A stretch of DNA of 64,000 nucleotides, from NCBI GenBank assembly GCA_902781515.1, contig CACZJU010000006.1:1-64000 (forward strand), in the 5' to 3' direction. The notes below the pieces were generated by a model. It was not told the origin of the DNA, searched no databases, and saw only the letters and a list, made by a program, of their open reading frames with translations. Shown here in pieces: positions 1 through 64,000 of this stretch. The position numbers and the translations under genes were made by a program. Position 1 is the stretch's first letter. Each line of letters begins with the position of its first letter. The stretch comes from an uncultured Bacteroidales bacterium. Lineage in GTDB: Bacteria; Bacteroidota; Bacteroidia; Bacteroidales; Bacteroidaceae.

Positions 1-2
1 GA

Positions 3-2141
3 AACATCTATGGAGCTGGCTCTATGGGTTCTGTAGGCAATGACACTGAAGCTGAATCTGGCAAAACAACCATCAATATCAATGGTGGCACAATCGGTCG
101 TACCGAAGACAACGACCACGGTCATGTATTTGGAGGTCCGAAGGGTGACCTTGCGGAAACTGAGTTTAAGGCAAGCGTCAAGAGCACGTTGGTGAATATC
201 AATGCAAATCCTTCTGATGCCAAAAAGAATCCTATTGTCTGGGGCAGCGTCTTTGGCGGTGGCGAGGCAGGTATCATCAAGGGTAGCGTTGCTGTCAACA
301 TGAATGGAGGCACTGTAAAGAAAGATGTCTATGGCGGTGGCGCTTTGGCTGATACGCAGACAGACAACTGGGATGAAACAAAAAATAGTGGCGCAGGCGA
401 CTGGGCAGAGGGTAAGACGTCAGCAAGCAACACAACGCTCGTTCGCCTGACGGGAGGTGATATTCTTGGCGAAGCATACGGTGGCGGTCTGGGAGAACCC
501 GGTAAGCCTGCCTATGTCTATGGTGATGTGCTCCTGGACTTGAACGGCACGACGACGTCGGGCGAAACAGGTACCGCCATCGCTGGGGATGCCAGAGGAT
601 GTGCCGTCCATGAAGTCTTTGGCTGCAATAATGCTGCCGGTACACCCATGGGAAAGGTCATGGTACATATCTATGCGACACAGAACAAGGGCAAGGACTA
701 TACTGACATCAGCACCAAACCAGAGAAGGGTTCTAAGTCGTTTGATGTTGTCGCTGTCTATGGCGGTGGCAATTTGGCTGCCTACGAACCTGCGGGTGGC
801 GCAAGTACCACGAATTCTACCAATGTCATCATCGAAGGTTGTGACCTCACCAGCATCCGACAGGTGTATGGCGGCGGCAATGCAGCCTGCACGCCGGCTA
901 CCAATGTGACGGTAAACGGAACGTACGAGATTGACGAACTCTTCGGCGGAGGTAATGGCTTAAATAATATCTTCATCAATGGTGTCGAGATGCCCAACCC
1001 TGGTGCCAACGTAGGTTACAAGAACTATTCCGAGTATTATGAGGAAGACGGCCAGTGGAAGGTGCGTGATAAATCCGATGCCGACACAAAGGAGAAGCGA
1101 ACGGGCTCATCGTATGTCTATGGAACGGGTAAGGCTGCCGTGAACATCTACGGTGGCAAGGTCAACCATGTGTTCGGAGGCTCCAACACCAAGGGTAATG
1201 TTCGTCAGACGGCTGTGACGCTGCTGGACGAGGAGGGCGAATGCGAATTCTGTGTCGATGAAGCTTACGGCGGTGGTAAGAGTGCTGAGATGGACGCCGA
1301 AGCACAGCTGCTGATGGCTTGTATCCCAGGATTGAAAGCGGTCTATGGCGGTGCCGAGGCTGCCGACGTTCGCGGCAATGTGACGTTGAACATCACCAAC
1401 GGCACCTTCGACCGTGTGTTCGGTGGTAACAACCTCAGCGGCACCATCGGCGGCTCCATTACTGTGAATGTAGAGGAGATTGGCTGTAAGCCCGTCAAAA
1501 TTGGTGAGTTGTATGGCGGCGGCAATCAGGCCGGCTACTCAGTCTATGGCTACGACAGCGACGGCAAGCCGAAGGAGTCAGGCCTCAAGCTCTACAACGA
1601 CCCGCAGGTCAATGTCATGTCATTTACCAGTATCGGTAATATCTATGGCGGTGGCTATGGTGAAGGAGCATTGATGGTGGGTAATCCTACCGTGAACGTC
1701 AACGTGGCCTACGGCAAGTACTATGATAATGACTTGTCCGTTGTCGGCGAGAATGCAGAAACACCCAACCATTATCCCATTCCCTCACATGCCAAAGGTA
1801 AGATGGGTGCCATCAGCAACGTCTTTGGTGGCGGCAATGCTGCCAAAGTCATCGGTAACACCAACGTCAACATCGCCACCCTCGAAGAAGTCTATGTGGT
1901 GAAAGAACTGACTACAGGCGCCCCGTTAACAGACTGCTACACCCGTAGTGGAGCAGGTACTGCCGATGATCCTTTTGTCTATACCGAAGCCTCTGGTACT
2001 GCCTTAGATGGGATTACCTATTACGAGAAGAAAGACGTTAAGGGTGTCGACATTCGCGGCAATGTTTTTGGTGGTGGAAATCAAGCCGAGGTAACTGGCA
2101 ATTCAAAGGTGAGAATTGGTAATAAGAAAGAGGACGAATAG
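3..2141 (+). CDS. Glycine-rich repeat surface-type protein, 5' end outside window
   Basis: The reading frame is open from base 3 (N-I-Y-G-A-G-S before the first internal Met at 24), so this is the C-terminal ~712 residues of a longer protein. About sixteen copies of a V-(Y/F)-G-G-G-(N/x) motif recur roughly every 30-50 residues, each followed by a short strand-like segment such as 'VNVNIA'. The regular strand-turn pattern suggests a right-handed beta-helix or beta-solenoid of the adhesin type; this is inference. No transmembrane helix, sorting domain or lipobox is seen at the C-terminus, which ends in charged residues (NKKEDE). No function is known to me. An extracellular adhesin or glycan-binding role is plausible for a Prevotella protein of this make-up. 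Confidence 0.6.
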   Translation, partial: NIYGAGSMGSVGNDTEAESGKTTININGGTIGRTEDNDHGHVFGGPKGDLAETEFKASVKSTLVNINANPSDAKKNPIVWGSVFGGGEAGIIKGSVAVNMNGGTVKKDVYGGGALADTQTDNWDETKNSGAGDWAEGKTSASNTTLVRLTGGDILGEAYGGGLGEPGKPAYVYGDVLLDLNGTTTSGETGTAIAGDARGCAVHEVFGCNNAAGTPMGKVMVHIYATQNKGKDYTDISTKPEKGSKSFDVVAVYGGGNLAAYEPAGGASTTNSTNVIIEGCDLTSIRQVYGGGNAACTPATNVTVNGTYEIDELFGGGNGLNNIFINGVEMPNPGANVGYKNYSEYYEEDGQWKVRDKSDADTKEKRTGSSYVYGTGKAAVNIYGGKVNHVFGGSNTKGNVRQTAVTLLDEEGECEFCVDEAYGGGKSAEMDAEAQLLMACIPGLKAVYGGAEAADVRGNVTLNITNGTFDRVFGGNNLSGTIGGSITVNVEEIGCKPVKIGELYGGGNQAGYSVYGYDSDGKPKESGLKLYNDPQVNVMSFTSIGNIYGGGYGEGALMVGNPTVNVNVAYGKYYDNDLSVVGENAETPNHYPIPSHAKGKMGAISNVFGGGNAAKVIGNTNVNIATLEEVYVVKELTTGAPLTDCYTRSGAGTADDPFVYTEASGTALDGITYYEKKDVKGVDIRGNVFGGGNQAEVTGNSKVRIGNKKEDE

Positions 2142-2180
2142 CCCTCCTTTCTTGTCTCTTGAATATCTCTTACACCCATC

Positions 2181-3221
2181 TTATAAGGCTGTAGCAGGAA
2201 AGATACTCCGCACTGTATTACGTATATTACGCATCGTCACCTCGCGTCGCATGGCTTCTTCGGGTGCGATGCCATCAGGGTTGATGCACAACACCTTGGA
2301 GAACCCGGCACTCAATAGCGCTTCGCAGTCGCAGATTCTTCCCCCTATCAGGCAGACGGGGACGTTGCCTGCCCGCTGCAGGATTCCCATCGGGAGTTTG
2401 CCCATCAGCGTCTGGCGGTCAGCAGAGCCCTCACCCGTGATGATAAGGTCTGCGTCCTTAGCCACACAATCAAACTCGACGATTTCCAATAACCACTCGA
2501 TACCCGACTTGCACGAAGCATTAAGGTATTGCATGAAGGCATAGCCCAATCCGCCTGCGGCTCCTGCACCTGCCACCTCCGAGCGGTCATATCCGAAACG
2601 CCTGGCGGAATCCTCGGCAAACCGACGGGCCCGCTCGTCCAACGCCACAACATCCTCAGGCGTTGCCCCCTTCTGCGGAGCAAAGACGTAAGCCGCCCCG
2701 TTCTCGCCACAAAGTGGGTTCCTGACATCCGTGGCAATCGTGAACTGCACCTCCTCCAGCGCGATGTCATGGGTTTGATGAATGGCGTCAAGCATACCCA
2801 TTCCGGCATCGCTGGTAGCACTTCCCCCAAGCCCCACGACGATGTGTCTTGCACCCCTTCGCACGGCGTCCGTCACCAACTGCCCCGTACCATAGCTCGA
2901 GGCCACCAAGGGATTACATTCCTCCTTTGTCAGGAGCATCAGCCCGCTGGCCTGGGCCATCTCTATCACCGCCAAGTCGTCGCGCAGCAGGTACCTCGCC
3001 ACAATGGGGCGCATCAACGGGTCGCTCACCCTTGCCTCCACCAGCGCTCCGCCAAGAGCCGCATGGCACGCATCCAGGAAGCCCTCTCCCCCATCGCTCA
3101 CGGGAATCTCCACCACTTCGGCGTCAGGACAAGCGCTCCAGACACCTTCCGCAGCCGCCTCGTTAGCCTCCGTCGAGGTCAGACAGCCCTTGAATGAATC
3201 TATTGCCACAACAACCTTCAT
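2181..3221 (-). CDS. Glycerate kinase, type 1 (GlxK/GarK family)
   Basis: 346 aa, slightly shorter than the usual ~375. The enzyme phosphorylates D-glycerate with ATP, giving 2- or 3-phosphoglycerate for glycolysis. Family signs are the N-terminal 'DSFKGCLTS' block, 'PVSDGGEGF' near residue 41, 'VGLGGSATSDAGMGM' near residue 128, and 'ITGEGSADRQT' near residue 260. These glycine-rich blocks are the hallmark of this fold. It is a single gene on the minus strand, its end lying 39 bp from the convergent surface-protein gene. A promoter-like TTG-N20-TATCTTCG lies about 40 bp upstream. The cytoplasmic role is secure; the product isomer cannot be read from the sequence. Confidence 0.93.
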   Translation of the reverse strand: MKVVVAIDSFKGCLTSTEANEAAAEGVWSACPDAEVVEIPVSDGGEGFLDACHAALGGALVEARVSDPLMRPIVARYLLRDDLAVIEMAQASGLMLLTKEECNPLVASSYGTGQLVTDAVRRGARHIVVGLGGSATSDAGMGMLDAIHQTHDIALEEVQFTIATDVRNPLCGENGAAYVFAPQKGATPEDVVALDERARRFAEDSARRFGYDRSEVAGAGAAGGLGYAFMQYLNASCKSGIEWLLEIVEFDCVAKDADLIITGEGSADRQTLMGKLPMGILQRAGNVPVCLIGGRICDCEALLSAGFSKVLCINPDGIAPEEAMRREVTMRNIRNTVRSIFPATAL

Positions 3222-3259
3222 AATAATCTTAGAGTCTTCTCCCTATTTCTTTTCCGCTA

Positions 3260-3290
3260 CGAAGATACACACTTTTCAAAATATCCGCAA
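3260..3290 (-). promoter_or_regulatory. Promoter of glycerate kinase, variant -7 element
   Basis: On the minus strand a TTG (-33, complement of 3288-3290) is separated by exactly 20 bp from TATCTTCG (complement of 3260-3267). The spacing fits the Bacteroidota promoter, but the -7 box ends TTCG in place of TTTG. Confidence 0.5.
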
Positions 3291-3326
3291 TAAATGCTTG
3301 CCTTTTTATCATAACCCTACTACGGA

Positions 3327-3409
3327 CGCGATACTAATCCTCCATCGATAGGGATAGTAATCCTAAGTGCATAGGAATAGTAACGCTCCACAGATAGGGA
3401 AGTATCGCG
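3327..3409 (+). repeat. Three 23-bp tandem repeats flanked by a 9-bp inverted repeat
   Basis: Three imperfect 23-bp units occupy 3331-3353, 3354-3376 and 3377-3399. They share the frame ATA(C/G)TAA...CT...ATAGG. CGCGATACT at 3327-3335 is inverted perfectly as AGTATCGCG at 3401-3409. The array lies in the ~390-bp gap between glycerate kinase and the polysaccharide locus, which otherwise holds only the two divergent promoters. Function unknown. Confidence 0.7.
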
Positions 3410-3522
3410 ACCTCGGGTGGTAAAGGTACTGATTATTATCGGAATACGGAAGTTTTTCCGCGACATTGTCACTGAAATCATAAATACTTATCGAATTGAC
3501 AGACGTTTTTTACGTTTGGAGG

Positions 3523-3554
3523 TTTGTAGGTTTGGAGATGTTGTTGTATCTTTG
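3523..3554 (+). promoter_or_regulatory. Promoter of the polysaccharide locus flippase gene
   Basis: TTTG at 3523-3526, 20-bp spacer, TATCTTTG at 3547-3554: a full match to the Bacteroidota -33/-7 consensus. It lies 57 bp before the start at 3612. Confidence 0.8.
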
Positions 3555-3611
3555 CCAAAGGATTTACTAATATGCGGTCCTGGAACATGGAGTTAACCGT
3601 CAGAGCATTAT

Positions 3612-4937
3612 ATGAAAGACAACAGTCAACGCTCGAAACTGCTTTATAAAAACATAGTCGCCTCTATAGCCATTAAAGGGTATGCGGCTATCATATCACT
3701 CATGCTTGTACCTCTCACACTCAACTGTCTGGGAACACTTAAGAATGGGGTTTGGCTGACGATTAGCAGTATTCTTCTATGGATAGACCAGATGGATATT
3801 GGACTAGGGAACGGCTTGCGCAACCGGCTTGCTATCCATATTGCCCATCAAGAGATAAAAGAGGCGAGACAGACTATAAGTTCCACCATAGCTATGTTGG
3901 CATGTATTGTTCTTCCTCTTCTTATAGTCCTGTTGTTATTAACGATGAATACGGACGTTTATGGATTCCTGAATGTCATACCTGAAGAAATACCAGAACT
4001 TCGGATAGCACTTGTTTATGCAATTTCATTTGTTTGCCTGACTTTTGTCATGAAATTCATTGGGAATTTTTATATGGGTATGCAATTACCGGCAGTAAGC
4101 AATCTACTTATTTCCTTAGGTCAAACCATCATATTAATCGTCACGTGGCTACTCTATGTCAATGGAAAAGCTACATTCTTATCAATAGCCATTGCTAACA
4201 CGGCATCGCCCCTTATTATCTATTTCATCGCATATACTTATACATTCTACATCCAATTTCCGAAGCTACGCCCTTCATTTAGCCTGATTAATCTTCGTTC
4301 AGCATTGGAATTAGGTAATTTAGGGCTTAAGTTCTTCTGGATTCAGATTGCTTCCGTTATCCAATTCATGACGACAAATATACTAATTTCAAAGTTCTAC
4401 ACTCCCGCTTTGGTGACTCCATATCAGATTGCCTATAGATACATCAGTTTGTCAATGGTATTATTCACTATCCTATGCATGCCTTTTTGGAATGCGACAA
4501 CCGATGCCTACGAACGAAAGGATATTGCGTGGATTCGCAAAGCAAATCAGAAAATGAACTGGATGGTAGCAGGTATTACCCTTTTACTACTCATTATGAT
4601 TATTGCTTCTCCATGGGTGTATCAAGTATGGATTGGAGATGCGTGCCAAGTGTCTATTGGGATCACCACTATGGTAGCAATTTATAATTTATTACTTATC
4701 ATGAGCATGCGCTATGCTTATTTCCTTAATGGAGTAGGAGCACTCCGACTGCAGCTATACATGACAGTAATGACTATTATCTTCATACCATCTGTTTATA
4801 TCGTATGTACTAAAACTGACAACATATTATGGCTTATTGCCGTCATGTGTATTTGTGTAGCACCCAGTTTCTTTGCCAATATGATTCAGTTTCACAAGAT
4901 ATTAAATGGTACAGCAACAGGAATATGGAAGAAATGA
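3612..4937 (+). CDS. Polysaccharide flippase, Wzx-like (MOP superfamily)
   Basis: 441 aa, strongly hydrophobic throughout, with about 12 predicted membrane helices, the usual size and layout for lipid-linked oligosaccharide flippases. The N-terminus (cytoplasmic 'NSQRSKLLYKNI', then a helix ending 'LMLVPLTLNCLGTLKNGVW') and the following 'DIGLGNGLRNRLA' resemble the first two helices of Wzx/polysaccharide-biosynthesis proteins. The inferred job is to move undecaprenyl-linked repeat units across the inner membrane for export through the Wzy/Wza machinery encoded at 11-16 kb. The next gene overlaps its stop by 4 bp (ATGA), so the two are translationally coupled. Substrate cannot be predicted. 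Confidence 0.85.
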   Translation: MKDNSQRSKLLYKNIVASIAIKGYAAIISLMLVPLTLNCLGTLKNGVWLTISSILLWIDQMDIGLGNGLRNRLAIHIAHQEIKEARQTISSTIAMLACIVLPLLIVLLLLTMNTDVYGFLNVIPEEIPELRIALVYAISFVCLTFVMKFIGNFYMGMQLPAVSNLLISLGQTIILIVTWLLYVNGKATFLSIAIANTASPLIIYFIAYTYTFYIQFPKLRPSFSLINLRSALELGNLGLKFFWIQIASVIQFMTTNILISKFYTPALVTPYQIAYRYISLSMVLFTILCMPFWNATTDAYERKDIAWIRKANQKMNWMVAGITLLLLIMIIASPWVYQVWIGDACQVSIGITTMVAIYNLLLIMSMRYAYFLNGVGALRLQLYMTVMTIIFIPSVYIVCTKTDNILWLIAVMCICVAPSFFANMIQFHKILNGTATGIWKK

Positions 4938-5797
4938 GCAAAAACAATCCTAAGGTACTTGGAATTGTAACCCTATACAATCCTGAGTTCCCCAACGCTG
5001 CAGACAATATCTTGCGGTATCTGCCCCATTTGGATTTACTCATTATCTGGGACAACACACCCTTGAAGTCCAATGTAAAACAGAAGATACTGGAATACAT
5101 AACCGACGAAACGGACAGAATCATCTGGCACGGTGATGGAAATAACTACTGTATTGCCCCTGCCATCAACTTTGCATGGCACTATGCCCAAGAGAACCAC
5201 TATGACTTAATACTCCTAATGGACCAAGACAGCCAATGGGAAGACTTTAAATCGTATATCAAAGAAGTGAAAGAACGCTTCCAATCATCACAAACATCTG
5301 TATTCTGTCCATACATTCCAAGTGATGACACTTTTGAAATAACCAAGGAGGCACAAGAAAAGAATATTTTCATCAATTCCGGCACCGTCATCCCCACCAC
5401 GATCCTCAATGGGATAGGTGGTGCTGACGAAGCTTTTCCCCTTGACGCACTTGATCACGATTTGTCCATTCGAGTACAGAAAGCTGGGTATAAGATTGTG
5501 AGCTTAACAAAACACAAATTACACCATACCGTTGGAAATCTCCAAAAGATGGGGCCTTTCCATCTTTTTTCACCCAACTACAGTCCTCAAAGGCTTTATA
5601 GCATAGCAAGAAGCCATATCATCAAATACAGGAAACATAAAGACTGGTTGTCATCCTCAGAGATAAAGGAGACTCTCAAAGAACATTATTTTAAACAATT
5701 CCTTCGCATCCTTTTGGCTGAACCCCAGAAAGCCAAACGCCTGAAAATGTTTTTCAAGGGCATCTATGATGGTATCACATATCCTATTAAGAACTAA
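4934..5797 (+). CDS. Glycosyltransferase family 2, rhamnosyltransferase-like
   Basis: 287 aa from the ATG at 4934, which overlaps the flippase stop as ATGA; an in-frame ATG at 4925 is the alternative. The longer open frame from 4829 runs inside the flippase gene and is not used. N-terminal 'VLGIVTLYNP' and 'LLIIWDNTP' replace the usual GT-A nucleotide-binding strand, and 'DLILLMDQDSQWED' near residue 100 is the DxD-type metal site typical of WbbL-like rhamnosyltransferases. 'INSGTVIPTTILNGIGGADEAFPLDALDHDLSIRV' fits the acceptor-side block. Cytoplasmic, it should add one sugar to the lipid-linked repeat unit. Sugar specificity is not readable. Confidence 0.85.
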   Translation: MSKNNPKVLGIVTLYNPEFPNAADNILRYLPHLDLLIIWDNTPLKSNVKQKILEYITDETDRIIWHGDGNNYCIAPAINFAWHYAQENHYDLILLMDQDSQWEDFKSYIKEVKERFQSSQTSVFCPYIPSDDTFEITKEAQEKNIFINSGTVIPTTILNGIGGADEAFPLDALDHDLSIRVQKAGYKIVSLTKHKLHHTVGNLQKMGPFHLFSPNYSPQRLYSIARSHIIKYRKHKDWLSSSEIKETLKEHYFKQFLRILLAEPQKAKRLKMFFKGIYDGITYPIKN

Positions 5798-5798
5798 A

Positions 5799-7001
5799 AT
5801 GAATAAAGTCCTGCTCTTTCTCCTTCTATTCAATAGTCTGGTATCTGTATGTCATGCCTTTGACAACGAGATGCCGATTATCGCCTATTATGGAGTAACG
5901 GAACAGTTTACCAGCGAAGAGGCATTCCGGACATTCCGCGATTGTGGATTTACGGTCAGTCTCTTTCCCTATAGTTCCTTAGAGAACTTGTTGAAAGCCT
6001 GTAGTACAGCAGAATCTCTTGGAATCAAGATAATAGGATGCTGTCCGGAACTTTGGTCATCGTCGGCTAAAACCGCATCGGCTCTGAAAAAAGAAAATGG
6101 GTTCTTGGGATACCTTATACAAGACGAGCCTTCACTCCCTGAAATCAAAGAACGACAATTATTGATAAACAAGTTACAAGACATTGACGACTCACACTTG
6201 TTTTATATAAATCTGTATCCTTACTCAGACCCTAAGAACAGTTTGCTAAACATCAAAGCAAATAGTTACCAAGATTACCTTAAAGCATTGACTTCCACCT
6301 CCTGCCAACAGATTTCATTCGACTTCTATCCTATAACTACGGCAGGAATCCGTCCTATGTGGTATAACAACTTGGAAATGGTACGCGAGGAAAGCCTGCG
6401 AACAGGCAAACCTTTCTGGGGATTTGCACTATCTATGCCTCATGACGTTCCCCTTACGCCCAATACCTACTACCCCACTCCAACATTGGCTGCGCTGCGA
6501 CTACAGGTTTATGCCAACTTGGCCTATGGAGCTCAAGGCATACAGTATTTTACCTATTGGACACCAGAAGATAATCAAGGTTTTCATTTCCACGATGCAC
6601 CAATCAGTTATGAAGGCAAGAAGACCAAGACATACAACGTGGTGCAAAAGATGAATCGTGAATTAAAAGTGATATCGAAACTGTTCTATGGAGCCAAAGT
6701 TCTTTCCGTTCATCATATCGGCGGTTCACTGCCAGAAGGAACAACCAAACTGACACAAGCACCCCTGAACCTCAGTTCGCTGAAGGTGGTCAGCAAAAAA
6801 GGAGTTATCGTATCACAACTGGAGAAGGACGGTCATCGATACCTCGCCATCGTAAACAAAGACCTTGAGCGCAATATCAAGGTTCAAATCAGGCCTCATA
6901 ACGACACTGTCCAGCATATAACCAAGTCACTAAAGGAAGAAAAAATGACAGATACCTATACGGTTGCAGCAGGTGATATCCTGCTATTCAGACTTAAATG
7001 A
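5799..7001 (+). CDS. Secreted glycoside-hydrolase-like TIM-barrel protein
   Basis: 400 aa starting at 5799, one base after the preceding stop codon. Residues 1-20 (MNKVLLFLLLFNSLVSVCHA) form a clear Sec signal peptide, so an earlier in-frame ATG at 5766 is rejected. The mature part reads like a clan-A type barrel: 'MPIIAYYGVTEQF' as first strand, 'LGYLIQDEPS' with a candidate acid/base Glu, 'ISFDFYPIT', 'FWGFALSM', and 'YGAQGIQYFTYWTP'. The C-terminal ~80 residues look like a beta-sandwich. I do not recognise a specific GH family. Its place between transferase genes suggests a periplasmic or surface enzyme that trims or releases the same polysaccharide, as inference. Confidence 0.6.
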   Translation: MNKVLLFLLLFNSLVSVCHAFDNEMPIIAYYGVTEQFTSEEAFRTFRDCGFTVSLFPYSSLENLLKACSTAESLGIKIIGCCPELWSSSAKTASALKKENGFLGYLIQDEPSLPEIKERQLLINKLQDIDDSHLFYINLYPYSDPKNSLLNIKANSYQDYLKALTSTSCQQISFDFYPITTAGIRPMWYNNLEMVREESLRTGKPFWGFALSMPHDVPLTPNTYYPTPTLAALRLQVYANLAYGAQGIQYFTYWTPEDNQGFHFHDAPISYEGKKTKTYNVVQKMNRELKVISKLFYGAKVLSVHHIGGSLPEGTTKLTQAPLNLSSLKVVSKKGVIVSQLEKDGHRYLAIVNKDLERNIKVQIRPHNDTVQHITKSLKEEKMTDTYTVAAGDILLFRLK

Positions 7002-7011
7002 CATCAAATTA

Positions 7012-7043
7012 TTTGGCTGGCACTCTTATTTTACATACCTTTG
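7012..7043 (+). promoter_or_regulatory. Internal promoter within the polysaccharide locus
   Basis: TTTG at 7012-7015, 20-bp spacer, TACCTTTG at 7036-7043, a full consensus match. Only six bases separate the -7 box from the ATG at 7050, so the transcript should start at or just before the start codon. Confidence 0.75.
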
Positions 7044-7049
7044 CATACT

Positions 7050-8000
7050 ATGACATTCTCTATCACTATACCAGCATACAAGTCACAATTCCTCAAAGAA
7101 GCTATTGAGAGCGTTGTCTGTCAGACCTATTCCGACTGGGAACTCATCATTGTTGACGATTGCTCTCCAGAGGATTTACGTTCCATCGTAGAGCCATTCC
7201 TCGACGATAAGCGCATTCATTATTATCGTAATGAAAAGAACTGTGGAGCAATTGAAGTGGTGGACAACTGGAACATCTGTCTCAATTATTGCACTGGCGA
7301 CTATGTTATCTGCATGGGTGACGATGACCGGCTGCTGCCCCGCTGTCTGGAAGAATACAAGAAACTCATAGAGAAGTATCCCGGCTTGAATGCTTACCAT
7401 ACACGCACCGAAATCATCGATCAAAACGGTGTTACGGTTTTCTTGCAAGAGCCACGCCCGGAATGGGAGTCTGCACTGTCGCTTGTCTGGAACCGTTGGG
7501 CATACCGATACAAACAGTTCATCGGTGATTTCTGTTACAATACAAACTATTTGAGACACGTAGGCGGTTATTGCAAACAGCCCTTGGCTTGGGGCTCCGA
7601 CGATATGACGGCTGCTATGGCAAGTAAAGACTTTGGAATAGCAAACACACAGACCTTTGGATTTCAATATCGTGAAAACCCACTTACTATTTCCAATTCA
7701 TCGAAAAATGCAAAAATAAAGATTGATGCGACATTGCTACATTACCAATGGTTCTCATCGTTTATCCATGACATAGAAGGAAGGGAATTAACACCTTCAG
7801 ACCTGCTCTACCTACAAACCATCGAACATCCGAGAACTAAATTCTTCCAGATGATTCTCAACATCTACTGTAGTCAATACATCAAGGGGAATCCCTTGAG
7901 ACTGATACATTGCTGCAAACGTCTGAAAGGCATGCCCTTATCACGGATTGACTACGTTAAATGGTATATAACGTCTCTTTATTACCTATTCGTTCATTAA
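7050..8000 (+). CDS. Glycosyltransferase family 2
   Basis: 316 aa from ATG 7050; a TTG nine bases earlier is a less likely start because it overlaps the -7 box. Classic GT-A fold: 'FSITIPAYKSQFLKEAIESV' at residues 3-22, 'WELIIVDDCSPEDL' near 33, and 'GDYVICMGDDDRLLP' near 85, where the DDD provides the metal-binding acidic site. 'AYRYKQFIGDFCYN' and 'GGYCKQPLAWGSDDMTA' fit the acceptor region, with a probable catalytic Asp in the latter. Predicted to be a cytoplasmic enzyme acting on the lipid-linked repeat unit. Donor and acceptor unknown. Confidence 0.87.
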   Translation: MTFSITIPAYKSQFLKEAIESVVCQTYSDWELIIVDDCSPEDLRSIVEPFLDDKRIHYYRNEKNCGAIEVVDNWNICLNYCTGDYVICMGDDDRLLPRCLEEYKKLIEKYPGLNAYHTRTEIIDQNGVTVFLQEPRPEWESALSLVWNRWAYRYKQFIGDFCYNTNYLRHVGGYCKQPLAWGSDDMTAAMASKDFGIANTQTFGFQYRENPLTISNSSKNAKIKIDATLLHYQWFSSFIHDIEGRELTPSDLLYLQTIEHPRTKFFQMILNIYCSQYIKGNPLRLIHCCKRLKGMPLSRIDYVKWYITSLYYLFVH

Positions 8001-8014
8001 ACCTTAAATGTACT

Positions 8015-9229
8015 ATGAATATAGTCATTCTCACCCACTACCTTCCCTATCCGCTCACATCTGGCGGAGCACAAGCGCAATACAATATGATTGAACAACT
8101 TCGCCACAAGCATCATATCACGCTAGTTTTTAACGAAGGAAGTGGCAATAAACTTCAAGCCATGAAACAACTGCAGAAATTATGGCCAGAAGTAAATATT
8201 GTAGTATATCGTTATTACAGGCAACTGCTCTGTTGGAGATTTGTAAGAGATAAGATAAGAAGAGGGTTTTTAGTAAAATTCGCCCCCAATAGCAGGATAC
8301 TGAAGATTGACCGTATGTTGAAGCCCTACGGACAATGGTTCTCGTCTGACCAAGTTCGATTCGTCAACAGAATCATCAGGGATGCCAAGGCCGATTTAAT
8401 ACAGGTGGAGTTCTTCCAGAGTCTTGACTGGTGTAAGTATCTTCCTGCCGATATCAAGAAGGTCTTTATTCACCACGAAATCAACTTTATCAGAAACGAC
8501 CGTTTCCTGCAGGATTTCAATCTATCGGCAAAAGAGGAAGAAGCCAAGCAACGGATGAAACAAGAGGAGATTGACTGTCTGAACCGCTATGATCACATAA
8601 TAACACTTACCGATATTGATAAAAAGATATTACAGGAGCATCACGTCACGACACCCATCTCTGTATCTCCTGCTGCCGTTTCTTCATTACCTCTCCCCTA
8701 TTGTGAGTGGAAAGGTCGCGTGGTTTTCATTGGTGGGCACGCACACATCCCAAATAGAGAAGGTATCGACTGGTTTATCAGCCAAGTTATTCCTAACCTG
8801 AACATAAATATTCAAGTTGATATAATTGGTGCAGGATGGCCTTCGGAATACAACATTCAGCATGAACATTGTCAGATTCGCCTGACAGGTTTTGTAGATG
8901 ATCTGACGGCTGCGGTATATGGCAACATTATGATTGTCCCCATACTGACTGGTAGTGGAATGCGCATGAAAATCGTTGAGGCTATGGCAATGAGTATGCC
9001 CATCGTAACAACAACGGTTGGCGTGGAGGGTATTCCTCTTGTCCACGAGAAGTCCTGTCTTATTGAAGACACTCCAAAAGAGTTTGCACAAGCCATAGAG
9101 CGTCTTTGTACTGATGCCAGCCTCCGAAGTAAATTAGGGAATGCTGCAAATCAAGTATTCATGGAAGCCTATTCTGCGGAGCAACTGTCAAAGGTAAGAG
9201 AAGGTATTTACCATCTGGTCAAGGCATAA
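8015..9229 (+). CDS. Glycosyltransferase family 4 (GT-B fold)
   Basis: 404 aa from ATG 8015, 14 bp after the previous stop; the open frame upstream overlaps the neighbour and lacks family similarity. The N-terminal strand 'NIVILTHYLPYPLTSGGAQAQ' with the SGG turn is typical of GT4. The C-terminal nucleotide-sugar domain shows 'GRVVFIGGHAHIPNREGIDWF', 'VDIIGAGWP', 'IRLTGFVDDL', and the E-x7-E-like segment 'SGMRMKIVEAMAMSMPIVTT', whose Glu contacts the donor. The 3' end overlaps the convergent transferase gene by 22 bp (9208-9229). A retaining sugar transferase of the same polysaccharide pathway. Confidence 0.88.
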   Translation: MNIVILTHYLPYPLTSGGAQAQYNMIEQLRHKHHITLVFNEGSGNKLQAMKQLQKLWPEVNIVVYRYYRQLLCWRFVRDKIRRGFLVKFAPNSRILKIDRMLKPYGQWFSSDQVRFVNRIIRDAKADLIQVEFFQSLDWCKYLPADIKKVFIHHEINFIRNDRFLQDFNLSAKEEEAKQRMKQEEIDCLNRYDHIITLTDIDKKILQEHHVTTPISVSPAAVSSLPLPYCEWKGRVVFIGGHAHIPNREGIDWFISQVIPNLNINIQVDIIGAGWPSEYNIQHEHCQIRLTGFVDDLTAAVYGNIMIVPILTGSGMRMKIVEAMAMSMPIVTTTVGVEGIPLVHEKSCLIEDTPKEFAQAIERLCTDASLRSKLGNAANQVFMEAYSAEQLSKVREGIYHLVKA

Positions 9230-9903
9230 CGCACAATCCAATAGCGGTAAGCAAGTTTTTGGAACAATGACAATGGACTCTTTCCTGTTGTCAATGCCGA
9301 TGTATTGTCTCCATGCCGACGATAACGCAGAAGTTTGTCTGGAATAAACGTCGTCTTATAATATAAATCAGCTATCTGCCCTATCCAATAGTCATGCATC
9401 ACGATATGAGGAGGGAAAGGAAGCAACTTCTTCAATATTTTTCTGCTAAAGGCTGTACAGCAACCTATATAGGTTGTATGATAAAGTGTTAGCCAAAAAC
9501 CTTTGTGGGGTTTGCATATATCGTAAAGAGACTTTCCCGTACTAGCAGCATTTTCATCACAAATCCAGGCATCACATACAACCAGATCTACAGTCTGCAA
9601 TGCTGCGACCATACGTTCCACTTTTTTCGGCTCCCAAACATCGTCTTGGTCGGTTAAGAAGATATAATCACCAACAGCATTTTTGATTGCATTCTCAAAA
9701 TTATAGGTAAGTCCCCGACGAGGACCATTAATAATCTTAATGCGAGGGTCATTAAACTCTTCTAAAACCTGTAACGTCTTGTCCTTGGAACCATCATCGG
9801 AAACAATGAGCTCATCATCCTGCCCCAACTGATTCAAGATGGAATGCACTTGCTCTCTGATATATTTTTCACCATTATAGGTGGCCATGCAAACACTTAT
9901 CAT
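9208..9903 (-). CDS. Glycosyltransferase family 2, short, antiparallel in the locus
   Basis: 231 aa, the only transferase gene of the locus on the minus strand. 'MISVCMATYNGEKYIREQVH' starts the GT-A fold, 'DDELIVSDDGSKDKTLQV' is the nucleotide loop, and 'GDYIFLTDQDDVWEPKKVERM' near residue 84 carries the DQDD metal motif characteristic of alpha-1,3-rhamnosyltransferase-like GT2 enzymes. 'GCCTAFSRKILKKLLPFP' and 'MHDYWIGQIADLY' are the usual acceptor blocks. It is shorter than the typical ~300 aa, lacking a C-terminal extension. The -7 box TACCTTTG lies four bases before its ATG, predicting a leaderless message. Divergent from the next gene at 10001. Confidence 0.85.
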   Translation of the reverse strand: MISVCMATYNGEKYIREQVHSILNQLGQDDELIVSDDGSKDKTLQVLEEFNDPRIKIINGPRRGLTYNFENAIKNAVGDYIFLTDQDDVWEPKKVERMVAALQTVDLVVCDAWICDENAASTGKSLYDICKPHKGFWLTLYHTTYIGCCTAFSRKILKKLLPFPPHIVMHDYWIGQIADLYYKTTFIPDKLLRYRRHGDNTSALTTGKSPLSLFQKLAYRYWIVRYALTRW

Positions 9904-9907
9904 ATTG

Positions 9908-9915
9908 CAAAGGTA
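9908..9915 (-). promoter_or_regulatory. -7 element four bases before the GT2 start codon
   Basis: The complement of 9908-9915 reads TACCTTTG, followed by CAAT and then ATG (9903). No clear TTTG is seen 20 bp further upstream, so the -33 half is unproven. Confidence 0.5.
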
Positions 9916-9975
9916 ATCAAATTTTAGAAATAAGGGTAAGAATTCTTAAATTATAACAATAAAAAAACTATTGTA

Positions 9976-9995
9976 TTCGTTTTAATTAAAACGAA
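9976..9995 (+). promoter_or_regulatory. Perfect 20-bp palindrome upstream of a transferase gene
   Basis: TTCGTTTTAATTAAAACGAA is a perfect 20-bp palindrome ending five bases before the ATG at 10001. It could be an operator for a dimeric regulator of the divergent gene pair, or an RNA hairpin that controls ribosome access. Confidence 0.6.
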
Positions 9996-10000
9996 CATAA

Positions 10001-11176
10001 ATGAAGATATGTATACTAACCCCTAGGTTTCCTCTGCCGGAATGTGGCGGCGATTTGTTGAGAATCAATTACATTGCACGATATCTCAAGTCGCAAGGTC
10101 ATCAACTGGTATTGGTGTCATATGTAGAAGAGACCCCTGATATTGAAGCCGCCGAAGAATTATATGACAAGGTATATACGGTAAAACGCAGCAAAATTGC
10201 TACTCTGTTCTATTCCATCCTGTATATACTGACTGGGCGCCCTATACAGTGTGGCTACTACTATTCATCGGCATTCAACAAATTATTCCAGCGTGTCGTA
10301 AAAACGGAGAGTCCAGACTTGTATGTTTCCCACCTCTTACGCATGGTTCCTTTTCTGGAAAATGCTAAACTGCAAGAGAAATCTATCGTTGAAATGACAG
10401 ATGCTCTGTCGAAGACTTATGCTTTGGCTAATGGAGCAAAAGGCAACACACTGCTTCGGTTTATTTATCAGATTGAGAAACACTTGATTGCCAAATACGA
10501 GAATTTTGTCATCAAGCGCTATCCCAAGGTCGTACTGGTCTCTCAATCGGACATTGACTTCCTCAGCAGCAAATTAAATGGAAAACATATAGAATCGTTG
10601 GAGTTTCATGCTAATGGGGTAGAATATCTGTCAGAAATAAGTAACAATATAGACACTAAGAAAATCTGCTTTATCGGGCACATGCAGTCATTGCAGAATC
10701 AGGATGCCGCTATCCATTTCGTCAATGACATATTCCCACTAATCCTGGCCAAGAAGCCCGACATGAAGTTCTATATCGTTGGAGCACATCCACCCAAGAG
10801 TATTCTGAAACTCGACAATGGGAAAAACATTTTTGTAACTGGTTTTGTTGATGATCTCAATAAGTTCGTTGCCGACTCATGTATAGCCGTTGCTCCAGTA
10901 CAAATCGCTGCAGGCATACAAAATAAGGTCCTCGTAGCTATGGCTAATGCTATTCCTGTTGTGCTGACACCACTTATTGCCAAGGCCATTCCTGAACTGC
11001 ACGATGAAGAAAACTGCTTCATTCGCGATGATAACCAATCGTTTGCCGATGCGTGCATTTCACTCCTTGAGAATGCAGATCTTCGTTCAAAGATGAGAAC
11101 GCAGGGACGTCTTACAGTCATTGAGCACTATTCGTGGCAGTCGAAACTGGAGGGCTATGAGCGACTTACACGATAA
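10001..11176 (+). CDS. Glycosyltransferase family 4 (GT-B fold)
   Basis: 391 aa. 'MKICILTPRFPLPECGGDLL' is the GT4 N-terminal strand and glycine turn. The C-terminal donor domain shows 'KKICFIGHMQSLQNQDAAIHF', 'MKFYIVGAHPPKSI', 'NIFVTGFVDDL' and 'GIQNKVLVAMANAIPVVLTP', the last replacing the usual Glu of the E-x7-E motif with a less typical segment. The layout is close to sugar transferases found in exopolysaccharide clusters. The ATG is preceded by the 20-bp palindrome at 9976 and faces away from the short GT2 gene. Followed convergently by the polymerase gene 30 bp on. Donor sugar unknown. Confidence 0.85.
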   Translation: MKICILTPRFPLPECGGDLLRINYIARYLKSQGHQLVLVSYVEETPDIEAAEELYDKVYTVKRSKIATLFYSILYILTGRPIQCGYYYSSAFNKLFQRVVKTESPDLYVSHLLRMVPFLENAKLQEKSIVEMTDALSKTYALANGAKGNTLLRFIYQIEKHLIAKYENFVIKRYPKVVLVSQSDIDFLSSKLNGKHIESLEFHANGVEYLSEISNNIDTKKICFIGHMQSLQNQDAAIHFVNDIFPLILAKKPDMKFYIVGAHPPKSILKLDNGKNIFVTGFVDDLNKFVADSCIAVAPVQIAAGIQNKVLVAMANAIPVVLTPLIAKAIPELHDEENCFIRDDNQSFADACISLLENADLRSKMRTQGRLTVIEHYSWQSKLEGYERLTR

Positions 11177-11206
11177 GGTGTATTAAATCCGCAACTAAAC
11201 AAAAAG

Positions 11207-12268
11207 CTAGAGGTGTAATGTATAAATAAATATACTAAACAAAACTCTTCCAGTCGAAACAATATTTGTTGCAATTTTACCTATATAGACAGGAATAAAG
11301 GCATATATTACGGCTGTCCATAAAAAGATTGACACTACGTCGAAATATTCAAAAAGGCGACTAGCCAATACAGAACTGATTCCGTCTAATGTCAGGCGGC
11401 AAAAAAATGCAAATGCTAAAATCTTCAGAAGTATTGGAACATATTTATAGTTCTGTGTGAGCACCTTGTGATAATACAATGCACCATAATACATAACTAT
11501 ATTTATCAGAATCAAGAAATTCTTATGGGCAGCGACACCTTCCAAATCACCTTCTTGTCCCCATTCCTTCAAGGAACGATATGTTTCAAGACGATCACCT
11601 CCCAACTGGTCTGGTACTAAATATGTAAGATCTAATCCTGCAAAATAAAAGATAAAGCAGACGGGGACTATCAGATATAATATGGTTTGCCACCATATAT
11701 TTAATTCCTTGTTACTAAAGAAAAAAATGGCAAAACCTGCCAATGCTGAATAATGGAAAATTGCGCCGACCAGAATGAAATACATGGCTGTGAGACGCTT
11801 ATTCTCAGCACAATAATAGACTGCAAACAAGAACAGGGAAGAAGCTACAGCACATCTGATTTGTACTAAATCATGGAGTTGATAATAAAAAGAAATATAG
11901 ATACTGAGTGTTAGTAACGGCAATTTAGACATCTTCCAGATAGCTCCAAGTCTTATTGGAACAGACAAAAAAGCATATGTAAAGAATAATGCATTTAGTC
12001 CCAGACCCAGTGTATTGAGGAAATAGGATATATATATGAAACTAGGTTCCATATTAATTTTACTACCATCAAGAGAACGTATAGAATTGAAAGTATTCTC
12101 ATATTCTTGAGAGTCTGGTGTATCTTCTGGACCTCTTGTGCCTGCTATGATAATCATAACTATACCTATTAGCATCATCACCAAGAAGACATCACGCGCT
12201 TTCATCCTTTCTTCCATAAAAGAAAGGGACATACAAATGGCAAATATCGTTAATATAGCTAATGCCAT
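11207..12268 (-). CDS. Polysaccharide polymerase, EpsG/Wzy-like
   Basis: 353 aa with about nine to ten predicted membrane helices. The segment 'IIIAGTRGPEDTPDSQEYENTF' near residue 40 matches the EpsG pattern (R-G-x-x-x-D...Y), in which the D-x-Y loop faces the periplasm. Central helices are broken by polar loops such as 'QLHDLVQIRCAVASSLFLFAV', also typical (the 'IRQ/IR' motif). Inferred role: joins lipid-linked repeat units into polymer in the periplasm. Last gene of the minus-strand operon wza-like, wzz-like, wzy-like; 15 bp behind the chain-length gene. Its base composition is AT-rich, as common for polymerase genes. Confidence 0.8.
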   Translation of the reverse strand: MALAILTIFAICMSLSFMEERMKARDVFLVMMLIGIVMIIIAGTRGPEDTPDSQEYENTFNSIRSLDGSKINMEPSFIYISYFLNTLGLGLNALFFTYAFLSVPIRLGAIWKMSKLPLLTLSIYISFYYQLHDLVQIRCAVASSLFLFAVYYCAENKRLTAMYFILVGAIFHYSALAGFAIFFFSNKELNIWWQTILYLIVPVCFIFYFAGLDLTYLVPDQLGGDRLETYRSLKEWGQEGDLEGVAAHKNFLILINIVMYYGALYYHKVLTQNYKYVPILLKILAFAFFCRLTLDGISSVLASRLFEYFDVVSIFLWTAVIYAFIPVYIGKIATNIVSTGRVLFSIFIYTLHL

Positions 12269-12283
12269 AAGTGTTGTATGTAG

Positions 12284-13327
12284 CTATTGGAAATTATATT
12301 TCCTGACAACAATATAGAATGAAGTTCCTAACGTCGTAAGAAAAAGCATAGCCAAAACAAAAAACATCCGTTTAGGTCCTGATGGTTTTACAGGTACTGA
12401 GGCTCCTTTGATGACGGTAAATGCCGGTGTACACTCCTGTACTTTTGCCTTTGCAACCTGCATCTGTGAGTTGACGGCAGAATAAGAATTAAATCTTAAT
12501 TGCAGGTCATTCTCCATATCCTCCAATTTCAGTTCAACGCTTTTTAATGCCACACTCGAGTTTGCATCAGCCGTACGACCGTATTCTTGACGTGCTCTCT
12601 CATAATCCTGCTTGGCTTCCATTGTCAACTTCAGGTAATAATCATAATCGATGCGGGCTTTATTAGTACGATACTCTGTAATAAAATCCTGAAGCCGCGT
12701 CTTAACAGAATCACCAATAGTTTTACAAATCAATGCATCCTGATCCTGGACGCTGATGCTGATAACAGCCGTCTTTTTGTCGAAACTAATATTGATTTTT
12801 CCTCTAATAATTTTTGCTATCTCATCTTCCTTTTTTGAGAGACAATATGGATCAGTGCCACCAGAACCCCCTCCTTCTCCTTCTTTCTTGAATAGATTCT
12901 TTACCCAGTCTATAGGCACCAACCAAATAATGGGTTTCTGGTATTTTTGCAAATAATCATGATAGGTAGTATTGATGCTTCCATCCTTACTCGTTACCTT
13001 TACATTGAAAAGACTAGTTACAAAACCATTGTCCTCCATCAAATCAGGATATAACAACGGGGTGATGGCATCATTACTCTCCAGTTCGTTGAGATCAAAT
13101 CCCAAAGAAGATGCCAGTGAACCCAGCGTACTGACCATCGAAGATCCGCCCAATTCCGGTGCCAACTTAATATCAGTACTATAGTAGCGTGGAAAGCCCA
13201 ATATATATATACATGATATAACAAAGGCGATTGGAAGAGTCTTAGTGTAAAGTTTCTTATTTGCCCACATTTTTTTTACTAAATCAAAGACATCTATAAC
13301 CTTTAGATCTTTATTGTTATCTTCCAT
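12284..13327 (-). CDS. Chain-length determinant protein, Wzz family
   Basis: 347 aa. A cytoplasmic N-terminus (MEDNNKDLKVIDVFDLVKKM) leads to a first membrane helix 'TLPIAFVISCIYILGFP' at about residues 34-50, then a large periplasmic region with a coiled-coil (about 205-270, 'YYLKLTMEAKQDYERARQEY'), and a second helix near 320-340 preceded by a Pro-rich 'SVPVKPSGPKR' segment typical of the family. There is no C-terminal tyrosine kinase domain, and none is encoded nearby. It regulates polymer length together with the EpsG-like polymerase, and the operon position between export and polymerase genes (12- and 15-bp gaps) agrees. Confidence 0.88.
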   Translation of the reverse strand: MEDNNKDLKVIDVFDLVKKMWANKKLYTKTLPIAFVISCIYILGFPRYYSTDIKLAPELGGSSMVSTLGSLASSLGFDLNELESNDAITPLLYPDLMEDNGFVTSLFNVKVTSKDGSINTTYHDYLQKYQKPIIWLVPIDWVKNLFKKEGEGGGSGGTDPYCLSKKEDEIAKIIRGKINISFDKKTAVISISVQDQDALICKTIGDSVKTRLQDFITEYRTNKARIDYDYYLKLTMEAKQDYERARQEYGRTADANSSVALKSVELKLEDMENDLQLRFNSYSAVNSQMQVAKAKVQECTPAFTVIKGASVPVKPSGPKRMFFVLAMLFLTTLGTSFYIVVRKYNFQ

Positions 13328-13339
13328 ATTAATTCTTGT

Positions 13340-15877
13340 TTACTTCTTAGTCAAACTGGCAATTGTGGCAATCATGGTTGCAATAGAGGCTGTACTTGAA
13401 CCGATACTCAGAATCTCTGGCAGCGACAAGCTGCGACGACGTGACTTGGTTGGAACCACAATCTGACAACCTGGACGAGGCTGGTGAGAGCGATCTGCAT
13501 GAGCCACCAGACCATTCATATATATAATGACCGTCTTTGACTTCTTAGCTGTTGATGTTGTACCACCTGCTAAATTGATATAATAGTCGGTATTCTTGCC
13601 GTCTTTGTAATACACAGTATTGGGATAGAGGACCTCGCCATTAATCTTGACAGTAGCATCGTAAAGGGGCACTACGATACGGTCTCCCTCACGCAGAATT
13701 GGATCGTCTTCGCTTCCTGGATTCGCAAGGGCTTTATCCAATTCGATACCTACTGGATATGTGGCACTGACAAGCAGCTTCTTGATGTCGATAGAATCCT
13801 TGCCGGAATTGCGCTGAGCGGTACGCAAAACGGTTTCCATCATATCGCGTTCATCCGCCGTCATCTGACGCAAAAGCTTGGCACCTTCGGCATAAGCTCG
13901 ATTAGTCAGACCTCCAGCCTGTTTGATTACATCACTGAGGCGCTGCCCTTTGTTCGATAGGGCATAATTGCCTTCAAACTGCACTTCACCTTCAATAGTG
14001 ACGTTTTGTTGTTCGTTGTAATCAGGAGAACGACGTACATAAACTTCATCGAACGGCATCAATGTAAAATCAGGTTGATCGGAGATTGAAAAGTCAGGAT
14101 TAAGTTTGAAAGTGAAGTTCTGGGCAATCTGGTCACCAGCTTCTATGGAGCTGGGATTGGTGATGCGACGAGCCACATCAACTTTTGCCAACGATGCAGC
14201 CTCCGTAGGACCACCTGCCTGAATAATCAGGTCTTCTACAGTCTCATTCTCTGCATAGCGATATACACCTGGGTAAGCCACTTCACCATAGATAGTTACC
14301 GTCTTCTTCTCGTTGCGTTCCTGACGACTGGCCACATATATAACATCTTCATTACGCAATGGAACATCGGCTACCTTACCTTCCAAGATACCACGAAGGT
14401 CGAGACTTATCATCTCAAGTGAGCGGTCGGCTTTTACACGATGCATTACTACATGCTGAGAGATGGCCTCCTCAGTAACACCATCAGCAGCCTCTATCAA
14501 TGCTTTGACGGTATTGATTTCGCCTCCAACCTGATACATGCCAGGACGGAATACGGCACCACGAACCTCAACCATATTCTGGTAACGATTCAAAGTAGAA
14601 TCAACGCTGACGCTATCTTCGTCCATCAGTTTGAATTCGCTCATATCGAATTCGCCAATGCTGAATACTGAATAGCCAGAACCAGACTTGCGATTAACGC
14701 GTATGGCCTTAGTGTAGGCATCACCCGTGAAGCCGCCAGCATAACGAAGCAGGATTGCAGCGGTCTCAGTCTTCTTCATCTCGTAGTACATGGGGCGCTT
14801 CACCTTGCCTGTGATATTCACTAAAGCCTCGTAGGGACTGACAGTGATAACATCGTTATCCTGCAAACGTACATCACCACTGAGTTTGCCGTTCAACAGG
14901 AAATCATAAACGTCAACATTAGACAGCAGCCTACCATTACGGTAAACCTTGACATTGCGCAATGTACCGATGTCATTGGGACCGCCTGCCATATAAAGAG
15001 CATTATAAACAGTGGCAAAGGCCGACATGGTGTATGTGCCAGGCACTTTTACCTCACCCATCACGCTAACAGTAATGGTACGTGTTTGCCCCAAGGTCAG
15101 CTCAATGTTTGAATTCTGATAGCGTGGACCTATTACACGTCTTAGTTTCGCCTTAGCCTGACTGACACTAAGTCCCCCCAACTTGATAATACCATAACCA
15201 TCGATAGTGATGGTTCCATCAGGAGATACTATCTCTGTGACGCTCTCCTGAGAGTCTCCCCAGATATCTACATTTACGGCATCACCAGGACCAAGTATAT
15301 AATTCTGAGGAGTTGCGAGGTTCATGGAACTTTCAAAGGTCAGATTCTTGTTGTTAAATACGTCGTGACCAAATATCTTGCGCTTGTTGGATTTCTCTGT
15401 ATCTTTTTCATATACATACTTCAGAGAGTCGGGCATCATGAAGTCAATAGCCTCATCCATTTCCATAAAATCACTATCATACTCGTCATACGTGTGACGC
15501 TGTATCTGATTCGACTTCTTGCCATCCTTAATTCGGAATTGAGAAGCATTCTGCTTATCCTTCTTCACCTGCTCTTCACGCTTTTCACCATTGGCTTCAC
15601 GCATACGAGACTTTACAGCCTTGGAACCAGCAGTAATATCTTCGGCACCAAGGGCACCATTTTTGATTTGTTTCTGGTATTTCTTCTGGATGCGATGCAA
15701 CTGCTCTATATTGACACCTCGCTGCATCAACTGTGTAACTATCTGCTGGCGTGATACACCTTTGGTGTTCTGCTCAATCACATAGTCCATAATTTGATTA
15801 TCGGTCATACTTGACTGAGCCCAGCCTGTCAGAGTCGCAAAGGTCAGACAGGCTATGATGATAGAAATCCTTTTCAT
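13340..15877 (-). CDS. Polysaccharide export outer-membrane protein with several SLBB domains (Wza-like)
   Basis: 845 aa from ATG 15877, chosen because MKRISIIIACLTFATLTGWA is a clean signal peptide; the open frame extends 42 codons upstream without coding character. Residues ~20-120 are a helical, charged region ('ISRQQIVTQLMQRG...'-like repeats and KR-rich linker). At about 190-260 'NYILGPGDAVNVDIWGDSQ' begins the Poly_export domain, followed by a series of SLBB modules ('ITVSVMGEVKVPGTYTM', 'VEVRGAVFRPGMYQV', 'VTIYGEVAYPGVYRY', 'VTIEGEVQFEGNYAL', 'VKINGEVLYPNTVYY'), at least six. Twice the length of E. coli Wza, as usual in Bacteroidota. Forms the outer-membrane exit for the polymer. First gene of its operon. 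Confidence 0.9.
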   Translation of the reverse strand: MKRISIIIACLTFATLTGWAQSSMTDNQIMDYVIEQNTKGVSRQQIVTQLMQRGVNIEQLHRIQKKYQKQIKNGALGAEDITAGSKAVKSRMREANGEKREEQVKKDKQNASQFRIKDGKKSNQIQRHTYDEYDSDFMEMDEAIDFMMPDSLKYVYEKDTEKSNKRKIFGHDVFNNKNLTFESSMNLATPQNYILGPGDAVNVDIWGDSQESVTEIVSPDGTITIDGYGIIKLGGLSVSQAKAKLRRVIGPRYQNSNIELTLGQTRTITVSVMGEVKVPGTYTMSAFATVYNALYMAGGPNDIGTLRNVKVYRNGRLLSNVDVYDFLLNGKLSGDVRLQDNDVITVSPYEALVNITGKVKRPMYYEMKKTETAAILLRYAGGFTGDAYTKAIRVNRKSGSGYSVFSIGEFDMSEFKLMDEDSVSVDSTLNRYQNMVEVRGAVFRPGMYQVGGEINTVKALIEAADGVTEEAISQHVVMHRVKADRSLEMISLDLRGILEGKVADVPLRNEDVIYVASRQERNEKKTVTIYGEVAYPGVYRYAENETVEDLIIQAGGPTEAASLAKVDVARRITNPSSIEAGDQIAQNFTFKLNPDFSISDQPDFTLMPFDEVYVRRSPDYNEQQNVTIEGEVQFEGNYALSNKGQRLSDVIKQAGGLTNRAYAEGAKLLRQMTADERDMMETVLRTAQRNSGKDSIDIKKLLVSATYPVGIELDKALANPGSEDDPILREGDRIVVPLYDATVKINGEVLYPNTVYYKDGKNTDYYINLAGGTTSTAKKSKTVIIYMNGLVAHADRSHQPRPGCQIVVPTKSRRRSLSLPEILSIGSSTASIATMIATIASLTKK

Positions 15878-16001
15878 AAGTACGCGTACATTTTTTATAT
15901 TAAAACACAACAAAGTACAAAATATTGTGTTAAAGCACAGCTTTTTTAGGAAAACTTTACAATTTCTATATATACATATAGAGAGAGGAGTAAAGGAAAA
16001 C

Positions 16002-16032
16002 AATAAGGTGGAACCGTTGGCTCCACCTTATT
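16002..16032 (-). terminator. Terminator of the mutA-mutB operon
   Basis: Perfect 11-bp stem: AATAAGGTGGA (16002-16012) against TCCACCTTATT (16022-16032), 9-nt loop. On the minus strand it is followed by a T-rich run (TTGTTTTCCTTT). It sits 24 bp after mutB. Confidence 0.85.
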
Positions 16033-16055
16033 AATTCAGATATAGGACGTAGGAA

Positions 16056-18221
16056 TTACTCCTCGCCCAAGAGGATGTTCATGATTTCGCAGGCAGCCTT
16101 GGCTACGGAGGTACCAGGACCGAAGACGGCAGCTACGCCTGCCTTGTAGAGGAAGTCGTAGTCCTGGGCGGGGATGACACCACCGGCAATGACCATGATG
16201 TCCTCGCGACCAAGTTTCTTCAGTTCCTCGATAAGTTGTGGGATGAGGGTCTTGTGACCGGCAGCCAGAGAGCTGGCACCTACCACGTTGACGTCATTCT
16301 CAACAGCTTCACGAGCAGCCTCGGCAGGTGTCTGGAACAATGGACCCATATCGACGTCGAAACCGCAGTCGGCATAGCCTGTGGCTACAACCTTGGCACC
16401 ACGGTCGTGACCGTCCTGGCCCATCTTTGCCACCATGATACGAGGACGACGGCCCTCGCGCTTTGCAAACTCTTCGGTCAACTGACAAGCCTTCTCGAAG
16501 TCCTTGTCGTTCTTTGATTCTGAACTGTACACGCCTGAAATGGTTCTGATTACTGCCTTGTAACGTCCTACGACAGCCTCGCAAGCGTCACTGATTTCTC
16601 CCAATGTAGCACGATGACCAGCAGCCGTAACGGCGAGGTCGAGCAAATTGTTCTCGCTCTTCTTGCCATCGGCGAATTCCTGCACGCACTTGGTAATAGC
16701 CTCCAGGTCTTTCTTCACCTGAGCCTCATCACGGTTGGCACGCAACTGCTTCAGCGATTCCTCCTGCTGCAGACGCACGGCAGTATTGTCGATTTCGAGG
16801 ATGTCGATGGGATCCTCGTGGTCGAGGCGATACTTATTCACGCCGACGATGGTCTGTACGCCAGAGTCGATGCGAGCCTGAGTACGAGCAGCAGCCTCCT
16901 CAATACGCATCTTGGGCAGACCTGTCTCGATAGCCTTCGCCATACCACCCAGCTTCTCGATTTCCTGAATGTGCTCCCATGCCTTCAGGTACAACTCCTG
17001 CGTCAGTTTCTCCACGTAATACGAACCAGCCCATGGGTCGATGTGCTTGCACACCTGCGTCTCGTTCTGGATATAAATCTGCGTGTTACGAGCGATACGG
17101 GCACTGAAGTCGGTGGGCAGAGCAATGGCCTCGTCGAGGGCGTTGGTGTGCAGCGACTGGGTGTGACCCAGCACGGCAGCCATAGCTTCGATGCAGGTAC
17201 GACCTACGTTGTTGAAGGGGTCTTGCTCGGTGAGCGACCAACCCGATGTCTGTGAATGGGTACGCAGGGCCATTGACTTGGGATTCTTGGCACCGAACGA
17301 CTTCACAATCTTCGCCCACAACAGACGACCTGCACGCATCTTGGCAATCTCCATGAAGTGGTTCACACCGATGGCCCAGAAGAAGCTGAGACGGGGTGCG
17401 AAGGCGTCCACGTCGATGCCGGCATTGATACCTGCACGCAGGTAGTCCATACCGTCGGCCAGCGTGTAAGCCAGCTCGATGTCAGCCGTAGCACCAGCCT
17501 CCTGCATGTGATAGCCAGAGATGGAGATAGAGTTGAACTTAGGCATCTTCTGTGAGGTGAACTCGAAGATGTCGGCGATAATCTTCATTGAGAATGCGGG
17601 CGGATAGATGTAGGTGTTACGCACCATGAACTCCTTCAGGATGTCGTTCTGGATGGTACCAGCCATCTCTTCGAGCTGTGCTCCCTGCTCCAGACCTGCG
17701 TTGATGTAGAATGCCAACACGGGCAGCACGGCACCATTCATGGTCATGGAGACGGACATTTTGTTCAAGGGAATGCCGTCGAACAGCACCTTCATGTTCT
17801 CCAATGAGCAGATGCTCACACCTGCTTTACCTACGTCGCCAACCACACGTGGATTATCGGGGTCGTAACCACGATGCGTAGGAAGGTCAAAGGCTACGGA
17901 CAGACCCTTTTGACCAGCAGCCAGGTTACGGCGGTAGAAGGCGTTCGACTCCTCGGCCGTAGAGAAACCGGCATATTGGCGGATAGTCCACGGGCGGAAG
18001 GGGTACATCATACTATACGGACCACGCAGGAAGGGAGGAATACCGGCAGCAAAGTCGAGGTGCTCCATACCTTCGAGGTCTTCTTTCGTGTAAACGGGCT
18101 GAATGTCAATCTGCTCAGGAGTTTTCCAATTGGCAGAGATACCATTCTCCTTTTGCCAGTCGTGGCCATTCTTGGCTTCAATCCCGGCAAAGATATCGAT
18201 GTCTTTGAAATTCTTTTTCAT
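16056..18221 (-). CDS. mutB: Methylmalonyl-CoA mutase, large (catalytic) subunit
   Basis: 721 aa, the normal length. Catalyses the adenosylcobalamin-dependent interconversion of succinyl-CoA and (R)-methylmalonyl-CoA, a step of the succinate-to-propionate route. '[25 protein letters not shown]' (about residues 62-87) is the substrate-binding TIM-barrel start, with the Tyr/Arg CoA contacts. The C-terminal cobalamin domain has the D-x-H-x-x-G motif in '[10 protein letters not shown]' (near residues 600-607), plus '[14 protein letters not shown]' and '[12 protein letters not shown]', completing the B12 site. Translation follows mutA after a two-base gap, so the subunits are made together. Fully intact, no anomalies seen. 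Confidence 0.97.
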
Positions 18222-18223
18222 GA

Positions 18224-20077
18224 TTAAATACCAAGTTTAGCGTTATACTCTTGCAGTGTCTTCAGTTGGTCAACACGTACATGGATGAAGTTCTCAATAC
18301 CAGCAGCCTTCAGGTCTTCCGAGCAAGCGGGAGCACCAGCTACGACGAACATGGCGCGACCGTTGAGGTACTGGAAAGCAGGGATAGCGTACTCTGCATA
18401 CTCGTCGTCGCTTGAGCAGATGACAACGATGTCGGCACCTGCAGCAAGGGCAGCATCAACACCTTCCTCCACAGTCTTGAAGCCGAGGTTGTCGATAACC
18501 TGATAACCTGCAGCGGCGAGGAAGTTGCACGAGAACTGTGCACGAGCCTGACGCATGGCCAGGTTACCGATGGTGAGCATGAAGGCTACGGGCACCTTCT
18601 TGGCTTTCTCAGTGGTCAGGCGCAGAGTCTCGAAGTCACTAGCCAGACGGCTTGCCTTCAAGGCAGGCACATCGGCATCACCACTATGCTTGCAAGTGCA
18701 GTCGCAAGCCAGAGGCTCCTTGCCTTCGCTCTTCTCGGTGAAGTTGGGGAACTGGTTAGTACCCAACAGGAACTCTTTACGCTTGCCGGCATTGGCGTGA
18801 CGAGTTTTGTCGGTCTCGTTGAGGGTGTTCTGGATAGTACCAGCCTTAACGGCAGCGAGGAAACCACCCTCTTCCTCAACGGCGAGGAACAGTTTCCAAC
18901 CTTCCTTAGCAATAGCCGAGGTCAGTTCCTCTACGAAGTAAGAACCACCACTTACATCAACAATCTTATCGAAGTGGCACTCTTCCTTCAGCAGCAACTG
19001 CTGGTTGCGGGCGATACGCTCGGCAAAGTCAGTTGGAACCTCGTAAGGAGTATCGAACGGAGTGACAACCATCGAGTGGATACCTGCGAGGGCTGCACTC
19101 ATAGCCTCAGTCTGTGAGCGAAGCATGTTCACGTAAGAATCGAACACCGTCTGGTTGTAGGTAGTCGTCGAAGCGTTGATGACCATCTTGCAAGCGCAGT
19201 CGCACTTGGGCTCGTACTGCTTCACAATCTGTGCCCAAAGCATGCGGGCAGCGCGGAACTTGGCAATCTCCATGAAGTAGTTGCCACCCACGCCCATGTA
19301 GAACTTAATCTTCTTGGCAGCAAGGTCAACGGGCACACCAGCCTCAACCATCTCGTCGAGGTATTCCTTACCCCAAGCGAGGGCGTAACCCAGTTCCTGA
19401 TAAACGTAGGCACCCGAGTTGCAGAGCAAGTCACTGTGTACCATCACGCAACGCAGATTGGGGAAGTCCTTCAGCTTCTCAACCAACTTGGGCATGTCGG
19501 GCAGCAGCATGGTGGTGTCCTTGCCCTTCATCAGCATGCGCTCGATGGGGTCGAAACCAATGCCACCGACAATCTTCTCCTTGTCGTAGCCCTTCTTCTC
19601 GTAGTAAGCCACCACGATGTCGGCCAGTTCCAAGGCATGACGCTGACAGGTGCGGAAGCTTACCTCCACACAATCGCACAGGATGCCGTCGAGCAATGTC
19701 TCGATAAACTCCTTGCTGACCTTGTCACCAGGAATGCGGAAACCCAGCGAGTCGATGCCACGATTCAGAATATCCAATGCCTTAGCATTAGCTTCCTTGG
19801 CATCGTCCGCCTTGATGTTCTGGCGCACATACCACTGGTTGTCAGCCTTCTTGTTACCTCTCACGAATGGGAACTCCCCAGGCAGAGCATTGACGAGGGG
19901 CAATTTGTCCACGTCCTCCTTCCTGTAGAACGGTTCCATGGAGAAACCTTCGTTGGTTCTCCACACCATCTTCTTCTGATAATCAGCACCTTTGAGGTCC
20001 ACCTCAATCTTCTCACGCCATTCTTCGCGTGAGGGCGCAGTAAAGTCAGAGAAGAGTTTCTCTGTTTGTTTTGCCAT
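18224..20077 (-). CDS. mutA: Methylmalonyl-CoA mutase, small subunit
   Basis: 617 aa. Structural partner of MutB, with a similar barrel and a degenerate C-terminal cobalamin-like domain. '[16 protein letters not shown]' and '[26 protein letters not shown]' (about residues 260-285) are the conserved barrel blocks. The C-terminal part keeps '[21 protein letters not shown]' but lacks D-x-H-x-x-G, as expected for the non-binding subunit. Unusual feature: two near-identical Cys motifs, CDCACK at residues 292-297 and CDCTCK at 458-463, together with a third Cys-rich spot '[12 protein letters not shown]' near 133-144. Expressed from its own consensus promoter at 20111-20142 and followed by mutB. Confidence 0.95.
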
Positions 20078-20110
20078 ATCTATCTATATATATAAATGTG
20101 TAAAGTGTCG

Positions 20111-20142
20111 CAAAGATACAAATAAGCGTGGATATAAACAAA
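20111..20142 (-). promoter_or_regulatory. Promoter of mutA-mutB
   Basis: On the minus strand TTTG (complement of 20139-20142), 20-bp spacer, TATCTTTG (complement of 20111-20118). Leader of about 30 nt to the ATG at 20077. Confidence 0.85.
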
Positions 20143-20153
20143 TTATTTTGTAT

Positions 20154-23100
20154 TTACCTTACTATGTCCTTACGCCCATTGTTGACATAGATACCACGTC
20201 GTGTGGGTTTTCCATTGAGACGACGACCGTCAAGCGTATACCACGAAGCCTCATCCCCCATCGCCTTAAAAGGGGCAAGGGGAACATTTATAGCAGTTTC
20301 TCCAGATTCATCCACACCATTATAAATGTATACTGACGAACCTGCAAGCGAGAGTGTCAGTTGAGTATCAATATCAATGGGCTCGCCAATAGGTAGTCCG
20401 GTAAGAACACCCTGAGTGAATGCATTGGAGAGGGTTATGCTGGTATTAATATAGGCAGGAATATCTAAAGCCTCACGCAACGTGGTAGTAAAGGTCTGAG
20501 CCGAAGTCGATGGATTACGAAGAGCGAGAGTTGCCTTCTTACCATTCCATGATGCCCAACCATATACATTAGCCTTGCTGCCATCCCATGGATTACCACC
20601 AACCCAATGAATGTCTGGTAATACATCCTCCTGAGCCTTCTGCCATTTGATGCATTCGGCAAGGTCGCCCCATAGTTTGCCGCCATTGATACTATTCATC
20701 AAGGCAAAATCGGCATATACCTCCACCATGCCCGAACCACAGGCAAAGGCACAACGCATTTCGCGGACGATGTCGTTATAGTTCTTGCTCATATTGGCTA
20801 CGCCACCACCATAATTCGACAGGATGAAACCATGAGTCATAAGCGTATTTATAGGACAGAGCGGTGAATTCTGTACAAAGTTCTGATAAACAAGACGATC
20901 ACGATAGGTTATCCATTGTTCGCGCGAATTACCCTGATTGCCAGCAGTGCCCCAGTCATTCTCCTGACGCCATACAGCATCCGATACATGGAACCAGAAG
21001 GGAGAAGCCCAAGTACCAACAGTCGTATTAAGGAACACATCTGGTTTCACTTCACGCAACTTCTGTTCAATGGCAATAATACCCTCGGCATTCTCTTCAC
21101 CAGTAGCTCCTGCATCTGGACCTACAGAGCTGAACTGAGCACTGATGCCATCTAACTTAAAGAAGTTGAAGTGGTAGGTATTAAGCATGTAGCTTGTACG
21201 ATTGAGGAATACATTGTAATAATCGGGGTTAGAGAGTTGCATACCGCCTTTACCGCTCCAATAGGAACGTCGGTAGTTACCGCTTTGTCCATAGCCTCCG
21301 ACAGGACCGAGCCAAGCACCGATTTGCGAATCCATACTCCAAGCCTTATCGCTGAGGTTCTGGAAGCCGTCGGGGAAGTTGGAATTGAATTCCCACGTGC
21401 CATAAATATCCCAACCATCGTCCCATACAAAGGAGCCAATACCTACGCCATAATTATCAAACAGGTGAGTCTTCCACTGGTCGAGGACTTCGCTGCACTG
21501 TGACTCATTGAAGTTCCCTGTGTAGTTCTGATCATTATTACGGTCTATATTCAATTCGAACCATGAATTATACATCGGGAATGGACGCCAAGGTACAGCA
21601 CGCTCGCGCTCACTATAGCAAAGGAAGGAACGACGGGCCTGACCGGGAGCAATGAGTCCCACCACAGCACCCACCTTCCAAGTATTTCCCTTGGCAAGTG
21701 TAGTCTGTCGACTCCATTCTCCTTGAATGGTTGTCTCTGTTGGAGCTGCCAGATGATAGTAGAAGTTCTTTGTATAACTAAGGTTTATATTACCTGACGA
21801 GGTGTTGTCAGAACCATTAGGATTCAGAACGACGAAATAGCGCAGAGTGTAGTCACCTGCAGCAGGAACCGTGAAGGTGTAATCGTTGTCTGTCTTAGCA
21901 GTACCAGAAAAGCCTCTGTGATAATCTGACGCTACAACGTTGCCATCTCCATCTACCAAATCCACACCGGCAATGGTTAGTCCGTGAGAACCACTGGAAT
22001 ACATAAATCGTGCATTAAACACGCCCTCACCACGAGAGATGCCAACAGTCTTTTCCATCACCTTGATTCTATCAGAAGTATATCCCAACTCGTTGATACG
22101 GGAAGGAACTGAAGAAGGTGTGCTCCACGAAGATGTGTTCCATGTATCTGTACGGGTTCCACCAACTGCCAGTAAAGGAGCCGTAACAGCTACGGCTGCA
22201 GCAGGTAGGACATTGGCAGAGGTGTTACCATCGAACAAGAGTTCAGGAGCAAGTACATCGCAAGTCCATGTGATAGTACCATTACTGTTAAATGAACTTT
22301 GACTGTCCGTTACCGTATCGCGGAAATAGCGCACGAGATAGTAACCAGCAGCAGGAATATTGAGTGTATAGACATTTTTCGACTTGGCACCACCCGTGTA
22401 GCCCTTATGGTAGTCGCTGGCAACAACATTTCCTGTAGCCGGATCTATGACATCAACGCCTGCAATATCTAAACGATGGCTGCCGCTGGTATATTGGAAA
22501 GTCACTTTATGCGTACCACTTCCAAGAATGGCGAGATAACCATGAACGCCGCAGATGCCACTGGCAGGAAGACCGAGATTGAGAATTCCCTGCGGAGTTT
22601 CCGAACCTGGTTCCCATGAGAATGTCGAAGCATTCCAACTACTATAGACAAAAGGCTCGTTATCCAATGCACCCACGATACTATTCTTACCCATTGGCGT
22701 CTCCAGTCCGGCAAATATCTTATCGCTGGCAATAACTGCACCGCGTGTATTACCTACAACAGCTGGAGCCTGTTCACTCGTACTATTATCTACTGTATAG
22801 TGCATCGGAATGATGGCATTCATGGCAACGTTCTTTACCGCTGTCAACTCCAATTCTGTACGCAAGTAGTGAGAACCGTCACGCAGTACTGCACGCCACA
22901 TCAGTTGCAAATCGCCATATACATAATTTGCCTCAACGGCCTTGCCAGGAATCTTCAATGAAGCCTTGGCTGCATTAGCATCAGGAGTCAAATCTACCAG
23001 ATTAACTGATTCCAAAGTCATTGATGATGAAGAAACCTCAGTTCCATTACCCAAACGTATGCTAAAGAGATTATCACCAGCCTTCAATCCCATTGCAGGA

Positions 23101-23294
23101 CAACCGCCGAATGACAGCTCACCATCGACATTGATAAATGATGCTGCAATCAAATCATTTGCAAGCGTATAAATTCCACTATTGACTGATGAAGTGGCTG
23201 TTCCAGCCTGCTGTTTCTGCGGAAATATTACCTTTTGCGCATTTGTCAAGACAGACAGAAGAATAGCAAAAAACAGTGATAAGAACTTCTTCAT
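20154..23294 (-). CDS. Secreted GH36-like alpha-galactosidase-family protein with duplicated modules
   Basis: 1046 aa with an N-terminal signal peptide (MKKFLSLFFAILLSVLTNA). Residues ~25-190 form the beta-rich super-sandwich domain seen before the barrel in GH36-type enzymes. Two tandem inserted modules follow, centred near residues 270 and 433, each with the block '(S)GSH(R/G)L(D/T)IAGVD(V/L)(I/V)...NVVASDYH(K/R)G', probably carbohydrate-binding jelly rolls. The barrel shows 'WFELNIDRN', 'FVWDDGWDIYGTW' (near 620) and 'FNFFKLDGIS' (near 709), whose Asp is the candidate nucleophile. The protein ends in 'YTLDGRRLN...RGIYVNNGRKDIVR', the short Prevotella C-terminal motif. Such proteins are often labelled 'enterotoxin'; nothing here supports toxicity. 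Probably degrades alpha-galactosides or a related glycan. Confidence 0.75.
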   Translation of the reverse strand: MKKFLSLFFAILLSVLTNAQKVIFPQKQQAGTATSSVNSGIYTLANDLIAASFINVDGELSFGGCPAMGLKAGDNLFSIRLGNGTEVSSSSMTLESVNLVDLTPDANAAKASLKIPGKAVEANYVYGDLQLMWRAVLRDGSHYLRTELELTAVKNVAMNAIIPMHYTVDNSTSEQAPAVVGNTRGAVIASDKIFAGLETPMGKNSIVGALDNEPFVYSSWNASTFSWEPGSETPQGILNLGLPASGICGVHGYLAILGSGTHKVTFQYTSGSHRLDIAGVDVIDPATGNVVASDYHKGYTGGAKSKNVYTLNIPAAGYYLVRYFRDTVTDSQSSFNSNGTITWTCDVLAPELLFDGNTSANVLPAAAVAVTAPLLAVGGTRTDTWNTSSWSTPSSVPSRINELGYTSDRIKVMEKTVGISRGEGVFNARFMYSSGSHGLTIAGVDLVDGDGNVVASDYHRGFSGTAKTDNDYTFTVPAAGDYTLRYFVVLNPNGSDNTSSGNINLSYTKNFYYHLAAPTETTIQGEWSRQTTLAKGNTWKVGAVVGLIAPGQARRSFLCYSERERAVPWRPFPMYNSWFELNIDRNNDQNYTGNFNESQCSEVLDQWKTHLFDNYGVGIGSFVWDDGWDIYGTWEFNSNFPDGFQNLSDKAWSMDSQIGAWLGPVGGYGQSGNYRRSYWSGKGGMQLSNPDYYNVFLNRTSYMLNTYHFNFFKLDGISAQFSSVGPDAGATGEENAEGIIAIEQKLREVKPDVFLNTTVGTWASPFWFHVSDAVWRQENDWGTAGNQGNSREQWITYRDRLVYQNFVQNSPLCPINTLMTHGFILSNYGGGVANMSKNYNDIVREMRCAFACGSGMVEVYADFALMNSINGGKLWGDLAECIKWQKAQEDVLPDIHWVGGNPWDGSKANVYGWASWNGKKATLALRNPSTSAQTFTTTLREALDIPAYINTSITLSNAFTQGVLTGLPIGEPIDIDTQLTLSLAGSSVYIYNGVDESGETAINVPLAPFKAMGDEASWYTLDGRRLNGKPTRRGIYVNNGRKDIVR

Positions 23295-23321
23295 TGTACA
23301 TTAGATTTATGGTTACGGCAA

Positions 23322-23329
23322 CAAATATA
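23322..23329 (-). promoter_or_regulatory. -7 element of the GH36-like gene
   Basis: The complement of 23322-23329 reads TATATTTG, 27 bp upstream of the ATG at 23294. No TTTG at the right distance is seen, so the -33 element is unclear. Confidence 0.45.
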
Positions 23330-23371
23330 CAACTTTTTGGGGAATGACACTAACATCAAAGTTATAAAACA

Positions 23372-23488
23372 CAAAATTATTTGGCATTCCGCTCGATTTG
23401 CACTATCTTTAACCTTTAATTGAAAATAGGCTGCATCTCGGAAATGCTCAAAATTATTTGGCATTCCGCTCGATTTGCACTATCTTTG
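23372..23488 (+). repeat. Duplicated 39-bp promoter-bearing element
   Basis: A 39-bp sequence occurs twice without mismatch, at 23372-23410 and 23449-23487. It contains ATTTGGCATTCCGCTCGATT and ends in TATCTTT. The second copy continues with G, making TTTG (23457-23460)-N20-TATCTTTG (23481-23488), the ruvB promoter. The first copy ends TATCTTTA and is probably inactive. A homologous sequence with the same CTCGGAAATGCTCAAA prefix as copy two precedes the sugar kinase gene at 40654. Confidence 0.85.
23457..23488 (+). promoter_or_regulatory. Promoter of ruvB
   Basis: TTTG (23457-23460), 20-bp spacer, TATCTTTG (23481-23488), then eight bases to the ATG at 23497. Predicted 5' leader of about five bases or fewer. 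Confidence 0.85.
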
Positions 23489-23496
23489 CAGTCACA

Positions 23497-24531
23497 ATGG
23501 AAGATTTTGATATCAGGGAACAGCGGAATCAGCGGGAAAAGGACTTTGAGAATGCCTTACGCCCACTTAGATTCGAGGATTTCAGCGGACAAACGAAGGT
23601 GACAGACAACCTGCGTGTGTTTGTTGAAGCTGCACGCTATCGTGGCGAGCCGCTCGATCATACGCTGTTGCACGGTCCTCCAGGATTGGGTAAGACCACC
23701 TTGTCTAACATCATTGCCAACGAACTGGGTGTGGGATTTAAAGTAACCAGCGGTCCAGTATTGGATAAGCCTGGTGATTTGGCTGGTCTATTGACTTCGT
23801 TGGAACCTAATGATGTCCTTTTCATCGATGAAATCCATCGCTTGTCTCCCATCGTGGAGGAGTATCTCTACTCGGCAATGGAGGACTATCGTATTGACAT
23901 TATGATTGACAAAGGGCCTTCGGCTCGCTCTATACAGATAGACCTGAACCCATTTACCCTTGTTGGGGCAACAACACGTAGTGGTTTGCTTACAGCCCCT
24001 CTGCGTGCCCGTTTTGGAATCAATCTGCATTTGGAATACTACGATGCTGCTACATTGAAGAAGATTGTCATTCGTTCGGCTTCCATTCTTAATGTGCCCA
24101 TTTCATCGGAGGCTGCAGGCGAGATTGCCAGCCGTAGTCGTGGTACTCCACGTATAGCCAATGCCTTATTGCGACGCGTGCGTGACTTTGCACAAGTTCG
24201 CGGAAATGGAGAGATAGACTTGAAGATTGCTCGCATTGCACTCGAAGCCTTGAATATTGATAAACACGGCCTCGACGAAATCGACAACAAGTTACTGCTG
24301 ACGATTATTGATAAATTTAAGGGTGGACCTGTGGGTATCAACACTATTGCTACTGCAGTTGGTGAGGATGCAGGTACTGTGGAAGAGGTGTACGAACCTT
24401 TCCTCATCAAAGAAGGCTTCATAAAACGTACTCCTCGTGGTCGTGAGGTTACCGAACTGGCATACCAACATCTTGGACGTACGTATGGCACTCGTTTTGG
24501 TACGCCTGAACAGCCAGACCTGTTTGGCTAA
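23497..24531 (+). CDS. ruvB: Holliday junction branch-migration ATPase RuvB
   Basis: 344 aa from ATG 23497; the frame is open back to 23458 but that stretch is the promoter element, so the later start is chosen. AAA+ motor that drives branch migration with RuvA. N-terminal '[15 protein letters not shown]', Walker A 'GPPGLGKTT' near residues 60-68, Walker B 'FIDEIHR' near 108-114, sensor I '[10 protein letters not shown]', arginine finger region 'APLRARFG', and the winged-helix end '[20 protein letters not shown]'. All elements are intact. It is followed by tyrS after a 30-bp AT-rich spacer and probably shares its transcript. Confidence 0.98.
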
Positions 24532-24556
24532 TTGATAATTGACAATTGATAATTAA
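24532..24556 (+). repeat. AT-rich spacer repeat (TTGATAATT/GACAATT type)
   Basis: Alternating TTGATAATT and GACAATT units fill the gap between ruvB and tyrS. The same kind of AT-rich direct repeat recurs at several gene boundaries here (for example 31441-31475, 59641-59720). Confidence 0.5.
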
Positions 24557-24561
24557 AAGAT

Positions 24562-25863
24562 ATGAATTTCGTAGAAGAACTAAAATGGAGGGGCATGGTT
24601 CACACCATGATGCCCGGAACAGAGGAAATGTTGAGTAAAGGTATGCAGACCGCATATGTGGGCATCGACCCCACGGCCGACAGTCTGCACATCGGTCACC
24701 TATGCGGCGTGATGATGCTGCGCCACTTCCAGCGTTGCGGCCATAAGCCCATTGCACTGCTTGGCGGTGCCACGGGTATGATTGGCGACCCCAGTGGTAA
24801 GAGCCAAGAGCGTAACTTGTTGGATGAGGCTACCTTGCGTCACAATGTAGAGTGCATTCGTGAGCAGTTGTCTCGTTTCCTTGACTTCGATTCAGATGCT
24901 CCTAATGCAGCCGAACTGGTGAACAACTACGACTGGATGAAGGACTTCACCTTCCTCTCCTTTGCCCGCGACATCGGTAAATGCATTACCGTCAACTACA
25001 TGATGGCGAAGGACAGCGTAAAACGTCGTCTAAATGGTGAGTTCCAGGAGGGAATGTCGTTCACAGAGTTTACATATCAACTTCTGCAAGGTTATGACTT
25101 CCTGCATCTCTATGAGACCAAGGGTTGCCGCTTACAGATGGGTGGTAGTGACCAGTGGGGCAACATTACCACAGGTACTGAACTTATCCGCCGTAAACTG
25201 GGTGTAGAGAACGAGGCTTTTGCCCTTACCTGTCCGCTAATCACCAAAGCCGACGGTAAGAAGTTTGGAAAGACAGAGCAAGGCAACGTTTGGCTCGACC
25301 GTAACCGCACTTCGCCTTATATGTTCTACCAATTCTGGGTAAATGTTGGCGATGAGGAAGCAGAGCGCTACATCAAGATTTTCACCTCTTTGGACAAACC
25401 CACCATCGATGCCCTCATCGAGGAGCACCGTCAGGATCCCGGTCGTCGTGTGCTGCAGAAGCGTCTGGCCGAAGAGGTTACCGTCATGGTGCATGGACGT
25501 GAGGATTATGAACTGGCTCTCGAAGCTTCCAACATCCTTTTCGGCAAAGCCACGAAGGAAAGTCTTGTAAAACTCGACGAAAAGACCCTGCTTGATGTGT
25601 TCAGCGGTGTACCTCATTTCGAAGTCAGCCGTTCGCTGCTCGAAGGCGAGGGCTGCAAGGCTGTTGACCTCTTTGCCGAACACACGCCATGCTTTGCTTC
25701 GAAAGGTGAGATGCGCAAGCTCACTCAGGGGGGCGGCGTTTCCCTCAATAAGGAGAAGCTTGCGGCATTCGACCAAATGGTCACTCCCTCCGACCTACTC
25801 GACGACAAATACCTCCTCGTGCAGCAGGGCAAGAAGAAATACTTCCTATTAATTGTGAAGTAA
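24562..25863 (+). CDS. tyrS: Tyrosyl-tRNA synthetase
   Basis: 433 aa. Class I synthetase that charges tRNA-Tyr. The class signature 'LHIGHLCG' lies at about residues 42-49, preceded by '[11 protein letters not shown]'. '[15 protein letters not shown]' (near 190-204) is the tyrosine-binding block, and '[13 protein letters not shown]' (near 234) is the KMSKS-loop equivalent. The C-terminal S4 RNA-binding domain includes '[18 protein letters not shown]' and ends '[10 protein letters not shown]'. Bacterial TyrRS type 1 in length and order. No anomalies. Confidence 0.98.
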
Positions 25864-25864
25864 T

Positions 25865-25893
25865 AACCCCTCTCCAGGTTCCCTGAGGGGGAA
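25865..25893 (+). repeat. G/C-rich short palindrome, intergenic copy
   Basis: CCCCTC, a three-base bulge, AGG, then CCTGAGGGG form a nine-pair hairpin between tyrS and the next gene. It belongs to the same C-run/G-run palindrome class found inside several coding regions of this window. It may also slow transcription after tyrS. Confidence 0.55.
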
Positions 25894-25913
25894 GGATGCT
25901 TAGAGATAGAAAA

Positions 25914-26558
25914 ATGAAGAAACTGAGCTTGTTTACAGTGACTATCTTTTATGCTTTGTTGGCATATTCACAGACAAAGTACTGTATGTCATATGCTGCC
26001 TTTCAAGAAGATAAGTGGAATGTATTGGACACACTTTACATCAAGGAATCTAGTAATGCACGCAAGTTTTGGACAGGAGCCGATGATTTTCGATTGACGA
26101 CAGGTAACGATTCTCTGGATAAGATGCTTAAGAAAGAGGCTTTCGCAGTGTATTATAACGATACATTGCTGATTAATTGCCGCAGCATATACTATCATGG
26201 AGAATGTTTTGCCAATGGATATACCCTTGGTTATACCTATGGTAATGGCAAACTATGTATCATAAATCGTTTGATAGGTGATGATAGTGGTGGTAATGTG
26301 AGTACACCGTGGGGTGGTGCAATTGGCGGTTTCTTGGAATCTGCTATAGCCTCAACGAATCTGCGCTGCTATATTATTAGGCGCGAATACGAAAGTGGAC
26401 GTATTGAGGTTCAGATGATAGACGATGTATTTATGGAGAAATTTGAGAAGAAAAGTCCTGAATTTTATGCCGAATACATGTCTGTGAAAAAGAAACACAA
26501 ACGTGAGTCGGCCGCCCATCTTCTACCATTACTTAAAAATTGGCAGTTGATTCATTAA
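25914..26558 (+). CDS. Exported protein of unknown function
   Basis: 214 aa from ATG 25914, which starts a signal peptide (MKKLSLFTVTIFYALLAYS); an ATG at 25896 gives six extra residues and is less likely. I do not recognise a family. The mature part is mixed alpha/beta with a run of short strands, a glycine-rich segment 'GDDSGGNVSTPWGGAIGGF' near residue 128, and a basic C-terminal tail (KKKHKRES). No catalytic motif or membrane helix is evident. It stands alone between tyrS and a shared bidirectional terminator; expression may come from tyrS read-through because no good promoter is visible in the 50-bp gap. Confidence 0.5.
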   Translation: MKKLSLFTVTIFYALLAYSQTKYCMSYAAFQEDKWNVLDTLYIKESSNARKFWTGADDFRLTTGNDSLDKMLKKEAFAVYYNDTLLINCRSIYYHGECFANGYTLGYTYGNGKLCIINRLIGDDSGGNVSTPWGGAIGGFLESAIASTNLRCYIIRREYESGRIEVQMIDDVFMEKFEKKSPEFYAEYMSVKKKHKRESAAHLLPLLKNWQLIH

Positions 26559-26573
26559 ATTGCAAAATATAAT

Positions 26574-26603
26574 TAAGCCCCGACTCGTTTGAGTCGGGGC
26601 TTA
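26574..26603. terminator. Bidirectional terminator
   Basis: TAAGCCCCGACTC (26574-26586), loop GTTT, GAGTCGGGGCTTA (26591-26603): a perfect 13-bp stem between convergent genes ending at 26558 and 26639. A related hairpin is at 28213. Confidence 0.9.
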
Positions 26604-26638
26604 TTGTATGTAAAACGAAATCCCTTTAGAAATTTTTA

Positions 26639-27040
26639 TTATATGTTCTCTAAACGGACACGCATGTACATAATTTCCTGTACATTACTGATGATGCTGA
26701 TGATGCCCGCTGTCATCAACAACGAGAGGAGTGCGGATACAATAATACGGGAGTTCTCGACCATCCACAGTAGGAAATCTGTCTGCACCTGGAAAGTGAA
26801 GAGAGGAACATCCATTGGTGTGGAAATAACCCATGCGATGGTAATGGCACCACTGATGATGCCCACTACGAAGGCCATAATCATAGCCATCTTATAGCGA
26901 CGGATGGTTACTTCTTGGTATTGCTTGACATACTCTACGGCATCCAGCCGTTTCGTCAAAGAGGCCATGAAGGCATCACTATCGTCAAAATGCGGTTTCT
27001 GAGATTGAAACAACTCCTCAAGGGATTTATCTTTTGTCAT
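26639..27040 (-). CDS. Putative anti-sigma factor, two-helix membrane protein
   Basis: 133 aa from ATG 27040 (a GTG nine bases earlier is possible). Residues 1-45 are soluble and charged ('LEELFQSQKPHFDDSDAFMASLTKRLDAVEYV'), followed by two membrane helices, 'MAMIMAFVVGIISGAITIAWVI' and 'IIVSALLSLLMTAGIISIIS'. It is the gene directly behind an ECF sigma factor, separated by about 29 bp. A small soluble N-domain plus membrane helices behind a sigma gene is the usual arrangement for anti-sigma factors, but the classic zinc-binding H-x3-C-x2-C motif is absent. The role is inferred from context. Confidence 0.5.
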   Translation of the reverse strand: MTKDKSLEELFQSQKPHFDDSDAFMASLTKRLDAVEYVKQYQEVTIRRYKMAMIMAFVVGIISGAITIAWVISTPMDVPLFTFQVQTDFLLWMVENSRIIVSALLSLLMTAGIISIISNVQEIMYMRVRLENI

Positions 27041-27069
27041 ATTTTTCACTCTTTATCAATTGCACATTT

Positions 27070-27567
27070 TCAGCTGCATGCATCGCTTTGCACTTGCTTT
27101 ATCACAGCCTTGAGCCTGTCGCGCCCTCGTGAAAGCTGTTTCTTGACGGCATCTTCCGAGGTGTCGGTAATCATGGCTATCTCCTTGATGTTATACCCAT
27201 TGAGATAGAACAACGTAATGGCAGAGCGTTCCTTGGGTGGCAGGGTGCGAAGGGCAAGGTAGAGTTCCTGATGCTCGAAACTGGAGTCGGCTACAGAACC
27301 ACTTACAAGTGCTTGGTCGTCATCGATACTTTCCGTCTTTCGGCAACTGATCCGATGGTTGAGGAAAGTATTGTGAGCAATCTTAAATAGCCACGAGCGG
27401 AACCGTCCTTTGTCCTGATAGCCCGCACAGGAGAGATAAGCCTTCACCAGTGCATCCTGCGCCAGGTCGTCGGCTTCGTCCTTGTTGCCACAGCAGAGCG
27501 TGAACAAGAAACCTCGCAGGGCTTCCTGTTCACGCTCTACATGGGTGATGAATGTTTCTCGTGTCAC
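27070..27567 (-). CDS. ECF-type RNA polymerase sigma-70 factor
   Basis: 165 aa, standard ECF length. Region 2 is 'LRGFLFTLCCGNKDEADDLAQDALVKAYL' with the DDLAQDA core-binding motif (about residues 33-44), then 'GRFRSWLFKIAHNTFLNH', the -10 recognition helix. Region 4 is 'LRTLPPKERSAITLFYLNGYNIKEIAMITDTSEDAVKKQLSRGRDRLK' with its helix-turn-helix. The domains are joined by an acidic linker (TESIDDDQALVSG). It lies three bases after the DUF-like membrane gene and before the putative anti-sigma gene, making a three-gene operon. Target genes cannot be told. Confidence 0.94.
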   Translation of the reverse strand: MTRETFITHVEREQEALRGFLFTLCCGNKDEADDLAQDALVKAYLSCAGYQDKGRFRSWLFKIAHNTFLNHRISCRKTESIDDDQALVSGSVADSSFEHQELYLALRTLPPKERSAITLFYLNGYNIKEIAMITDTSEDAVKKQLSRGRDRLKAVIKQVQSDACS

Positions 27568-27570
27568 AGG

Positions 27571-28038
27571 TTATGCCTGCTCTAACAATTTTGCTTGTTC
27601 AGCCTCCATCTCCTTGGCCAACATCTTCTTGCCTACGTAGTAATTCACAAGGAAGGCAATGCCGACACCCAGAAGGACTGCGCCGATTAAGCTAAATATT
27701 TGAAGAACTTCTGTAGGCATTCCGCCAATAATGCCTTGAACAATGCAGAATACTATAAGAGCAGTACCCAGAAAGGCGATGATGCCACCCCAGAGCAGTT
27801 TCGTGAGCAGTTTCTCTTTCAGCAGCGTCTTCTTCTGCATGGGAGCCATTTTCTTGACTAACTCTTCTACATCCAAATTAGGATTCTTCTCGAGAGCAGA
27901 CATTACAATCTGTGTGCGTTGGTTTGTCTCGTTGATTTTTTTGCGATTATCCAGCCACACGATTAAGATGGGAAGCCCAATACCACAAATGATTGCAATG
28001 ATCTTAACAATCGTCTCCATTAGAACAACATAATTCAT
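27571..28038 (-). CDS. Membrane protein, DUF6249-like
   Basis: 155 aa. One helix near the N-terminus (IVKIIAIICGIGLPILIVW), a soluble acidic-basic middle ('MSALEKNPNLDVEELVKKMAPMQKKTLLKEKLL'), and two further helices (LLWGGIIAFLGTALIVFCIVQG; IFSLIGAVLLGVGIAFLVNYY), ending in a charged tail. This layout is that of small membrane proteins commonly placed before ECF sigma genes in Prevotella and Bacteroides and classed as DUF6249; the family name is from memory. ATG 28038 is chosen because AAGAAG lies just before it; ATG 28020 is possible. Probably a sensor or partner of the sigma/anti-sigma pair; unproven. Confidence 0.55.
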   Translation of the reverse strand: MNYVVLMETIVKIIAIICGIGLPILIVWLDNRKKINETNQRTQIVMSALEKNPNLDVEELVKKMAPMQKKTLLKEKLLTKLLWGGIIAFLGTALIVFCIVQGIIGGMPTEVLQIFSLIGAVLLGVGIAFLVNYYVGKKMLAKEMEAEQAKLLEQA

Positions 28039-28212
28039 AATCTTCTTTTTAATGGTTTATACTTCTGTTTTCTTGACCCTGTTGTCTATAGCCTTCTTCC
28101 GTCGCGACTCGGCAGTGCTTAAGCAAGCTTAGCATTGCTCTCGCGGCTCCGTCAGTTCACTAATATAACAAGTCAAGAAGACAAAAGGTGACATTTATGG
28201 CGTTTTTTTAAA

Positions 28213-28245
28213 ATTAAGCCCCGACTCAGCGAGCCAGGGCCTTAT
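28213..28245 (-). terminator. Terminator of the SDR dehydrogenase gene
   Basis: AAGCCCCGACTC, three-base loop, GAGCCAGGGCCTT: an imperfect stem 30 bp behind the minus-strand gene. On that strand it is followed by TTAATTTTAAAAAAA. Left arm equals that of the terminator at 26574. Confidence 0.65.
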
Positions 28246-28276
28246 TTTAATCTCTATTCTCTAATCCCTAATCTTA

Positions 28277-29077
28277 TCAGGGTTGCTTGCCGATGTAGGC
28301 AAGGATACCACCATCAACGTAGAGAATGTGACCGTTTACAGCGTCAGAAGCGTGAGATGCAAGGAACACTGCGGGACCACCCAACTCTTCTGGATTGAGC
28401 CAACGACCTGCAGGAGTCTTAGCACAAATGAACTTGTCGAATGGATGACGGCTACCATCGGGCTGAATCTCGCGCAGGGGAGCGGTTTGTGGTGTAGCGA
28501 TGTAACCAGGACCGATGCCATTGCACTGTATGTTGTATTCACCATACTCTGAGCAGATGTTACGAGTAAGCATCTTCAAGCCACCCTTTGCAGCAGCGTA
28601 TGCGCTTACGGTCTCACGACCCAGTTCCGACATCATAGAGCAGATGTTGATAATCTTACCCTCGCGACGCTCCATCATCTCAGGAACTACGGCTGCAGAG
28701 CAGATGTAGGGAGCCACAAGGTCAACATCGATAACCTGCTGGAACTCGGCGCGCTTCATCTCGTGCATAGGAATGCGCTTAATGATACCGGCATTGTTCA
28801 CGAGGATGTCAATCTGACCTACCTCCTGATGAATCTTCTCTACGAGAGCCTTAACAGCGTTCTCATCAGTTACGTCGCAAACGTAACCCTTCACGTTTGT
28901 GATGCCAGCCTCCTTGTAGTTAGCCAAACCACGCTCCAAGGCTGCTTCGTTAATGTCGTTGAAGATGATAGTTTTGATACCAGCACCGACGAATGCCTTG
29001 GCGATGTTGAATCCGATACCGTAAGAAGCACCAGTAATCCATGCGTTCTTACCTTCGAGTGAAAAAGGATTTGCCAT
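28277..29077 (-). CDS. SDR-family sugar-acid dehydrogenase (gluconate 5-dehydrogenase / KduD-like)
   Basis: 266 aa, a classical short-chain dehydrogenase. Cofactor motif 'ITGASYGIGFNIA' (T-G-x3-G-x-G) at about residues 14-26, 'LVNNAGI' near 92, catalytic Ser in 'NICSMMSELGRETVSAYAAAKGG' with Y-x3-K near 160-164. The acidic 'NDIN' after the second strand points to NAD(H) preference. Sequence feel is closest to gluconate 5-dehydrogenase and 2-deoxy-D-gluconate 3-dehydrogenase; the two cannot be told apart here. No kduI, uronate isomerase or gluconate kinase is adjacent. A monocistronic gene with its own promoter and terminator. Confidence 0.85.
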   Translation of the reverse strand: MANPFSLEGKNAWITGASYGIGFNIAKAFVGAGIKTIIFNDINEAALERGLANYKEAGITNVKGYVCDVTDENAVKALVEKIHQEVGQIDILVNNAGIIKRIPMHEMKRAEFQQVIDVDLVAPYICSAAVVPEMMERREGKIINICSMMSELGRETVSAYAAAKGGLKMLTRNICSEYGEYNIQCNGIGPGYIATPQTAPLREIQPDGSRHPFDKFICAKTPAGRWLNPEELGGPAVFLASHASDAVNGHILYVDGGILAYIGKQP

Positions 29078-29110
29078 AATATAAATAGTTTAAAAGTGAA
29101 TATTTGTTTG

Positions 29111-29140
29111 CAAAAATACGAAAAAAAATCGTGTGTACTC
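29111..29140 (-). promoter_or_regulatory. Promoter of the SDR dehydrogenase gene
   Basis: Minus strand TTG (complement of 29138-29140), 19-bp spacer, TATTTTTG (complement of 29111-29118); leader of about 30 nt. Confidence 0.65.
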
Positions 29141-29229
29141 AATAATTCTACGAATTTTTTTATTCGGAAGTTGAGTTGGCGCTCGACTTCCACTTGCCTC
29201 GGCAGTATCAAGCTTTGCATGCTACTACT

Positions 29230-29289
29230 GTCTTTTGGGGCTCAAAGTCTTCCGTATGATTCATACGCATCCTTCGTTCCCCAAAAGAC
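29230..29289. repeat. Nested inverted repeat beside tRNA-Gln
   Basis: Outer arms GTCTTTTGGGG (29230-29240) and CCCCAAAAGAC (29279-29289) match perfectly. Between them lies a 15-bp palindrome, CGTATGATTCATACG (29253-29267). A separate ten-pair hairpin lies at 29166-29191. The gap 29078-29784 holds these, the tRNA, its terminator and promoters; no protein gene is seen. Confidence 0.6.
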
Positions 29290-29292
29290 AAA

Positions 29293-29318
29293 AGAGCAAC
29301 AGCATTTACTGTTGCTCT
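29293..29318 (-). terminator. Terminator of tRNA-Gln
   Basis: AGAGCAACAG (29293-29302), six-base loop, CTGTTGCTCT (29309-29318): a perfect ten-pair stem. On the minus strand TTTGTCTTTTG follows. It is 15 bp behind the tRNA. Confidence 0.8.
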
Positions 29319-29332
29319 CGGCTTCGTGGAAG

Positions 29333-29403
29333 TTGGGCTATCCGGTTTCGAACCAGAACTAAGACGACCAAAATGTCTTGTGCTACCATTACACCATAGC
29401 CCA
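29333..29403 (-). tRNA. tRNA-Gln (anticodon TTG)
   Basis: 71 nt on the minus strand, CCA not encoded. Acceptor stem TGGGCTA pairs with TAGCCCA (seven pairs), discriminator A. D-arm contains GTGTAATGGTAGCAC; the T-arm is CTGG-TTCGAAA-CCGG with the TTCGA core. The anticodon loop is TTTTGGT, anticodon TTG reading CAA. The last pair of the anticodon stem is an A-C mismatch, which I note but do not take as a defect. Confidence 0.9.
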
Positions 29404-29705
29404 ATCCGGCAGCTGCCTATAACCCGCAGCGAGGTTTGCGGCTGCAAAGTTAGTGCAAATCGAGAGAAAAACCAAATTTTGGAGCAGTAAATGCAAAGAA
29501 AAAGTTTATTTTGTCTTTGCTGAGTCGCGACAAAATTCGACCAAAGGTCAAATTTATTTGAGTTAATTCTTGCTCCTCTTCGCTACGCAAGCGTCTCCTA
29601 CGTCGCCGAGCGCCAAGATGCAGCCTAACTTGGAGGCTCGAAGAGACTCAAAGGTAGTATAAACTGAGTGAAAACGCAAACGTTTTATTTTTTTTATTTT
29701 ATAAT

Positions 29706-29736
29706 TTTGAATTTTGAATTAATCGTGTTACCTTTG
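29706..29736 (+). promoter_or_regulatory. Promoter of the anchor-J-like secreted protein
   Basis: TTTG (29706-29709), 19-bp spacer, TACCTTTG (29729-29736). Leader of about 45 nt, AT-rich, without Shine-Dalgarno sequence. Confidence 0.75.
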
Positions 29737-29784
29737 CACGCAAAATAAAGAAACCATATTATTAACTATTAAAAACAAGTTTTT

Positions 29785-31356
29785 ATGAAGAAACTTTTAC
29801 TCTCTCTCTTCGCAGTTCTTACTGCAAGTTTCGCAACAGCCCAGGACAATCTCCTGACAAACGGCGGCTTCGAGGAATGGACTGAAGACGTTCCCACAGG
29901 ATGGCTTATCAGTGCCGTAGGCAACAACTCTGCCGGCTCTAACGTAGCTGTAGCTCAGTCCAATGTCGCACACGGTGGCACTTATGCTGTAGCCATTACT
30001 AATGGCGGAACAAAAACCAGCAATGGTCGTATCGCCACATCTGAGATGAATTTGAAGGCTGGTACCTACACATTCACCGCTTATGTAAGAGCTGCCAGCG
30101 AAAATGGTGCTGCCGCACGTATCGGTTATACAACTTTTACAGGTGAAGGTAAACCCTCCTATCACTGGCAGAACAACGAAAACAGCTACAATGCTCCTGA
30201 CACCCTGACTACAGAATGGCTGAAGAAAACTCAGACCTTCACATTGGATGCCGCACAGAAGATTTGCCTCGTAGTGATGCATAGCAAGAATTACGTGGGA
30301 GAAACCGTTCTGCTCGACGATGCAAGCCTGACTACAACAGACGGCGGCATTGACGATGGCACCGACCCAACTCCTCAGCCCGTAAGCGAGGACTTTGAGT
30401 CTAAGCTGACCGACACTCAGGGTAACTGGACAATCGTTGACGTACTGGTGCCCGAAGGCGCAACCTATATTTGGAGCCAGAGCAGTTCTTATGGTATGAA
30501 GGCAACAGCCTATATCAACAAGAAAAACTACGCTTCTGATAGCTATCTCGTATCACCCGCTATCACTCTGAAGGAAGGCAGTGTATTGACATTCGACCAC
30601 GTTCAGCGCTACGCCGGAACTGCTTCAGAGGAACTGACCCTGTGGATTCGTGAGAACGGTGCTACAGAATGGGCTACTCAGCTCACCATCCCCACATACA
30701 GCGACGGCAGCAATTGGACATTCGTATCCTCTGGAGACATTGACCTGTCTGCCTATAATAACAAGACCATCCAACTCGGTTTCCGCTACGTCAGCACCGA
30801 AACTGCTGCTGCAACTTGGGAAATCAAGAACGTGAAGGTAACCAATGCCAAGGCTGCCGAAGATGCTCCTGAACTGAAAGATCCCAGCAACACTCCCGAG
30901 ACTGCATACACCGTAGCACAGGCTATCGAGCTCATCAACAACCGTAATAACTACGATATGTCTAAGGAGGTTTACGTGAAGGGTATCATCTCTGCTATCA
31001 AGAGCCTCAATGTAGAGCTGTACAAGCGTGCTCAGTACTGGATTGTTGACCAGAAGGATGGCGACAGCATCCAGGTTTACAACGGCTACTATCTGGAGAA
31101 GAAGGACTTCACAGCCAACGATCAGATTAAGGCTGGCGACAACGTAGTTGTATGCGGTAAGTTGACTCTCTATGGTACAACTTACGAAATCGACCAGAAC
31201 AACTATCTGTACTCTCTGAATGGTGAGACCGTTGGCATTCGCGGCATTGCCACAGAGCAGAAGAAATCAGGTGTCATCTTCGACCTGAGCGGTCGTCGCG
31301 TTGCTAAGGCTCAGAAGGGCATCTACATCGTAAACGGCAAAAAGGTCGTGAAGTAA
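29785..31356 (+). CDS. Secreted multidomain protein with choice-of-anchor-J-like and OB-like domains
   Basis: 523 aa with signal peptide (MKKLLLSLFAVLTASFATAQ). Residues ~22-185 resemble a carbohydrate-binding jelly roll ('NLLTNGGFEEWTEDVPTGWL' start). Residues ~200-355 resemble a choice-of-anchor J / cleaved-adhesin module ('SYLVSPAITLKEGSVLTFDH', 'LGFRYVSTETAAATWEIKNV'). Residues ~370-490 look like an OB-fold domain of the DUF6359 type ('EVYVKGIISAIKS', 'KAGDNVVVCGKLTLYGTTYEI'). The C-terminus 'FDLSGRRVAKAQKGIYIVNG' plus KKVVK is the Prevotella terminal motif. No catalytic residues recognised; likely a surface glycan- or protein-binding molecule. Transcribed alone: strong promoter before, hairpin terminator after. 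Confidence 0.65.
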   Translation: MKKLLLSLFAVLTASFATAQDNLLTNGGFEEWTEDVPTGWLISAVGNNSAGSNVAVAQSNVAHGGTYAVAITNGGTKTSNGRIATSEMNLKAGTYTFTAYVRAASENGAAARIGYTTFTGEGKPSYHWQNNENSYNAPDTLTTEWLKKTQTFTLDAAQKICLVVMHSKNYVGETVLLDDASLTTTDGGIDDGTDPTPQPVSEDFESKLTDTQGNWTIVDVLVPEGATYIWSQSSSYGMKATAYINKKNYASDSYLVSPAITLKEGSVLTFDHVQRYAGTASEELTLWIRENGATEWATQLTIPTYSDGSNWTFVSSGDIDLSAYNNKTIQLGFRYVSTETAAATWEIKNVKVTNAKAAEDAPELKDPSNTPETAYTVAQAIELINNRNNYDMSKEVYVKGIISAIKSLNVELYKRAQYWIVDQKDGDSIQVYNGYYLEKKDFTANDQIKAGDNVVVCGKLTLYGTTYEIDQNNYLYSLNGETVGIRGIATEQKKSGVIFDLSGRRVAKAQKGIYIVNGKKVVK

Positions 31357-31377
31357 ATTGAAAATTGAAGATTGAAT

Positions 31378-31412
31378 AAGAGCTGCGGATTCGTCCGTGG
31401 CTCTTTCTTTTT
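31378..31412 (+). terminator. Rho-independent terminator
   Basis: AAGAGC, two bases, CGGA, loop TTCG, TCCG, two bases, GCTCTT, then TCTTTTT. A ten-pair interrupted stem with a stable UUCG loop, 21 bp behind the gene ending at 31356. Confidence 0.85.
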
Positions 31413-31440
31413 GCCCATCTCCGCACACTTTCATCCTATT

Positions 31441-31475
31441 ATTTTTTAATTTTTAATTTTTAATTCTTAATTTTG
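31441..31475 (+). promoter_or_regulatory. AT-rich repeat merging into a -7 element at the start codon
   Basis: Tandem TTTTTAA units run into TAATTTTG (31468-31475), followed by CACT and the ATG at 31480. The -33 half is not recognisable. Predicted leaderless transcript. Confidence 0.5.
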
Positions 31476-31479
31476 CACT

Positions 31480-32766
31480 ATGGTACTAAATTACATTTGG
31501 ATATTCTTCTTCCTCGTGGCATTCATTATCGCCGCGATACAGTTATGCATGGGCAATACAGAAGTATTCCCTGCCATCATCGAGAGTACATTTTCTTCGT
31601 CGAAAACCGCCTTCGAAATTTCATTAGGTCTTACAGGAACACTGGCTCTATGGATGGGCATAATGAAGATTGGAGAAAAGGGAGGACTGATTAACGCCCT
31701 CGCGCGCGTACTTAATCCTTTATTTAAGCGCCTGTTCCCAGATATTCCCGAGGGGCATCCTGTCTTCGGACATATCTTCATGAACCTCGGAGCCAATATG
31801 CTCGGACTCGACAATGCCGCTACTCCACTCGGACTGAAGGCAATGGAAGGCTTACAGGAAATTAAGAATGAAAAATTAAAAATTAAGAATGAAAGCGGAG
31901 AGATTGACGAGAGCGAGATGCAGCGCCTCAAGGAGACGGCATCCAATCCTATGATTATGTTCCTCGTCCTGAACACCAGTGGACTCACACTCATTCCCGT
32001 CAGCATCCTCGTCTATCGAGCCCAGTTGGGAGCCGCTCAGCCCACCGATGTCTTCATTCCTATACTTATAGCCACCACCATCGCCACCATGGCAGGTATC
32101 ATCATCACCAGCCTCTACCAAAGGATAAATCTCTTCAATCGTGCCATCATGGGCACCATGCTTGGTCTCTGCCTCTTGGTAAGCGGAATGGCTTGGGCAG
32201 CATCGCAGATGAGTCGCGACGAATTGAATCTCTACAGCACCACCATAGCCAACGTCCTCCTGTTCGGCATCATTGCAGCCTTCATCATTGCAGGCATGCG
32301 CAAGAAGGTCAACGTCTATGAAGCCTTCATAGAGGGAGCCAAGGGTGGATTCGAGACAGCCGTCCGCATCATCCCCTACCTCGTTGCCATCCTCGTTGCC
32401 ATCGGTGTCTTCCGTGCTTCTGGAGCTATGGACGTACTGATTAGCGGCATAGAAAAGGGATTCCAGCTTATGGGCATCAATGCCGACTTCGTGGGAGCCT
32501 TACCTACTGCCCTCATGAAGCCCCTCAGTGGTAGCGGAGCACGCGGAATGATGGTAGATGCAATGACTACTTACGGCGCCGATTCCTTCGTGGGTCGTCT
32601 CTCCTGCATCTTCCAGGGAGCTACAGACACCACCTTCTACATTCTTGCCGTCTATTTCGGCTCAGTAGGAGTACGTAACACACGCCATGCTGTAGCCGCC
32701 GGTCTCTTGACCGACCTCGTGGGTGTCCTTGCTGCAATCGGCATTGCATATTTGTTCTTCTATTGA
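31480..32766 (+). CDS. Fused SpmA-SpmB-like membrane protein (nucleoside-recognition/Gate domains)
   Basis: 428 aa. The N-terminal half is SpmA-like ('MNLGANMLGLDNAATPLGLKAM' near residues 101-122), the C-terminal half SpmB-like ('GFETAVRIIPYLVAILVAIG', 'LSGSGARGMMVDAM', 'VGRLSCIFQGATDTTFYILAVYFGSVG'). About nine membrane helices. In spore-formers the two halves are separate spore maturation proteins; Bacteroidota carry the fusion though they do not sporulate, and the transported or sensed substrate is unknown. Residues 128-138 (IKNEKLKIKNE) are encoded by an AT-rich repeat like those in intergenic regions and look inserted into the loop between the fourth and fifth helices. Confidence 0.8.
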   Translation: MVLNYIWIFFFLVAFIIAAIQLCMGNTEVFPAIIESTFSSSKTAFEISLGLTGTLALWMGIMKIGEKGGLINALARVLNPLFKRLFPDIPEGHPVFGHIFMNLGANMLGLDNAATPLGLKAMEGLQEIKNEKLKIKNESGEIDESEMQRLKETASNPMIMFLVLNTSGLTLIPVSILVYRAQLGAAQPTDVFIPILIATTIATMAGIIITSLYQRINLFNRAIMGTMLGLCLLVSGMAWAASQMSRDELNLYSTTIANVLLFGIIAAFIIAGMRKKVNVYEAFIEGAKGGFETAVRIIPYLVAILVAIGVFRASGAMDVLISGIEKGFQLMGINADFVGALPTALMKPLSGSGARGMMVDAMTTYGADSFVGRLSCIFQGATDTTFYILAVYFGSVGVRNTRHAVAAGLLTDLVGVLAAIGIAYLFFY

Positions 32767-32812
32767 GAAATTGAGAGAATGAGAGAATGAGAAAATGAGA
32801 AAATGAGAGAAA
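32765..32812 (+). repeat. Six tandem octamers forming minimal ORFs before a start codon
   Basis: Six 8-bp units of the form GAGA(G/A)AAT run from 32765 to 32812. ATG codons occur every eight bases (32779, 32787, 32795, 32803), and the first three each read ATG-AGA-(G/A)AA-TGA, the TGA overlapping the next ATG. The purine run also supplies a possible ribosome-binding tract for the gene at 32819. Confidence 0.75.
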
Positions 32813-32818
32813 GGGAAT

Positions 32819-34255
32819 ATGGCAAATTTAAAGGGTTTATTTAAGGATACAGCGATATACGGTCTGTCGAGCATCATAGGCAGGTTCCTCAACTACCTGC
32901 TGGTGCCACTTTATACGCACTACATGCCCACACAGTCGGGTGACTACGGCATCTCGACGAACATCTATGCTTACACAGCGCTCATTCTTGTGCTGCTGAC
33001 GTTTGGTATGGAAACTACGCTGTTCCGCTTCGCCAATGAGCCCATCCCCGACCCTTCCCAAAGGGAAGGGAGTTGGCCTGATACGGTGTTCTCGACGGGC
33101 TTTGCCCTTATAGCCTCACTCACTGCATTGTTCCTGGCATGCATCTTCGGTTTCATAACTCCGATAGCCGATGCACTGGGATATAGCGAGCATCACGAAT
33201 ACCTGCTGATGATGGCTGCCGTGGTGGCTATGGATGCCCTACAAGCTCTGCCCTTCTCGTATCTGCGATTCCAGAAGCGTCCCATCCGTTTCGCCTCACT
33301 AAAACTCCTGTTCATCGCCTTCAACATATGTCTCAACCTGCTTTACTTCGTGGTACTCCACAAGACCAGCGTATTCTACGTCTTTGCCATCAACTTGGCT
33401 TGTACAGGACTCATATCCTTACTATTCATTCCTGAACTGTTCAAGATTCATTGGCATTTCGACGGAAGTCTGCTGAAACGCATGCTCAGCTACTCCTGGC
33501 CTATACTGATATTAGGCATAGCCGGCATACTGAATCAGGTGGCTGACAAGATAATGTTCCCGCTCGTTTATCCCGATAAAATGGAGGCAAATGTGCAGTT
33601 AGGCATCTACGGCGGCTGCGTGAAGATAGCAATGATAATGGCAATGATTACGCAGGCCTTCCGCTATGCCTACGAGCCCATTGTTTTTGCCAAGGCAAAG
33701 GACAAGGACAGCACCGAATACTATGCAGTGGCTATGAAGTACTTCCTCATCTTCACCCTGCTGGCATTCCTGTGCGTGATGGGCTACATCGACATCCTTC
33801 AACTTATCTTGGGTAAAGGCTATCGTGAAGGCTTGGTGGTTGTACCCATTGTGATGGTAGCAGAAATAATGATGGGCGTCTATTTCAACCTCTCCTTCTG
33901 GTACAAGCTCATCGACAAGACCATCTACGGAGCATGGTTCTCGTTGGCTGGATGCACCGTACTGTTCGCCGTCAACTACTTCTTCATTCCCAAGTACAGC
34001 TACATGGCTTGCGCTTGGGGCGGTGTGGCTGGTTACGGCACGGCTATGGTGCTATCGTACATCGTAGGACAGATAAAGAATCCCATCCCCTACCCTATGA
34101 AGAGTATCATGGTGTATGTAGTGATGACAGCCGCCTTTTATGCCGCGATGCAATTTACCAGCGACTGGCACATAGTCCTGCGCCTCGCTCTCAACACATT
34201 ATTAATTGTGTTGTTCCTCGCCCATGTCTATTGGCATGAAATCCGCAAGAGATAA
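32819..34255 (+). CDS. Polysaccharide/lipid flippase (MOP superfamily)
   Basis: 478 aa, about 14 membrane helices, in the polysaccharide-biosynthesis branch. N-terminus 'LFKDTAIYGLSSIIGRFLNYLLVPLYTHYM' is typical, with the 'GDYGISTNIYAYTAL' second block. The protein is far from the capsule locus and follows the SpmA-SpmB-like gene, so its lipid-linked substrate could be a different glycan. Residues 78-84 (PSQREGS) lie in the loop before helix three and are encoded by a perfect G/C-rich palindrome (33052-33070) that looks inserted in frame. The next gene starts four bases after the stop. Confidence 0.83.
   Translation: MANLKGLFKDTAIYGLSSIIGRFLNYLLVPLYTHYMPTQSGDYGISTNIYAYTALILVLLTFGMETTLFRFANEPIPDPSQREGSWPDTVFSTGFALIASLTALFLACIFGFITPIADALGYSEHHEYLLMMAAVVAMDALQALPFSYLRFQKRPIRFASLKLLFIAFNICLNLLYFVVLHKTSVFYVFAINLACTGLISLLFIPELFKIHWHFDGSLLKRMLSYSWPILILGIAGILNQVADKIMFPLVYPDKMEANVQLGIYGGCVKIAMIMAMITQAFRYAYEPIVFAKAKDKDSTEYYAVAMKYFLIFTLLAFLCVMGYIDILQLILGKGYREGLVVVPIVMVAEIMMGVYFNLSFWYKLIDKTIYGAWFSLAGCTVLFAVNYFFIPKYSYMACAWGGVAGYGTAMVLSYIVGQIKNPIPYPMKSIMVYVVMTAAFYAAMQFTSDWHIVLRLALNTLLIVLFLAHVYWHEIRKR
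33052..33070 (+). repeat. G/C-rich palindrome inside the flippase gene
   Basis: CCCTTCCC, loop AAA, GGGAAGGG: a perfect eight-pair stem. It encodes the PSQREG residues in a loop between membrane helices. Confidence 0.75.
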
Positions 34256-34259
34256 ATGT

Positions 34260-34931
34260 ATGGAACTTCGCGAACTACTACAGGAGATTGAACATAGAAT
34301 GGGGCGCACAATGCGCACCCCAAAGGACTTTCTGATTCTATCGGACGATATTTTCCATCAACTGCATCAGACAATCTCTCCCAGCACTTTGAAACGACTG
34401 TGGGGCTACTTCCCATCGGTACGTCGCCCCCATCAGTATACCATCGATCTGCTACAACGGTATGCAGAAGGTCTAAGGCAGCACATCTTCACCATAGGAC
34501 AGACATTCGACAACGTGGGCGACTATCTCCATTTACTAGGCATCTGCGATAAACAATCCATCCCCTCCATTTACTGGAGTCTGCCCCTACCCCATCACAC
34601 AGGCATAATCGTTTGGGGACCTGAATACCAGCATCCCGAATGGCACAATGAGGGCGATGTCGCACAACTCATGCCCACAATAACCGAATGGTGGACACCA
34701 ATGGCCAAGAACAATACATCAGCCACACTCCGAAATCACGACAACTACCTACGCGCCACCTCGTTCCACGAACTGCGCATTACCTTCATGAAGAATATCA
34801 AGGGCAATGGTTACACTTTCCTTGGTATCTATAGTCTAGCTCCATCCGCCTCGCCCCAGTGTCTCGTATGGCAACGCATAGCCGACCATCTCGACCTGCA
34901 CCATCTTGATCAACTGGAACAGTTGCGATAA
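34260..34931 (+). CDS. Uncharacterised protein with Bacteroidota 'STLKRLWGY' N-terminal domain
   Basis: 223 aa from ATG 34260, four bases behind the flippase stop. The first ~75 residues ('RTPKDFLILSDDIFHQL...ISPSTLKRLWGYFPSVRRPHQYTIDLLQRYAEG') resemble a helical domain that recurs at the N-terminus of many uncharacterised Bacteroidota proteins, reminiscent of a helix-turn-helix. The remaining ~150 residues ('IIVWGPEYQHPEWHNEGDV...') are unrecognised; three tryptophans cluster near residues 119-145. No membrane segment or signal peptide. The close spacing suggests co-transcription with the flippase gene. Function unknown; possibly DNA-binding. Confidence 0.45.
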   Translation: MELRELLQEIEHRMGRTMRTPKDFLILSDDIFHQLHQTISPSTLKRLWGYFPSVRRPHQYTIDLLQRYAEGLRQHIFTIGQTFDNVGDYLHLLGICDKQSIPSIYWSLPLPHHTGIIVWGPEYQHPEWHNEGDVAQLMPTITEWWTPMAKNNTSATLRNHDNYLRATSFHELRITFMKNIKGNGYTFLGIYSLAPSASPQCLVWQRIADHLDLHHLDQLEQLR

Positions 34932-35010
34932 TACCCCTTAGAAACAAAATGGTCTAATAATGTAGGCGAAATGGTCCAATTCCGCCTCCTACTGTCTTGT
35001 GGGTTATGCT

Positions 35011-35018
35011 TACCTTTG
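35011..35018 (+). promoter_or_regulatory. -7 element of the next secreted-protein gene
   Basis: TACCTTTG followed by a leader of about 40 nt to the ATG at 35061. No TTTG stands at the expected distance upstream, so this is the weaker kind of match. Confidence 0.55.
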
Positions 35019-35060
35019 CGCCAAACATAACTCACATTAATCATTTTAATAACGTAAGAC

Positions 35061-36485
35061 ATGAAAAAGATTCTATTTCTGGCCGCGCTGTTCTTTGCGA
35101 CAGTAGGCTCCGTAGAGGCAAAAGGCTTACCTGCGAACAATGAGAAGAAGTATCTCATGAATGGCAATTTATCAACCACACCATCTTGGGTCTTTGAAAA
35201 GCTTAAACCCATGACAGAGAACGAGGGTTGGGACATGGTTGCCACCAAATCACAGACATGGAATGACGGCAGCACTTGGACTTGGAAACATTATGAATCC
35301 TCGAATCAAGCTGTACGAACACTATACCAAGACAACGGAGACTTCATAACCATCTTAGAGAGAGAAGATGGAAACTACGAACAGATGGGAATTCCCACTG
35401 GTTACAATGGTGCCCGACCCATGGGGCCGGTGCGGATAACTCTTGATGATGGTTCTGTATTCGAAGCCATTTGTCCATCGGAAGAAACTTATGGTATGGG
35501 ATTCAGATGCCTTTTCCGTTATAGATTTACCAATGGAACCATCGTCTTTGGGTGGACACAATTCTTTGATCTTAAAAGTGGAATCTTCTGCTATGAAAAA
35601 GAAAGACAAGGATTAATAAAAGAAATTAAAAAGGCAGAGTTTGAAGTAAGAGAAGGTGGTGATGACCAATGTAAATATCTATATGTGACATTGCCCGAGG
35701 ACAGCACTAAGTGCTACAAAATGAACACATATATGTTCCAGAAAAGCAATAAGACCTATTATCTTACAGATACAGGCTGGCCCCATACCATCAAGCAAGA
35801 AGTCGATGGCGTACAATTCTATTGTCTGGATTCGGACACCATCACAAGCATTAAGGACAATGTAGTTACATATGCCAATGGCGACCAGTTGACATACACC
35901 CGCATCCGCGGACTCGGCCGATTCAACCAACTTGGAATAGGAGAGGATGTGACCACTGTGACGGGTTCCATACACCGAATGGGAGGCGTGCTGAAGGTAA
36001 ACATGATGAACGGTAGGCTCCGTTGCCGACTGACCTTACCCAATGGTGACTACTTCACGGGCACATTCAAGGAGCAGTATGCTCCCGACCGATTTGATGA
36101 CAACCTACTGATGTACACTACACTCACACCTTACAACGGTATATGGAACCGAGGTGGACAAACAGAGCAAATCACAAAGGGAATGAGCAAGGCTGACTAC
36201 GACAGAGCAGAAGCCAATAAACAAGCCATGGCAGACGCAGCCAAAAAGGCCAAATATGACAAGCTTTGTGCCCAATTTGGCAAGAAATATGTCGATGCCG
36301 CCTACGACTGCAAGATCATCATAGGTATGCCTGAAGAACTCTTTACTACCTTCTTCAAAACCTCACTGGATTATCAGTCTGCCTATGCGAAAAGATATTG
36401 TCTAAGTAATGCCCTCGAAGCCTTTGCTGCCAATGCCAGAGTGGTTTGGGTAAGCGGTGGTAGAGTGACGGATATCATTTGGTAA
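35061..36485 (+). CDS. Secreted protein with MORN-like segments, unknown function
   Basis: 474 aa with signal peptide (MKKILFLAALFFATVGSVEA). The body is beta-rich with recurrent '(N)G(D/S)...' hairpins: 'YQDNGDFITILEREDGNYEQMG', 'LDDGSVFEAICP', 'YANGDQLTYTRI', 'LPNGDYFTGTFKEQ'. The last resembles a MORN repeat (x-Y-x-G-x-F). A charged, coiled helical stretch lies near residues 375-412 ('MSKADYDRAEANKQAMADAAKKAKYDKLC'), and the final 60 residues are a separate small domain ('IIGMPEELFTTFF...WVSGGRVTDIIW'). I do not recognise a family for the whole. Own promoter, strong terminator behind it. An exported structural or binding protein is the safest guess. Confidence 0.5.
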   Translation: MKKILFLAALFFATVGSVEAKGLPANNEKKYLMNGNLSTTPSWVFEKLKPMTENEGWDMVATKSQTWNDGSTWTWKHYESSNQAVRTLYQDNGDFITILEREDGNYEQMGIPTGYNGARPMGPVRITLDDGSVFEAICPSEETYGMGFRCLFRYRFTNGTIVFGWTQFFDLKSGIFCYEKERQGLIKEIKKAEFEVREGGDDQCKYLYVTLPEDSTKCYKMNTYMFQKSNKTYYLTDTGWPHTIKQEVDGVQFYCLDSDTITSIKDNVVTYANGDQLTYTRIRGLGRFNQLGIGEDVTTVTGSIHRMGGVLKVNMMNGRLRCRLTLPNGDYFTGTFKEQYAPDRFDDNLLMYTTLTPYNGIWNRGGQTEQITKGMSKADYDRAEANKQAMADAAKKAKYDKLCAQFGKKYVDAAYDCKIIIGMPEELFTTFFKTSLDYQSAYAKRYCLSNALEAFAANARVVWVSGGRVTDIIW

Positions 36486-36552
36486 CCTCATTACATCAAT
36501 AGTAACGAGCGTCAAAGACTACCGCAAGTGATTCTATCCTTAACGCAAAGCG

Positions 36553-36591
36553 AATGCCGACGTACATTCTGGTGATATGTACGTCGGCATT
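36553..36591 (+). terminator. Strong hairpin terminator
   Basis: AATGCCGACGTACAT (36553-36567), nine-base loop, ATGTACGTCGGCATT (36577-36591): a perfect 15-pair stem followed by TATTTATAT, 67 bp behind the gene ending at 36485. Confidence 0.8.
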
Positions 36592-36631
36592 TATTTATAT
36601 GCATTACAGGAATTTTGTTTGGAGCTGATTT

Positions 36632-36752
36632 ATCTTCCGTAGCTGAGCAAATTATTGACAGTATGTGAGTTAAGTGCGGAAGATGTTTTATCTACATCTT
36701 ACGCACATTATCTATCGGTGTATTAGCGACTTAACCATCAAATACGGAAGAT
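36632..36752. other. Three-stem nested inverted repeats, candidate structured RNA
   Basis: In the 327-bp gap between convergent genes. Outer stem ATCTTCCGTA (36632-36641) with TACGGAAGAT (36743-36752), perfect. Middle stem GTTAAGT (36669-36675) with ACTTAAC (36729-36735), perfect. Inner stem GCGGAAGATGT (36676-36686) with ACATCTTACGC (36694-36704), one mismatch, directly stacked on the middle stem. The rest of the gap holds the terminator at 36553 and nothing else I recognise. Confidence 0.5.
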
Positions 36753-36812
36753 GACGCCCAAAAACAAAAATTACGGTTGTTACATCCCCATATTTGAATA
36801 GCGGCGAACAGT

Positions 36813-38951
36813 CTATAGTCCTATTTCCTTTATCAGGCGGTCGGCTTTGCCCCAACGGTCGATGAGGTAGAGAACGAAGCGTATGTCAACACCGATGCAG
36901 CGCTGTAGGTCGGGATTGAAGGTGATGTCACCTGACATAGCCTCCCAGTTTCCATCAAAAGCCAGACCTATTAACTCACCTTTACCGTTGAACATAGGCG
37001 AACCGGAGTTTCCTCCAGTAATATCGTTATTGGAGAGGAAACAGAGATGGAGGTCGCCGTCCTTGGCATCGGCATAGCGTCCGAAGTCACGCTGCTTAAG
37101 CAGACTGATGATACTCTCCTCCAGCTTGTAGTCCTCTATCTCGTCCTGTTTGGCAGCCTTGTCGAGCAGGCTCTGCGCATTAGTGAAATAGTCGTAGTGC
37201 TGACCACCTGCTGTGTAGTCTTGAATGAATCCGTAGGAAAGACGCTGCGTGAAGTTGGCATCGCTGTAGTGCGGATTTTCCTGGTCACGCTCCAAGATAG
37301 CCTGCGTCAGCAGATGCTCGTTGTAGTTGATAGTCTGACGGTCAGCACGAATACGGTTCACCAATTCTGTCTGGAAGTCACGAATGCTCTCATAGAACTG
37401 TTTCAGATTTCCATCAAGTTTCAGTTCTTCATCCTTTTCTGGGAGCTGGACAGGCGCTGTTGAGAACAGGGCACGGGCATAAGCTTTTGCATTACCCTTG
37501 AAACGCTCGTCTATATCCTTATATATATTAGGAAGGAACTCCGGCTTCACCTGCTTACGGTAATTATCCAACAGGACAGCCATCGTCTCCTCATCCACTC
37601 GTGCATCATAGTCCTTGTAGAAGGCCTGCAGTTGTTCGCGAGTAAGGGCAATCTCCGTTGAATCCATGTCCGCAGGCTTCGAGGCAAGGATGGCAGCCAC
37701 CCTACGCAGTTCAATGCCTCGCAGGAAGGTCTCGGAGAAGAATCCATAGGCACGTATTGTCTCGAAACGATTGGCATACGCCTTCTCCAGTTCGTTGAAC
37801 ATAGAGCCGAAGCGAGCCTTCAGTCCTTTGTCGGCAGAGTACCAACGACGGATGTCTTTTTCCAGTTTCTGCTTCTGTCCTATCACGTTCAGTTCCTTCA
37901 CAGCCTTGTTCATGCCGATAGAGTTCTTCCAATAGTTAGCCGACGAAGCAAACTTCGATGCATATTTAATGGCAATGGCACGGTCGCTGTCCATCCAGCG
38001 TTTCCACACCTCCTGCTTCTTTCCTCGCACATCAATCATCGACACATTAGTACCATCCACTCTCTCACGAATACCATAACTGCTGAGGTAACGGTCTGTG
38101 CTTCCAGGATAGCCCACTGTCATGCAGTAATCGCCAGGCTGGAAACCCTTGAGACTCACCTTCGCATACCGCTTTGCCTTCAGGGGCACATTATCCTTAG
38201 AATACTCAGCAGGCTTACCGTCAGCATCGGCATAGATGCGGAACACGCTGAAGTCGCATGTCTGACGAGGCCACATCCAGTTATCCGTATCACCGCCGAA
38301 CTTACCCAGCGTCTGCGTGGGAGTAAATACGAGACGAATATCATTATACACCGTATAGATAGAGGCATAATAGGCGTTTCCAGTGTAATACGACTTCACC
38401 AGACAGTATTTACCAGGATTAGCCGCAGTATATTCCTTCTCCACTGCCGTCATCACCGAATCCAGATTCTCCGCATTCAACAGTTTCCGCTCCTTGTCGG
38501 GATTTGCCTTGTAAATCTCGTTCATAGCACTCATCACACGCTCCGTGCACTCTTCCGTACGGTCGAGGAAACGCACGAAGAAACCATCCACTGGTCGTTC
38601 CTCCTCATAGGACTTCGCAGCAAATCCGTTTTTCAGGATATCGTCCTCTGGAGTCGAAAGTTTCTGTATGCCTCCGAAACCGCAGTGATGATTAGTGAAC
38701 ACCAGTCCCTCTGGACTTACCACCACGCCCGAACAGAAGTCGCAGAAGTCCACAACACAATCCTTCAGGCTCTCACCATCGGGATTATAGAGTTGCTGAG
38801 GCGTAAGCTCAAGGCCCAGCTTCTTCATCACTTTAGCCGTCTTCTGGTCTATGCTATTCAGCATCCACATACCCTCGTCGGCTTTTAAAATTGAGAATTG
38901 ACTATTGAAAATTGAAAATTGCAACAGCAGTAATAAGACTATTCGTTTCAT
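36813..38951 (-). CDS. S46 family dipeptidyl-peptidase, DPP7 type
   Basis: 712 aa from ATG 38951, which starts a hydrophobic signal sequence; an ATG at 38981 adds ten residues without need. Periplasmic or secreted serine exopeptidase that removes dipeptides from N-termini for amino-acid fermentation. Triad seen in chymotrypsin-like context: His in 'TNHHCGFGG' (about residue 86), Asp in 'GDTDNWMWPR' (about 217), Ser in 'GGNSGSPMFNGKGEL' (about 647). Eighteen residues after the Ser the sequence reads F-D-G-N-W-E; Gly there is the DPP7 state (DPP11 has Arg), implying hydrophobic rather than acidic P1. Residues ~10-22 of the signal peptide (QFSIFNSQFSILK) come from an AT-rich dispersed repeat. 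Confidence 0.92.
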   Translation of the reverse strand: MKRIVLLLLLQFSIFNSQFSILKADEGMWMLNSIDQKTAKVMKKLGLELTPQQLYNPDGESLKDCVVDFCDFCSGVVVSPEGLVFTNHHCGFGGIQKLSTPEDDILKNGFAAKSYEEERPVDGFFVRFLDRTEECTERVMSAMNEIYKANPDKERKLLNAENLDSVMTAVEKEYTAANPGKYCLVKSYYTGNAYYASIYTVYNDIRLVFTPTQTLGKFGGDTDNWMWPRQTCDFSVFRIYADADGKPAEYSKDNVPLKAKRYAKVSLKGFQPGDYCMTVGYPGSTDRYLSSYGIRERVDGTNVSMIDVRGKKQEVWKRWMDSDRAIAIKYASKFASSANYWKNSIGMNKAVKELNVIGQKQKLEKDIRRWYSADKGLKARFGSMFNELEKAYANRFETIRAYGFFSETFLRGIELRRVAAILASKPADMDSTEIALTREQLQAFYKDYDARVDEETMAVLLDNYRKQVKPEFLPNIYKDIDERFKGNAKAYARALFSTAPVQLPEKDEELKLDGNLKQFYESIRDFQTELVNRIRADRQTINYNEHLLTQAILERDQENPHYSDANFTQRLSYGFIQDYTAGGQHYDYFTNAQSLLDKAAKQDEIEDYKLEESIISLLKQRDFGRYADAKDGDLHLCFLSNNDITGGNSGSPMFNGKGELIGLAFDGNWEAMSGDITFNPDLQRCIGVDIRFVLYLIDRWGKADRLIKEIGL
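38884..38926 (-). repeat. AT-rich repeat encoding part of a signal peptide
   Basis: On the minus strand units such as CAATTTTCAATTTTCAATA and CAATTCTCAATTTT repeat in frame and encode QFSIFNSQFSIL, the hydrophobic core end of the S46 peptidase signal peptide. The same kind of repeat is intergenic elsewhere. Confidence 0.65.
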
Positions 38952-39038
38952 ATTTTTATTAGAAGTTAAAGGACGATACATTTACTCCTTTTTATTTATT
39001 ATTTAATATTTATTATTTATTATTTTTTCTTCCCTTAT

Positions 39039-39647
39039 TTATATTTCTTCCGCCGACACTAAGCCATGAGTTACGGCATAGATGGTAAGCGAGGACACAC
39101 TGCGGAGGTGCAGTTTGTCGCATATGTTCTTGCGATGAGAGATTACTGTTGGCAAGGAGATGCAGAGACGGTCGGCAATCTCCTTGTTGATGAATCCCCT
39201 GACAACCAGTGACAGCACTTCTGCCTCGCGTGGTGAGAGAACCGATTCCGTATTCTCAGTAAAATGGGGGGCATGAGGACGTTGTTGCTGATTGCCGTGA
39301 GCGTGCTGGAACAAGGTGAGGATGCTTTTCAGCAAATCGTGCTCCAACTGTGATGTATTCAGTGTATGGAAGTGCTCGAACTGACGGCCTGCTATGGGTT
39401 GGGACGTCAGCACTATGGTTTGTTTCTGTCGTGCAAGGAAGAAGTCGGCATGTGCAATGAGTACCTGTGACGATACGAAGAAATGGAAGAATTGTACCGT
39501 TCCATCGGATGACTCCTCTTCTTGCAATAAGGCTTCGAGCGAGGAGAATGTGCTCACGTCAGCCATAGGCACCATATCGCTGATGATGCTCTTCAGCCCT
39601 GTGGCTTCCAGTGTGTTCTGGTCTATTATTGCTATTCGTGGAATCAT
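39039..39647 (-). CDS. LuxR/NarL-type response-regulator-like transcription factor
   Basis: 202 aa. The C-terminal ~62 residues are a clear LuxR helix-turn-helix: 'VLSPREAEVLSLVVRGFINKEIADRLCISLPTVISHRKNICDKL', with the E-V-L-x-L-V and T-V-x-x-H-x-x-x-I signature. The N-terminal ~110 residues begin like a receiver domain ('RIAIIDQNTLEATGLKSII') but the middle ('FFHFFVSSQVLIAH') lacks the phospho-acceptor Asp, and the acidic pair is reduced to one Asp. It is therefore probably not controlled by a usual histidine kinase. Separated by 74 bp of AT-rich repeat from the sugar kinase gene. Targets unknown. Confidence 0.85.
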   Translation of the reverse strand: MIPRIAIIDQNTLEATGLKSIISDMVPMADVSTFSSLEALLQEEESSDGTVQFFHFFVSSQVLIAHADFFLARQKQTIVLTSQPIAGRQFEHFHTLNTSQLEHDLLKSILTLFQHAHGNQQQRPHAPHFTENTESVLSPREAEVLSLVVRGFINKEIADRLCISLPTVISHRKNICDKLHLRSVSSLTIYAVTHGLVSAEEI

Positions 39648-39721
39648 TTTTCGGTTATTGAGGTTTAAAAGTTTAAGGGTTTAATAGTTTAAGGGCGGTA
39701 GCCTAAAGCCATTCTTAACTT

Positions 39722-40654
39722 TTAACTCCTAATTCTTAATTTTTTACTAAAGTCGTGACTAATGAAGTTATCGGTGCTCTGACAGGCCTGTCCTGCAAAG
39801 GCGGTGGCATAGTCGATAAGGCGTTGCCAACCTTCGCGACTGAGAGTCTGCAACTGTTCGCGGCTAATGTTCTCATGCATCAGTCCGTAGATGAAACCAG
39901 CATTGAAGTTGTCGCCGGCTCCTACCGTGCTAACCACATTGTCAACCTTGGGAGCTTGGAAGTCGAAGGCATCTGATGGAGTGCAGATGGTTATGGTGTC
40001 GGCTCCTGCCGTGCAGATGAACAGAGGACAGTATTTACTGATGTGATGTTTGTAGATGTCTCTGGCATCACGACTTTGGTACATCACCTCGAAGTCGTCG
40101 GCAGAACCTCGGACTATAGTGCTTTCGCGGAAGTTCTGGTGTATGGAAGGCAGCAGAGCCTCCAGCTCATGGGCGTGACTGCGACGGAAGTTGAGGTCGT
40201 AGTAGAGAATGGCTCCTGACCTGTTGGCTGCCTCAAGGGTGGGGGCTACCTGTGGACGCATACCCTCACAAATGGCATAGTATGAACCGAACAGCAGTAC
40301 GTCGTCCTTCTGGAAATCGGGTACAGGCCAGTCCTTGTGTGCTCGTGGAGTCTCCTTGTAGAACTGATATGTGGCATCACCGTTCTCGTCGAGGAAAGCC
40401 AGCGATATAGCACTCTTTTCTCCTTCGCGGACTTCAAAATCATCGATGGATACGCCGTTTTCTTTCAGGAAAACCTGAGTCTGCAGTCCTACACGGTCGT
40501 TACCTGTATATCCAATGAATCGGCAGGGAAGACCTGTGCGTCCTATGGAGATTATGGAGTTGAAGCAACTGCCTCCAGGCACGGCAGCCACGGGCTGTCC
40601 ATGCTTAAACAATATGTCCATGATGGTCTCGCCCATCCCGGTTATTCTGCGCAT
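39722..40654 (-). CDS. PfkB-family carbohydrate kinase, fructokinase-like
   Basis: 310 aa from ATG 40654; 16 further codons upstream are the promoter element and are not used. N-terminal 'MRRITGMGETIMDILF' and 'AVPGGSCFNSIISIGRTGLP' carry the substrate-binding GG and N-x-x-x-x-x-x-x-G blocks. The C-terminal signature 'STVGAGDNFNAGFIYGL' near residues 248-264 holds the catalytic Asp of the G-A-G-D motif. Sugar specificity is open: fructose is likeliest by family size and sequence, but 2-keto-3-deoxygluconate or ribose kinases share these motifs. It has a consensus promoter inside a palindromic element shared with ruvB. Confidence 0.85.
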   Translation of the reverse strand: MRRITGMGETIMDILFKHGQPVAAVPGGSCFNSIISIGRTGLPCRFIGYTGNDRVGLQTQVFLKENGVSIDDFEVREGEKSAISLAFLDENGDATYQFYKETPRAHKDWPVPDFQKDDVLLFGSYYAICEGMRPQVAPTLEAANRSGAILYYDLNFRRSHAHELEALLPSIHQNFRESTIVRGSADDFEVMYQSRDARDIYKHHISKYCPLFICTAGADTITICTPSDAFDFQAPKVDNVVSTVGAGDNFNAGFIYGLMHENISREQLQTLSREGWQRLIDYATAFAGQACQSTDNFISHDFSKKLRIRS

Positions 40655-40671
40655 AACAAATGATTTTACTG

Positions 40672-40734
40672 CAAAGATACGATTAAGTGAGCGAAATGCC
40701 AAATATATTTGAGCATTTCCGAGCGTGAGTATCT
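40672..40734 (-). promoter_or_regulatory. Promoter within palindromic element shared with ruvB
   Basis: Minus strand TTTG (complement of 40700-40703), 20-bp spacer, TATCTTTG (complement of 40672-40679). Upstream, CTCGGAAATGCTCAAA and ATTTGGCATTTCGCTC match the ruvB element with few changes. GAAATGC and GCATTTC arms flank CAAATATATTTG, making a near-perfect hairpin that covers the -33 box. Confidence 0.8.
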
Positions 40735-40826
40735 AAGACTGCAGGTCAAAGATATTCTTTTCAGGTTTTTCACTTCATAGTATTTACTATGTAAATACAC
40801 GACAATACAAGAGAATGTAAAGTGTA

Positions 40827-40910
40827 TTCCCCAACGTGGGACGAGCGTTCCCCGACGCAGAACGTTTGTTCCCCGACGAGAAACGAACGTTCTCCGTCGA
40901 GGATTGTTGT
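40827..40910 (+). repeat. Four 21-bp tandem repeats
   Basis: Units at 40827-40847, 40848-40868, 40869-40889 and 40890-40910 share TTCCCC(A/G)ACG followed by a variable half with ACG; the fourth is degenerate (TTCTCCGTCG). The 520-bp gap before the rhamnosidase gene also has an eight-pair inverted repeat GCTCTATA (40957-40964) / TATAGAGC (41005-41012) and no gene. Confidence 0.7.
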
Positions 40911-41149
40911 ATGCTTCGAGAACCTTCGCCTTTTATGCCTTGGCGTTAGCTCTTATGCTCTATAGCCTTTGGGCTTTTGCACTACGGAGCCTTTGGCGTT
41001 GCTTTATAGAGCGTGCACCACGGCGTCATATTGTATGCGTATTTTGTTCTATAGATATTTTCTTGTCATTCCTCATTCGTTTATCACAATTAATTCGTAT
41101 ATAAGTGAAAATGTTCAGCATGGAATACAGTTTTTTATAAAATAATCTG

Positions 41150-41180
41150 TTTGCCATGCAAAACATTTTGTGTAGATTTG
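41150..41180 (+). promoter_or_regulatory. Promoter of the rhamnosidase gene
   Basis: TTTG (41150-41153), 19-bp spacer, TAGATTTG (41173-41180); leader of about 40 nt to ATG 41225. Confidence 0.7.
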
Positions 41181-41224
41181 TAGCGAATAAATATAAAATC
41201 TCGACTTCATAAACGACTAAGAAC

Positions 41225-44200
41225 ATGAAGGATTTGAAAGGAACGAAACTTTGGCTGAGCGCATTGCTTCTGCTCGCCTCACTGACGTGCAAGGCCACCC
41301 TAACGCTCACGCATTTGCGCGTAAATGACCTAACCGCCCCCATGGGCATCGACACCCAGACACCCACCTTCAGCTGGCAGGTGGAGGGTGCAGGGCGCGG
41401 ATTCATTCAGCAGTCGTACAGCATCAGCGTGACCGATGCCGAAGGCAACGTGGCCTGGCGTTCGGGCGATGTGGAAAGTCCATGCCAGAGCGGCATTGCC
41501 TACGAGGGCACACCGCTCAAGAGCTGCACAGCCTACAAGTGGACAGTCACGACCCGTGGGCAGCACGGCGAAGAGGCCACGGCCACAGCAGATTTTGAGA
41601 CGGCATTCATGAAGGCTTCGGAGTGGACGGCACAATGGATAGGCAAAAACCAAAAGGCACAAGCGGCCAAGTACGAGGTTGTACTGGACGAACCTGTCAC
41701 TTGCCGCTACGTCCGCCTGACCGCCAAGGCGGCAGGTCTGAGAGCTTCGACGGATGCCGGTTTCTCCTTCGTTCAACTGGACGAGGTGGAAATCTTTGCA
41801 GACGACGAGAACATAGCCCGCACGGCCACCTTCTCAGCCTCCAGCAACTGGTCGCTTCCCCAATATGGATGGGACCTTTCGTACGTAAATGACGGACTCA
41901 TCAAGGACGGTTCGCGCAACGGATGGACGACACAGCAGAACGTCTCGACGGGTGTCACACTCACAGCCGACCTGGGATCCGCACGGACCATCACGCGCAT
42001 TGTGCTCTATCCCCGACAGAACGACCATGCCGTGGGCGACGAGAACCACGTGGCCAACTTCCCTTCGTCGTTCACGCTGGGCAGTTCTGCCGACGGACGT
42101 TCGTTCAGCACGTTCTATACAGCTACCGATATTGAGCCTCCAACCTACTACAGTGCCAACACGCGTATTCCCTACTACCACAAATCGTTCCAACTGGCCG
42201 ACGGGAAGACCGTCCGCCGTGCTCGCATCTATGCTTCGGCTCTGGGCGTGTTCACCATGCAGGTGAACGGTCAGGCCGTGACGGACGCCGTCTTGGAACC
42301 TGGTGAGAGCGAATACGAAAAGACCATACTCTATTCGACCTACGACGTGACCCGGCTCCTGCACCCCGGAGCCCAGAACGCCATTACGGCTCGCGTGGCA
42401 GGCGGCATCTACAACGTAGAGCCGCTGACTGGACGTTTCTCCAAGGGGGAGGTGACAAACCACGGTGAACCAGCCCTGCTGGCCGAACTGCTGGTGGAAT
42501 ATACCGATGGCACGCAAGAGCGCATCGTGACGGACGGCACATGGCTGACAGCTCCCAGTCCTACGCTGGGCAGCAACTGGTGGGGAGGAGAGGACTATGA
42601 CAATTCATATTCTGACGAATTACTATCCAACACGGATGCAGAGGGTTGGCAGACGGTGAGCATCGTCACACCTCACTTCACTTCGCCTCACAGCGGTGTG
42701 AGCGGTTTCGGTACACTGCGCAGCCGCATGTACGAACCACTGCGCGTCGTGGAAGAGTGGCCCGCCGTCAACGTCAAGACCATCCGGAGTGGAGGCTACA
42801 CCCTGCGGATGGTGGACTTCGGGCGCAACTTTGCCGGGCAGTATCGTTTCCGCCTGAAGGGACGTGCCGGGCAGACCATCAGCCTACGCTGCGGCGAGAG
42901 CCTCAACCCCGACGGTTCCATCTACATGGAGAACTTTTACACGGGACCGGCTGAAACCTACGACCAGTACACCTTCCGAGGCAGCGAAGAGGGTGAGACG
43001 TGGGGGCCGGAGTTCATGTATCACGGATTCCGTTACCTCCAGATTATCGGCCTTGACGAAGAGCCACGCCCTGAGGACTTCACAGCCCTGCGCATCCGCT
43101 CAGACGTGGAGAACATCGGTTCCGTCTCTACGTCCAATCCGCTCATCAACGACATCCACGTCATCTGCCGCGACGCCATCGCCTCGCAACTCTACAACAG
43201 CATCACCGACTGCCCCCACCGCGAGAAATTGGGCTGGCTTGACGTGCCCAACGAGATGTACACGTCGCTCAACATGAACTTCCAAATGCAGTCGTTCTAT
43301 AAGAAGGTTGTCCTCGACTGTTTCGATGCCCAGCAGTCCGACGGCCACGTACCCAGCGTAGCACCCTACTATATGAACGTCTATGGCAACGATGTGAACT
43401 GGGGCGGAGCGGCCATCCTCGTACCCTATCGCAACTGGCGCTACTACGGCGACCCATCGCTCATGCAGCAGTATTATCCCCAGATGCGCAAGCTCATCAA
43501 CCACTATACGGCCAACACGACAAACTATATTATCAACAACTCGTTTAGCGTCCTCAGCGACTGGGGACAAGAGACGGCCGGCGTATCACCCATGGTGCCC
43601 ACAGAGTTCACCGAGACCACGACCTATTACTACCTGCTGCTCGCAATGGCCGAGATGGCCACCGAACTGGGAAAGACCACTGACGCCACTTCCTACACGA
43701 ACCGCGCTACCAACGTCAAACGAGCCTTCAACCAACGTTTCTACAACAGTACCACGGCCACTTACACCAGCGTGAACGGTGGTGGAGGCCGACAGAGCGA
43801 GCAGGCCATGCCGCTTTACTATGGACTGGTGCCCGAGGGCGACGAACAGCGCGTGGCCGACGTCCTGGCCAAGCGCGTCCTCACCGACGGCTACAAAATC
43901 AAGACGGGAGAGATTGCTCTGAAGCCAGTGTTCATGTCGCTGGCCCAGTACGGACACAACGACGTTGTATGGCAGATGGCAAACCAGACCGACTGCCCCA
44001 GCTATGGCTATTGGGTGCGCCAAGGCTACACCACCACACCCGAATATTGGGACGTGGGAGCCTTCTCGCAAAACCACTGCATGATGGACCACATCGAGGA
44101 ATGGTTCTACACTCAACTGGCTGGCATACAGAACACGGGCACAGCCTTCCAGACCTTCCGACTGCATCCCTATCTGCCCGACGACCTCAACAGTCTTGAC

Positions 44201-44602
44201 GTCAGCACCCAGTGTAACTATGGCCGCATCCGCGTCTGCTGGCAGCGCACCTCAGACGGCTTCCACTTCCAGTTCAGCGTTCCCGCTGGTACTGTGGCTA
44301 CCATCGTCCTGCCCACCATCCAGGACCGACTGGTCACCGAAGGGGGTAGCCCCATCACATTGGGCAGTCTTGGCATCCAGTCCGTCACTTACGGCACGGC
44401 CGAAACTGAGATTACCGTAGGCAGTGGTAACTACGATTTCGTCATCGGAAAGGGCAATCCTACCCACATTGATGACGCTAGTCTGTCCGCACCTGCCATA
44501 GGCCGGCAACACACAGTTTACGACCTTTCGGGACGACAACTGAAAACCGTTTCACATCCCGGCATCGCTGTCGTGGCTGGACAGAAGACCGTCGTCCGCT
44601 GA
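41225..44602 (+). CDS. Secreted alpha-L-rhamnosidase, GH78, with discoidin-like insert
   Basis: 1125 aa with signal peptide (about residues 1-24, hydrophobic 'LWLSALLLLASLTCKA'). N-terminal Ig-like region 'LTLTHLRVNDLTAPMGIDTQ...PTFSWQV' is the usual opening of GH78 enzymes. Between about 145 and 290 an F5/8 type C (discoidin) module is inserted ('CRYVRLTAKAAG', 'ADLGSARTITRIVLYPRQ'). The (alpha/alpha)6 catalytic barrel carries 'SITDCPHREKLGWLDVPNE' near residue 660, with family acidic residues, and 'WGQETAGVSP' near 780. It ends in 'VYDLSGRQLKT' and 'GQKTVVR', the Prevotella terminal motif. Hydrolyses terminal rhamnose from pectin (RG-I) or glycosides; GC-richer than its neighbours. Confidence 0.92.
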   Translation: MKDLKGTKLWLSALLLLASLTCKATLTLTHLRVNDLTAPMGIDTQTPTFSWQVEGAGRGFIQQSYSISVTDAEGNVAWRSGDVESPCQSGIAYEGTPLKSCTAYKWTVTTRGQHGEEATATADFETAFMKASEWTAQWIGKNQKAQAAKYEVVLDEPVTCRYVRLTAKAAGLRASTDAGFSFVQLDEVEIFADDENIARTATFSASSNWSLPQYGWDLSYVNDGLIKDGSRNGWTTQQNVSTGVTLTADLGSARTITRIVLYPRQNDHAVGDENHVANFPSSFTLGSSADGRSFSTFYTATDIEPPTYYSANTRIPYYHKSFQLADGKTVRRARIYASALGVFTMQVNGQAVTDAVLEPGESEYEKTILYSTYDVTRLLHPGAQNAITARVAGGIYNVEPLTGRFSKGEVTNHGEPALLAELLVEYTDGTQERIVTDGTWLTAPSPTLGSNWWGGEDYDNSYSDELLSNTDAEGWQTVSIVTPHFTSPHSGVSGFGTLRSRMYEPLRVVEEWPAVNVKTIRSGGYTLRMVDFGRNFAGQYRFRLKGRAGQTISLRCGESLNPDGSIYMENFYTGPAETYDQYTFRGSEEGETWGPEFMYHGFRYLQIIGLDEEPRPEDFTALRIRSDVENIGSVSTSNPLINDIHVICRDAIASQLYNSITDCPHREKLGWLDVPNEMYTSLNMNFQMQSFYKKVVLDCFDAQQSDGHVPSVAPYYMNVYGNDVNWGGAAILVPYRNWRYYGDPSLMQQYYPQMRKLINHYTANTTNYIINNSFSVLSDWGQETAGVSPMVPTEFTETTTYYYLLLAMAEMATELGKTTDATSYTNRATNVKRAFNQRFYNSTTATYTSVNGGGGRQSEQAMPLYYGLVPEGDEQRVADVLAKRVLTDGYKIKTGEIALKPVFMSLAQYGHNDVVWQMANQTDCPSYGYWVRQGYTTTPEYWDVGAFSQNHCMMDHIEEWFYTQLAGIQNTGTAFQTFRLHPYLPDDLNSLDVSTQCNYGRIRVCWQRTSDGFHFQFSVPAGTVATIVLPTIQDRLVTEGGSPITLGSLGIQSVTYGTAETEITVGSGNYDFVIGKGNPTHIDDASLSAPAIGRQHTVYDLSGRQLKTVSHPGIAVVAGQKTVVR

Positions 44603-44609
44603 GTCAGTG

Positions 44610-44629
44610 GGCAAGTAATCGCCCTTGCC
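44610..44629 (+). terminator. Weak hairpin after the rhamnosidase gene
   Basis: GGCAAG, eight-base loop, CTTGCC: six pairs only, no T run. Possible weak terminator. Confidence 0.3.
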
Positions 44630-44685
44630 GCTTCGCTTGTCGAAGAAATCGGGGAAATCATAACTGAAATGTCGGGATATTGTTG

Positions 44686-44693
44686 TACCTTTG
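44686..44693 (+). promoter_or_regulatory. -7 element of the DEAD-box helicase gene
   Basis: TACCTTTG, 21 bp before the ATG at 44715. The -33 half is not evident. Confidence 0.5.
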
Positions 44694-44714
44694 CGCCCAA
44701 ATTATATATAAAGT

Positions 44715-46619
44715 ATGGTAGAATTCAAGGAACTGGGCCTCGGGCAGGAGTTGTTGCAGGCCGTCACAGAACAAGGTTACGAACATCCGATGCCTGTACA
44801 GGAGCAGGTTATTCCCTGGTTATTAGAAAGCGTAGAACGCGATTTAGTGGCTTTGGCACAGACTGGAACGGGCAAGACGGCGGCATACGGACTGCCGCTG
44901 CTGCAGATGATGGACAGAGAGGTGCGTGGAGAGTTTCCATCTGTGCTTATCTTGAGCCCGACACGCGAGTTGTGCCTGCAGATTGCAGACGACCTGCAGG
45001 GCTTTGCAAAATATATGCCGGAGGTTCGCATATTGGCTGTATATGGCGGTGCAAATATCGAGCCTCAGATTCGTGCCTTGAAGCATGGGGTGGATATAAT
45101 AGTGGCTACTCCAGGCCGATTGGTAGATTTGATGGTGCGTAAGAAGGTGGCTGTGCTTGACAATGTGCGTTACCTTGTCCTTGACGAAGCCGACGAAATG
45201 CTTTCTATGGGCTTCCAGGAGGACCTCGACACCATTCTCGAAGGTGTTCCAGAGGAACATCGCACGCTGCTGTTCTCGGCTACAATGAGCAAGGAGATTG
45301 AGCGTATTGCGAAGAAATATCTGCACAATGCCCACGAGATACAGATAGGTAGCAGGAACGAGGGCTCAGAGAATGTGAACCATATCTACTATATGGTGCA
45401 GGCAAAGGATAAGTATCTGGCACTGAAGCGTGTAGTAGATTACTACCCAAGAATATATGCCATCATCTTCTGTCGTACACGTATGGAGACGCAGGAGGTT
45501 GCCGACTGGCTTATCCGCGACGGATACAATGCCGATGCCCTGCACGGTGAACTGAGTCAGCAGCAGCGCGACCTTACGATGCAACGTTTCCGTCAGCATC
45601 GCATACAACTGCTTGTGGCTACCGATGTGGCTGCACGTGGACTGGACGTAGATGACCTTACGCATGTCATCAACTACGGTCTGCCCGACGATGTGGAGTA
45701 TTACACTCATCGCAGCGGTCGTACAGGACGTGCAGGAAAGAAAGGTACATCGATAAGCATCGTTCACATCCGCGAGAAGCACAAAATCAAGCAGATAGAG
45801 GATGTGATAAAGAAGGAATTCGTGCGTCAGTCGCTGCCCGAGCCCAAAGAGATATGCGGCAAGCAGCTCTACCACGTCATCGACGAGATTGAGCGTGTGG
45901 AGGTTGACGAGGAGCAGATTGCTCCGTTCATGGAGGATGTGCACAGACGGTGGGCTTGGCTGGAAAAGGACGACATCGTGAAACGCATACTCAGTCGTGA
46001 GTTCGGACGTTTCCTGCGCTACTATGCCAATGCACCTGAGATTGAGGAGGTCAGCGAGAACAAGGCTAAAGGCGAAGGGAAAAAGGCGAAGGGAAAGCAA
46101 AAGAAGGGTGACCATACAGCCGAAGAAGGCTATACGCGCCTGTTCCTCAGTCTCAGCAAGATAGACGGGTACTTTGCCAAGGAAATCATAAAACTTATCA
46201 ACGATAAGGTGAAAGGTCGCAAGGTGGAGATTGGACGCATTGACCTGATGAAGAACATCTCCTTTGTGGAGGTGGCAGAGGAAGATGCCGACCGCGTAGT
46301 GAAGTCGTTGAAGGGACTTCGCGTGAAGGGCAGACCTGTGGTTGTGGATTATGCTGATAGGGGCCCCTCTTCCCGCTCCCCCCAAAGGGAGGAGAGCTCT
46401 ACCCCTAAGAGAAAAGAGAGAAAGAAGGAGGATAAGCGGAAGGAAAAGTATCCAACAGACTTTTTCGATGAGCCCAAAAGCAAGAAGAGCGGAAAGAAAG
46501 ATAAGAAGGACAAGAAGGGGACTAAACCCAGTCGTGAAGAACGCGGCTACGAAGCACCTCGTGGCAGAAAATACAAGAAAGAGGACTGGATGAAGTTCCT
46601 CCACCCCGAAAAAAAATAA
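44715..46619 (+). CDS. DEAD-box ATP-dependent RNA helicase (DeaD/CsdA-like)
   Basis: 634 aa. RecA domain 1: Q motif 'YEHPMPVQEQVIP' , motif I 'AQTGTGKTAAYG' (near 48-59), Ia 'PTRELCLQ', II 'DEADEML', III 'SATM'. Domain 2: 'IIFCRTRMETQEVADWL', 'VATDVAARGLDVDDLTHVINYGLPDDVEYYTHRSGRTGRAG' with motifs V and VI. After a linker, residues ~470-550 are a DbpA-type RNA-binding domain ('LFLSLSKIDGYFAKEIIKLI', 'VEIGRIDLMKNISFVEV'). The basic tail (KKEDKRKEKYPTDFF...) probably binds RNA non-specifically. Roles: ribosome assembly or cold growth. Odd points: a 14-bp duplication gives 'AKGEGKKAKGKQ' in the linker and a G/C palindrome gives 'SRSPQREES' at the tail junction. Confidence 0.95.
   Translation: MVEFKELGLGQELLQAVTEQGYEHPMPVQEQVIPWLLESVERDLVALAQTGTGKTAAYGLPLLQMMDREVRGEFPSVLILSPTRELCLQIADDLQGFAKYMPEVRILAVYGGANIEPQIRALKHGVDIIVATPGRLVDLMVRKKVAVLDNVRYLVLDEADEMLSMGFQEDLDTILEGVPEEHRTLLFSATMSKEIERIAKKYLHNAHEIQIGSRNEGSENVNHIYYMVQAKDKYLALKRVVDYYPRIYAIIFCRTRMETQEVADWLIRDGYNADALHGELSQQQRDLTMQRFRQHRIQLLVATDVAARGLDVDDLTHVINYGLPDDVEYYTHRSGRTGRAGKKGTSISIVHIREKHKIKQIEDVIKKEFVRQSLPEPKEICGKQLYHVIDEIERVEVDEEQIAPFMEDVHRRWAWLEKDDIVKRILSREFGRFLRYYANAPEIEEVSENKAKGEGKKAKGKQKKGDHTAEEGYTRLFLSLSKIDGYFAKEIIKLINDKVKGRKVEIGRIDLMKNISFVEVAEEDADRVVKSLKGLRVKGRPVVVDYADRGPSSRSPQREESSTPKRKERKKEDKRKEKYPTDFFDEPKSKKSGKKDKKDKKGTKPSREERGYEAPRGRKYKKEDWMKFLHPEKK
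46068..46095 (+). repeat. In-frame 14-bp tandem duplication in helicase linker
   Basis: AAAGGCGAAGGGAA occurs twice head to tail (46068-46081, 46082-46095), encoding the Lys/Gly-rich linker between helicase core and RNA-binding domain. Confidence 0.75.
46376..46394 (+). repeat. G/C-rich palindrome inside the helicase gene
   Basis: CTCCCCCC, loop AAA, GGGAGGAG: seven of eight pairs match. It encodes S-P-Q-R-E-E at the border of the basic tail. Confidence 0.6.
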
Positions 46620-46712
46620 CTTCCTTAACTTCTTAGCGAAGCGATAACTTCTTTGACTTCTTTAACTCCTAAGTGAGTGAAGCGAACGATAACTTCTAAA
46701 AAAAATACAACA

Positions 46713-47492
46713 ATGAAAAAGACATTAGTAATTGCAGCAGTTGCGTTAGCAGGACTATTAGTAAGCAACTGTCAGAAAGAGGCTGCGGAAACATCCCGTA
46801 ACATCTACATTGCCTTGGGCAACAGTCAGGACAGCGCAAAGGTGGATATCGATGTTCCCACCTATGCCGACCAGAATGTAAACATCGCCATCATGGAACA
46901 GATGAGCGAGCAGTTCGGAGGCACATACGAAGGCGACTATGCCGACTGTGACTCTTTCGCTCGTTTCTGTGCCCAGCGTTACATGGATGAAATGAAGAAT
47001 TTACGCGATGAATTCGAGGATTTCGATATGGGACTGCCCTTCGAGCGTAGCCTGACAGTAAAGAAAGGCTACGAGACCGACAAATTGGTAACCTATAATG
47101 TTCAGACCTACGAATTCAGCGGTGGAGCACACGGCGGCACTGCCTCCTACGGTCTTACTTTCCGCAAGAGCGACGGTCGTCTGATGGGTGAGAACACATT
47201 GCTCGCCGTTCGTCCCGATGCTGTTGAATGGAACGAAATGCTGAAGCACGGACTGATGGAATACTTCGAGGTGAAGAACGAAACAGACCTCGAAGCCTGT
47301 CTGCAGGGAGTGGAGATGTACGACATTCCAATGCCCGCATGTGGAGTCAGCTACGGTCCCAACGGCATGGACTTCGTGTATCAGCAGTACGAGGTTGCCT
47401 GCTATGCTGCAGGACTGCCCAGCTTCACTATTCCTTACGACAAGCTGAAGCCTTGTCTTAACGTCACAGGCCGCAGACTGGTGGAGGAGTAA
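46713..47492 (+). CDS. DUF3298 (RsiV-like) lipoprotein
   Basis: 259 aa from ATG 46713; an upstream GTG is not used because the lipoprotein signal (MKKTLVIAAVALAGLLVSNC) begins here, with lipobox L-V-S-N-C. The mature part carries a DUF4163-type region and the DUF3298 domain: 'YNVQTYEFSGGAHGGTASYGLTFRKSDGRLM' near residues 126-156, where G-G-A-H-G is diagnostic, and a final block 'ACGVSYGPNGMDFVYQQYEVACYAAGLPSFTIPYDKLKP'. In RsiV this fold binds lysozyme; no such activity is claimed here. Lipid-anchored, periplasmic face. Likely co-transcribed with the DUF2147 gene 27 bp on. Confidence 0.8.
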   Translation: MKKTLVIAAVALAGLLVSNCQKEAAETSRNIYIALGNSQDSAKVDIDVPTYADQNVNIAIMEQMSEQFGGTYEGDYADCDSFARFCAQRYMDEMKNLRDEFEDFDMGLPFERSLTVKKGYETDKLVTYNVQTYEFSGGAHGGTASYGLTFRKSDGRLMGENTLLAVRPDAVEWNEMLKHGLMEYFEVKNETDLEACLQGVEMYDIPMPACGVSYGPNGMDFVYQQYEVACYAAGLPSFTIPYDKLKPCLNVTGRRLVEE

Positions 47493-47494
47493 AA

Positions 47495-47522
47495 AATGAA
47501 AGAATGAAAGAATGAAGAAATG
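47495..47522 (+). repeat. Tandem octamers with overlapping minimal ORFs ending on a start codon
   Basis: Three octamers (AATGAAAG, AATGAAAG, AATGAAGA) precede AATGAAAA, whose ATG (47520) is the gene start. Upstream ATGs at 47496, 47504 and 47512 each read ATG, two codons, TGA, and every TGA overlaps the next ATG. Confidence 0.75.
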
Positions 47523-47960
47523 AAAAAGTTCTTATTAATGCTGGTGTGTAGCTTGATGAGCTTCGCCAGCACGTATGCACAACAGAAAGCCGACGACATC
47601 GTTGGTGTTTACAAAGTTGTCAACGGTGATGACAACTCAAAAGTGGAAATCCGCAAGAACGGCAACGGCTATCGCGGACAGGTGATATGGTTGGAGAACA
47701 TGAAGAACAAGGACGGCAGTCCACGCACAGATGCCAAGAACCCGGATGTGTCGAAGCGCAGCACTCCGTCCGATAAAATCGTGCTTTTCGAGAAGCTCAC
47801 CTTCAACGCAGAGAAGGGTGAATGGGGCAACGGAAAGATCTACGATCCTACTCGCGGAAAGTTCTTCAATGTGAAGATGTCGTTCAAGGATGCCAAGACT
47901 CTGAAAATCACTGGTTCTCTCGGTCCCTTCTCCAAGACCGTCTATTGGACCAAACTCTAA
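47520..47960 (+). CDS. DUF2147 exported protein
   Basis: 146 aa with signal peptide (MKKFLLMLVCSLMSFASTYA). The rest is one DUF2147 domain: 'ADDIVGVYKVVNGDDNSKVEIRKNGNGYRGQVIWLE' , 'DPTRGKFFNVKMSF', 'LKITGSLGPFSKTVYWTKL'. The family is a small lipocalin-like beta-barrel or sandwich widespread in Gram-negative bacteria, of unknown function. The start ATG is part of an octamer repeat whose earlier ATGs make three overlapping three-codon ORFs. Likely in one transcript with the lipoprotein gene before it; ends 61 bp before feoAB, which has its own promoter. Confidence 0.88.
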   Translation: MKKFLLMLVCSLMSFASTYAQQKADDIVGVYKVVNGDDNSKVEIRKNGNGYRGQVIWLENMKNKDGSPRTDAKNPDVSKRSTPSDKIVLFEKLTFNAEKGEWGNGKIYDPTRGKFFNVKMSFKDAKTLKITGSLGPFSKTVYWTKL

Positions 47961-47986
47961 ACCCACAGAATACCTACTTTTGATTA

Positions 47987-48017
47987 TTGTGTGCATGCGC
48001 AGAATGTTGTAATTTTG
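47987..48017 (+). promoter_or_regulatory. Promoter of feoAB, leaderless
   Basis: TTG (47987-47989), 20-bp spacer, TAATTTTG (48010-48017), CAAC, ATG (48022). The expected transcription start coincides with the start codon. No obvious Fur box is seen. Confidence 0.7.
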
Positions 48018-48021
48018 CAAC

Positions 48022-50376
48022 ATGAAACTAAGTGAACTGAAAATAGGACAGTCGGCCTGCATAGTAAATGTAGGCGGTGAAGGAGCATTGCGACAGCATC
48101 TGCTTGACATGGGCATGATACCCGGAGCAGAGCTGACGCTGGTACAGTTTGCCCCTATGGGCGACCCGATGGAAGTGCGCATTCATGGCTACGAGCTCAC
48201 CCTGCGCATCGCCGAGGCCCAGGAGATAGAAGTCACCCTATTGGTAGAAAAGGGTTCAGAAGCATCCCCCTCCTCTTGGGAGGGGATAGGGGTAGGCCTT
48301 AAAGAAGAGCACCCCGGTTTGGGTGAAGGCGGTCACTACCACGATGAATCGCCGGAGGCACATACCAAGCCACTGCCCTCAAGTCAGCGACTGACATTTG
48401 CCCTGGCTGGCAACCAGAACTGCGGAAAGACAACCCTCTTCAACCAGCTCACAGGTGCCAACCAGCATGTGGGCAACTTCCCAGGCGTTACCGTAGAACA
48501 TAAATATGGCACCATAAAGGGGCATCCCGAGGCACAGGTTATCGACCTGCCCGGCATCTACAGCCTCTCTCCCTACACGAGCGAAGAGGTGGTAAGCCGC
48601 CGCTACATCCTCGACGAGCATCCCACAGCGATAATAAACATTGTTGATGCCACCAACATCGAGCGCAACCTCTACCTCACGCTGCAACTGATGGAGTTGG
48701 GCGTGCCGATGGTGATTGCACTGAACATCATGGACGAGCTCGAAGCCAATGGTGGTACGGTGCGCATCAACCGCATGGAGTCTCTGCTTGGAGTTCCCGT
48801 AGTGCCCATATCGGCAATGAAGAACGAAGGTGTTGACGAGCTTATAGAACACGCCCTCCACATCGCTCGCTATCAGGAACGTCCACAGCGACAGGACTTC
48901 TGTCATCCCGATGACCACGGAGGCGCTGTTCACCGCTGTCTGCATGCCATCATGCACCTCACCGAAGACCACTGCCAGCGCATAAACATGCCGCTGCGCT
49001 TTGCTGCCTGCAAACTGGCAGAGGGCGATAAGATGGTGGCTGACGCACTGGAACTGACGCAGAACGAACGCGAGACGGTGGAACATATCATCGTGCAGAT
49101 GGAGCAGGAACGCGGTCTCGACCGTCAGGCAGCCATTGCCGACATGCGTTTCCAGTTCATCGAGGCCGTTACCCGTCAGGCCGTTGTCAAGCCTCTCGAA
49201 AGCCGCGAACACATCCGCAGCCGCCGTATCGACCGTGTTCTCACAGGTCGCTGGACTGCCCTGCCCTCCTTCATCGTCATCATGGGACTGGTGTTCTACC
49301 TCACGTTCTCCAGCGTAGGCGTGTGGCTGCAAGACATGTTCCAGGCAGGTGTCGATTGGTTCACTGAAGTCAGCGATCAGGCTCTCACCAACTGGAATAT
49401 AGCCCCTGCCGTCCATTCGCTCATCATCGATGGTGTATATAACGGCGTAGGCACCGTTCTCGTCTTCCTGCCGCTCATCGTGTGCCTGTTCTTCTTCCTC
49501 AGTATGCTTGAGGACACAGGCTACATGGCTCGCATAGCCTTCGTGACCGACAAACTCCTGCGCCGCCTGGGTCTCTCAGGCCGCAGCATAGTACCCCTGC
49601 TCATAGGTTTCGGCTGCTCTGTGCCCAGCGTAATGGCAAGCCGTACCCTTCCCAGTGAGCGCGACCGTCGTATGACCATCCTGCTCACCCCCTTCATGTC
49701 GTGCACAGCCAAGATTCCCATCTATGCATTCTTCGCCGCAGCCTTCTTCCCACACCATGCCGGTCTGGTCATGGCTTCGCTCTATGCCATTGGCATCCTT
49801 GTGGGCATCGTTATGGCTCTGGTGCTGAAACGCACGATGTTCCGAGGCGAACCTGTGCCCTTCGTGATGGAACTCCCCAACTACCGCCTGCCACTGGCGA
49901 AGAACGTGCTGCGACTGCTTTGGGACAAGGCGCGCGACTTCCTGCAGCGCGCCTTCACAGTCATCTTCCTTGCAAGCATCGTAGTGTGGTTCCTGCAGAC
50001 CTTCGACTTCCACATGCAGATGGTCAGCGATGCCCACGACTCCATGCTGGCTGCAGTGGCAGGCGTCATTGCCCCCTTGTTCCAACCCCTCGGACTTGGC
50101 GACTGGCGTATCGTTACAGCCCTTGTCAGCGGTTTTATGGCTAAGGAGACTGTCGTCAGCACACTCGGAGCTCTGTTTGGTGAGGCAACCCTCACTGCCA
50201 TCTTCAGTCCTGTTGTCATCTACGCTCTGCTGGTCTTCTGCCTGCTCTACACACCCTGCGTAGCAGCCATCGCCACCATCCGTCGCGAGCTCGGCGGTCG
50301 CTGGGCAACCTTCGTCGTCGCCATGCAGTGCCTCATCGCCTGGCTCTGCGCCTACCTCGTCATCCTCATTGCATGA
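48022..50376 (+). CDS. feoB: Ferrous iron transporter, FeoA-FeoB fusion
   Basis: 784 aa. Residues 1-75 are a FeoA SH3-like domain ('MKLSELKIGQSACIVNVGGE...LRQHLLDMGMIPGAEL'). A linker of ~50 residues follows, then the FeoB G domain: G1 'GNQNCGKTTLFNQLTG' (about 131-146), G2/G3 'GNFPGVTVEHKYG' and 'VIDLPGIYSL', G4 'LNIMDE'. The C-terminal ~400 residues are the membrane part with Gate motifs 'FGCSVPSVMASRTL' and 'FMSCTAKIPIYAFFAA', the Cys residues proposed to line the Fe(II) path. The linker includes 'SPSSWEGIG' from a G/C palindrome. Inner membrane Fe(II) uptake under anoxia. Followed by an overlapping Cys-rich gene. Confidence 0.97.
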   Translation: MKLSELKIGQSACIVNVGGEGALRQHLLDMGMIPGAELTLVQFAPMGDPMEVRIHGYELTLRIAEAQEIEVTLLVEKGSEASPSSWEGIGVGLKEEHPGLGEGGHYHDESPEAHTKPLPSSQRLTFALAGNQNCGKTTLFNQLTGANQHVGNFPGVTVEHKYGTIKGHPEAQVIDLPGIYSLSPYTSEEVVSRRYILDEHPTAIINIVDATNIERNLYLTLQLMELGVPMVIALNIMDELEANGGTVRINRMESLLGVPVVPISAMKNEGVDELIEHALHIARYQERPQRQDFCHPDDHGGAVHRCLHAIMHLTEDHCQRINMPLRFAACKLAEGDKMVADALELTQNERETVEHIIVQMEQERGLDRQAAIADMRFQFIEAVTRQAVVKPLESREHIRSRRIDRVLTGRWTALPSFIVIMGLVFYLTFSSVGVWLQDMFQAGVDWFTEVSDQALTNWNIAPAVHSLIIDGVYNGVGTVLVFLPLIVCLFFFLSMLEDTGYMARIAFVTDKLLRRLGLSGRSIVPLLIGFGCSVPSVMASRTLPSERDRRMTILLTPFMSCTAKIPIYAFFAAAFFPHHAGLVMASLYAIGILVGIVMALVLKRTMFRGEPVPFVMELPNYRLPLAKNVLRLLWDKARDFLQRAFTVIFLASIVVWFLQTFDFHMQMVSDAHDSMLAAVAGVIAPLFQPLGLGDWRIVTALVSGFMAKETVVSTLGALFGEATLTAIFSPVVIYALLVFCLLYTPCVAAIATIRRELGGRWATFVVAMQCLIAWLCAYLVILIA
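48267..48285 (+). repeat. G/C-rich palindrome inside feoB linker
   Basis: CCCCTCC, five-base loop, GGAGGGG: perfect seven-pair stem. It encodes part of SPSSWEGIG between the FeoA and G domains. Confidence 0.7.
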
Positions 50377-50516
50377 ACCTCCAAAGCATAATCCTCCTAA
50401 CCATTGTCCTCGGTGCTTTCGCCATAGTTGGCTACCGCTACATCCGTCGCCAGAAGAAGAGCGGCGGCTGCGGCTCCTGCAACTGCGGCTGCTCCGACTG
50501 CTCCACCTGCCACTAA
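50373..50516 (+). CDS. FeoB-associated Cys-rich membrane protein
   Basis: 47 aa. ATG at 50373 overlaps the feoB stop as ATGA, so translation is coupled; the longer open frame from 50328 is the shadow of feoB. One membrane helix (LQSIILLTIVLGAFAIVGYRYI) is followed by a basic stretch and a Cys-rich tail, C-G-S-C-N-C-G-C-S-D-C-S-T-C-H. Small proteins of this type sit behind feoB in many bacteria and are thought to help Fe(II) transport or act as redox or metal ligands, taking the place of FeoC. Six cysteines in 15 residues could bind iron or an iron-sulfur cluster; inference. Confidence 0.85.
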   Translation: MNLQSIILLTIVLGAFAIVGYRYIRRQKKSGGCGSCNCGCSDCSTCH

Positions 50517-50526
50517 GCACAAGGCC

Positions 50527-50583
50527 TAGACCTTATTGCCATAAGACCTAGGTCTTATTGGCATAAGCCGTAGAGGTTATCGG
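50527..50583 (+). repeat. 22-bp tandem repeats with 18-bp palindrome
   Basis: Units start at 50527, 50549 and 50571 (third partial), each TAG(A/G)(C/G)(C/G)TTAT... An 18-bp perfect palindrome ATAAGACCTAGGTCTTAT spans 50541-50558. CTTAT and ATAAG arms also pair within each unit. The repeats start 11 bp behind the Feo operon and may serve as its terminator. Confidence 0.65.
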
Positions 50584-50900
50584 CGCGTCGCCGCGTCGCC
50601 GCGTCGCCGTGTCATTCGCACACGCGTTATCACATTATCACATTATCACATTATCACATTATCATTTATAAAAAATCAATTATCATAGACTACAGAGATT
50701 ATACTATATTATATATTATTATTAATAATATATAATATAAAATATATAATTATAATATGTAAGTATAAAATACTACATCCACCATATGAAAATGAGTAAT
50801 GATAACGTGATAATGTGATAATGCGATAATGCCATATCACTTTTTTGGTACAATGATGCAATGAATAATACAAATGCCGCTGCGACGCGGTGACGCGCCG
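50581..50900. repeat. 320-bp nested inverted repeat with octamer arrays and AT-rich core
   Basis: Outer arms: CGGCGCGTCGCCGCGTCGC (50581-50599) is inverted at 50882-50900 with one mismatch; GCGTCGCC repeats three times from 50585 to 50608. Inner arms: TTATCACA four times plus TTATCATT (50627-50666), inverted as AATGATAA-CGTGATAA-TGTGATAA-TGCGATAA (50798-50829). Core: TATTATTAATAATA (50717-50730), perfect palindrome, in an almost pure A+T stretch of ~60 bp. Lies between convergent genes; no coding potential seen. Confidence 0.8.
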
Positions 50901-50962
50901 TTGTTTTTGTTATTGTATTCAAGACCGAAGAAAGGGTCTTTGTGAGTTAATATCGAAAACGA

Positions 50963-50991
50963 AAAAGCCCACGGCAGTGCCGCAGGCTTTT
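50963..50991 (-). terminator. Terminator of the small-protein gene
   Basis: AAAAGCC, two-base mismatch, CGGC, loop AGT, GCCG, mismatch, GGCTTTT; on the minus strand followed by TTCGTTTTC. It is 22 bp behind the 54-aa gene. Confidence 0.8.
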
Positions 50992-51012
50992 AGGTATTAG
51001 TACTTGTGGACG

Positions 51013-51177
51013 TTACTCCACGTCGAAGTCGTTATCATCTCCCCACAGGTCCCAGCCTTGGTCTTTCTTAGCCAAGTCTGTACCATTACCTTGAGAACCT
51101 ACCATAATAGTTTGGCAGATAGCTTTGCTATCAAGATGAACCACTTTGATTTCTGGAATAATATATGTCTTTTTCAT
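51013..51177 (-). CDS. Small acidic protein, 54 aa
   Basis: Open frame from ATG 51177 to TAA 51013-51015. Protein begins M-K-K-T-Y-I-I-P-E-I-K-V-V-H-L-D, has one Cys (C21) and ends in a Trp/Asp-rich tail (GWDLWGDDNDFDVE). It follows the large secreted-protein gene by 18 bp on the same strand and precedes a good terminator, so both are probably one transcript. A purine run (AAAGGAGGATACGACT) just before the ATG contains AGGAGG, a strong Shine-Dalgarno site that is unusual in this genome and supports real translation. Many Prevotella genomes carry short proteins starting M-K-K-x-Y-x-x-P; I do not know a function. Confidence 0.7.
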   Translation of the reverse strand: MKKTYIIPEIKVVHLDSKAICQTIMVGSQGNGTDLAKKDQGWDLWGDDNDFDVE

Positions 51178-51195
51178 AGTCGTATCCTCCTTTCT

Positions 51196-53856
51196 TTACT
51201 TTATGATTACCTTTTTACCGTTCTTGATGTAAAGTCCCTTCGTAGGCTTTGTTACACGCTGACCTGCGATGTTGTAGATAGCATTCTCCATTTTCAATTC
51301 TCCATTTTCAATTTGAGAGATACCATCCACATCCTCAAATGAGAAGACAAGACCTTTGACGCCAGCAGAAAGTTGACTTGCAAGCATATAAGCCTTGAAG
51401 CCAGCAAGGTTACCTGCAGCCTTCGGGAAGAGACCTACAGCCGTTCCGCCATATTGCTGTTGAAGCGTATAAGCCTCATTGTCGTCAAAAGCTGTTGTTG
51501 CAATAACACCGCTCAATTTATTAGATGAACTTACATCAGTACCACCAGTTGTGATGTTGAAATTGTAGGTGGTGGCTTTATCGATGTTTTCTGCATAAAG
51601 GATGACTGGCGTTTCGGCAGGAATAGTTGTAGGAATCTCTGTCAATGTGGCCTCCGTAGATGTAAGAGCGCTAACATAGTAAGCCTTCACACCCGAAGGA
51701 ATCGTCAGTGCAACAGGGCTATACAAAGTAGCATATTTGACGGCAGAAATAGTCACAGGAAGAGAAGTAATTTTTTCCAAAGTAAAACTATTGTTATCGT
51801 TCCAGTAATCGGCTTGCGTGTTTCTATCTGCATTACTGTTATCGACACCTGTAGAATAAAGGTAAGTATTATTATAGTCACCTCCATCATTACACATAAT
51901 ACTCAATTGTCCCAAATTACCATTTACAGCTTTTACAAATGTAAATGTGCTTCCAGCCGTACCTACATTTCCCATTTCACGCACATTATTCACAGAAAGA
52001 CCTTTAGAATAAGAAATAAGATGTGAACCACCATCAACTAAAAATATTGTTTCCTTGTCCTTTGTTGTTGTAAACGTCATTCTAGAACCACCATCAACTG
52101 CTTTTAAACTTGCATTTGCACTTAAAATGCTATTAATACGCCAGAATGAATTTGCAGCAGGAATATTAACAGTGCTTTCAGCAAGATAACTAGAATAAAG
52201 TGAAACGAGAGAAAGATAATCACTCTTATCGTAAGAATCCTTAGACGTTGTTGCAAATGTATTTAGATCAGTATAACCATCTGAAGACGTTGTAGGATAA
52301 CCCAATACACCATCACGAGAATTGTTTAATTTTGTTCCAATAGCATTCTCTGAGAAATATGCTAAAACTAAATCTGTATATGACTGCTCTGGAACATAAG
52401 TAACAGTAATTGTGTTGTCAGCAATTGAAATGGTTGTTTCATCTGTGTCGTAACCGTCAAGATCTGATGACTGTGCGGTAAAGTTAGAAGTGGAAATTTC
52501 CGTATCTTTTGTAAAAGCATAGAAACCACCATTATAAACAACTTTATTTCCTGTATATCCATCAAGGGTGCAGGTAAGTGTTGGAGAAAGACCTAATGGG
52601 TCATCTATTACAACATTATATATATCATAACTGCTGCTAGCATCTACAAAAGTCCAGTAGTTGCCAGAACCAGATGTGTTTCTATATGATATAGCCCTCA
52701 TAGGATTTGAATTGGAATAGGCAGCAGCGGTGTTATATGCGTATGCATTTGCTTGCGTTGAGGAGTTTGGTGAATGAAAATCATTAAAGTAGAAATAACC
52801 ATAACCATCGGTATACCCATTAACATATGCACTTGACAAAGTTATTGGATCATAACTTTTACTATCATTGGCAATTGGCTTTCCGATAGATGATGTCACA
52901 GTTGGTGTATAACCATTTGCTGTTACCTTCCAAAGCTGCTTTGCAGTAGTTTCATCGTTCAGTAGTGCGGCATAGCCATAGTTTGTGAGGTTTTCATCAT
53001 ATAACATATAATTGCTGTAAGCCTTACCTTTTATATAGTAATAACCATCACTTGGATATATAACTGTTGACCAAAGCGTATTTAAGGCATTTGTTGCATC
53101 TGTTGTAAACGTATTCTGAGTTGACAATCCGTTAATAGTTGTCTCAAATGTTGTTACACCTTCAGAAGTTGGATATCCAATGATACCGTTATATGCTGGT
53201 GTATTATCTTCTAGGAATAACGATTTCAAATCAGCAATTGGCACACCTGCTGATTGCATCTCAGAAAACGACAGCTTATAGAATTCTGCTCCACCATATT
53301 GATAATTGTTATCCCAAAAGTTTACAGTAGCCCCATTGCGTCCTGTATCTGACCAAAGTCCCCAAGCATACGAAGTCGCAACACTCGGTGATATATTTTT
53401 CGGACTACCTGCCGTAGAATAACTTTTAGCATTTGCATTAGTGTTATTGGTAATAACCCATTTGTAATAATTCAAATTATCTACAGGGTCTCCCGTCGTT
53501 CCAACAGGTAACGAGGTGGAACCTAAAGCTAGGCGTCCATCTGTTTGGTTACTACTTTTTGTATTATTTGTAGCATATACATATTTACCTGATGAGACTT
53601 CTTTTATATACCAAACATCACCGCTTTTTTCAAATTTGAAAACTCCCGCATTTGATTCGTCTCCATTGATATAAGGGTCACTTGAGGTCGCATGTCCACC
53701 ATCAAGTGTTAGATCTGATTTTACCCAGTTTATGCAATTAAATCTAAAGCGCAACTTGTAATAGCGTCCGTCTTGAACCTCCGTAACAGCGGTTGCAGCC
53801 CATGCTCCGCTGACACTTGTCAACAAAGCGAAAAATAAAAGTAATAATTTTCTCAT
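51196..53856 (-). CDS. Large secreted Ser/Thr/Asn-rich protein with terminal motif
   Basis: 886 aa with signal peptide (MRKLLLLFFALLTSVSGAWA). Rich in Ser, Thr, Asn, Tyr and Asp; lower GC than its neighbours. Repeated segments around residues 20-200 and 270-420 ('GRYYKLRF...', 'GYYYIKGKAYSNYMLYDENL', 'GYGYFYFNDFHSPN') look like beta-trefoil or ricin-like strands, and 'YNGIIGYPTSEG' near 220 recurs as 'RDGVLGYPTTSSDG' near 515. Near residue 745 'ITSLPVTISAVKYATLYSPVAL' starts a C-terminal domain common in Prevotella secreted proteins. Ends 'YNIAGQRVTKPTKGLYIKNG' plus KKVIIK; the stretch before it (IENGELKMENA) is encoded by an AT-rich dispersed repeat. No enzyme motif seen. Long leader with its own ORF. 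Confidence 0.6.
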   Translation of the reverse strand: MRKLLLLFFALLTSVSGAWAATAVTEVQDGRYYKLRFRFNCINWVKSDLTLDGGHATSSDPYINGDESNAGVFKFEKSGDVWYIKEVSSGKYVYATNNTKSSNQTDGRLALGSTSLPVGTTGDPVDNLNYYKWVITNNTNANAKSYSTAGSPKNISPSVATSYAWGLWSDTGRNGATVNFWDNNYQYGGAEFYKLSFSEMQSAGVPIADLKSLFLEDNTPAYNGIIGYPTSEGVTTFETTINGLSTQNTFTTDATNALNTLWSTVIYPSDGYYYIKGKAYSNYMLYDENLTNYGYAALLNDETTAKQLWKVTANGYTPTVTSSIGKPIANDSKSYDPITLSSAYVNGYTDGYGYFYFNDFHSPNSSTQANAYAYNTAAAYSNSNPMRAISYRNTSGSGNYWTFVDASSSYDIYNVVIDDPLGLSPTLTCTLDGYTGNKVVYNGGFYAFTKDTEISTSNFTAQSSDLDGYDTDETTISIADNTITVTYVPEQSYTDLVLAYFSENAIGTKLNNSRDGVLGYPTTSSDGYTDLNTFATTSKDSYDKSDYLSLVSLYSSYLAESTVNIPAANSFWRINSILSANASLKAVDGGSRMTFTTTKDKETIFLVDGGSHLISYSKGLSVNNVREMGNVGTAGSTFTFVKAVNGNLGQLSIMCNDGGDYNNTYLYSTGVDNSNADRNTQADYWNDNNSFTLEKITSLPVTISAVKYATLYSPVALTIPSGVKAYYVSALTSTEATLTEIPTTIPAETPVILYAENIDKATTYNFNITTGGTDVSSSNKLSGVIATTAFDDNEAYTLQQQYGGTAVGLFPKAAGNLAGFKAYMLASQLSAGVKGLVFSFEDVDGISQIENGELKMENAIYNIAGQRVTKPTKGLYIKNGKKVIIK
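51281..51316 (-). repeat. AT-rich repeat inside the secreted-protein gene
   Basis: Minus strand CAAATTGAAAATGGAGAATT is followed by GAAAATGGAGAAT: two units of TTGAAAATGGAGAA, in frame, encoding Q-I-E-N-G-E-L-K-M-E-N just before the terminal motif. Confidence 0.7.
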
Positions 53857-53867
53857 AGGATAGAGTA

Positions 53868-54062
53868 TTAGTAATAGTAGTTAATTATACATTATTATAT
53901 ATATAGTATAGGAAGGCCGAAGGCGGCTGGGAGATTAATAATAGCAGATTCCCCACCTCGAAGCTAAGTAATCAAATACCAATGTGCATTGTCACTAGCA
54001 GAAGTTAGTAATAGTAGTTTTTTCATTTTATTAGTTGTTTAAGTTCTTAGCAATAGTAGTAG
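53868..54062 (-). promoter_or_regulatory. Long 5' leader with four CTACTATTACTAA-type motifs
   Basis: On the minus strand CTACTATTACTAA occurs at 53868-53880 and 54005-54017, with variants CTGCTATTATTAA (53935-53947) and CTACTATTGCTAA (54047-54059). They lie in a leader of roughly 255 nt that also has a G/C hairpin near 53911-53925 (GCCG/CGGC) and a 20-codon ORF. The rest of 54149-54419 holds nothing I recognise. Confidence 0.5.
53964..54026 (-). CDS. Leader ORF, 20 codons, Leu-rich start
   Basis: ATG at 54026, TAG at 53964-53966. Product begins M-K-K-L-L-L-L-T-S-A-S and ends W-Y-L-I-T. The four leucines are CTA-CTA-TTA-CTA. It lies between the predicted promoter (54118-54148) and the large secreted-protein gene, 107 bp before that start. 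It may be a regulatory leader peptide, or a decayed copy of a signal peptide; only the position and composition support it. Confidence 0.35.
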   Translation of the reverse strand: MKKLLLLTSASDNAHWYLIT

Positions 54063-54117
54063 GCGTCAGGCCGCTGCCCAGCGGTGAAAATACACGCAAA
54101 TGCACCTCCACGGGGGA

Positions 54118-54148
54118 CAAAGGTAGTGAAAACCGAGTGCAATACAAA
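54118..54148 (-). promoter_or_regulatory. Promoter of the large secreted-protein gene
   Basis: Minus strand TTTG (complement of 54145-54148), 19-bp spacer, TACCTTTG (complement of 54118-54125). It implies a leader of about 255 nt before ATG 53856. Confidence 0.65.
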
Positions 54149-54419
54149 AAAAATATACTTTTTTTTAGGTAATAACACGAAAAAAACTTGCTTTAGTCTG
54201 TAATTGCCTAAAAACACTGCCATTAAGGCTGTTTAGGACATTAGTCCGTTTATTTTTTTGTATTGCCGAGGTGCATCCTACCTAAGAGGCAGCTCTGCTG
54301 ACTCAGAGTTAGTGAAAACGATGCTGAGAAGTTGAAGCCTTCTTTAAGGAACGTTTCGGATGGTAATTCAAAGCTTAACGGATAATCCCCTACACACCTA
54401 ACTTATCTAACGAACATAT

Positions 54420-56810
54420 TTAGAAATGGAGGGAGAGGGTGGCACCGAAGTGGAGGGGAGCACCTCGCTGGGCAAAGAAGAGCTGAGTGCCTGAAGCACT
54501 GCTGTCGAAAGCAAAGGTGTTGTAACGCGACTGGGTAAGGTTACGTCCCCAGATGTCGAGACCAATGTCATGGGCAAACAACAGACGGACGTGCGCACCA
54601 AGAGTGGCATAGAAGGATTGGGAATAGGAATTCGTCTCGTCCCAATATGTCTTGCCCTGTGATGTAACGTTTGCACCTATCGTCATCGACTGCAGAGCAC
54701 GGACTTTGAACGGGATGCGATAGTCGGCACGAGCTGCTAGTGTGTGGGCAGGCACAAAGGGCACGAAGTTATCGTTATAGGAAACGTCCTTACCATTGAT
54801 TTTATCGGTGAAACGGCGGAAAACGGCATGTGTATATCCATAGGAAAGGTTGTAGGACAGACGATTGTCGTGGGCATAGCCACGAAGTGAAATCTCTGCT
54901 CCACAACTGTAGCTCTCGGCGGCATTCACCGTCAGACGTCCATAGCCGTAGTTGTTGGCAAACTTTGCCACCTGCTGATTGTGCACCTCCATATAGTACA
55001 GGGCAGCATCGAGCTGAAGACGATGGTGGAAGAGATTGAGGTGTGTACCCAGTTCGAAGTTCCACGAGGTCTCTGGCTTGTAGCTTATGGCATCGCGAAT
55101 GTTGGCATAGTCTGTTGCTGTGTGCGGCACTTCAGTGTCTGCAGAAGGAGCCTGCTGGGCATATGTCCTCAACTCAGGCTGCAGGATATCGCCGAAGGTC
55201 TGTATGTTGTAGCCTCCGGCACGATAGCCTTTGCTTACGGTCGCATAAACGAGACCCCTTTCGAACTCTCCCGAGGGGGAGGACTTTCCCACTCTGTAGC
55301 GTAAAGCGGCTTTGGGAAGGAGCTGGTGGAAGATGTCGCTCTCGCTGTTCGTAAGGTGGTCGCTCACCATCACATCGGCACTCTTACCCAATACGCTGTA
55401 AACAAGGTGTGTCGCAGCACCGGTGTTGTAGTCGATGGCTACATGACTGAGGTCGTAACGCAAACCTACGGTGGCTGTAAGACGCTTGGTGATGTCGTAA
55501 CTGCTTTCGTGGAACAATCCGAACGCCTGTTGCGGAGTGGAGAAAAGTCCGTAGATGGGATCGTCGATGTCCATGCGGATGCTGACACCACCACGAGCCT
55601 CTATCTGCGCTGGTGTATTGAACATACTTATATTTGTGTAGGCAGCATTCTGGATGGTCTGCGACAGGTAGGTGTTCATTGCAGGACGAAAGAATATGGG
55701 TGCATCGACCTTTTGCCATAGCGAAGAGAGGAAGAGACCGGAAGTCCATTGCCATTGCTTCAGGTGCCCCTTCAGCGACAGTTCCTCAGTAAGGGCTTTC
55801 TGACGCTGGTGTTGATTCATGCGCATGAGGTCGGCAGCGGTGTAGTCGATGTCCATGTGCATGTGGTCACGCAAGAACTGGAAACTGGTGGTATTGGAAA
55901 GCGTGAACTTCTCCGTACGCCACTGCAGCGAGAGTCCTGTGGTAAAGAGATGACGGAGATAGTCGCTATCGTAGTCCATAGTCGGCAGGGCAGTACGACC
56001 TGTAGATAAATCGAGCTGTCCGTATGGGAATCCTTTCTGGTCCACCCACTGATAATCGGCGGTGAAATCGAGAGAAAGTGAGTCTGCAGGACGATAGACG
56101 AGCCTCATTCTGCCTCCTGCCTCGTTACTGAGGTCGGCACTACGGTCTGTCGTCTGATTCTTCCAAAAGCCCTGCTGCCCGTCGTAGAAAGAAGCTACGG
56201 CAAGAGCAAAACGGTCGTTGAAACGGTGATAATGTGCCACTTCGGCATCGCGCAGTCCATAGGTTCCACCTGCTGCTCGTATGTCAGTTCCCTGATAGTT
56301 CATGGGATTACGCGAATAGAGACGCAGCAGTCCACCCTCCGAGTTCATGCCATAGAGAGTGCCCTGCGGTCCACACAACACATCCACACGCTCCAGTCCG
56401 TAGGTGTGGAAGTTATACATGCTCTTGGTAACCAAGGGAATGTTATCGACATACATGCCGACTGCCGAACTACCTTCCTTTGAACCGATGCCACGAACAT
56501 AAGCCGAAGAGGTGTATCGCGAACCATATTCGGGCATAGTGAACGACGGTACATAAAGACTGATTTGCCGAACATCGGTAAGTCCCAAGGAATGCATGTC
56601 GTTGGCAGAGAACATGGTGCTGGCAATGGGCAGCGTGCGCAGTCTGCCGCTCTCCTTAGGCTGGGCGATGATGACGACTTCGTCGAGGTCTGTGACACGG
56701 GAAGTGTCGGACGCTAATGAAGTGAGAGGTGAGGAAATGGATTCAGCACGAAGGCCTGTGAGAGCCAACGTGCTGAACAGCAATATAATCAATCCTTTAC
56801 CTTTGTGCAT
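54420..56810 (-). CDS. TonB-dependent outer-membrane receptor
   Basis: 796 aa with signal peptide (MHKGKGLIILLFSTLALTGLRA). 'TDLDEVVIIAQPKE' near residues 40-53 is the TonB-box/plug approach; plug domain ~55-170 with 'YGSRYTSSAYVRGIGSKEGSSAVGMYVDNIPL' and 'GLERVDVLCGPQGTLYGMNSEGGLL'. The remaining 620 residues form the 22-strand barrel, ending in Phe ('HFGATLSLHF'). It lacks the N-terminal carboxypeptidase-like domain and the long SusC architecture, so it is a classic siderophore/vitamin-type receptor (overall pattern close to FecA/FyuA-like) rather than SusC. Residues ~510-516 (SPSGEFE) come from a G/C palindrome in a loop. Follows a lipoprotein gene by 8 bp in one operon. Confidence 0.9.
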   Translation of the reverse strand: MHKGKGLIILLFSTLALTGLRAESISSPLTSLASDTSRVTDLDEVVIIAQPKESGRLRTLPIASTMFSANDMHSLGLTDVRQISLYVPSFTMPEYGSRYTSSAYVRGIGSKEGSSAVGMYVDNIPLVTKSMYNFHTYGLERVDVLCGPQGTLYGMNSEGGLLRLYSRNPMNYQGTDIRAAGGTYGLRDAEVAHYHRFNDRFALAVASFYDGQQGFWKNQTTDRSADLSNEAGGRMRLVYRPADSLSLDFTADYQWVDQKGFPYGQLDLSTGRTALPTMDYDSDYLRHLFTTGLSLQWRTEKFTLSNTTSFQFLRDHMHMDIDYTAADLMRMNQHQRQKALTEELSLKGHLKQWQWTSGLFLSSLWQKVDAPIFFRPAMNTYLSQTIQNAAYTNISMFNTPAQIEARGGVSIRMDIDDPIYGLFSTPQQAFGLFHESSYDITKRLTATVGLRYDLSHVAIDYNTGAATHLVYSVLGKSADVMVSDHLTNSESDIFHQLLPKAALRYRVGKSSPSGEFERGLVYATVSKGYRAGGYNIQTFGDILQPELRTYAQQAPSADTEVPHTATDYANIRDAISYKPETSWNFELGTHLNLFHHRLQLDAALYYMEVHNQQVAKFANNYGYGRLTVNAAESYSCGAEISLRGYAHDNRLSYNLSYGYTHAVFRRFTDKINGKDVSYNDNFVPFVPAHTLAARADYRIPFKVRALQSMTIGANVTSQGKTYWDETNSYSQSFYATLGAHVRLLFAHDIGLDIWGRNLTQSRYNTFAFDSSASGTQLFFAQRGAPLHFGATLSLHF
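55266..55281 (-). repeat. G/C-rich palindrome inside the TonB receptor gene
   Basis: CTCTCCC, loop GA, GGGGGAG: six of seven pairs plus a wobble; encodes SPSGEF in a predicted barrel loop. Confidence 0.55.
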
Positions 56811-56818
56811 TAGGAGTT

Positions 56819-57352
56819 CTATTCCTCTTCCCCAGGCATTTCTCCAGAGGTGAATGTGAGGTATAAAGTGCCATGAGGTGTTCCAACCATATCAAATGAT
56901 ATCAGGACATCCTCAGCCGAACTCAAATCATCGCTGATGTAACCGCTCTGCAGTCGGCAATCGTACTCTATTTGTTCCTGATTGGCAGGATTGGTGATTA
57001 CAATCTTGCCGTCAGTTGGTTGCAGTGAATACCTACCATCACCTTTCTTACTGATTCTGGCATCAACATTGTTTATGGTTGCAGTGCCCCATGTCTGATC
57101 TACGAGAGTAACGGTAAGAGTGCCGTTTGCTGCATAGGCGAGAGTGAGTGTGGCACCATCTGTCTTCATACCGTTAAGTCTCGCGTTTGTAGATTCGAGG
57201 AGAGTCCAACCAGTATATGAGCTTTCAACCTGTTTGTTCATGATGGCTTGTTCGCTGACGATTGCAGGATCGCCATCCTCATCTCCACAGGATACGAAGG
57301 TGAATGTGCCCATTGCAAGGGCTAGCATCATAAAAATGTTCTTCAGTTTCAT
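56819..57352 (-). CDS. Lipoprotein of unknown function, partner of TonB receptor
   Basis: 177 aa from ATG 57352; the frame is open 19 codons further but those are the TTTTCG-repeat leader. Lipoprotein signal MKLKNIFMMLALAMGTFTFVSC with lipobox F-V-S-C, then an acidic GDEDGD stretch. The mature domain is beta-rich ('GATLTLAYAANGTLTVTLVDQTWGTATI', 'GKIVITNPANQEQIEYDC', 'ISFDMVGTPHGTLYLTFTSGEMP'), similar in size to DUF4840-like lipoproteins, though I cannot confirm the family. In an operon with the TonB receptor 8 bp on, so it may be a surface or periplasmic ligand-binding partner. Consensus promoter upstream. Confidence 0.6.
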   Translation of the reverse strand: MKLKNIFMMLALAMGTFTFVSCGDEDGDPAIVSEQAIMNKQVESSYTGWTLLESTNARLNGMKTDGATLTLAYAANGTLTVTLVDQTWGTATINNVDARISKKGDGRYSLQPTDGKIVITNPANQEQIEYDCRLQSGYISDDLSSAEDVLISFDMVGTPHGTLYLTFTSGEMPGEEE

Positions 57353-57406
57353 AATTATTTTTTTTATTTTCGTTTTCGTTTTCGTTATCGTTAATAATTC
57401 CGACTG

Positions 57407-57437
57407 CAAAATTAATGAGGATTGCCGACGTGGACAA
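57407..57437 (-). promoter_or_regulatory. Promoter of the lipoprotein-TonB receptor operon
   Basis: Minus strand TTG (complement of 57435-57437), 20-bp spacer, TAATTTTG (complement of 57407-57414). The -33 box lies in the stem of the upstream terminator. Confidence 0.75.
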
Positions 57438-57445
57438 TCCTCATT
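57414..57445 (-). terminator. Hairpin terminator behind the flotillin gene, overlapping a promoter
   Basis: AATGAGGATTG (57414-57424), ten-base loop, CAATCCTCATT (57435-57445): perfect 11-pair stem, 58 bp behind flotillin. A second hairpin (CCCCGCGGT/ACCGCAGGGG) lies at 57468-57489. Confidence 0.75.
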
Positions 57446-57502
57446 TGTTATGATTTTAACAACCCCCTCCCCGCGGTAAACCGCAGGGGACAGGACCGAG
57501 AG

Positions 57503-58870
57503 CTACTCCTCCCCTCCCTCGGGAGGGGTTGGAAGAGGGGTCTCTTTCTTCTTTGCCAAATATTCGGGCAGAGCCATGCCGGCCTGATCGAAGAGCTCGT
57601 TGAGAGGAGGAACACTCTTCATGAGACCTGAAAGAAAGTTGGCAGTGCTGGTCTGACCATTGCCACCTGCACCGTTATCCCAAACGGTAACCTTATCGAT
57701 GTTGATGCCCTTGATGGCTTCAACCTGAGTCTTAACGAGTTCGGGCAGTTTCTCGAGGAGCAACAGAGTGTATGCCTTGGTGGCATCGCCTCCGGCAGCC
57801 TGAATCATCTTGTCGTAACCAGATGCCTGCTTTGTCAGAATCTCGAAGAGACCCTTTGCCTCTGCCTCCATCTTGGCGAAGATGGCATCGGCCTCACCCT
57901 TGGCATTTACACGCTTCTGTTCGGCAGCAGCCTCAGCCTCGATGACGAGACGTTTCTTCTCGATTTCCTGCTTAACGATAACGTTGGCATTCTGAGTAGA
58001 GCGCTCACGTTCGGCACGAGCATTCTCGGCCTTCTGCTCAGCAGCGTACGACTCTTCGAGAGCCTGTGCCTGTGCCACCTTCTCGGCAGCCGTAGCACGA
58101 CGCTGTGCCTCAGCCTCACGCTCACGACGGTCGGCATCGGAGTTTGCAATATTAATCTTGGCTTCGTTCTCACCCTTCACAGCCTCAGCATTAGCAGCGG
58201 CAGTACGGATACGGGTCTCGCGGACGGCATCGGCCTTACCGATTTCACCCATCTTTTCCTGTTCTGCCACACGAACCTTGGCTTCGTTGATAGCCTTTGC
58301 GGCTGCTTCCTGACCGAGAGCCTCGATGTATCCGCTCTCGTCGTTGATGTCGGTTACGTTCACGTTGATAAGACGCAGACCTATCTTCTTCAGCTCAACC
58401 TCCACATTAGAGGAGATGGCTTCGAGGAACTTGTCGCGGTCGGAGTTCAGTTCCTCAATACTCATGGTAGCGATGACCAGACGAAGCTGACCGAAGAGGA
58501 TATCACGTGCCAGTTCCTGAATCTGCTGAGGAGTGAGTCCTAAAAGACGCTCGGCAGCAGCCAGCATGGATTCGGGTTCGGTGGAGATACCTACGGTGAA
58601 ACGGCAAGGAACATCGACACGGATGTTCTGACGGCTCAGCGCATTGGTAAGGTTGGCATCGATGCTTATGGGTGTCAGCGACAGATAAGCATAATCCTGA
58701 ATGATAGGCCATACGAATGTACCACCACCATGTACACACTTAGCACTCTTACTGGTGCCGGAAGTTCCATAGACTACGAGAATCTTGTCCGAAGGACAAC
58801 GACGATAACGATTGAGCAGTGCCATTATGAGCAGCACGCCCACTACTGCAAGAATAAGAATTAAATACAT
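57503..58870 (-). CDS. Flotillin-like SPFH/band-7 membrane protein
   Basis: 455 aa. One N-terminal membrane helix (MYLILILAVVGVLLIMALLN), then the SPFH domain (~25-190: 'RCPSDKILVVYG', 'VPCRFTVGISTEPE', 'IGLRLINVNVTDI'), followed by ~180 residues of Ala/Glu-rich coiled coil ('EAEAQRRATAAEKVAQAQAL', 'EAEAAAEQKRVNAKGEA'). The end 'TVWDNGAGGNGQTSTANFLSGLMKSVPPL' is the usual flotillin tail. Expected to form oligomeric membrane microdomains. It follows the NfeD-like gene by 47 bp, the normal pairing. The last eight residues (PTPPEGGEE region) are encoded by a perfect G/C palindrome at 57511-57528. Confidence 0.94.
   Translation of the reverse strand: MYLILILAVVGVLLIMALLNRYRRCPSDKILVVYGTSGTSKSAKCVHGGGTFVWPIIQDYAYLSLTPISIDANLTNALSRQNIRVDVPCRFTVGISTEPESMLAAAERLLGLTPQQIQELARDILFGQLRLVIATMSIEELNSDRDKFLEAISSNVEVELKKIGLRLINVNVTDINDESGYIEALGQEAAAKAINEAKVRVAEQEKMGEIGKADAVRETRIRTAAANAEAVKGENEAKINIANSDADRREREAEAQRRATAAEKVAQAQALEESYAAEQKAENARAERERSTQNANVIVKQEIEKKRLVIEAEAAAEQKRVNAKGEADAIFAKMEAEAKGLFEILTKQASGYDKMIQAAGGDATKAYTLLLLEKLPELVKTQVEAIKGINIDKVTVWDNGAGGNGQTSTANFLSGLMKSVPPLNELFDQAGMALPEYLAKKKETPLPTPPEGGEE
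57511..57528 (-). repeat. G/C-rich palindrome at the flotillin C-terminus
   Basis: CCCCTCCC, loop TC, GGGAGGGG: perfect eight-pair stem that supplies the last sense codons (T-P-P-E-G) before the stop. Confidence 0.75.
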
Positions 58871-58917
58871 ATGCTATACGGTTTAGTAGTTTAGTGGTTT
58901 TTCTTCTCACCTCTCAC

Positions 58918-59511
58918 TTAAATCTTTTCAACAAGGACGGTGTGGTCACCGATAATCTCGATGACACGGACTTTTGAGCCGCTCGGAATCTGCTCTCCAT
59001 CTGTGATGGCTGGCAACTCCTGAACTGAGCCTTGGAACGAATACTGTATCTTTCCTTCTCCAGCACGCTGGGCAGGAATGCGAAGATAGACATCGGCTAC
59101 CTGACCTACACAATCCTTAATCTTAAAGGCTCCATCGTGCTCCAGACGGCGCATCTGCTTATACACGAATGCAAAGATGGCTACGAACACGCAACCTACC
59201 AGGAAAGAACAGATGGCAAGCAATACGGAATTGCTGATATATGGTGAGAAGCACACACCAGCCCATCCGATACCAAGCAGGAAATTAATGATATTGCGGA
59301 CGGAGAATAACTGCAGAGTGCCACCTGCATCTAAGGTGTCGCCAGAACCTTCGCCTAAGTCGAAGTCGGCATCACCACCATCAACATCACCGATACCGAT
59401 AAAGGTCATTATCATCTGAATTAGGAATACCACTGATGCAAAGATGGCAATGCCCCAATAGGTGCGCATCTGTGGATCCAAAGCATTGTACCAAGTTGTT
59501 ATTGTATCCAT
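58918..59511 (-). CDS. NfeD-like membrane protein, flotillin partner
   Basis: 197 aa from ATG 59511; 42 upstream codons are non-coding and rejected. Three to four membrane helices ('YWGIAIFASVVFLIQMIMTFIG', 'IINFLLGIGWAGVCF', 'LLAICSFLVGCVFVAIFAFVY') with an acidic loop (GDVDGGDADFDLGEGSGD) between the first two. The C-terminal ~65 residues are an OB-fold domain ('GQVADVYLRIPAQRAGEGKIQYSF', 'IPSGSKVRVIEIIGDHTVLVE') typical of short NfeD proteins (YqiJ/YuaF type). It precedes flotillin in the same operon and probably works with it in membrane-domain organisation. Confidence 0.88.
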   Translation of the reverse strand: MDTITTWYNALDPQMRTYWGIAIFASVVFLIQMIMTFIGIGDVDGGDADFDLGEGSGDTLDAGGTLQLFSVRNIINFLLGIGWAGVCFSPYISNSVLLAICSFLVGCVFVAIFAFVYKQMRRLEHDGAFKIKDCVGQVADVYLRIPAQRAGEGKIQYSFQGSVQELPAITDGEQIPSGSKVRVIEIIGDHTVLVEKI

Positions 59512-59541
59512 AATCTTATTAGTTTTTATGATTACTGGTGA

Positions 59542-59572
59542 CGAAATTACGCATTTCCAATGATATGTGCAA
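59542..59572 (-). promoter_or_regulatory. Promoter of the NfeD-flotillin operon, TTCG variant
   Basis: Minus strand TTG (complement of 59570-59572), 20-bp spacer, TAATTTCG (complement of 59542-59549). Same TTCG ending as the glycerate kinase promoter. Confidence 0.5.
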
Positions 59573-59626
59573 TAGAAACTCGTGGTTTTTAACAAGATTT
59601 CACTTCGCCGTATCAAATTTTCCTTG

Positions 59627-59634
59627 TATCTTTG
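59627..59634 (+). promoter_or_regulatory. -7 element of the NUDIX gene, followed by AT-rich repeat
   Basis: TATCTTTG, then a ~85-nt leader of AT-rich repeats (GAATTAAGAATTAAGAG, CAATTATCAATTATCAA) to ATG 59724. No good -33 match. Confidence 0.5.
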
Positions 59635-59723
59635 CAAAATCTTGAATTAAGAATTAAGAGTTAAGAGTTAAAAATTAAGAAGAATTTTTTTGATTTTTCA
59701 ATTATCAATTATCAATTTGAAAA

Positions 59724-60275
59724 ATGCATCCTCTCGACCTTTTCCAATATTGCCCTGTATGTGGCTCTCCTCATTTCGAGGAACACAACCAGAAGAGTAA
59801 GAAGTGCCGCGACTGTGGCTTCACCTACTACATCAACCCTGCTGCAGCCACTGTGGCTTTCATATTAAGGCAAAGGGCTAAAGACAAAGGGCTAAAGGAG
59901 GGTGCCGAGCTTTTGGTGGTGAGAAGAGGCAAGGAGCCTGCAAAAGGCACACTGGACCTTCCTGGAGGATTCAGCGACCTCTACGAAACCAGCGAGGAGG
60001 GTGTATGCCGTGAAGTGAAGGAAGAAACAGGTCTGACGGTGGAACGCACTGAATTCCTGTTCTCTATTCCCAACCGTTATCTCTACAGCGGGTTGGTAGT
60101 CCACACGATGGACATGTTTTACCTGTGTCATGTTTCCGACACCAGTGAAGTCTGCGCTATGGACGATGCAGCCGAGGCGATGTGGATTCCACTACAGGAC
60201 ATAAGTCCTGAAGACTTTGGACTGGAGTCTGTGCGACAGGGAGTGGAGAAATTTTTGCATTTTTTTACTATATAA
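59724..60275 (+). CDS. NUDIX hydrolase with N-terminal zinc ribbon
   Basis: 183 aa. A C-x2-C...C-x2-C zinc ribbon at residues 10-35 ('YCPVCGSPHF', 'KKCRDCGF') precedes the NUDIX domain. The Nudix box G-x5-E-x7-R-E-V-x-E-E is present: 'GGFSDLYETSEEGVCREVKEETGL' near residues 81-104, all catalytic Glu residues retained. The ribbon plus NUDIX pairing is seen in NADH pyrophosphatase-like and related housecleaning enzymes; the substrate cannot be read. A direct 14-bp repeat (59871-59898) adds 'RAKDKGLKEG' between the first two strands, apparently an insertion. Own -7 element upstream. Confidence 0.88.
   Translation: MHPLDLFQYCPVCGSPHFEEHNQKSKKCRDCGFTYYINPAAATVAFILRQRAKDKGLKEGAELLVVRRGKEPAKGTLDLPGGFSDLYETSEEGVCREVKEETGLTVERTEFLFSIPNRYLYSGLVVHTMDMFYLCHVSDTSEVCAMDDAAEAMWIPLQDISPEDFGLESVRQGVEKFLHFFTI
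59871..59898 (+). repeat. In-frame 14-bp duplication in the NUDIX gene
   Basis: CAAAGGGCTAAAGA (59871-59884) is followed by CAAAGGGCTAAAGG (59885-59898), 13 of 14 identical. Confidence 0.75.
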
Positions 60276-60301
60276 ATAAGGTATAAGTGAGATTTTTGCC
60301 C

Positions 60302-60309
60302 TAACTTTG
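60302..60309 (+). promoter_or_regulatory. -7 element of topA
   Basis: TAACTTTG, 26 bp before ATG 60336; no TTTG at the -33 distance. Confidence 0.5.
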
Positions 60310-60335
60310 CAGCCGAAAATTCACAAAACAGAGTT

Positions 60336-62678
60336 ATGGCAAAGGAAAACTTAGTCATTGTAGAGAGCCCCGCAAAGGCAAAAACCATAGAAAAGTTTCT
60401 TGGTTCGGACTATAAGGTGATGTCCAGTTACGGACACATCCGCGACCTGAAGAAACGTGCTTTCAGCATAGACACAAACACCTTCACACCACAATATGAG
60501 ATTCCGGTTGACAAATCCCGACTGGTAAGCGAACTGCGCACACAGGCACAGAAAGCCAAGACCGTATGGTTGGCATCCGATGAAGACCGTGAGGGAGAAG
60601 CAATATCGTGGCATTTGTTCGAGGTGCTTGGTCTGAAGCCTGAGAATACAAAGCGTATAGTATTCCACGAAATAACCAAGACTGCAATCCTGGATGCCAT
60701 CAAGCACCCACGAAAGATTGACCAGAATCTTGTGAACGCACAGCAGGCACGCCGTGTACTCGACCGTATTGTTGGTTTTAAGTTGTCACCAGTACTGTGG
60801 CATAAGGTGAAGCCAGCCCTTTCGGCAGGTCGTGTGCAGAGTGTAGCCGTGCGCCTGATTGTAGAGCGCGAGCGTGAAATCAACAATTTCCAAGGTTCCG
60901 ACTACTATCAGGTTACCGCTACTTTCCTGTTACCCGATGGAGTGCAGGTTGCAGCAAAGCTCGACCATCGTTTCCAGACAAAGGAGGAAACAGAGGAATT
61001 CCTCGAACAATGCCGTACGGCTCAGTTCTCCATCGAGGACATACAAACGAAGCCTACAGTTCGATTCCCGGCTCCTCCCTTCACCACCAGCACCCTGCAA
61101 CAGGAGGCTGCCCACAAACTGAACTTCAGCGTGGCACAGACAATGATGGTGGCACAGCGCTTGTATGAAAGCGGACACATCACATACATGCGTACGGATA
61201 GCGTGAACCTGTCGAGCCTGTGCCTGAACACCTCGAAGGAATATATCGCACACGAAATAGGTAAGGAATATGTGAAGACACGTCGCTATCGCACCTCCAG
61301 CAAGAGTGCACAGGAAGCTCACGAAGCCATCCGTCCTACATACATCGACCGCACCACTCTGGAGGGTACGAGTCAGGAGCGTCGCCTTTATGACCTTATC
61401 TGGAAACGTACCATTGCCAGCCAGATGGCAGACGCGATATTGGAGAAGACTACTGCAACCATCACTATGAGCAACTCTCCCTACCAGTTCGTGGCTACAG
61501 GAGAGGTGGTGACATTCGACGGTTTCCTGCGTGTATATCGTGAAACCACCGATGAAGAGGACGAAACTGTACAGGGTAGTCTGCCGCAGATGAATATTGG
61601 CGATGCTCTGACACGCAAAGAAATAACAGCAACACAGCGCTTCGCACAACGCCCAATGCGATACAACGAAGCATCGCTAGTGCGCAAGCTCGAAGAACTT
61701 GGCATCGGTCGTCCTTCTACCTACGCCACGACTATCACTACTATCCAGAATCGCGAATATGTGGTGAAAGGCGACAAGGCAGGTGAGAGCCAACCTTACA
61801 CCATCCTAACCCTCAAAGGCGATAAGATGAAGGAGGCTGAAAAGCATATTACCATGGGTAGCGAGCGCGGAAAGCTTATTCCTACTGACACGGGTATAGT
61901 GGTCAACGACTTCCTGCTGGAACACTTTCCACAAATCATGGACTATAACTTCACTGCCGATGTGGAACGCTCGTTCGACGATATTGCTGAAGGAAAGGAA
62001 CAGTGGACTGACATGATACAGACCTTCTACCACGACTTCAATCCGCTGGTGGAAACAACAATAAAGGAACGCGACGAACATGCTATAGGAGAACGTTCAC
62101 TTGGTCGTGATCCGAAGACAGGACTGGATGTTGTCGTTAAGATAGGACGATTCGGTGCTGTGGCACAGATAGGCAATGCCAACCAAACAGACAAACCACG
62201 CTTTGCACGTCTCCATCCCAATCAGAGCATCGAAACAATCACCCTTGAGGAGGCTTTGGATCTCTTCCAACTCCCACGAACATTGGGCGAGCTGGAAGGA
62301 GAACCAATAACCATAGGTACAGGTCGCTTCGGTCCTTACATCCAGCATCAGAAACAATATGTAAGCATACCCAAAGAATACGATCCGCTTACCATCACTC
62401 TGGAAGAGGCTTGTGAGCTGATCAAGCAGAAACAGGACGAAGAGGCACAACGTGTGTTACAGACATTCGACAAAGAGCCTGAACTGCAAGTGATAAACGG
62501 ACGTTTTGGACCTTATCTGCAATACAAGGGGGCTAACTATCACCTTTCAAAGGCCGACCAGAAACGTGCTCGCGAACTCACACTTGAGGAGTGCATGCAG
62601 GTGATAAGCAGTCAGAGCGAGAAACAGCCAAAGACACAGGCTCGCACCACACGTCGCACATATACCAAACGCAGATGA
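60336..62678 (+). CDS. topA: DNA topoisomerase I
   Basis: 780 aa. Type IA enzyme that relaxes negative supercoils. Toprim domain at the start ('LVIVESPAKAKTIEKFLG', 'WLASDEDREGEAISWHL' with the metal-binding D-x-D-x-E), the nucleotide-binding helices 'RRVLDRIVGFKLSPVLWHKVKPALSAGRVQSVAVRLIVERE', and the active Tyr in 'GHITYMRTDSVNLS' (Y284). The C-terminal part has Toprim_C_rpt modules with G-R-F-G-P-Y motifs ('GTGRFGPYIQHQ', 'VINGRFGPYLQYKG') and a basic tail; no zinc-ribbon Cys clusters, as in many Bacteroidota. Its stop overlaps aroK. Confidence 0.98.
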   Translation: MAKENLVIVESPAKAKTIEKFLGSDYKVMSSYGHIRDLKKRAFSIDTNTFTPQYEIPVDKSRLVSELRTQAQKAKTVWLASDEDREGEAISWHLFEVLGLKPENTKRIVFHEITKTAILDAIKHPRKIDQNLVNAQQARRVLDRIVGFKLSPVLWHKVKPALSAGRVQSVAVRLIVEREREINNFQGSDYYQVTATFLLPDGVQVAAKLDHRFQTKEETEEFLEQCRTAQFSIEDIQTKPTVRFPAPPFTTSTLQQEAAHKLNFSVAQTMMVAQRLYESGHITYMRTDSVNLSSLCLNTSKEYIAHEIGKEYVKTRRYRTSSKSAQEAHEAIRPTYIDRTTLEGTSQERRLYDLIWKRTIASQMADAILEKTTATITMSNSPYQFVATGEVVTFDGFLRVYRETTDEEDETVQGSLPQMNIGDALTRKEITATQRFAQRPMRYNEASLVRKLEELGIGRPSTYATTITTIQNREYVVKGDKAGESQPYTILTLKGDKMKEAEKHITMGSERGKLIPTDTGIVVNDFLLEHFPQIMDYNFTADVERSFDDIAEGKEQWTDMIQTFYHDFNPLVETTIKERDEHAIGERSLGRDPKTGLDVVVKIGRFGAVAQIGNANQTDKPRFARLHPNQSIETITLEEALDLFQLPRTLGELEGEPITIGTGRFGPYIQHQKQYVSIPKEYDPLTITLEEACELIKQKQDEEAQRVLQTFDKEPELQVINGRFGPYLQYKGANYHLSKADQKRARELTLEECMQVISSQSEKQPKTQARTTRRTYTKRR

Positions 62679-63202
62679 CACGCATCATCCTCATCGGATA
62701 CATGGGAGCCGGCAAGACCACAATAGGTCGACAGTTGGCTATGGCACTGGGACTCCAGTTCTACGACCTCGACTGGTACATCGAAATGCGTTACCACAAG
62801 AAAGTATCCGAGATTTTTGCCGAACAGGGCGAAGAACATTTCCGAGACCTGGAACAGCGTATGCTGCACGAGGTGGCTGAGTTCGAAGATGTAGTTATAA
62901 GTTGTGGAGGCGGTACACCCTGCTACGGCGACAATATGCAGTATATGAACCAGCAGGCCGAGACCGTCTATCTGAAACTAACGCCCGAAACACTCTGCGA
63001 ACATTTGAAGATGGGGCGTACGGTGCGTCCTCTCATCTTGGGTAAGACTGGCGATGAACTACAGGAATATATCCGTCAGTCACTGGAGGCTCGCGAGCCT
63101 TTCTATTCACAGGCTAAGCACATCGTCGATGTATCGCTAATGGACAACTTCGAGAAAATAGAAATCACCATCAACCTCCTGCGCAAGGAACTAAAATTGT
63201 GA
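62675..63202 (+). CDS. aroK: Shikimate kinase
   Basis: 175 aa from ATG 62675, overlapping the topA stop as ATGA; the longer frame from 62591 lies in topA. Phosphorylates shikimate at O3 in the chorismate pathway. Walker A 'GYMGAGKTTIG' at residues 7-17, shikimate-binding Asp in 'FYDLDWYIE' (D32/D34 region), 'FRDLEQRML' with the conserved Arg, 'VISCGGGTPC' glycine motif near 78-87, and lid region 'MGRTVRPLILG' with the conserved Arg. All key residues present. Confidence 0.96.
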   Translation: MTRIILIGYMGAGKTTIGRQLAMALGLQFYDLDWYIEMRYHKKVSEIFAEQGEEHFRDLEQRMLHEVAEFEDVVISCGGGTPCYGDNMQYMNQQAETVYLKLTPETLCEHLKMGRTVRPLILGKTGDELQEYIRQSLEAREPFYSQAKHIVDVSLMDNFEKIEITINLLRKELKL

Positions 63203-63223
63203 GAAGTGAGGAGTGAGAGGTGT

Positions 63224-63279
63224 AAACTCTTAAACCTCAATAACCAATAACCCATAACCAATAACCATTAACCAAATAA
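63224..63279 (+). repeat. AT-rich spacer of ATAACC units
   Basis: Repeated (A)ATAACC/ATTAACC units fill the gap between aroK and speA; same class as other AT-rich spacers. Confidence 0.5.
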
Positions 63280-64000
63280 ATGAAGAAGTGGCGTATTGAA
63301 GACTCCGAAGAGCTCTACAACATAAAAGGTTGGGGAGTCAGTTATTTTGGAATAAACGACAAAGGTAACGTCTATGTAACTCCTAAGAAAAACGGAGTAC
63401 AGGTGGACCTGAAGGAGGTTGTTGACGAACTGGCTACACGGCACGTCACAGCTCCCATCTTGCTTCGTTTCCCAGATATTCTGGACAACCGCATCGAGAA
63501 GACCGACGAGTGCTTCCGCAAGGCCGCAAAGGAATATGACTATCAGGCCGAACACTTCATAATCTTTCCTGTGAAGGTGAACCAAATGCGTCCTGTAGTA
63601 GAGGAGATTATCAGTCACGGTAAGCGCTACAACCTTGGTCTGGAAGCTGGTTCTAAGCCTGAACTCCATGCTGTGCTGGCTACAAATATGGACAGCGATT
63701 CGCTCATCATCTGTAACGGTCACAAAGACCAGAACTTCATAGAACTGGCTCTACTGGCACAGAAGATGGGAAAGCGTGTGTTTCTGGTTATTGAGAAACT
63801 GCCTGAACTGAAGATAATAGCAGAGACTGCCAAGCGACTTGGCGTACGTCCCAATTTGGGCATCCGCATCAAGTTGGCTTCGAACGGTAGCGGTAAGTGG
63901 AGTGAGAGCGGAGGCGATGCTTCTAAGTTCGGTCTCAACTCTTCCGAATTGCTCATGGCACTGCAAATGCTCGATGAAATGGGGCTTCGCGACTGTCTGA
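63280..64000 (+). CDS. speA: Biosynthetic arginine decarboxylase, 3' end outside window
   Basis: The first 240 codons are present; the frame is open at the window edge, so the usual ~630 aa is truncated by the window only. 'MKKWRIEDSEELYNIKGWGV' and 'SYFGINDKGNVYVTP' are the SpeA start. 'HFIIFPVKVNQMRPVVEEII' holds the PLP Lys (K99), and 'GLEAGSKPELHAVLA', 'LGIRIKLASNGSGKW', 'ASKFGLNSSELL' are barrel blocks of fold III decarboxylases. Converts arginine to agmatine, first step of spermidine synthesis in Bacteroidota. Possibly in the topA-aroK transcript. Confidence 0.95.
   Translation, partial: MKKWRIEDSEELYNIKGWGVSYFGINDKGNVYVTPKKNGVQVDLKEVVDELATRHVTAPILLRFPDILDNRIEKTDECFRKAAKEYDYQAEHFIIFPVKVNQMRPVVEEIISHGKRYNLGLEAGSKPELHAVLATNMDSDSLIICNGHKDQNFIELALLAQKMGKRVFLVIEKLPELKIIAETAKRLGVRPNLGIRIKLASNGSGKWSESGGDASKFGLNSSELLMALQMLDEMGLRDCL

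Follow-up and report, generated by a model that had tools for sequence, protein, structure and literature searches.

Several kinds of dispersed or inverted repeat share features with the element described here. REP/BIME sequences and other bacterial extragenic palindromes are dispersed and intergenic, with stems that stay paired, and form families of constant sequence. In the invertible promoters of the Bacteroidales, genes are preceded by inverted repeats with a separation of about 200 bp, and the interior occurs in both orientations. HU proteins bind bent, nicked and cruciform DNA by shape; an expansion of HU-HIG proteins in Bacteroidetes was reportedly described by Burroughs et al. in 2017, with the proteins predicted to target invading or mobile DNA, and to our knowledge no cis-element was described in that work. 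The Foldback/Galileo elements of Drosophila are eukaryotic and kilobases long, and Galileo has a P-superfamily transposase. These elements have inverted arms with internal repeats and are associated with inversions (PMC3573991). BrickBuilt, a MITE of Porphyromonas gingivalis, is present in 19 copies with 23-nt direct repeats between an unlike leader and tail, and has IS5-type ends such as GAGACCTTTGCA (PMC4596501).

The element under study occupies positions 50581–50900 of the window (the whole 64-kb stretch of DNA analysed), in a convergent intergenic site by feoB. The features of the locus are as follows.

48022–50376, plus strand: feoB (FeoA-FeoB), 3′ end towards the element.
50373–50516: 47-aa cysteine-rich ORF read from the sequence, overlapping the feoB stop codon, 3′ end towards the element.
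50518–50583, no strand: three 22-nt palindromic units of the AAGACCTAGGTCTTATTGCCAT type, adjoining the element.
50581–50616, plus strand: outer left array, GCGTCGCC three times at 50585–50608 and then a terminal GTGTCATT.
50627–50666, plus strand: inner left array, TTATCACA four times at 50627–50658 and then TTATCATT at 50659–50666.
50667–50704, no strand: left spacer.
50705–50739, no strand: A+T core palindrome, 17-bp perfect arms and a 1-nt loop, with conserved ends TATATTATATATTA and TAATATATAATATA.
50740–50797, no strand: right spacer.
50798–50836, minus strand: inner right array, the mirror of 50628–50666 (39 nt, 90% complementary).
50873–50900, minus strand: outer right arm, the mirror of 50589–50616; 50878–50900 also mirrors 50581–50603.
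51013–51177, minus strand: 54-aa ORF read from the sequence, 3′ end towards the element.

The three mirror-image layers reported in the initial annotation (outer arms, inner arms and A+T core) are all present, which confirms that two octamer arrays are nested as an inverted repeat about an A+T palindrome of 35 bp. The outer arms (50581–50599 and 50882–50900) are 19 bp long with a single difference and include the three GCGTCGCC units, as described, and the inner arms also agree with that account, the four TTATCACA and one TTATCATT facing the mirrored octamers AATGATAA, CGTGATAA, TGTGATAA and TGCGATAA at 50798–50829. The 14-bp palindrome noted in the core exists but is just the centre of the 35-bp one, the size of which was understated. 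This core is the sole A+T palindrome of its size detected in the window, where just three of ten short tandem arrays identified by script have a mirrored partner, all three in this element. The GC-rich outer arrays, like the inner TTATCACA ones, finish in CATT/AATG towards the core, a boundary found on the inner side in many relatives, and because of these shared ends the outer arrays look like a second array of one kind, nested.

Folded as single-stranded DNA with DNA parameters, the window copy has a predicted energy of −74.8 kcal/mol, compared with −34.3 (sd 3.9) for 100 shuffles (z −10.4). The support for a hairpin-capable structure comes solely from this predicted fold. Repeat detection reported no inverted match between the left and right spacers, and because these seem unpaired a plain cruciform from the core would halt short of the arms.

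The source draft genome (2.46 Mb in 46 contigs, 86% complete) has five core copies on five contigs, which does not fit the suggestion of a site occurring once per replicon. Two copies have TTATCACA-type arms and three ACAACGCT-type arms, and one of the five (E3) fails the arm test described below with a score of 22. These octamer pairs, searched at up to two mismatches, are confined in this genome to the elements, save for one TTATCTCA stretch (contig C21, position 34462) for which no partner was seen. The exact core pattern is found in 12 of 139 genus genomes and in 13 of 399 family genomes (own genome included in both), representing five of 30 genera; a reverse-read control pattern matches two of the 139 genus genomes, the source genome and one other (G083). 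Among 84,980 species genomes scanned there are at least 115 stretches with the core, and of the matches listed 111 are Bacteroidales by title, with 87 Prevotella/Prevotellaceae/Xylanibacter, 24 other Bacteroidales/Bacteroidaceae, and four outside Bacteroidota. The core pattern is also present in three IMG/VR contigs, and no blastn match to the window copy was found among plasmid and phage records. The core interior between the conserved ends varies by copy and is usually palindromic itself. These pattern scans favour exact 14-bp core ends and under-count core-less mirrored arrays, two of which (L186, in Prevotella aff. ruminicola Tc2-24, and L200) have mirrored octamer arrays around a short middle with no A+T core palindrome.

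Elements are about 200–320 bp long and lie inside an ORF in two of 72 tested, and no ATG-initiated ORF in 98 interiors is longer than the maximum of 60 aa. The flanking ORFs of 70 elements are arranged in tandem in 31 cases, divergently in 30 and convergently in nine, including three chance matches outside Bacteroidota (L064, L121 and L123, all divergent). With these three left out, divergent layouts account for 27 of 67 elements versus 20 of 79 background regions (P = 0.08), and convergent layouts for nine of 67 versus 18 of 79 (P = 0.20), and there is no firm orientation bias relative to neighbouring genes. A role as a terminator was rejected on these counts.

Comparison with the described systems gives partial likenesses in each case. 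As with BrickBuilt, the element is found in Bacteroidales, is intergenic, lacks an internal transposase and includes tandem repeats within a multi-copy dispersed repeat (19 copies versus five exact cores); it differs in having 8-nt units in mirror-image arms that vary by copy, and the 23-nt repeat is absent (period 8 in 78/98). No GAGACCTTTGCA ends were found near the element at up to two mismatches, and the window as a whole has eight matches, about as many as chance would give. Inverted arms composed of short tandem repeats are a feature shared with Foldback/Galileo elements, but the present element is only about 200–320 bp long, and we know of no parent transposase for it. REP/BIME sequences are likewise dispersed intergenic palindromes with paired stems, whereas the present element lacks a constant arm sequence and has an 8-bp period and an A+T core. 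Invertible promoters share the inverted repeats upstream of genes, and an interior lying both ways is seen here in sets of different loci; there is no promoter-box enrichment inside and no fixed repeat sequence. The HU-HIG expansion concerns the same protein family as the element's neighbours. Among the top literature matches there is no description of such an element, which is weak evidence of novelty because subscription papers fell mostly outside the scope of the search, and the term HU-HIG occurs as a whole word in one of the papers searched, on a Bacteroides strain.

The element set contains 124 distinct members, 120 of them from Bacteroidales, and 112 of these 120 have enough flank for comparison of the arms (eight do not). 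Each left arm was compared by alignment with the reverse-complemented right arm of the same element and of every other element. The median score is 52 for own pairs versus 18 for cross-pairs, and scores of at least 40 are reached by 98 of the 112 own pairs, 2.4% of cross-pairs and none of 560 shuffles; the four pattern matches outside Bacteroidota, used as negatives, score 18–30. The initial annotation had staked its claim on matching arms occurring together elsewhere, and they do so in these 98 elements. In only 40 of 112 does the own right arm outscore all others, since related elements have octamers in common. A lag of 8 stands alone in the matched arms (identity 0.61 versus 0.20–0.29 at lags 3–13) and is the best lag in 78 of the 98. 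In the 830 kb that make up the element loci there are 146 period-8 arrays no more than 260 bp from a core, 123 of them mirrored; elsewhere in these loci, one of 19 period-8 arrays (298 bp from a core) and five of 57 period-7 arrays are mirrored. The mirrored octamer array therefore belongs with the element and does not reflect a general short-repeat habit of the loci. With 65 distinct octamers in 136 arms, what recurs is the architecture (an A+T palindrome, two spacers and mirrored 8-bp arrays), and the octamer varies by copy.

Independent variation of the two arrays between close strains, which the initial annotation had named as a refutation of its claim, gave a mixed picture: among 11 related pairs, both arms changed jointly in two, one arm changed in six, and the shared arm was unchanged in three. 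At a locus 92% identical between Caecibacteroides pullorum (L126) and Candidatus Bacteroides merdavium (L171), AATTACAA is replaced by AATGACAA in both arms, and L141 and L153 differ in both arms with spacings of 7 and 8. Single-arm changes of one to several bases distinguish L126/L170, L087/L109, L109/L133, L071/L089, L096/L130 and L108/L143. These pairwise comparisons therefore indicate that the arms are coupled and not locked, drifting singly and agreeing in the long run.

Copies are dispersed. In two sets, each made up of different loci and not of one locus in one strain, the interior is found both ways round with respect to the flanks. In Tc2-24 the interior of L094 is inverted relative to those of L078, L100 and L132 with respect to a shared outer flank, and in RUG13792 that of L102 is inverted relative to L140; the switch in orientation falls inside the arrays in both sets. 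L140 and L159, from one genome, have the interior in common from array to array and unrelated flanks. Copy number within genomes, near-identical interiors, unrelated flanks and the ending of similarity within the arrays all bear out the non-autonomous dispersed repeat that was one of the initial suggestions. Tc2-24 also contains single ATTGGACA arrays with no partner in the flanking sequence examined (L192, L194 and L196), each starting with TGATTGGACA, which may overlap a stop codon at L192 and L196. At L076 there appear by eye to be two array pairs in interleaved instead of nested order.

The association with HU-HIG genes was unforeseen in the initial annotation. Several HU-like proteins were noticed among the neighbours of 25 elements, and a profile built from five of these was compared with all ORFs of at least 60 aa in the element loci. 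It gave 24 matches (23 distinct, since L060 and L166 are one locus; L087, L109, L117 and L133 form one group), all situated 216–797 bp from the core and all with the 5′ end towards it, and PF18291 scored above cut-off in all ten profile matches tested. In an unpicked scan of neighbours (the longest ORF within 950 bp on either side of each element, compared with Pfam; automatic lists less one duplicate each), PF18291 is present in 16 of 120 neighbours with the 5′ end towards the element, and the next families in three. Among 72 neighbours facing the element with the 3′ end it is absent from the 25 families listed, where single Pfam matches could be hidden, and the HU-HIG profile matches none of the 72. 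The difference between 5′- and 3′-facing neighbours has a Fisher P of 6e-4 (2e-3 if the group of four is treated as a single case), and HU-HIG is the sole neighbour family that stands out.

Counted from the genes, PF18291 has 11 matches in the source genome, eight in Tc2-24, 20 in P. communis E15-14 and 24 in P. ruminicola KHT3 (a few being short and plain-HU-sized), and zero to two in each of 14 genomes from other families of the order. Of the 63 matches in the four genomes 59 were examined, and 53 have at least 500 bp of upstream sequence. A strict detector finds an A+T palindrome with matched arms upstream of ten of the 53, and counting weaker or 7-bp arrays and two weak-armed core motifs gives 16 (P. 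communis 8/19, KHT3 4/20, Tc2-24 2/7 and the source genome 2/7). A 400-kb sample of P. communis contains one A+T palindrome, which has arms and is followed by a leader sequence that matches the one at an HU-HIG gene. At 15 of 16 HU-HIG loci tested TANNTTTG, a Bacteroidota-type promoter box, is situated between element and start codon, compared with 9% expected by shuffling. The upstream regions of HU-HIG genes in these genomes are thus strongly enriched for the element, on the far side of the promoter. In a wider set built on the top-ranking genes from a search of 21 genomes (29 of 30 loci retrieved, 27 with enough upstream sequence), three of 27 upstream regions are positive.

Several observations limit this association. 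Only 23 of 120 elements have an HU-HIG neighbour, and about four fifths do not, including the window copy, no match to the HU-HIG profile being found in the window. Most PF18291 genes have no element (16/53 with one, weak ones counted), and the number of HU-HIG genes does not separate nine genomes with the core from 12 without. The median arm score is 45 at HU-HIG loci (n = 22) versus 54 elsewhere (n = 90; P = 0.002), so the arms are more poorly matched there, the opposite of what a special constraint would lead one to expect. Four P. communis paralogues (L241, L245, L249 and L257) are 99–100% identical over the first 125 residues, the DNA-binding region, and adjoin elements with the unrelated octamers CAAATGAC, TGACATCG, CCGTTTCG and CCCTAACG, respectively; because near-identical domains adjoin four different octamers, the element is unlikely to be a sequence-specific operator of the protein encoded beside it.

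The best reading is that the element is kept by its architecture and not its sequence, with HU-HIG loci as its home. The window copy would then be an orphan of a dispersed, non-coding, foldback-type palindrome of Prevotella and close Bacteroidaceae that has a structural-site role with HU-HIG proteins, a reading that we favour tentatively and at rather less than even confidence. Its natural role would be that of a DNA-structure site (a hairpin, a cruciform or looped inverted arms) for HU-type proteins, with shape counting over sequence, and the element might act on the neighbouring HU-HIG promoter; binding by shape would fit arms that need to match but can have any sequence. Arms would drift singly and then be brought back into agreement by exchange at the DNA level, through inversion or template switching across a hairpin, which would leave the octamer itself free to change, and copies such as that at the feoB site would be scattered relatives of the HU-HIG site. 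Arm re-matching together with shape reading at the promoter is the mechanism that we infer for HU-HIG loci; the fuller proposal that these loci hold private mirrored arrays, drifting yet re-matched and read by shape, with orphans that tie or mark distant loci, is doubtful. The excess of one-arm over joint changes (six versus two of 11 pairs) and the absence of a target-site duplication count against the structural-site reading, as does the poorer arm matching at HU-HIG loci.

If it is correct, the element would be the first candidate DNA partner for the HU-HIG proteins, a family that is numerous in the genomes of this group and poorly explained, and would offer a natural example of structure that is preserved while sequence is not. 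Because of the counter-evidence at HU-HIG loci and the non-pairing spacers, we hold it just slightly above the alternative of a selfish foldback-type MITE with no host function, itself plausible and also short of probable, that spreads by a transposase or by recombination and has its arms homogenised as a by-product, HU-HIG upstream regions being merely a frequent landing site or refuge. The dispersed copies, the location between genes (2/72 inside an ORF), the two elements close together at L074, the two nested layers of the window copy and the better matching of arms away from HU-HIG loci all agree with such a repeat. The mirrored arms resemble the terminal inverted repeats of a MITE, though with variable sequence, but there are no constant termini, and no target-site duplication was found in 97 elements (mean longest shared flank repeat 3.44 versus 3.30, sd 0.09, for re-paired flanks), in what is a weak test given the fuzzy arm ends. 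A pure landing site also leaves the unique standing of HU-HIG among the neighbours unexplained. Even as a mere selfish repeat, the element would be a bacterial counterpart of foldback elements in which the arm-matching process is measurable.

It is improbable that the element is an invertible switch (inverton), with the arms as inversion sites and an interior that flips its neighbours on or off. The two sets of different loci with the interior in both orientations and the position upstream of promoters at HU-HIG genes could fit such a switch, but the octamers are too varied for one enzyme and the 98 interiors are not rich in the TANNTTTG box, with 16 seen versus 24.2 expected; an invertible promoter was rejected for want of this enrichment. 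Action as RNA, with the arms pairing into a long stem that serves as an insulator, decay or antisense element, is slightly less probable again. It would account for the strong predicted strand fold (with DNA parameters only) and for arms that tolerate sequence change if paired, but convergent sites are the rarest class (9/70) and the element lies upstream of the promoter at HU-HIG genes. A known structured RNA was rejected, the element matching no Rfam family and the window yielding only a tRNA. The replication origin, iteron or partition site of the initial annotation, whose interpretation overall stands in part, as to the dispersed repeat and not as to replication, is very improbable: iteron-like tandem repeats do lie beside an A+T-rich region, but there are five copies in one genome with no constant octamer, a coarse skew profile has no sustained sign change (a weak test in 64 kb) where a switch at the element had been suggested, plasmids and phages yield no blastn match to the window copy, and the proposed DnaA-box resemblance fails in that relatives' octamers are unrelated and the window contains about as many near-matches to TTATCCACA as expected by chance.

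Downstream of feoB, the nearest relative (G044, locus L200, 80% identity) has a mirrored array with another octamer and no A+T core. It is the exception among 27 relatives with full flank (of 29 scanned; the sequences of L206 and L215 end too early), the other 26 having no mirrored array there. Units like the 22-nt palindromes adjoining the window copy seem by eye to be present also beside the other four copies in the genome and in P. communis HU-HIG leaders. The 22-nt unit array was rejected as a general neighbour of the elements, having only a weak excess (0.301 at lag 22 versus 0.256, 208 flanks), with five of the 208 flanks strongly of this type, four at lag 22 and one at lag 21. The window also contains many short A+T-rich period-7 arrays, such as those at 24529–24554, 31439–31474, 38887–38921 and 59644–59681, and none of the three passing a stricter script is mirrored.

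Several cores and HU-HIG genes are located at contig ends (L011 at position 1 of contig C14 in the source genome, L027 on G044:C19, and G103:C3, G103:C7 and G015:C68). Elements and HU-HIG loci may break assemblies, and the element seems to mark breakpoints of Prevotella assemblies. A search of solved structures gave no match for one HU-HIG protein. The P. communis proteins L241, L245, L249, L257 and L259 are 98–100% identical over their first 125 residues and have variable Gly/Asn/Ser-rich tails ending in GPVNP, and at L071 (positions 320–1183) an HU-HIG domain is fused to a CHB_HEX_C (chitobiase C-terminal) domain.
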